Shown: positions 1 to 20,237 of the stretch, one piece after another
Position numbering within the stretch: the stretch's first letter is position 1
Layout: each line of letters opens with the position of its first letter
Origin: a virus
Virus record (IMG/VR): IMGVR_UViG_3300027733_000256
Coordinates: 1 to 20,237 of that record
Reading direction: 5' to 3' (one strand)
Length of the DNA: 20,237 bases
Position numbers and translations under genes: made by a program
Notes under the pieces: generated by a model
The model's input: the letters and a program-made list of their open reading frames with translations, nothing else
What the model was told of the DNA's origin: nothing
The model's database searches: none

Positions 1-26
1 TATATATTGTTATACAGGATTTTTTT

Positions 27-137
27 ATGGAAGAATATTCAGGATACACATGTAATAGATGTGGAAAAGTGTTTGAAACTAAAGAAGAGTTCATTAAACA
101 ACACAAAGAAGAGGTTAAAAATGAAATTAAAGATTGA
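27..137 (+). CDS. Small zinc-finger-like protein (36 aa), possibly the C-terminus of a longer gene
   Basis: From the ATG at 27 a 36-residue protein reads to TGA at 135-137. It contains Cys9-x2-Cys12, Phe16, Phe22 and His26, the spacing of half a C2H2 zinc finger, followed by a Lys/Glu-rich helix. The position expected for the second histidine (about residue 30) is Val, so it is an incomplete classical finger; with three ligands it may bind zinc weakly or need a partner. The same frame stays open to the left edge of the window, so this could instead be the tail end of a longer protein that starts upstream. There is no Shine-Dalgarno sequence, as for every other start here. The function is unknown; small zinc-binding proteins are common in T4-like phages. 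Confidence 0.5.
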   Translation: MEEYSGYTCNRCGKVFETKEEFIKQHKEEVKNEIKD

Positions 138-153
138 TTTACATAATCTTTGG

Positions 154-170
154 TTTATTTTTTAAATAAA
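154..170 (+). other. AT-only inverted repeat before the gp26/51-like gene
   Basis: TTTATTT at 154-160 and AAATAAA at 164-170 form a perfect 7-base inverted repeat around TTT. It has no G:C pairs, so it is a poor terminator. It lies 12 bases before the next ATG and may simply be part of the A/T-rich leader or promoter region. Confidence 0.3.
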
Positions 171-181
171 ATTAATACGAA

Positions 182-940
182 ATGGATAACGAATTATATA
201 AAGCAGGTACCGAAAACTTTAACTTACCACATGACGTGGTTCAATTACCATCTGGAGGTACTTTTTACAAAAGTAAGAAAAAATCAATTAAAGTTGGTTA
301 TTTGACCGCTGTTGATGAAAATTTATTAAGTGGTTCTAATATTGAAAGAGACGGATTAATGATGACTCTTTTAAGAAATAAGGTTTATGAACATGATTTG
401 AGACCTGAAGAATTGTTAGACGTTGATATTCAATCAGTATTGTTATTTTTAAGAAATACTTCTTTTGGACCTGAGTATAGTATGTCTGTTTTAGACCCAA
501 GAACTAATAAGTATTTTGATGCTACAATTGTGTTGGACGAACTTAATATTACAAGACCATTACATGAGCCAAATGAGGTTGGGGTGTTTGAAACAAAATT
601 ACCAAAGACACAAGCGGTAGTTAAATTAAAACCATTATCATATGGTGAGGATACAGAAATTGAAAAATCGTTAGAGAAATATCCCGCAGGTTTGGTCCCA
701 CCTAGTGTAACAATGAAATTACAAAAACAAATTGTGGAGGTTAATGGAGATTCTTCAATCTCAACTATCTCTAAATTTGTTAATGAACTACCTATATTAG
801 ATTCAAAATACATTAAAAATTTCCTTAAAGAAAATGTCCCTTCATTGGACCTAAAAAGACAAGTTAAGACCCCATCAGGAGAAATAGTTACAGTTCAGGT
901 AACGTTTGGGGTTGAGTTTTTTCGTCCGTTCTTCCAATAG
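182..940 (+). CDS. T4 gp26/gp51-family baseplate protein; probable tail assembly chaperone G
   Basis: This 252-aa protein resembles the T4 base-plate family that includes gp26 and gp51. It has an LPS-G-x-FY motif near residues 22-29, then the family's 'KVGYLTAVDENLL' stretch, the 'LLRNKVY' segment, and a second half with 'VKLKPLSYGEDTEIE'. In T4 these proteins help assemble the central baseplate hub and do not form the bulk of the tail. The gene sits directly before a tape-measure-like gene, where the tail chaperone G/GT pair lies in many tailed phages. The 3' end (917-940) holds TTT TTT CGT CCG, a likely +1 slip site joining it to the downstream frame at 903-1079. Arg uses AGA in seven of eight cases; the eighth, CGT, is at this site. 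The assignment rests on recognised motifs and gene order, with no database search. Confidence 0.7.
   Translation: MDNELYKAGTENFNLPHDVVQLPSGGTFYKSKKKSIKVGYLTAVDENLLSGSNIERDGLMMTLLRNKVYEHDLRPEELLDVDIQSVLLFLRNTSFGPEYSMSVLDPRTNKYFDATIVLDELNITRPLHEPNEVGVFETKLPKTQAVVKLKPLSYGEDTEIEKSLEKYPAGLVPPSVTMKLQKQIVEVNGDSSISTISKFVNELPILDSKYIKNFLKENVPSLDLKRQVKTPSGEIVTVQVTFGVEFFRPFFQ
917..923 (+). promoter_or_regulatory. Candidate +1 (or -2) ribosomal frameshift site TTT-TTT-C
   Basis: In the upstream gene's frame the codons here are TTT, TTT, CGT, CCG, with the stop TAG at 938. A Phe tRNA sitting on TTT (920-922) can slip +1 to TTC (921-923), a perfect match, and continue in the frame that is open from 903 to TAA at 1077. 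The next zero-frame codon, CGT, and the CCG after it are the only CGT and CCG codons in the gene, so a slow A-site would favour slipping. The predicted fusion is about 298 aa. This is inference from sequence only. Confidence 0.45.
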
Positions 941-971
941 TCGGGAATATATTTTAAACTCATACTATTTG

Positions 972-1079
972 ATGGGAAAATTTCTGAATACTTCTTATTC
1001 AGATTTTATGTCTATGCCTGTTTTTGAACGAGAATATTTGTGTAATAAGATAATTGAGATTAACTCCCCAAAAACATAA
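972..1079 (+). CDS. Short 'T'-type tail chaperone extension (35 aa from its own ATG, or frameshift fusion)
   Basis: From ATG at 972 the frame gives 35 aa ending at TAA 1077-1079. The frame is open leftward to 903, overlapping the end of the upstream gene. The peptide reads Tyr-Ser-Asp-Phe-Met-Ser-Met-Pro-Val-Phe-Glu-Arg-Glu-Tyr-Leu, close to the 'MP-x-x-ER' helical motif I associate with the C-terminal extensions of frameshifted tail assembly chaperones. It lies between the gp26/51-like gene and the tape-measure-like gene. I favour expression as the C-terminal part of a frameshifted product. The alternative is an independent small gene, but the ATG has no usual leader and lacks the TATTTATTAA box of its neighbours. 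Confidence 0.5.
   Translation: MGKFLNTSYSDFMSMPVFEREYLCNKIIEINSPKT
984..1002 (+). other. RNA hairpin inside the chaperone extension
   Basis: CTGAATA (984-990) and TATTCAG (996-1002) form a 7-base-pair stem with a 5-base loop. It lies about 60 bases after the candidate slip site, farther than most frameshift stimulators. It is followed by ATTTTAT, too short a T-run for a confident terminator. Its role is unclear. Confidence 0.3.
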
Positions 1080-1085
1080 ATGAAA

Positions 1086-1095
1086 TATTTATTAA
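1086..1095 (+). promoter_or_regulatory. TATTTATTAA box, candidate phage promoter element
   Basis: The box starts 22 bases before the ATG at 1108. The identical 10-mer is found at 2965 and 15023, also just ahead of starts, with a one-base variant at 19437. It could be a phage-specific promoter element (T4 late genes use TATAAATA) or part of an A/T-rich translation leader. Confidence 0.4.
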
Positions 1096-1107
1096 AAAAT
1101 ATATATT

Positions 1108-2943
1108 ATGTTTAAATTAGGTGATGAAAATGAAGAACTTCTAAATAGCTCTAAAGCTGTTAAAGATGAGTTTGAACAAATAGATGCATCGGCAATTTCT
1201 CTTGAGGCGGCTATTGCAAATATAGGAAAAATATTTACTTCAAACTTTGCACCTTCTGTAAAAGAAGTTCTAGGTACACTTATTTTAGTTGATAAAAGTG
1301 CTTCGGGAATTGCAAAATCATTTGGACAGGGTAGAGAAAATATCCAACAACTAAAAATTGCAATGACAGACGCTTATGCTGAAGTTGCTAGAATGGGAGG
1401 TAAATATAGTGATGTTGCGGATATTCAGGGTAAAGTTGCTGCTGATTTAGGGAGAAATGTTATATTACAATCGGACACAATAGAAAAATTATTTGCGACT
1501 CAACAAGTTACAGGACAAAACGCTGAAGTTGTTACAAAATCATTTAAAGACGCTGGTATGAGTGCTTTATACGCTACTGAGAAAATGGGGGATGTTGTAA
1601 ATATTGCTAGAAGTCAAGGTGTAAATGCTCAGGCGGTTTCTAAACTTGTTATTGATAACATGAAAAACTTAAATATGTATACCTTTCAAGGAGGTGTTGA
1701 CGGATTAGCGAAAATGGCGGCACAAGCAACGTCAATGAGATTTAGTATGGCTGAAACATTAAAGTTTGGTGAAAAAGTGTTTAATCCTGAAGGTGCGATA
1801 GAAACCGCTGCTGCATTACAAAGATTAGGTGTTACTCAAAGTCAATTATTAGACCCATTAAGATTAATGGATTTGGCTCAAAACGACCCAACAGAATTAC
1901 AAAATCAGTTGGTTGAAATGTCTGCACAATTTGTCCAATTAAATAAAGATGGTCACTTTGAAATTTTACCTGATGCTAAAAGACAGTTAAGGGAGATTTC
2001 AAAAGAAATGGGAATTAGTTATGATGAACTCGTTAAAATGTCAATTGGTTCTGCGGAACTTAACGATAAGATGGGTAAGATTAGATTTCCTGGTAATGCA
2101 TTTACTGATGAACAACAGAAATTTATTGCAAATATGTCTGAAATGGGTTCTGGAGGTGAATACAAGTTAAGAATTGATGGGGAAGAAATCGGATTAGATA
2201 AAGCGATGGATATGTTTGCGAAAGATAAGACTAAGCTTGACAAATTTATGGAAGATTCAAGACCTAAAAGTATGGAGGAATTAGCTATTGACCAATTAGA
2301 TACCTTAACAAAAATTGAGTCAGATATTAGGTTTATGTCTAGTAGAACCACAACCGGTCTTTCAAGCTCAAAGATTGGTGAAGATATTTTAGGTAGTTTT
2401 AGGAAAACGTCTGGTTTTCCTGCGGAAGAAGCATCAAAAAGAGAAATTCTTACAACAAAAGGATTGAGAGAAGATTTGTTTGATGTAACGTCTGAACTAA
2501 TATCAGAAAAGTTTGCTGATGGGTTTTCAATGGATGCCGTGAAGGAATTAGTAGTGGAACTTGCTCCCCATTTTGCTGAATATGGAGAAAATCAAGCGAA
2601 GAAATTTAGTGGTGATTTTAAGGGTGATGATAAAACAGTAGAAGTGGATGATTTCATACTAAAAACACACCCGATGGATTCTATAGTTTTTACTCCTGAT
2701 ATGATGGTTGGTGGCACCAGTTTATTTGGTGGACAACAGAATGGTATGACTGAAACTAAAAATACTAATGATATTAATATAAATGTTACCTTAACATCAA
2801 ATGGTGCTGATTTGAATCAAATGACTAAGAGAGAAATATTAGAACCATTAGTCGCTCATATACAAAAAGTAATTACAGGCGATGGATTGTTAAATAAAAA
2901 TGGTTCAACACCAAATCCAATTGTTAATTATCAATATTCATAA
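1108..2943 (+). CDS. Tail tape-measure-like protein (gp29-like)
   Basis: This 611-aa, mostly helical protein follows the gp26/51-like gene and its extension, the position of the tape measure in tailed phages. T4 gp29, the tail length determinant, is about 590 aa, so the sizes agree and would suit a T4-length contractile tail. The sequence is rich in Ala, Lys, Glu, Met and Gln with long predicted helices. It has a moderately hydrophobic stretch near residues 25-70 and a C-terminal beta-strand segment (about 555-570) followed by a helix, as in tape measures. No enzymatic motif is visible. The ATG at 1108 is the first in frame and follows the TATTTATTAA box; there is no Shine-Dalgarno sequence. 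Direct sequence likeness to gp29 is not obvious to me, so the call rests mainly on length, composition and context. Confidence 0.6.
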   Translation: MFKLGDENEELLNSSKAVKDEFEQIDASAISLEAAIANIGKIFTSNFAPSVKEVLGTLILVDKSASGIAKSFGQGRENIQQLKIAMTDAYAEVARMGGKYSDVADIQGKVAADLGRNVILQSDTIEKLFATQQVTGQNAEVVTKSFKDAGMSALYATEKMGDVVNIARSQGVNAQAVSKLVIDNMKNLNMYTFQGGVDGLAKMAAQATSMRFSMAETLKFGEKVFNPEGAIETAAALQRLGVTQSQLLDPLRLMDLAQNDPTELQNQLVEMSAQFVQLNKDGHFEILPDAKRQLREISKEMGISYDELVKMSIGSAELNDKMGKIRFPGNAFTDEQQKFIANMSEMGSGGEYKLRIDGEEIGLDKAMDMFAKDKTKLDKFMEDSRPKSMEELAIDQLDTLTKIESDIRFMSSRTTTGLSSSKIGEDILGSFRKTSGFPAEEASKREILTTKGLREDLFDVTSELISEKFADGFSMDAVKELVVELAPHFAEYGENQAKKFSGDFKGDDKTVEVDDFILKTHPMDSIVFTPDMMVGGTSLFGGQQNGMTETKNTNDININVTLTSNGADLNQMTKREILEPLVAHIQKVITGDGLLNKNGSTPNPIVNYQYS

Positions 2944-2964
2944 TATTAGAAATAAAATTTGAGG

Positions 2965-2974
2965 TATTTATTAA
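2965..2974 (+). promoter_or_regulatory. TATTTATTAA box, candidate phage promoter element
   Basis: Identical to the box at 1086 and at the same distance, 22 bases from box start to the ATG at 2987. It lies in a 43-base gap and is followed by a TAAAA run. Confidence 0.4.
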
Positions 2975-2986
2975 TAAAATTATTAG

Positions 2987-5900
2987 ATGTCAGATAGTTC
3001 ATTATCATTTGCTTCAACCTCGACGTTTAGAAACAACCTTTTAGGTAGAAATCTTGCTCCGTATACAGTACAGGGTGTTTTTACACCCCCAATAAGTAAC
3101 GTTGCATATGAAACAGTTTTAACTGTTACAAATGTAATAGATTCTCCTGATAACTTGATTGATGATGATGTCTTTGCTAACCAACTTTATCCATTAAACG
3201 AATATGGACCTGATGGTGGGTATAACACAACAATTACTTTTAATGGACCTCCATTACCTGTAGCGTCTAATAATGGTGAATATAGTCCTAATGATACTGT
3301 ATTAGATATTATAAATGAGGCGACGATAAATGCTCAATTTATTGAAAATAGATTTGGGCCAACGGGAGGATTTGAAGATTTATATTTTGTTGATAATATA
3401 CAGTTAAACGGTATTACAAATAATCCTTATTGGCAACCACCAAGTTTTTTACCATCATTTTATAGTCCGTATGAGATTTTAACAAATGATAATCCAAACG
3501 GTTCTAACGGTTTATTATCACAAGATTCATTCATCGCAAGAATTGGTGCTCAAAGATTACAATTTGCGTTTCAACAAAGAGTTGCTGCTGAAATTTTTCA
3601 AAACACTGTTGGACAAGTTAATTTAGCGTCATTACAAGACCCTTTTCAGGTTAGTTTAATTGTTACAGGTCAACAACCACTAATTTATAAGAATTGGAGA
3701 ATTACAGTTCCTGAGAACCCAATATTAAGAATTGTTGATTTGGCAACAAGATTGTCATCTGCTTATTGGCCTGTTTCACCCATACCTGGTGATTATTTTG
3801 AGATGGGGGGTGTTCCTCAAAATCAACAAACTTCATCAGCCCTAAATGTTGCCAATCAGTTAACAGGTGGATTTTTAGGGCCTGTGTTGAATATTACAAG
3901 AAGTTCTTCTGAAACATTTTTGGCTAACACAGGAAACGGACAAAGGTCGGCATTATTTGCAAATATTGATTACAATAGATATCAACCACCATACGATAAA
4001 AATTATGGAGGTATTTTGGGTGTTATTTCAGGTGTTGCCGATTTAATAACTAATTTAATAAATCCTGATAACGGAACACTTATTGGTGGTTATTATGTTG
4101 GTAGTAGAAACGCTGAACCTTCATCAATTACTTCACCACCAAACCAAGTACCTGTTAACATTTTTGGAGAACAAGTTCAAGCTCCTGTTTATGGACCGTC
4201 TGAATTAGGTATTTTATATGAAGGTAACCAAGAAGTTTTAAACTTTGGTTTGGCTTCTAAAACATACGATAATGGTGGTGGTATTGGTGGACAATTTGTA
4301 TGGGTTTCACCAAAATATAAAGATAATGCTGGTTATAGACCAACAGTAGGTGGTGGTGTGGGTGGTATTGATGAAAATTACAATGAAGTTAGTAGTGATT
4401 ATACTCGTAATGAGTCAACAAATATAACATTTAAGGGTAATTCTATTTTAGATAATACCCAAAGATTAATTGATTCGGCAGATAATGTTCAAGGTGTTTC
4501 AAGATTAAAACATGTCGGTAACGCTATAAATCAAGTCAGTAAAGTTTTCAATGACGGATACAAAGAAATGACTAAAGGTTCTAAAGTTGTATCTTATATT
4601 GATAACACAACAGGACAGGAAGCGGGCACTGAGTATTGTAGAGTATTTGCTAAAGATACTCCATATCTTATGTACAATGATTTACAAAAAACTGACGGTA
4701 TTACTACTTCAGGAAGAAGAAGTACATTTTCTGTATTAGATAATACTTTTAATTTAAACATTGCTCCGACAAAAAATCCTGGTTCAACAAACATTATTCA
4801 AGGTGGTGATGGTAGTGGGGGACATGTTAAAAAATACATGTTATCAATTGAAAATTTGGCATGGAAAACATCAAGTAGACCTGGTTTTACTTATGATGAC
4901 TTACCTGTTTGTGAAAGAGGACCAAATGGTGGTAGAATAATGTGGTTTCCACCATACAATTTAAAATTTAATGATACTTCAAATGCTACATGGAACCCAA
5001 CATCTTTTTTGGGTAGACCTGAGCCGATTTATACATATAAGGAGACTTCAAGAACAGGTGTTGTTTCATTTATGATAATTGTTGATAATCCTTCAGTTAC
5101 AAATCTTATAGTTGAACAACAACTTAGTGGAAAAGATAAAGGTAGAATTGATTCTGTATTAAATTCTTTCTTTGCGGGATGTGCTAAATTTGACATTTAT
5201 GAATTAGCTAAAAAATTCAATACGTTGAAGCCAAGTGATTTGATGACTTATCAAGAAATCATTAATAATCCAAGATTAACAAATGAAGAACTTGGTCAAA
5301 TTATTAAAGAGGTTCCTGTTGAAAACACAACAGCTGGAGGACAAGGAACGGGTACTGCCGCCAATGCTGATACGGTAAATGGTAGCGGACAAAATAATAC
5401 ACCCGACCTTATAGGTCCTTTTGAAAATCAGTTTTTGGGATTTGCGTTTTATTTTGATAACGATATTCCAGGACCAAGTAATAAAGAAACTACAGATGTT
5501 AATTATTATTCAACTTATACCGAATATACTAAATCAAGTAATATTGAAACATATGTTAGTAACTCTCACAATATTTTTGAGTCAACAAATATAAATTATA
5601 ACGTCCAAGAATTTTTTGATAATGTTATTAAAAATAACTTTGAAACAATTACTGAAGGGGAAAATTCATTTATTCAAAGAGCATATAAATTATTAAATGA
5701 TAATATTGCAAAATCTATCTCAATTGTAATGGAGGGTTCTGCTTCAGCAACTGCGACACCTGAATACAATAAAAAATTATCATTAAGAAGAATTGATTCA
5801 ATTAAAAAATACCTTTCAACCGATATTAATGGGGTTAGTTTAGCTAAATTTATTGAAGAAAAAAGGTTTGACATAAAAAGTGAGACAGGTTTTGGTGAAG

Positions 5901-8053
5901 AAATAGTTATACCTATGTATAGTATTGAGGTTGGAGCTAATAACCAAGAGTTTGGACGTAATGATTCGGGAACAGGATTAGATGTTGATTGTAAACAAGA
6001 TATTAAAGACAAAAGTGGTAATGTTACAGCTCAATCACAAGTTTACGCTGCAAATGCAATGGCTTGTAGAAGGGTTAAAATAAAAAATATTTCAGTTGAA
6101 CCAATGCCTGTGGAGACCGCAAACACTGACCCTGTAATAAATACTGTTGTTGATGAAACCCCAGTTGGTGCAACAACAACCGAAACTATTAAAGTTCCTT
6201 TAAGACCACCAGTACCGGCTCCAACTAAAACTATACAACAAAAATTAAAAGATAGTATTGGTAAACGAGTACTTAGAAATTTATTGACAGAATGTAATTA
6301 TTTTGAAGTTATTAAAGAAAATGTACCATTTTTATATGATTCATTTAAAGAAAGAATAAAGTATTTTAATCCTGCTTTCCACTCAATGACACCTGAAGGT
6401 CTTAACTCAAGATTAACATTTCTTAATCAATGTATGAGACCTGGTGAAACAATACCTGTGATTGGTACTGATGGAAAACCAAGAATTAATGATGCGGTTA
6501 ATACTTCTTTTGGGGCACCTCCTGTGTTGGTATTGAGAATTGGTGATTTTTATAATTGTAGAATAATACCTGATAGTGTGTCGTTTACATACGATTCCAC
6601 ACTTTTGGATTTAAATCCTGAAGGTATTGGAGTACAACCTATGTTGGTAAATGTTAGTATGAATTTTAAAATGATTGGTGGTCATGGTATTGCAAATCCT
6701 GTGGAACAATTACAAAATGCTCTTTCGTTTAACTATTATGCTAATACTGAAATTTACGATGAAAGGTCAGTTTGGACTGAAGATACTACGGCACTTGATA
6801 AACAAATCGCAGATGCGTTAGGTTTGGAACCTGAAGTGACCACACCAGTTAATAATGTGGAACCACAACCAACAAATGATGGGGGGTCTACAATAGGTGA
6901 AATAATAACAAATAAACCTGTTGAAGGTGGTAGTGAAGGTGAAATTAGTTATTTAAAAATAATGGATTCTATCTTAACAAATTCAAAAACATATTTCACG
7001 ACAGTTGTAAATAAACTTGAAGAGATTAATACTAAATACAACTATGGTATAGTCCAATTAGTTAACCAAGATAGAAATTTTAAAATTGGTCCATTAAATA
7101 CTACACAATCTCAAGATTGTAACATATATGGGTCACCATTTAATATTGAAGAGAAATTAAAACAACTATTCAATCAAGTTTATTCAGATATTGATAGTGG
7201 CTCAAACCCAATAATTGCTGAGTTGAGTAACTTAAATTTTTCACCTGACACTACAATTAAAATTGTTAAGAACAATATGAAAGTTTACATTTCAACAAAT
7301 GTAAACCAAACTATGGCAAGTGATATTACGAATGTCTTAACTGATATTTTAAGTTTTGAACAAACTTTTATTCAAAACATAAGAAAAGTTAATTTAGTTG
7401 TTAAACAACATGACGGTAAAAAAGACTCAACTAATTTACCTTTAATTTATACATTAACACCAACAACTGAAGTGAGTCAAACTAGTACAGGTGTTGGTGA
7501 CACATTAGTTGAATTGGATAAGGATTTAATTGCTTTTGGTGGACAAATGAAAAATTTCAACACATATTTAGAAAGAGAACAAATTATAACTAATTCTTAT
7601 GATAGTGTTGGTAAAATTCAAACTTTTAAGATAGTTTCCTCTAATATTATAAATAACTGTTTCTTTATGGTTATGGGTAGAATTCTTTCACAAGATTCAA
7701 AGAAAGATGAATTTATAGACGCTTGTTTAATAAATGTTTCAGAGGTTGATGAACCTTACAGTTTGGAAAATAAATTAAAAAAAATAGTTAATGATTTAGC
7801 GAAGGACTACTCAAAAGAAATAGAAAAAGACGAAGAATTTTTCCAAAATTTTAAAAAACAAAATGATTACAAAAACTATGTTGATGGTGTTGAAGAGTTG
7901 ATGTATAAATCAGGAAAAACAAGAAAATTCACATTTTCAACAGTTACACCGGCAGATGATGCAGTAAAAGAACAATTCCAACAATTATATACTACTGATG
8001 AAAATTTTGGTACTGTTGATACATATTTAGGAAAGGTTAAATTAACAAGTTAA
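2987..8053 (+). CDS. Giant tail/baseplate protein: two tube-initiator-like modules plus an OmpA-like domain
   Basis: This 1688-aa virion protein has three recognisable parts. Residues about 616-700 form one tail-tube-initiator-like module, with 'FLGRPEPIYTYKETSRTG' leading into a beta strand. Residues about 900-975 look like an OmpA C-terminal domain: a beta strand, Gly917 at the GHTD position, Asn928, Leu931-Ser932 and Arg935 of the 'N-x-x-LS-x-x-R' helix, then 'GFGEE' at the end. The Asp of GHTD, which contacts peptidoglycan in OmpA, is Ser920. Residues about 1180-1262 form a second tube-like module beginning 'RIGDFYNCRIIPDSV'. T4 uses two proteins of tube fold, gp48 and gp54, to start the tube, so this gene may combine both jobs; that is inference. 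The N-terminal 600 residues and C-terminal 400 are unrecognised; the latter include Lys/Glu-rich helices. The gene lies two bases before the gp53-like gene, suggesting translational coupling. Confidence 0.6.
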   Translation: MSDSSLSFASTSTFRNNLLGRNLAPYTVQGVFTPPISNVAYETVLTVTNVIDSPDNLIDDDVFANQLYPLNEYGPDGGYNTTITFNGPPLPVASNNGEYSPNDTVLDIINEATINAQFIENRFGPTGGFEDLYFVDNIQLNGITNNPYWQPPSFLPSFYSPYEILTNDNPNGSNGLLSQDSFIARIGAQRLQFAFQQRVAAEIFQNTVGQVNLASLQDPFQVSLIVTGQQPLIYKNWRITVPENPILRIVDLATRLSSAYWPVSPIPGDYFEMGGVPQNQQTSSALNVANQLTGGFLGPVLNITRSSSETFLANTGNGQRSALFANIDYNRYQPPYDKNYGGILGVISGVADLITNLINPDNGTLIGGYYVGSRNAEPSSITSPPNQVPVNIFGEQVQAPVYGPSELGILYEGNQEVLNFGLASKTYDNGGGIGGQFVWVSPKYKDNAGYRPTVGGGVGGIDENYNEVSSDYTRNESTNITFKGNSILDNTQRLIDSADNVQGVSRLKHVGNAINQVSKVFNDGYKEMTKGSKVVSYIDNTTGQEAGTEYCRVFAKDTPYLMYNDLQKTDGITTSGRRSTFSVLDNTFNLNIAPTKNPGSTNIIQGGDGSGGHVKKYMLSIENLAWKTSSRPGFTYDDLPVCERGPNGGRIMWFPPYNLKFNDTSNATWNPTSFLGRPEPIYTYKETSRTGVVSFMIIVDNPSVTNLIVEQQLSGKDKGRIDSVLNSFFAGCAKFDIYELAKKFNTLKPSDLMTYQEIINNPRLTNEELGQIIKEVPVENTTAGGQGTGTAANADTVNGSGQNNTPDLIGPFENQFLGFAFYFDNDIPGPSNKETTDVNYYSTYTEYTKSSNIETYVSNSHNIFESTNINYNVQEFFDNVIKNNFETITEGENSFIQRAYKLLNDNIAKSISIVMEGSASATATPEYNKKLSLRRIDSIKKYLSTDINGVSLAKFIEEKRFDIKSETGFGEEIVIPMYSIEVGANNQEFGRNDSGTGLDVDCKQDIKDKSGNVTAQSQVYAANAMACRRVKIKNISVEPMPVETANTDPVINTVVDETPVGATTTETIKVPLRPPVPAPTKTIQQKLKDSIGKRVLRNLLTECNYFEVIKENVPFLYDSFKERIKYFNPAFHSMTPEGLNSRLTFLNQCMRPGETIPVIGTDGKPRINDAVNTSFGAPPVLVLRIGDFYNCRIIPDSVSFTYDSTLLDLNPEGIGVQPMLVNVSMNFKMIGGHGIANPVEQLQNALSFNYYANTEIYDERSVWTEDTTALDKQIADALGLEPEVTTPVNNVEPQPTNDGGSTIGEIITNKPVEGGSEGEISYLKIMDSILTNSKTYFTTVVNKLEEINTKYNYGIVQLVNQDRNFKIGPLNTTQSQDCNIYGSPFNIEEKLKQLFNQVYSDIDSGSNPIIAELSNLNFSPDTTIKIVKNNMKVYISTNVNQTMASDITNVLTDILSFEQTFIQNIRKVNLVVKQHDGKKDSTNLPLIYTLTPTTEVSQTSTGVGDTLVELDKDLIAFGGQMKNFNTYLEREQIITNSYDSVGKIQTFKIVSSNIINNCFFMVMGRILSQDSKKDEFIDACLINVSEVDEPYSLENKLKKIVNDLAKDYSKEIEKDEEFFQNFKKQNDYKNYVDGVEELMYKSGKTRKFTFSTVTPADDAVKEQFQQLYTTDENFGTVDTYLGKVKLTS

Positions 8054-8055
8054 TT

Positions 8056-8382
8056 ATGGCGAACAAACAATTTTATAATAGATATAACAATTTCGACATA
8101 AATGGTAATCAAACTGTGGTTCCGTATATTACGTTACCTTCAAAAACAACTGATAAAAGATTCATTTATAAAATAAACCAAACAAGGTTAGATAAAATTT
8201 CACAACAATATTATAACTCACCTTTTTTTGGATGGTTAATTATGGTTGCAAATCCTGTTTATGGAGGACAAGAATGGAATATTGCTGACGGTTCAATATT
8301 GACTATTCCATATCCTTTGGTAACTTCTTTACAGGACTATAAAACGGCTTTAGACAACCACTTCTTCTATTATGGTAGATAA
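8056..8382 (+). CDS. LysM-like baseplate wedge protein (gp53-like)
   Basis: This 108-aa protein contains the pattern of a short LysM or tail-protein-X domain. Residues about 39-50 hold 'RLDKISQQYYN', then 'PFFGWLIMVANPV' with the Trp-Leu-Ile core, then 'DGSILTIPYP' near residues 77-86. T4 gp53, a baseplate wedge component next to the hub gene, carries a similar fold, though it is longer (about 196 aa). The gene starts two bases after the giant tail gene and its last 11 bases overlap the hub gene, so the three are probably translated together. It likely anchors in the wedge around the hub. A generic LysM tail protein is the main alternative. Confidence 0.65.
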   Translation: MANKQFYNRYNNFDINGNQTVVPYITLPSKTTDKRFIYKINQTRLDKISQQYYNSPFFGWLIMVANPVYGGQEWNIADGSILTIPYPLVTSLQDYKTALDNHFFYYGR

Positions 8383-11300
8383 TTCAGAAAGTATTTTAGT
8401 AGATTACGATTACAATAATATTATTGTTGTTGACCCAAATAAAGTGGTTGATACAAACGGTAATGTTAAAGAAAGATACGTTAAACAAGAAAATTTAGTA
8501 ATTTACGCTAACTTGGAATGCAATGTTTTACCAAGAACTAAATTGGCTGTTGGTTCATCTAATACAACTGATATTAAGACGGTTAGTATTGCGAGTATTA
8601 ATTTTTTAAAACCTGGTAATAAAGAGTTTATGGACATTGGTTACACTGATGAACTAACAGGTTTAAAAAAGGTAAATAAAAATGGTACTGAACAAAATAA
8701 CTCTAACAACTTACAACAAAGTGATAAAAATGATGATTATTATTTTAATCAGTCATCTAATTTAAATGGTAATGAAAGGGTTTCCGATAACGGGTTATTA
8801 GGGATTATTTCAATTAATATTAGACAAAACACATCATTTATGTCAACAATTACTGTTGAGTTAGAAGATGTTAGAGGGAAGGCGTTGTTTGAAGGTGGAA
8901 ATAGTTCACCATACGCTGCGTTTTTTAATTTACCATATCCATTGTTCAATTTAACAATTAAAGGATGGTATGGTAAAGCATTAAAATTACCATTAATGTT
9001 ACAAAACTTTACCTCAAGATATGATGGTAATAGTGGAAATTTTAAAATTACTTTAACTTTTTACACTTATAAATTTACTGTACTGAGTGAAATTTCTATG
9101 GGGGCAATACAAGCTACTCCCCATATGTATAAGTCAAATGTGAAAATACAAAAACTTAGTGGAGGTCCTAACTCAACAACACCAGTACAAGATGTTGTTT
9201 ATGAACAAGGTTATCAAAAAATCAAAGAATTATATAGTGAATATAAAACTAAAGGATTAATACCTGATGATTTTCCTGAAATTACAGTTGTACAACTTAA
9301 AAATAGAGTTGAAAACTTTATTAAAAATGTTTTAGATTCTTTCATAAAACAAAATTTGAATCCATTAAAAAACATTCAAGATTATGAAAATGAAATGATA
9401 ACCTATAAGAATAAAGTTTATTTTGGGAAATCAGTTATTGAACCAGGTTGGTTTGAAAAATACATGGACAAAGACAATTATTATGTTTTAAAAAATGGAG
9501 GTGTTAAAATTTATACGTTCAAAAAATTTTATGACACTTTAGAAAAACAAACAAATGCTAATAATAAATTAAAACAAATAATTGATGATGGTAATAAGTC
9601 ATTAAATTCAAATACAACACTTGGTGAAAATGGAACTTATACTATTAATAATGGTAATCCAAAATCTTCAGCAATTAGTTGTGATATTAATATTACTAAT
9701 TTTCAAAAAATTATTCAAGATGGAGACATTGATTTAAATGAGACATTTATTGTAAGAAATGGTGGAGGAGTGGCAACCGCAGAGCAACTTAGTGACTTAG
9801 AAAAACAACTTAAAACGACTTTAAACTCAGTAGGTTCAATCAATTTGTCAAATGGTGAAACAAACCCAAAGATACCTTTTTATTATTTTGAAGGTACTGG
9901 TAGTTTTATAGATAAAACTAACCAAATTTTAAAAACAGTTAAAATAAAAAAAGAAGAAATACAAACATCATTAACTGATGCTTTGTCTGAGAAACTACAA
10001 AGTAAAAATACAGGAATTGGATTTGTCCCAACAATAAGAAATGTTTTAGCCGTTATTTTTGCAAATGGTGAGGCATTCTTAAGATTAATGGAAGATGTTC
10101 ATTCTAAAGCTTGGGATTTAAGAGATGAGAAAGTAAGAAAAAGTGCTATTTTGGGAACCAAACCATCAAGTGATAATTTAAATCCTGGTGAAAATGGTAC
10201 TACCCCAATATACCCATGGCCACAATATATTGTTGAGACAACAGGTGAGAATGGTAGGGGTAAATATGAAATTAGATATCCTGGCGAATCTGAAGTTATT
10301 GACCAAACAAAAGGTTTTGAATTTCAGTATTGGCCTGAAGTTGAATTTTTAGAAGAATTTGTAAGAGCGTTTACTGAAACTACACAATCTAAAAATCAAA
10401 CACCACAAGATTTTTCTAATGAAGAAACTGACATTAAAAGAATTAGTTTTAACGCTATTGAATTTCCTGTGTCAAATGTTGTTTTTTCTAACAGAGAAGA
10501 AATAAAATTTTTCTATGAAATATTTGAAAGATTATTTTTTGTCACAAATTACTCAAGATTAAGTAGAGTAAATTTTGATACCGAGTTTTCGGATAAAATT
10601 ACATCATTACTTGCTGACGGAGAAAAAAATAATTTATTAGTTAGTTTATCTGATGATAATCCGTTTTTAATTCAAAAGTTACAAAATTATGGAATAAACT
10701 CTTCTAATTTTGTTTCAATTTTAAGACATTTTTCTAATGATGGTGAAGGACAATCGTGGCAAAATTATATAAGAGGTATTTTTAACACTTCTTATATTAA
10801 AAATTTATCTCAAAATTCAAACTTTGAATTTTTAAATAAAGCAATATTAGATGATTCGTCATCTAGTCCATTAATATCTTTAACTAATGAAATTGATTTA
10901 ATTGAGTTAGTTGGAAATTCTACTAAATCAAATGTGTTTGATTTTTTAGATATATACCCATTTACAAATTTAGATTGGGTAAAAAACAACTTGGCGTATG
11001 GAACATCAATACTAACAGTGGAAAGTAGTTTTGATACTCAAAAAATACTTACATTTAATACTGATAAAAAAATAATATCTAATTTTTCGGGTAATAATAG
11101 CTCACTTCAGAAAAGACCAATTACGAATTTTTTGTGGGGTACAAATCCAACACAACCACTAATAAGTAATACGACTAATTTATCTTCTTTTTATAATTCA
11201 AGAGTACCTGAAAATCAGTTAATTACTGAAGGGAATGTTTATTATAAAAATTACAGTGGATTTGTTACGAGTACTCAAACGACATCAATGTTTAATACAC

Positions 11301-14300
11301 CATTCTTTGTTAATTCAATACAAGAGGGTGTTAGTAATTTTAGAAATAATGACCCATATCCATACAAGGCCGCGGCTTTTTTGTTTTTGAATAGTTTACC
11401 TTTGGCGACATTAAGGGAAAAATATAAAACATATGAAAACGGAACAACAACCGATTTAGATTATATATTTGCAACAATTAAAAAATTTGGAGCTATACAT
11501 AAAGTACCTTATGCTTGGATATTAAAAATTGGTTCAATTTGGAGTAGATATAAAACTTATGTTGAAACAGGTACTGACTTTTTGAATACTTCTTGGAGTG
11601 ATTTTAATTATATATCAAACTATGACCCAATAACCAATTCACCTACAAAACAATATAGTTTAGTTGTTAATGGTGGTGCGATTGATATTATTTTAGAAAA
11701 AAATACTGTAATTGGAACAGATACTAGTTCATTAATTCATTCGGGATTTTACCCTAAATTAATTAATGATTTTAATGTCTTTTATCAAGGATTTCAAATA
11801 TATTCAACATATACTAATTCAGATATACAAAATGGATTTGCTTCAGGTGTTACTCTTAACTATGTTGATGGGGCAATTATAGATTACGCTGATGGTTTTG
11901 ATGAGAATAACCTTAATAGAAGTTTAAGAATAATTCCTTGGTCTGTTACAGTTAAATCATTAGATGATAAGTTTAATTATGTTATACCATCTCAAGGTTC
12001 ACCTATAAATCAAGTTAAATTTGAATGTTTTAGTAATGGACAAATAAAACAAGAAGTTTTAGGTAATCAATCAATGTATAATGGTTCAATTAGAACCTAT
12101 TGGTCATCACCTCAGTATGGTTATTTTGATATTTCTAAAATAACAAAACCAACACCTGAACAGTATTTAAAAAACATATTACTAACATCAAAAAATCAGG
12201 AAAACTTCTCAATTAATGGTGAAAATGGTGACTACGATAATATAAGTGAAATTTTTTCAGTATTTGAAAAAGATGTTCTTGATAGATTTGAAAATGAATT
12301 TTTAAATTTCTCAAGGTCGGTATACGATTATAAATCTAATATTGTTTCTGATGATGAAACAAATACTGAGTATTCTATGAAGAATTTTCAATTTTTCATG
12401 ATTGAAATGATGAAAGTACCATATAGTGGTGGTACAAACGGTACTCAAACAGTCGGAAACACTTCAAACGGTCAATTTATTCAAATAAATAAATTTTTGA
12501 TAGATTTTTTGCAATATGATGTGATATTCAAATATGGTAATCCGTCTAATTTTGATAAAAGATTGTTTTACACTTTTTCTAATTTACCAATAATAGAACC
12601 GTATATATGGGATTCTTATAGGGTATCAACACCAAACGCTTTACCTGTTAATGGGATTTCTGTTTCTTTATCACAATCCCAAACAAATTATCCTGATGCT
12701 TGGAAAGCTCTAAAGACATACGTTGGTTTTTCCAATATACCGGATTTAGTTTATGGTAATAATGGTTCATATATAACAGATTTCTTTATTGATTTAGATG
12801 TGGCTTTTAATCCATCAAATATTAAGAATTTTGCACCGATTATTAAAATTTATGCAACTCAAAAATTAAATCAATTTCAATTAAACACGATACCACCACC
12901 TGAACCACCTGTTTCGGTACCAAGTCAAATTGTTTCAGTAACAAAACTGTTTAGTGGTGACACAATTACAGTAAAACTAAAAAATAATGATAATATTGCA
13001 ACAATTAAAAATAATAATTCAGCGGTACTATATGAAAGTTTACCTGTAAGTTTAGCCCCAACAACAGCGGCAACACAGTCGTTTATAAATCAATCAATTA
13101 TTCAGTTTTACGGTTCCTTAGCAACTAACCCAACAGACCAACAATTTATAGTTCAGACAGTTTTTACTCCACAATACGAATACCCTCAGATACCAAATCC
13201 GTTGAGTAAAGAAGGTACTAAGTCATTTACTGAAAGTATGACTAACTATCTATTAGACTCCACGTCTTTTCAAGATAAAATTACAAATAATTTATTCACA
13301 AGATTAAGATTAGATTTACCTAAAGTTACAATTAGCAATTATAGGACACTAAATTCAAAATTAGATGGTGATTTAACTAAAAGAGATTTGTGGGAGTCTT
13401 TTAAGGCTACAAATGATAAATGGATTTCGGGTAATGATTTTAAAAATAAAACGTTATTTGAAGATGTTCTTTTTTTAGATAGAGCTTCACGAGATATTGG
13501 TAATAAAGTTATTATTGACATATACAAGTTAAAAGAAAGATTAACTAACATCAATCCTAAAACTAACATGTTAACATATGTTCAATCAATTATACAAGAA
13601 AACCACTTTGTTGTCATGAATGTACCATCATATATGAATTTTTATAATGTTCAAGATGCAACTAAAAATCCTGTACCAAAAATGGAAGGTGTTGGAGATT
13701 TTGCTAATAGCCTTTTTGGTACATTTATGAATGTTGATTATAGGAATTCATCTTCAAAGTTAGTATGTTTTTATGGTGGTAAACCAAGTGAACACTTGGC
13801 GGTAAATAATGTTGATTATAAATTTAAAGATGATGGTTTTGATTTGAAAAAAGATAATCCGTTAATTGAAAATCAAGTAGATAAAAAAGACTGGGATAAA
13901 TCAAATAAAGTTGTTGGTTTTAATATTGATATAGGTACTCAAAACCAACAAATTTTTCATGGATTTTCGGTTTCACAAGACGCTGGACTATCTACCGCAG
14001 AGAGTATTCAAATCCTTAATGATATGACCGCTCAATCGGGTAATAGACAGGCGGCAACACAAAACATAAGTTTATATAATTTATATAAAACTAGAAGTTA
14101 CAAGTGTACAGTTAATATGATGGGTAATGCTATGATACAACCAACGATGTACTTTAATTTAAGATATGTTCCTATGTTTAGTGGTCCTTATATGATTTTA
14201 TCAGTTGACCATACAATATCACAAGGTAGTTTTGAAACAGTTTTGACGGGTATAAGACAAACAATTTATTCATTACCGCAATTAGATGATTATTTACAAA

Positions 14301-15001
14301 CATTGAAAGTTAATTTATTACAATCTATTGTTGAAACAACACTGACTCAAGAAAGACAAAACGCCGCAACAGCTACGACTCAAACTTCAGGTAATGTACT
14401 TAATGAAACGGCTCAAATTGGGTCAACAATTACTGAACAATATGCGAATCAAATCTCATCAGGGATAAGTGAGAAATGTAAACCAAATGAAAAATATTCA
14501 TCATATACACCAATTGGTGAACCTAAAAACACTAAATTAAATTATTTGGAAGTATATGAAAAAATTATTCCATTAACTTCAAATCAAACTTTACAATATT
14601 TAATTTTTTCAACGTTTTATATTGCATCAGGTAAAAATTATGGTTTTGATACCTATGAAAATAATTTTGCAGGTATTACTATTAACCAATATTGGGGAAA
14701 TACTGGAGACGCTTATTTTAGCCCTGATAGGAAATTTTATTGTTCAGTTAACGATGTTCCCTACGCTAAATTCTCAACTATTGAAAAATCTATTGAGTTT
14801 TTAATTGCTAAATGGTCAGGAAGAATTGGAACATTGACGGTTACTGATGAAAATTTGGCGAAGTTTTGGGTAATTAATGCTAATGCTAGTGAAGCGAGAA
14901 AAGAAAATGTTTGGACTAGTTTATCTCAGGAGAATAAAGGTATAGTAATTAATGATTTTAAAGAAGCTATTCAGTATTTCAAAGCAATAGAATTACAATA
15001 A
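8372..15001 (+). CDS. Giant baseplate hub protein (gp27-like) with C-terminal glucosaminidase-like domain
   Basis: This 2209-aa protein is far longer than T4 gp27 (about 390 aa). Residues about 144-252 carry a pattern I associate with hub proteins of this phage type: 'DVRGKALFE', 'FFNLPYPLFNLTIKGWYGK', then 'RYDGNSGNF'. Residues about 1848-1965 resemble the hub beta-barrel seen in gp27 and gpD: 'KTRSYKCTVNMMGNAMIQP', 'PMFSGPYMILSVDHTISQG' and a final Arg-containing strand. The roughly 1600 residues between are unrecognised; a Pro-rich hinge 'PPPEPPVSVP' sits near 1507. Residues about 2037-2207 look like a peptidoglycan glucosaminidase: Asn2097-Asn2098-Phe-Ala-Gly-Ile matches the NN-x-x-GI motif, followed by 'AKFSTIEKSIEFLIAKW'. 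The aligned catalytic Glu appears to be Ala2085 (I-A-S-G), so activity is doubtful. The hub would sit at the baseplate centre and touch the cell wall on infection. The start overlaps the gp53-like gene by 11 bases. Confidence 0.65.
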   Translation: MVDNSESILVDYDYNNIIVVDPNKVVDTNGNVKERYVKQENLVIYANLECNVLPRTKLAVGSSNTTDIKTVSIASINFLKPGNKEFMDIGYTDELTGLKKVNKNGTEQNNSNNLQQSDKNDDYYFNQSSNLNGNERVSDNGLLGIISINIRQNTSFMSTITVELEDVRGKALFEGGNSSPYAAFFNLPYPLFNLTIKGWYGKALKLPLMLQNFTSRYDGNSGNFKITLTFYTYKFTVLSEISMGAIQATPHMYKSNVKIQKLSGGPNSTTPVQDVVYEQGYQKIKELYSEYKTKGLIPDDFPEITVVQLKNRVENFIKNVLDSFIKQNLNPLKNIQDYENEMITYKNKVYFGKSVIEPGWFEKYMDKDNYYVLKNGGVKIYTFKKFYDTLEKQTNANNKLKQIIDDGNKSLNSNTTLGENGTYTINNGNPKSSAISCDINITNFQKIIQDGDIDLNETFIVRNGGGVATAEQLSDLEKQLKTTLNSVGSINLSNGETNPKIPFYYFEGTGSFIDKTNQILKTVKIKKEEIQTSLTDALSEKLQSKNTGIGFVPTIRNVLAVIFANGEAFLRLMEDVHSKAWDLRDEKVRKSAILGTKPSSDNLNPGENGTTPIYPWPQYIVETTGENGRGKYEIRYPGESEVIDQTKGFEFQYWPEVEFLEEFVRAFTETTQSKNQTPQDFSNEETDIKRISFNAIEFPVSNVVFSNREEIKFFYEIFERLFFVTNYSRLSRVNFDTEFSDKITSLLADGEKNNLLVSLSDDNPFLIQKLQNYGINSSNFVSILRHFSNDGEGQSWQNYIRGIFNTSYIKNLSQNSNFEFLNKAILDDSSSSPLISLTNEIDLIELVGNSTKSNVFDFLDIYPFTNLDWVKNNLAYGTSILTVESSFDTQKILTFNTDKKIISNFSGNNSSLQKRPITNFLWGTNPTQPLISNTTNLSSFYNSRVPENQLITEGNVYYKNYSGFVTSTQTTSMFNTPFFVNSIQEGVSNFRNNDPYPYKAAAFLFLNSLPLATLREKYKTYENGTTTDLDYIFATIKKFGAIHKVPYAWILKIGSIWSRYKTYVETGTDFLNTSWSDFNYISNYDPITNSPTKQYSLVVNGGAIDIILEKNTVIGTDTSSLIHSGFYPKLINDFNVFYQGFQIYSTYTNSDIQNGFASGVTLNYVDGAIIDYADGFDENNLNRSLRIIPWSVTVKSLDDKFNYVIPSQGSPINQVKFECFSNGQIKQEVLGNQSMYNGSIRTYWSSPQYGYFDISKITKPTPEQYLKNILLTSKNQENFSINGENGDYDNISEIFSVFEKDVLDRFENEFLNFSRSVYDYKSNIVSDDETNTEYSMKNFQFFMIEMMKVPYSGGTNGTQTVGNTSNGQFIQINKFLIDFLQYDVIFKYGNPSNFDKRLFYTFSNLPIIEPYIWDSYRVSTPNALPVNGISVSLSQSQTNYPDAWKALKTYVGFSNIPDLVYGNNGSYITDFFIDLDVAFNPSNIKNFAPIIKIYATQKLNQFQLNTIPPPEPPVSVPSQIVSVTKLFSGDTITVKLKNNDNIATIKNNNSAVLYESLPVSLAPTTAATQSFINQSIIQFYGSLATNPTDQQFIVQTVFTPQYEYPQIPNPLSKEGTKSFTESMTNYLLDSTSFQDKITNNLFTRLRLDLPKVTISNYRTLNSKLDGDLTKRDLWESFKATNDKWISGNDFKNKTLFEDVLFLDRASRDIGNKVIIDIYKLKERLTNINPKTNMLTYVQSIIQENHFVVMNVPSYMNFYNVQDATKNPVPKMEGVGDFANSLFGTFMNVDYRNSSSKLVCFYGGKPSEHLAVNNVDYKFKDDGFDLKKDNPLIENQVDKKDWDKSNKVVGFNIDIGTQNQQIFHGFSVSQDAGLSTAESIQILNDMTAQSGNRQAATQNISLYNLYKTRSYKCTVNMMGNAMIQPTMYFNLRYVPMFSGPYMILSVDHTISQGSFETVLTGIRQTIYSLPQLDDYLQTLKVNLLQSIVETTLTQERQNAATATTQTSGNVLNETAQIGSTITEQYANQISSGISEKCKPNEKYSSYTPIGEPKNTKLNYLEVYEKIIPLTSNQTLQYLIFSTFYIASGKNYGFDTYENNFAGITINQYWGNTGDAYFSPDRKFYCSVNDVPYAKFSTIEKSIEFLIAKWSGRIGTLTVTDENLAKFWVINANASEARKENVWTSLSQENKGIVINDFKEAIQYFKAIELQ

Positions 15002-15022
15002 TAATTTTTATTATATCACAGA

Positions 15023-15032
15023 TATTTATTAA
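15023..15032 (+). promoter_or_regulatory. TATTTATTAA box, candidate phage promoter element
   Basis: A third exact copy of the 10-mer, starting 20 bases before the ATG at 15043, in the only gap between the giant hub gene and the next gene. It is followed by GAAAA. Confidence 0.4.
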
Positions 15033-15042
15033 GAAAACGAAT

Positions 15043-15267
15043 ATGACAACCAAACAAATTTTAGATAACTATTTAGGTAAAAACACTCGGATTACTGAAA
15101 GAGATTCAGGTAACGGGTATAAAGAAGTTTGTGATTTAGATACAGGGGATTGTTTCACAGTTAGAATGAAAGATGGTCTAATAGAAAGATTTGATAATTC
15201 AGTACAAAAATCAAAAAAAATCCAAGTTGAAACAACTACAGGAATTAAACAACTATTAAATGGTTAA
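15043..15267 (+). CDS. Small unrecognised protein (74 aa)
   Basis: I do not recognise this 74-aa protein. It is charged and soluble, with no signal peptide or membrane segment. A predicted N-terminal helix is followed by beta-strand pattern around 'KEVCDLDTGDCFTVRMKDG', which holds its two Cys (residues 30 and 37), and by a polar C-terminus ending in 'GIKQLLNG'. The 5' gap holds the TATTTATTAA box, and the 3' end overlaps the next gene by 8 bases, so the two are probably co-expressed. Its place at the end of the tail block suggests a minor virion or assembly protein, but nothing in the sequence proves this. Confidence 0.6.
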   Translation: MTTKQILDNYLGKNTRITERDSGNGYKEVCDLDTGDCFTVRMKDGLIERFDNSVQKSKKIQVETTTGIKQLLNG

Positions 15268-15943
15268 GAACATGAAAATTGATTTAAAAATTATAGAAGA
15301 ATTACAGAGACATAACCAAATTAATAGTTATATCACTGAGCAAGATGCCACATTACCTCCAGCACCAGGTGGAGAACTTGGTGGACCACCTATACCTCCT
15401 CCTCCTGCGGATGCTACGGCAGGTGCAACACCTCCGGTACCACCTACAGCTCCTGCTGAAACTTCGGCGCCTGTTAATACTGAAACTGACCCTGATGTTG
15501 AAAAATTAGATGACGAAGGTAAATCTGATAAAAAGAAAGAAAAAGGTGAAGAACTTGAAATTACTGATTTAGTTAAGTCTCAAAAAAATATTGAAGACAA
15601 ACAAGAAGAATATTTTGAAAATTTATTTAAACATATTAATGATTTAGAAACAAAACTTTCTACTATGGATAATATAGTTAATAAACTAAATGACTTAGAA
15701 AGTAAGATTGAAAAATATAGAGAAAAAACTCCCCAAGAAAAATTAGAATTGAGAAGTTTAGACTCAGGTCCATTTAATCAAAAATTATCTCAATTCTTTG
15801 AAGATAAAGAAGAGGACATGGAAAAGACAGGTAAAAATGAATATGTTTTAACTCAAAAAGATATTCAAGATTATTCACCAATTGATATTAAAAAAAGTTT
15901 TAGAGATTTTGGTGATGAAAACATTGGTGAATATGTAAGATAA
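15260..15943 (+). CDS. Unrecognised Pro-rich, coiled-coil protein (227 aa)
   Basis: The N-terminus (residues 1-25) is a short helix. Residues about 30-75 are a low-complexity Pro/Ala/Thr-rich linker ('GGPPIPPPPADATAGATPP'). Residues about 75-98 are highly acidic and Lys-rich, and about 105-155 form a heptad-like coiled coil ('NLFKHINDLETKLSTMDNIV' onward). The C-terminus is acidic and polar. There is no enzymatic motif. Such architecture fits a flexible connector or oligomerising structural protein, but the function is unknown. Two starts are possible: ATG at 15260, overlapping the previous gene by 8 bases, or ATG at 15272, four bases after its stop; the second may be the true one. A strong terminator follows immediately. 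Confidence 0.6.
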   Translation: MVKNMKIDLKIIEELQRHNQINSYITEQDATLPPAPGGELGGPPIPPPPADATAGATPPVPPTAPAETSAPVNTETDPDVEKLDDEGKSDKKKEKGEELEITDLVKSQKNIEDKQEEYFENLFKHINDLETKLSTMDNIVNKLNDLESKIEKYREKTPQEKLELRSLDSGPFNQKLSQFFEDKEEDMEKTGKNEYVLTQKDIQDYSPIDIKKSFRDFGDENIGEYVR

Positions 15944-15946
15944 TTT

Positions 15947-15969
15947 AACGGTCTTAGGACCGTTTTTTT
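15947..15969 (+). terminator. Intrinsic terminator closing the tail gene block
   Basis: AACGGTC (15947-15953) pairs perfectly with GACCGTT (15958-15964) around a TTAG loop, followed by a T-run to 15969. It starts 4 bases after the stop codon at 15943, the usual position for a rho-independent terminator. Confidence 0.85.
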
Positions 15970-15980
15970 ATCTAACGTAT

Positions 15981-16009
15981 TTGACTATACTACGGCTGAC
16001 ACTTATACT
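15981..16009 (+). promoter_or_regulatory. Sigma70-like promoter for the gp32 gene
   Basis: TTGACT at 15981-15986 and TATACT at 16004-16009 are separated by exactly 17 bases, close to the classical -35/-10 pair. The expected transcript start is near 16016, about 18 bases before the ATG. It lies just after the terminator, which fits a separate transcription unit. Bacteroidota primary sigma factors normally prefer a TAnnTTTG -7 box, so recognition may be by another factor. Confidence 0.5.
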
Positions 16010-16033
16010 TAGTAAACAATTAAATTAACACAT

Positions 16034-16882
16034 ATGGCGACAAACAATTCTCTGGACGCTGTTCTTGCACAGTACGAACAAGCGACAAAAGGTGGTTCAT
16101 CTTCTACCTCAATGACACAAGATGAAAGAATGAAAAAATACTTTGCAGCTATCCTTAAGGATAACGAAAAGCAAGGTCAAAAAAGGTTACGTATTCTCCC
16201 TACAAAAGACGGCTCATCACCTTTCAAAGAGGTATGGTACCACGAAGTACAGATTGATGGAAAGTGGAATAAAATTTACGACCCTGGAAAAAACGACAAT
16301 GAACGTTCACCTTTAACAGAAGTTTATGAAGAACTTATGTCAACAGGTAAAGAGTCGGACAAAGAACTTGCTAAACAATATAAACCAAGAAAGTTTTATA
16401 TTCTTAAAGTTGTTGACCGTGATAATGAACAAGATGGAGTTAAGTTTTGGAGATTCAAACACAACTACAAAAACGAAGGGATTTTGGATAAAATTATTCC
16501 AATTTTTAGAGCTAAAGGTGATATTACTGACCCTGAAAAAGGAAGAGATATTATTTTGGAATTAACCAAAGCAAAAACTCCAAAAGGTGCAACATACACG
16601 GTAATTCAAACCATTATGTATGATGACCCAATACCAGTACATGAAGAAAAAACAACTTCTGATTCATGGGTTAACGATGCGTTAACTTGGTCAGATGTTT
16701 ATTCTAAAAAACCTGTTGAATATTTGGAAGCGATTGCAAGAGGTGAAGTACCTAGATGGGATTCTAACGCAGGTAAATATGCTTACGGAAACTCTGACGA
16801 ATCTCTTGTTTCTTTTGGTGGAAACACACCAATAGTTGACCCACAAGCTGGCAACGAACCTGATGGTGATTTACCATTCTAA
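16034..16882 (+). CDS. 32: Single-stranded DNA-binding protein, gp32-like
   Basis: This 282-aa protein matches T4 gp32 in length (301 aa) and layout: a polar N-terminus, a core with 'KRLRILPTKDGSSPFKEVWYH' (residues 50-70) corresponding to the gp32 OB-fold entry, and an acidic C-terminal tail. It coats ssDNA at forks and during recombination and interacts with UvsX and the fork proteins. T4 gp32 binds zinc through one His and three Cys; here His70 is kept but the protein has no Cys at all. The zinc loop reads 'IYDPGKNDNERSPLTEV' (81-97), so the fold must be stable without zinc. The last residues are Asp-Gly-Asp-Leu-Pro-Phe, like the acidic tip of bacterial SSB rather than the T4 tail. It has its own promoter and terminator, as expected for a highly made protein. 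Confidence 0.85.
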   Translation: MATNNSLDAVLAQYEQATKGGSSSTSMTQDERMKKYFAAILKDNEKQGQKRLRILPTKDGSSPFKEVWYHEVQIDGKWNKIYDPGKNDNERSPLTEVYEELMSTGKESDKELAKQYKPRKFYILKVVDRDNEQDGVKFWRFKHNYKNEGILDKIIPIFRAKGDITDPEKGRDIILELTKAKTPKGATYTVIQTIMYDDPIPVHEEKTTSDSWVNDALTWSDVYSKKPVEYLEAIARGEVPRWDSNAGKYAYGNSDESLVSFGGNTPIVDPQAGNEPDGDLPF

Positions 16883-16888
16883 TTCATT

Positions 16889-16934
16889 GAACTTGGACAT
16901 CTACTTAGACAAGGTGTCCAAGTTCTTATTTTTT
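16889..16934 (+). terminator. Intrinsic terminator after the gp32 gene
   Basis: GAACTTGGACA (16889-16899) pairs with TGTCCAAGTTC (16915-16925). The stem can extend by three more pairs (one G:T) to leave a 9-base loop ACTTAGACA. TTATTTTTT follows to 16934. It lies 6 bases after the stop and would limit read-through into uvsX. Confidence 0.85.
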
Positions 16935-16964
16935 AACAAATTTTTAACTAACACTTAGACATTT

Positions 16965-17954
16965 ATGGCTATTAAGAAAAAAGAAATTGGATTAGATTCA
17001 ATTAAATCCAAATTTTCATCAAAAACAAAATATAAACCTGAAAGTTACTACAATTGTGGAGATGCTTTCATGGGGGCATGTGGACTACCAGGTCCTGTTA
17101 TGGGTGGTATAAATATGTTTTTAGGACACTCTAACTCATCTAAAACAACTGCAATGATATTGGCAGCAGCTGACGCTCAGAAAAAAGGACATTTACCTGT
17201 TTTCATCATTACTGAGAAAAAATGGTCTTGGACTCACGCAGTTGAATTAGGATTATCCGCATCTCAAAACTCTGAAGGTGAATGGGATGGTGATTTTATT
17301 TTTAACGATAGTTTTGACTATATTGAACAAGCAACTGATTTTATTAATGAGGTATTAGACGCTCAAGAAAAGGGTGACTTACCATATAATTTATTATTTT
17401 TGTGGGATTCAGTTGGAAGTATTCCTTGTAAAATGACATTTGAAGGTAAAGGTGGAAAAATGCACAATGCCTCCACACTTGCTGATAAGATTGGTATGGG
17501 AATACACTCAAGAATTAGTAAATCTAAAAAAGAAGAGTATCCGTATTATAATACAATGGTAGTTGTTAACCAACCTTGGGTTGATTTACCTGATAATCCA
17601 TTTGGACAACCTGAAATCAAGGCTAAAGGTGGTGAGGCATTATGGTTGGCTTCAGCATTAGTATTCTTATTTGGAAATCAAAAGAAAGCGGGTATTAATC
17701 ATATTACCGCAACAAAAAATAATAGAACTATTCGTTACGCAATCAGAACCAAAATCTCTATCTTGAAAAACCACGTAAATGGTTTAGGTTATAATGATGG
17801 TAAGATTATTGCGGTACCACAGGGTTATATTTCAGACACTAAAGAGGCATTGGAGAGCTACAAGAAAGAATATTCACAGTATTGGAACGCTGTTTTAACA
17901 GGTACTGGTGAAATTCTTCTTGATGAAGAAGTTATTGAACATATTGAAGACTAG
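16965..17954 (+). CDS. uvsX: UvsX-like RecA-family recombinase
   Basis: This 329-aa protein has the RecA/UvsX core. A variant Walker A, 'GHSNSSKTT' (residues 54-62, Lys60), lacks the usual Gly before Lys, as does T4 UvsX with its 'SFKS' form. A candidate catalytic Glu84 sits in 'ITEKKW', Walker B is 'LLFLWDS' ending with Asp148-Ser149, and an L2-like region reads 'KAKGGEALWLASALVFLF'. It catalyses ATP-dependent strand exchange on gp32-coated ssDNA in recombination-dependent replication and repair. It follows gp32 across a terminator. The last helix is acidic. T4 UvsX is 391 aa, so this is shorter at the C-terminal end. No Shine-Dalgarno sequence precedes the ATG. The GTG-started nuclease begins 19 bases after its stop. 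Confidence 0.85.
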   Translation: MAIKKKEIGLDSIKSKFSSKTKYKPESYYNCGDAFMGACGLPGPVMGGINMFLGHSNSSKTTAMILAAADAQKKGHLPVFIITEKKWSWTHAVELGLSASQNSEGEWDGDFIFNDSFDYIEQATDFINEVLDAQEKGDLPYNLLFLWDSVGSIPCKMTFEGKGGKMHNASTLADKIGMGIHSRISKSKKEEYPYYNTMVVVNQPWVDLPDNPFGQPEIKAKGGEALWLASALVFLFGNQKKAGINHITATKNNRTIRYAIRTKISILKNHVNGLGYNDGKIIAVPQGYISDTKEALESYKKEYSQYWNAVLTGTGEILLDEEVIEHIED

Positions 17955-17973
17955 AACTTTTAAAATAAATTAA

Positions 17974-18987
17974 GTGATTAAAACACTGTTAATTGACGGT
18001 AACAATTTATTAAAAATCGGTTTTCATGGGGTTAAAGATTTCTTTCATGAAGGGAAACACGTTGGGGGTATTTGGCATTTTCTGAATACTACCCGACGTT
18101 TTATTGAAGAACAAAATTTTGATAAAGTTGTTGTTTTTTGGGATGGTGAAGATAGTTCCTCTGCCCGAAAATTAATTTACCCTCAATACAAAGAAAATCG
18201 TAAAATTTATAAAGAAGAGTTTAAGGAACAATCTTTTGCGGAACAAAAACAACGAGTTAAACAATATCTTGAAGAGATGTTTGTCAGACAGGTGGATATT
18301 GATAATAATGAAGCTGATGATTTAATTGCTTATTACTGTAAGATATCAACAAATGAAACTATAACCATTTTTTCAGGTGATAGGGACTTGACACAACTTA
18401 TTAGTGATAATGTCTCAATCTATTCCCCAAATACAAAATTAACATACAAGAATGGTGATTTTATTAGGTTATATGAAGCTGAAATCCCTCATTATAATGT
18501 TATAACTTACAAAGTGTTATCTGGTGATAAATCTGATAATATTGATGGTATCTATTTTTTGGGGGAAAAAACTTTTATTAAATTATTTCCCGAAATACTT
18601 GAAAAACCGACATCTGTTTCCGATATTTTAACAAGAGCGGAAATGTTATTCGCTGAAGACAAAGAAAACAAAGTATTACAAAATTTACTTACAGGTAAAA
18701 CCAAATCAGGTATCTATGGAAATGAATTTTTTGAGATTAACACAAAAATCGTGGATTTATCTAATCCGTTAATCACAGAAGAAGGAAAAGAAATTGTTGA
18801 ACTTTATTATAAAGAAACATTAGACCCCGAAGGTAGAGGTTACAGGAATCTTATTCGCATGATGATGGAAGACGGATTTTTTAAATTTTTACCAAAAGGA
18901 GACGAAGCTTGGGTTAACTTTGTTAAACCATTTTTAAAACTAACAAGAAAAGAAAAGAAAAAATATCAAACAAAAAATAAATTATGA
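17974..18987 (+). CDS. rnh: T4 RNase H-like 5'-3' nuclease (FEN family)
   Basis: This 337-aa protein has the full set of FEN-family acidic residues: Asp8 in 'IDGNN', Asp57 in 'VFWDG', Glu113/Asp115/Asp116 in 'NEADDLIAYY', Asp136 and Asp138 in 'SGDRDLTQLI', and Asp185/Asp188 in 'GDKSDNI'. The last lies in the helix-3-turn-helix that grips the DNA duplex ('GDKSDNIDGIYFLGEKT'). Arg66, in the 'RKLIYPQYKENR' helix, is the arch side. T4 RNase H (305 aa) removes RNA primers and adjacent DNA from lagging-strand fragments. The start is GTG at 17974, chosen because the next residues I-K-T-L-L-I-D begin the conserved first strand. The C-terminal tail is Lys-rich. Its stop overlaps the next ATG by ATGA, so the pair is translationally coupled. 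Confidence 0.88.
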   Translation: MIKTLLIDGNNLLKIGFHGVKDFFHEGKHVGGIWHFLNTTRRFIEEQNFDKVVVFWDGEDSSSARKLIYPQYKENRKIYKEEFKEQSFAEQKQRVKQYLEEMFVRQVDIDNNEADDLIAYYCKISTNETITIFSGDRDLTQLISDNVSIYSPNTKLTYKNGDFIRLYEAEIPHYNVITYKVLSGDKSDNIDGIYFLGEKTFIKLFPEILEKPTSVSDILTRAEMLFAEDKENKVLQNLLTGKTKSGIYGNEFFEINTKIVDLSNPLITEEGKEIVELYYKETLDPEGRGYRNLIRMMMEDGFFKFLPKGDEAWVNFVKPFLKLTRKEKKKYQTKNKL

Positions 18988-19436
18988 AAGAACAAGATGT
19001 AACCAAATTGGAATTTTTGATGAAAGTTAATGACAACATCATCGTCCAAAGATTTTTCAACGTTAGGAATTATAATCCTAAGGCGAAAAACTCTGATGAC
19101 CTTTATGAATATATAAAGGATTTTAAAGATGAAATGTGCCATATTTTGAAGATGAAAACTGTTGACTATATGTTACAGAATTCATATGAAATTATGGAGA
19201 ATCCGGAAATTCTTGAGACCTCATTTACTGATGGTCCTGAGTATTTTTCACTTATTATTAGGTATAATGACATGACAATTTGTCATAGATTGTTTGACGC
19301 TAAAATATACCCACCTAAAATAAGATACACCGTAGATATACGCCCGCAAATAAAAAGTTTATTGTCAGACCTGACAGACATTTTTTCGGCTGAAAATTTA
19401 ACATTTAATAACTACGAAATTCCTGTAGAGGGGTAA
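18984..19436 (+). CDS. Unrecognised protein coupled to RNase H (150 aa)
   Basis: I do not recognise this 150-aa protein. It is a soluble alpha/beta protein with no membrane segment or enzymatic motif that I can see. Strand-rich parts are 'KLEFLMKVNDNIIVQRFFNV' (residues 8-27) and 'YFSLIIRYNDMTICHRLF' (about 87-104), and a Lys/Asp-rich helix lies between residues 38 and 60. Each half carries a strand, a polar turn, then 'QRFF' or 'HRLF', so it may be an internal duplication. It overlaps the nuclease stop by four bases (ATGA) and precedes the helicase by 29 bases, so it probably acts in replication. A replication accessory protein such as a helicase loader (T4 gp59 position) is possible but unproven. 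Confidence 0.65.
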   Translation: MKEQDVTKLEFLMKVNDNIIVQRFFNVRNYNPKAKNSDDLYEYIKDFKDEMCHILKMKTVDYMLQNSYEIMENPEILETSFTDGPEYFSLIIRYNDMTICHRLFDAKIYPPKIRYTVDIRPQIKSLLSDLTDIFSAENLTFNNYEIPVEG

Positions 19437-19446
19437 TATTTATCAA
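19437..19446 (+). promoter_or_regulatory. TATTTATCAA box, variant of the TATTTATTAA element
   Basis: One base differs from the 10-mer found at 1086, 2965 and 15023. It starts directly after the stop codon of the preceding gene, 29 bases before the helicase ATG. Confidence 0.3.
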
Positions 19447-19465
19447 TTACAAGAATAAAAAAATT

Positions 19466-20237
19466 ATGGCGACAATTAGAAATTTTGACTATCTAGGTTC
19501 TACATTCCAAATTCAATTGGTAAATCAAATTATTGTAGACAAAGAGTTCGGAAGGTCCATAATTGATGTAATTGAAACAAACTATTTTGAAAATAAATAT
19601 TTCAAAATCATTATACAAATGATTAAGGAGTATTATTTAAAGTATGAACACACACCTACTTTTGATACTTTGGAACAGATAACAAAATCTGAATTACAGC
19701 AAGAGTTGGCTTCCAAAATTGTTCTTGACACAATAACTAAAATCAAAGATAGTACTATTGAAGGTGGACAGTTTGTTCAAGAAAAAGCTCTTAAATTTTG
19801 TAAACAACAAGAATTACAAAAGGCAATCACTAAAGCTCAAAAAGTTATTGATGGGGGAGAGTTTGAAAACTACGACACATTAGAGCAATTAATTAAAGAG
19901 GCATTACAAGTCGGGGAAAGAGAAGACGGAATGTCTGATGTATTCTCTAATCTTGATGATGTGTTAAATGAGGATTACAGACACCCAATCCCTATGGGAA
20001 TACCAGGTATTGATAGATTGTTAAAAGGTGGATTAGCAAAAGGTGAGATAGGTGTGATTTTAGCTCCGACAGGGGTTGGTAAATCAACATTCTTAACTAA
20101 AATATCAAATCACGCATATAATTTAGGTTATGGTGTACTTCAAATATTTTTTGAAGACAATCCTAAAATTATCCAAAGAAAACATTTCACATTATGGACT
20201 AAAGTTCACCCTGATGAACTATCAATCAAAAAGGAGG
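19466..20237 (+). CDS. 41: Replicative DNA helicase, gp41/DnaB-like (3' end cut by window edge)
   Basis: The first 257 codons are visible. The N-terminal 150 residues are helical, as in the DnaB N-terminal domain that supports the ring and binds primase. The RecA-like motor then starts with 'HPIPMGIPGIDRLLKGGLAK' and a full Walker A, 'APTGVGKST' at residues 200-208 (Lys206). The following strand 'YGVLQIFFEDNP' carries the conserved acidic residue (Glu in FFED) of DnaB motif H1a. Walker B and the rest lie beyond 20237. It would unwind the fork 5'-3' as a hexamer. The ATG at 19466 follows an A-rich leader without a Shine-Dalgarno sequence. It sits at the end of the visible uvsX-rnh-150 aa run. 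Confidence 0.85.
   Translation, partial: MATIRNFDYLGSTFQIQLVNQIIVDKEFGRSIIDVIETNYFENKYFKIIIQMIKEYYLKYEHTPTFDTLEQITKSELQQELASKIVLDTITKIKDSTIEGGQFVQEKALKFCKQQELQKAITKAQKVIDGGEFENYDTLEQLIKEALQVGEREDGMSDVFSNLDDVLNEDYRHPIPMGIPGIDRLLKGGLAKGEIGVILAPTGVGKSTFLTKISNHAYNLGYGVLQIFFEDNPKIIQRKHFTLWTKVHPDELSIKKE

Follow-up and report, generated by a model that had tools for sequence, protein, structure and literature searches.

A gene of the T4 gp26/gp51 family in an AT-rich virus record is predicted to direct the synthesis of two proteins by means of a +1 variant of the known G/GT tail-chaperone frameshift. We regard it as very probable that a programmed frameshift takes place here. The conserved architecture, the coding extension, the conservation of the slip site and the homologies are direct observations, while slippage and its rate are inferred in the absence of protein or ribosome-profiling data. 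An earlier note, made on this DNA from its letters alone, had proposed a frameshift joining a gp26/51-like protein to a chaperone extension, and the analysis supports it in substance.

Organisation of the overlap and its conservation

The window, i.e. the whole stretch of DNA analysed, is 20,237 bases long and contains T4-like genes (gp32, RecA/UvsX-like and 5'-3' exonuclease). Since Flavobacterium phage immuto is the nearest phage for its RecA-like protein and no convincing Shine-Dalgarno (SD) sequence precedes any of the window's 12 gene starts, a Bacteroidota host is likely, though not shown; the leaders are AT-rich and Bacteroidota-like. The zero-frame gene (182-940, + strand) encodes the 252-aa "G" part. 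The +1 frame is open from 903 to 1079 (stop at 1077-1079) and overlaps the last codons of this gene, which read GGG (908), GTT (911), GAG (914), TTT (917), TTT (920), CGT (923), CCG (926), TTC (929), TTC (932), CAA (935) and TAG (938). Within the overlap, the slip site TTT_TTT_CGT (917-925, + strand) is abutted on the 5' side of its first TTT by the SD-like sequence GGGGTTGAG (908-916, + strand). The +1-frame extension, or "T" part (924-1079, + strand), comprises 51 aa plus a stop and is homologous to the C-terminus of T4 gp51; the predicted fused product, 182-922 followed by 924-1076, has 298 aa. Both the open +1 frame with its TTT-TTT-CGT and the rarity of the two codons that follow the Phe codons had been noticed before and hold: CGT and CCG each occur once in the gene, which otherwise uses AGA for Arg (7 codons) and CCT, CCC or CCA for Pro (5, 1 and 9 codons). 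The -1 frame is closed at most 17 nt after the zero-frame stop. A canonical -1 site of the form X_XXY_YYZ was considered and rejected, as the extension is not in the -1 frame.

A tape-measure-like gene (1108-2943, + strand) starts 28 nt after the extension, as anticipated in the earlier note. Its identity depends on a single profile match of moderate strength, to the annotated tape measure gene of immuto (hhalign prob 75, E 2.6e-5, single comparison). In 81 of 85 relatives the next long ORF lies 11-48 nt downstream of the extension. The layout required of a G/GT system is present, with the last part of the G gene overlapped by an extension ORF in a different frame and the tape measure gene coming next. 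Elsewhere in the window, a small C2H2-like zinc finger protein, below Pfam cut-offs, is encoded just upstream of the chaperone gene (27-137); a 1688-aa baseplate-region protein (2987-8053) has a weak OmpA-type domain at residues 887-952 and no clear PHROG match; and a 2209-aa protein without Pfam match (8372-15001) is encoded by a gene whose first 11 nt are shared with the end of the baseplate-wedge-like gene at 8056-8382.

The openness of the +1 frame in a single sequence is weak evidence, and comparison places it far beyond chance. The earlier note had suggested aligning related phages across the overlap; two IMG/VR scans yielded 108 distinct overlaps, from which 85 dereplicated loci were used for codon counts. 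The consensus of the overlap, TTY GGG GTN GAN TTT TTT CGN CCT TTC TTY stop, showed few changes. TTT_CGN was in frame in 108/108 distinct relatives and TTT_TTT_CGN in 106/108, and the +1 extension was present in 107/108; in one relative (L092) it is cut by the contig end. The criterion for the UUU_CGN class of +1 sites, an in-frame UUU_CGN at the 5' end of the +1 ORF, is thereby met. A search with the DNA motif only gave 119 matches, all in the same context; 115 of them have the complete extension, and in the other 4 a contig end truncates it. The extension is also in the +1 frame in 60/60 distinct loci of the Flavobacterium immuto clade, as well as in a Microcystis phage, RM378, SP-15, GXN1, a 484-kb phage and two MAG loci. 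The exception among the 108 relatives is a locus (L008) with an intact slip site from which the whole extension is deleted, both flanking genes being left and the tape measure having a different N-terminus; this deletion is either an assembly artefact or a natural variant.

The slip site is conserved beyond the needs of the protein. At the A-site codon of the 85 dereplicated loci, CGG was found 39 times, CGT 26, CGC 16 and CGA 4, i.e. CGN in 85/85, compared to 91 of 783 Arg codons upstream (11.6%), of which only 2 were CGG. The second frame explains part of this excess: there, Phe requires the C, and the remaining bases determine G/V/A/D. It gives no explanation for the GGG found at 82/85 sites, against 10% of Gly codons elsewhere in these genes, because the second frame is not translated upstream of the site.

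The extension as part of a predicted frameshifted product

As judged from codon statistics of the relatives, the extension is coding and under protein-level constraint: codon-position entropy amounts to 0.96/0.74/1.39, and its own frame has a pN/pS of 0.59 versus about 1 for the other two. Its conserved peptide (GLSS) starts right at the slip site, ahead of any start codon. Two relatives (L044 and L138) have no ATG, GTG or TTG across the whole extension and, because of this, an ordinary start of its own is impossible there; nine representatives have no ATG. In five others (L028, L106, L124, L125, L157) a +1-frame TAG (GTA_GAN) lies directly 5' of TTT_TTT, so that the junction between the frames must fall between GAN and the zero-frame stop, a few codons on. 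Over this interval TTT_CGN alone is invariant. The same TAG, located right after GGG_G, excludes a slip at that position, where GGG could re-pair exactly on GGG. The criterion of an extension without its own start is thus met by the two start-free relatives and by the five in which the +1 frame is shut just upstream. Combined, a constrained extension that is start-free in two relatives and closed 5' of the site in five leaves frameshifting as the only simple route to its translation.

Given frameshifting, the direction is +1 with a probability slightly above that of frameshifting itself, on comparative grounds only, because relatives (L130, L145, L084, L082, L166 and the TTT_CTT clade) break the T run but keep UUU_C. 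The slip most likely occurs on 920-923 (UUU_C) with CGT in the A site. This choice of P codon is inferred from L130 and L145, which read TTC_TTT_CGC: a +1 move from UUU to UUC pairs there, and a -2 or first-codon slip does not. These two relatives and the distant clades agree with the re-pairing of tRNA-Phe put forward in the earlier note, for which there are no peptide data. For the window itself, slipping by +1 from the first TTT (917-919) onto UUU would lead to an identical product. Among distant members, the site is TTC_TTT_CGT in GXN1, AAC_TTT_CTA in the 484-kb phage, TTT_CTT, TTT_CTA or TTT_TTT, mostly before TGG, in the immuto clade, and TTT_TTT_TGG in the Microcystis phage, RM378 and one Flavobacteriales MAG. 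CGN is therefore not universal: SP-15 carries TTT_TTT_CAC (UUU_CAC), and LIS04 carries TTT_TTT_AGT (UUU_UUU_AGU), which requires a slip on the first TTT, or -2. The common rule across members, as far as their sites tell, is UUU followed by a pyrimidine. Predicted +1 junction peptides are GVSFFGLTPEYR in immuto and EFFTPDSTTK in SP-15.

The earlier note had left open a +1 or a -2 event. A -2 frameshift on the six-T run, as in phage Mu, would result in a product with one extra Phe (GVEFFF|VRSS), and TTT_TTT in the window and in 106/108 near relatives indeed permits exact -2 re-pairing in the P site. However, such a mechanism needs this re-pairing in all members, and it fails in the two TTC_TTT_CGC relatives, in L084 (TTC_TTT_CGT), in L082 (AAC_TTT_CTA) and in the TTT_CTT and TTT_CTA loci, which keep the extension and cannot re-pair. 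We consider the -2 event very improbable, and only the +1 part of the proposal is retained. Slightly below it stands the possibility that a start within the extension (e.g. ATG 972 or 1014) is used, by reinitiation or coupling, to translate it as a gene in its own right. The extension in the window does contain ATG codons, 73% of relatives have a start-type codon at its residue index 30, and such an ORF is annotated as a gene in cyanophages; the start-free relatives, the nine representatives without ATG and the conserved peptide preceding any start speak against it, and the constraint on TTT_CGN and GGG would be left unexplained. Transcriptional slippage at the T run, altering the number of U residues in part of the mRNA, might be suspected because the run has six T (seven in some members of the immuto clade) and lies in AT-rich sequence, but the run is just TTT in the TTC_TTT_CGC and TTT_CTT members, where the extension is kept, and we give this explanation very little weight. 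That a one-base indel or assembly error split a once continuous gene, as the continuous frame of T4 gp51 could suggest, is next to impossible, given that the phase is identical across more than 160 distinct loci of many different samples and that the extension is under purifying selection.

The gp26/gp51 family and its other arrangements

The assignment of gene 182-940 to the gp26/51 family, proposed in the earlier note, is borne out by a match to PF12322 at 28.8 bits (Pfam gathering cut-off 24.5) and to phrog_150 (E 3e-10). With the fused product, the phrog_150 match rose from 40.9 to 44.6 bits and reached profile position 271 of 282. An AF2 model of G gave a pLDDT of only 32 from the single sequence and of 87.6 from an alignment; the alignment-based model, used for structural comparison, matched predicted gp26-like baseplate hub proteins across phages. 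In a PDB fold search with this model no match was significant by E-value, the neighbour with the highest probability being the HK97 tail assembly chaperone 2ob9 (prob 0.47, E 1.1), and PDB sequence searches with the G and T profiles gave no matches. For T4, both gp26 and gp51 have been listed among the chaperones of hub assembly, and the particle contains no gp51 (PMC3004832). A G/GT role is most likely for the product of gene 182-940, its chaperone function being an inference.

T4 gp26/gp51, KVP40 and the cyanophages share with the window PF12322/phrog_150, the same extension and the same Phe codon pair at the junction, and differ in arrangement. Among annotated phages, KVP40, marine cyanophages, pf16, Aeromonas 65, Yut3 and others have the extension in the -1 frame, where it mostly follows U_UUU_UUC or U_UUU_UUU; cyanophage-type contigs have it in -1 in 77/77 distinct cases. 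The extension of the window is homologous to these -1-frame extensions and to the T4 gp51 C-terminus (hhalign E 2.3e-6, single comparison). The MPVFERE motif, which the earlier note took as typical of frameshifted tail chaperones, is present; it is not a general motif of such proteins, its counterpart being the C-terminal end of T4 gp51 and of the short "gp51" ORFs found in KVP40 and cyanophages. Among KVP40-like phages and cyanophages (L172, L173, L255-L264) the -1 frame of this ORF is open as far back as the U_UUU_UUC in gp26, and several annotators have named it "baseplate hub assembly catalyst" (gp51), as a separate gene. This ORF may be a frameshift extension and not a gene of its own; ATG codons lie close to its 5' end, which leaves translation from an independent start possible in this clade.

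In T4, the two are separate genes. T4 gp51 aligns to phrog_150 at positions 13-280 of 282, i.e. G plus T in one frame, KVP40 gp26 at 4-232 and the short ORF of Bellamy at 244-281; thus gp51 appears to be an in-frame fused form (G and T domain) and gp26 to be G only. In a tree of 49 G proteins, +1 members as a single clade were not rejected (p-AU 0.385) and two direction changes suffice, although long branches make its details unsure. We lean towards the view, without great assurance, that the gp26/gp51 family is a G/GT system whose recoding direction switched inside one family. One clade, which takes in phages of Flavobacterium, Bacillus, Listeria, Streptococcus, Rhodothermus and Microcystis, would use +1 at UUU_C/U; KVP40-like phages and marine cyanophages would use -1 at U_UUU_UUC; and T4 would have the system split into two in-frame genes. 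On this view, anti-SD pairing would assist the UUU_CGN site of the near clade, in hosts where initiation makes little use of SDs.

Proposed mechanism and comparison with known systems

Most ribosomes would terminate at 938-940 and release the 252-aa gp26-like chaperone (G), while a minority would pause at UUU_CGU (920-925), probably through slow decoding of CGN. Base pairing between the 16S anti-SD and GGGGUUGAG, which lies immediately upstream, may add to the pause; tRNA-Phe would then re-pair from UUU to UUC by a +1 slip, giving the fused G-T. Lambda gpG/gpGT suggests, by analogy, roles for both proteins: G would attach to the tape measure protein, and the G-T molecules, few in number, would connect it to the assembly of the tail tube or the baseplate hub.

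The SD-like sequence GGGGTNGA is near-invariant 5' of the slip site, with a mean anti-SD duplex of -8.25 kcal/mol compared to -0.77 for the rest of the genes (85 representatives), calculated with a 16S 3' tail which we take to be the general bacterial/Bacteroidota one. Counted from GGGGTN, its spacing is 3 nt to the first TTT and 6 nt to the second, the likely P codon. The element is strong only in the near clade and weaker in the immuto clade (-5.2), and none was seen in the Gram-positive members; its anti-SD role is inferred and may apply. A second SD-like stretch, TCAGGAGAA (875-886; mean -6.2 kcal/mol), lies about 33 nt before the slip codon over conserved Ser-Gly-Glu codons and may merely reflect these residues. 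For RNA structure downstream and upstream of the site, respectively, z-scores against mononucleotide shuffles were weak (-0.7 and -1.35) and make no case for a stimulatory hairpin. In Flavobacterium, the SD-containing prfB frameshift is retained though initiation hardly uses SDs (PMC8710568).

G/GT frameshifting has been reviewed as conserved in long-tailed phages "except T4" (PMC5009743). The frameshift arrangement of its relatives and the resemblance of gp51 to the fused form suggest that T4 may be no true exception, and they give the long-standing "hub assembly catalyst" a testable function. No earlier report of frameshifting in the gp26/gp51 family was found in open-access papers, subscription journals being largely outside the scope of the search. 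The family offers many natural variants of one recoding site, which go in different directions, as well as a bacterial setting in which a UUU_CGN +1 site is amenable to dissection.

Like lambda G/GT and its counterparts in HK97, P2 and Mu (PMC5009743), the system described here has a short overlapping C-terminal extension in another frame near the end of a gene directly upstream of the tape measure gene, with a fused product that would be in the minority. In contrast, these systems use -1 (-2 in Mu) and not +1, lambda relies on a tandem slip whereas a single-tRNA UUU_C slip is predicted here, and lambda G has no sequence relation to the window protein. A tail chaperone gene of a myovirus, that of the haloarchaeal HSTV-2, is very likely frameshifted in +1, as predicted here (cited in PMC5009743). 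The P- and A-site codons are those of influenza A PA-X, where UUU_CGU +1 slippage was proven by mass spectrometry (PMC3498833), and of plant amalgavirus UUU_CGN sites (PMC3498833, PMC5052127), with the same proposed single tRNA-Phe slip to UUC and all four CGN codons among members; these eukaryotic RNA viruses lack an SD-like element, and the E-site codon is UCC in PA-X and TTT/TTC here. The bacterial prfB site (AGGGGG-UAU-CUU_UGA; PMC12421855, PMC8710568) resembles the predicted one in that an SD-like sequence precedes the pyrimidine tetranucleotide on which the +1 slip takes place, but has UGA instead of a CGN sense codon in the A site, a Leu instead of a Phe tRNA, and an SD spacing of 3 nt, where the distances here are 6 nt from the second TTT and 3 nt from the first.

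Follow-up and report, generated by a model that had tools for sequence, protein, structure and literature searches.

Zinc in phage T4 gp32 is held by His64, Cys77, Cys87 and Cys90, and the C-terminal tail of the protein (the A-domain) docks gp61, gp59 and RNase H, both according to the accessible part of PMC3012046; the recombination mediator of T4 is UvsY (available text of PMC7913777). Phage T7 gp2.5, a phage SSB of a different type, has an acidic tail that contacts the replisome (accessible portion of PMC5686142), its tail partners being phage proteins. In bacteria, the acidic tip of E. coli SSB brings in 17 or more partner proteins, RecO, PriA and chi among them, as given in the available portion of PMC7145534. 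Through their tails, gp32 proteins act as hubs, selecting the replication and recombination proteins that gain access to phage DNA. A search of the open-access literature, most subscription journals lying outside it, turned up no description of an SSB-Ct-like tail on gp32. Here we describe such a tail in a virus record of 20,237 bases, the whole of which is referred to as the window.

A gp32-type gene and its neighborhood

The ORF at 16034–16882 (+ strand) runs from ATG to TAA and encodes a gp32-type ssDNA-binding protein of 282 aa, recognized by its matches to PF08804 (E 3.7e-13, 50.4 bits vs a cut-off of 26.8) and phrog_1192 (E 5.9e-14) and by a model match to the RB69 and T4 gp32 cores. In a Pfam search at E ≤ 0.1, gp32 alone matched, with no hit to PF00436 (the SSB OB-domain); clade contigs exceed the PF08804 cut-off in 6/6 cases. 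Searches of PDB sequences with the single protein or a narrow alignment gave chance matches only, and a profile of 65 rows from four clades (A7, exo-T-even rows included) matches RB69 gp32 2a1k at E 2.2e-26. Structure prediction, which the original prediction had proposed as a check, yielded the gp32 core fold. A first model, built from a shallow alignment (32 close relatives), was of low quality (mean pLDDT 56); drawing on 65 relatives from four clades gave a better AF2 model (mean pLDDT 67, core about 80), whose core matches RB69 gp32 at Z 14.0 and T4 gp32 at Z 13.9 along some 190 residues, while outside gp32 no structure scored above Z 4.2. On the strength of the profiles and the model, we identify the protein as the phage's own gp32, a predicted OB-fold coat of ssDNA. 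A scan for gp32 in bacterial genome contigs found none.

Downstream on the same strand lie a UvsX/RecA-like recombinase (16965–17954, +; phrog_97 E 5e-13, 36% identity to the Immutovirus recombinase) and a 5'-3' exonuclease of the FEN/T4 RNase H type (17974–18987, +; PF02739 E 1.6e-31). The gene order gp32-UvsX-exonuclease is also that of Immutovirus (Flavobacterium phage immuto), whose ssDNA-binding protein is likewise Cys-free and has 29% identity to the window gp32 over 147 aligned positions; it ends in KFDDLFN, whereas the window protein ends in DGDLPF. With T4 and RB69 gp32 the protein has in common the core fold, a gene near recombination and replication genes, and a C-terminal tail that is acidic and follows a flexible linker. 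T4 gp32 ends in LDDLLNDL, whereas the clade ends in DxDLPF, and T4 has the zinc Cys, gp59 and UvsY, whereas clade gp32 is without the zinc Cys and the searches that found gp59 and UvsY in T4 detected neither in the clade (0/6 contigs, none proven complete).

Between 15944 and 16033, just ahead of the gp32 gene, a terminator-like hairpin lies at 15947–15964 (+; 2 found in the region scanned vs 0.8 expected) and a promoter-like TTGACT-17-TATACT at 15981–16009 (+). The promoter scan by itself was no better than shuffles (4 found vs 4.6 expected); TTGAC is kept in 16/16 aligned loci. An Rfam search of the window gave no match. Two very large ORFs, 2987–8053 and 8372–15001 (1688 and 2209 aa), stand among baseplate-type genes.

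Zinc ligands across gp32 lineages

That the gp32 homologue contains no cysteine, as originally claimed, holds for all of its 282 aa. The position of the three zinc Cys of Straboviridae gp32 is occupied in alignments by the Cys-free loop IYDPGKNDNERSPL (residues 81–94; 16274–16315, +), and the His position is kept, as His70 in the window protein and as His in most homologues. Cys is absent from 147/149 distinct clade proteins, the other two having one Cys near residue 199–201, outside the loop. Inspection by eye for an alternative metal-site signature revealed none.

Zinc residues were compared across homologues, as had been advised, and the Cys set was found in Straboviridae and Herelleviridae and missing widely elsewhere. 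In one alignment of gp32 homologues (29 rows, one truncated, leaving 28 readable), the T4 zinc pattern occurs in 5/28 rows, all five Straboviridae, and a variant occurs in one more, phage SRB7757. Three of six further rows have His plus three Cys, and all three are Herelleviridae; within that family the pattern is present in 3/4 rows (the Lysinibacillus, Goe9 and Exiguobacterium phages) and absent from Goe26. This distribution suggests a zinc site older or more widely spread than Straboviridae. On our tree, which is without Herelleviridae, the zinc-bearing set requires two changes, which may be gains or losses of zinc. The three zinc Cys are absent in alignments from the gp32s of cyanophages, pelagiphages, Methylophilales, Stenotrophomonas and Ackermannviridae phages, Immutovirus, and the megaphage type, and metagenomic gp32 sets of other clades have zero Cys in 80/80, 76/80 and 78/80 cases. 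As far as the alignments tell, a zinc-less gp32 is ordinary: neighboring clades have it as a rule, as do cyanophages, pelagiphages and other T4-like phages.

The original prediction saw something unusual in the loss of a metal site together with the gain of a host-type tail. This part did not stand. The SSB-like tip is absent from the Cys-less gp32s of cyano- and pelagiphages, Methylophilales and Stenotrophomonas phages, Immutovirus and the megaphage type, and hence the absence of the metal site and the type of tail are not linked. Zinc loss as a remarkable event in itself was rejected, given that the clade retains the His and that many clades lack the Cys. In the Herelleviridae homologues L659 (601–1587), L661 (574–1482) and L658 (601–1410), His and Cys...Cys-x2-Cys are kept together with Lys-containing ends.

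The C-terminal tip and other gp32 tails

The last six residues of the protein are Asp-Gly-Asp-Leu-Pro-Phe, as first read, placing an SSB-Ct-like DGDLPF at the very C-terminus (16862–16879, +). Four IMG/VR scans with clade seeds returned 281 loci, or 282 with the window, of which 5 are cut by contig ends; contig-cut ORFs were excluded from tail counts. All 277 complete loci end in [DE][LM]PF. Some contigs were fetched more than once among the 282 loci, making the 149 distinct proteins the fairer count, and here the ending is found in 149/149 (ELPF 65, DLPF 64, DMPF 17, EMPF 3), with Glu at −4 in 68/149 and Met at −3 in 20/149. The same loci contain 566 other ORFs with 100 aa or more, none of which has such an end, and a sister contig of the clade (G001) has it in 1/912 ORFs, gp32 itself. 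The codons at the conserved tip vary, with four in use for Pro, two for Phe and six for Leu (149 complete of the first 152 loci). Ahead of the tip, a linker at about residues 244–276 (16763–16861, +) is variable by column conservation, with indels beside the tip and low model confidence around 254–268. Within this otherwise variable linker, a DPQ 12–14 residues before the C-terminus is conserved (16838–16846, +; in a 32-sequence non-redundant set, D 32/32, P 28/32, Q 30/32).

Clade members resemble one another closely, no pair of the complete loci that were compared falling below 69% identity, and scans for them reached no intermediate to other gp32 clades. All of the tip proteins coming from one clade would fit a tip inherited without function. 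We regard such inheritance, or a likeness arising by chance, as very improbable, given that the adjacent linker varies with indels, synonymous codons vary, and the end is not seen in the other ORFs of the same loci. Judged from these counts, the tip is not a chance ending but a conserved, selected and clade-specific feature. It might act mainly within its own protein, occupying the ssDNA cleft as long as DNA is absent, in which case an outside partner would be unnecessary. This seems unlikely to us, since acidic and aromatic side chains are all that a decoy of this kind needs; it does not call for a Pro-Phe that never varies and always closes the chain.

The proposed likeness to the bacterial SSB tip was supported. 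Acidic residues followed by Leu-Pro-Phe, at the exact C-terminus and after a variable linker, are common to bacterial SSB-Ct and clade gp32, and the marks by which an SSB-Ct is known, namely acidic residues, a hydrophobic-Pro-Phe at the exact C-terminus, and conservation in relatives, are all found in the clade. Among 80 sampled Bacteroidota SSB ends, 74 share the DLPF of the window protein, 5 are GLPF and 1 is DIEF; this sample consists of 80 genome loci fetched with a Bacteroidota-like SSB probe, which biases it toward close matches, and by title it includes one Chlorobiota and one Saccharospirillaceae bin together with several whose only name is uncultured bacterium. The clade tip differs in sitting on a gp32 core, not an SSB OB domain, and in allowing Glu at −4 and Met at −3. 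Neither residue was seen at these positions in the 80 sampled host SSBs, and this hints at a somewhat different pocket for the clade tip.

Variable tails among homologues, which the original prediction had named as evidence against it, do occur between gp32 clades and do not occur within the tip clade. A PF end is found in 0/238 complete metagenomic homologues (of 240) from three other clades and in 0/23 named-record homologues (17 + 6). Relatives of Immutovirus end in KFD[DE]LF plus one or two residues in 79/79 complete cases (80 loci), a second clade has FDDLFN-like tails (79 complete of 80), and a third has KLA/RLA-acidic tails (80/80). A 27-row tree, computed with the last 40 residues left out and omitting meg_L183 (truncated through the start that was chosen) and exo_L519 (Lak), recovers the tip clade as a single group at 100/99. 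Its midpoint-rooted drawing, for which the program gave a long-branch warning, places the tip clade next to the Immutovirus/megaphage group. In the four-clade alignment, every one of the 65 rows has a Phe in register with Phe282, and the tip may accordingly be an ancestral acidic-Phe tail that was re-tuned, not an end acquired as a unit. The fixed SSB-Ct-type tail of a large uncultured clade, set against a different tail in each of the other clades, raises the possibility that partner choice can be predicted from the tail.

Candidate partners, lineage and host

The gp32 tail would appear to be a selected docking peptide of the SSB-Ct type, most likely recruiting host SSB partners, a reading we rate as about evenly balanced. 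The tail now has the bacterial SSB-Ct form: a flexible linker, acidic residues, Leu/Met-Pro-Phe and a free C-terminus. Its Leu-Pro-Phe would insert in the SSB-binding pocket of a host protein of the PriA, RecO, RecQ, RecJ or primase type, and the host's replication-restart and recombination factors would treat gp32-coated phage DNA as though host SSB covered it. Such host factors could replace the helicase loader gp59 and the mediator UvsY, which went undetected in the clade contigs. A fuller scheme, with gp32-coated DNA disguised as host-SSB-coated and the tip drafting PriA/RecO-type factors that would replace gp59/UvsY functions, load the phage helicase and recombinase, and compete with host SSB, is tentative and, taken as a whole, rather doubtful.

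Immutovirus bears directly on host docking. Neither gp59 nor UvsY was found on searching it, and it was isolated on Flavobacterium, yet its gp32 ends in KFDDLFN; therefore neither host phylum nor partner loss forces the tip, and the correlation is incomplete. Strict tip conservation is equally expected with a phage-encoded partner, and phage-encoded partners are a strong rival, although the two readings are not exclusive. The tip may dock the phage's own replisome and recombination proteins (a DnaB-type helicase, a DnaG-like primase, the polymerase, UvsX), its likeness to the SSB-Ct being convergence on an acidic-aromatic peptide. This we consider possible, if short of probable. The clade does encode a DnaB-type helicase, a DNAG_N-like primase (6/6 contigs) and a B-family polymerase; each gp32 clade has a fixed tail, as expected of co-evolving phage partners; and the register of Phe282 allows the tip to be a re-tuned ancestral tail. 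The T4 A-domain docking described above and the T7 gp2.5 tail with its partners are precedents, T7 gp2.5 using its C-terminal Phe for docking. Against own-replisome docking, the acidic-Leu-Pro-Phe-COOH end matches the host SSB tip and no other phage gp32 tail seen, and Immutovirus also has DnaB- and UvsX-type genes, yet ends in KFDDLFN. Searches for SSB were negative in the clade (0/8 contigs, none proven complete), as were those for PriA, UDG and RecQ (0/9 records each, no clade contig among them proven complete). For recruitment of host SSB partners by a T4-type phage, the tip opens a direct peptide-binding test.

The sister contig G001 (293,850 bases, locus L033, pieces L167–L181) encodes a T4-type gp23, a portal and an S77 protease, with a ribonucleotide reductase and the DnaB-type helicase near gp32. 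A Far-T4 phage would be expected to have a T4-type capsid closer to RM378 and uncultured Far-T4 sequences than to T4. The gp23 of G001, which speaks for the sister contig and not the window, ranks first with the uncultured megaphage LR756508, RM378, a Microcystis phage and immuto, its alignment identities being 29% to RM378, 36% to immuto and 26% to T4. UvsX and gp23 give the nearest cultured relatives, and do not prove the host. Rhodothermus phage RM378, the isolate usually linked to Far-T4, which grows on Rhodothermus, has no detectable gp32 homologue in its record (NC_004735, L504–L506).

No Shine-Dalgarno signal is seen in G001 (6/206 vs 7.0 expected, 12/286 vs 9.3 expected), in immuto-type loci (5/196 vs 7.8 expected) or in RM378 (13/109 vs 11.9), and the window alone has 1/10 such starts; the Microcystis phage does show a signal (14/34 vs 4.5 expected). 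Bacteroidetes hosts have been predicted for a marine Far-T4 virus (available text of PMC7198788), and a Far-T4 study judges the host predictions it made to be spurious and inconsistent (accessible part of PMC4360716). Because of the missing Shine-Dalgarno signal and the former prediction, both indirect, we favor a Bacteroidota-type host: the clade is probably a large group of uncultured T4-like phages infecting Bacteroidota, which is the likeliest host and not a proven one. G001 also carries 25 tRNA genes, a predicted tmRNA, an Hsp70 (E 2e-256) and a ClpB-like AAA protein, along with PPK2, poly-A polymerase, superoxide dismutase and a match to the Tad6 Thoeris inhibitor.
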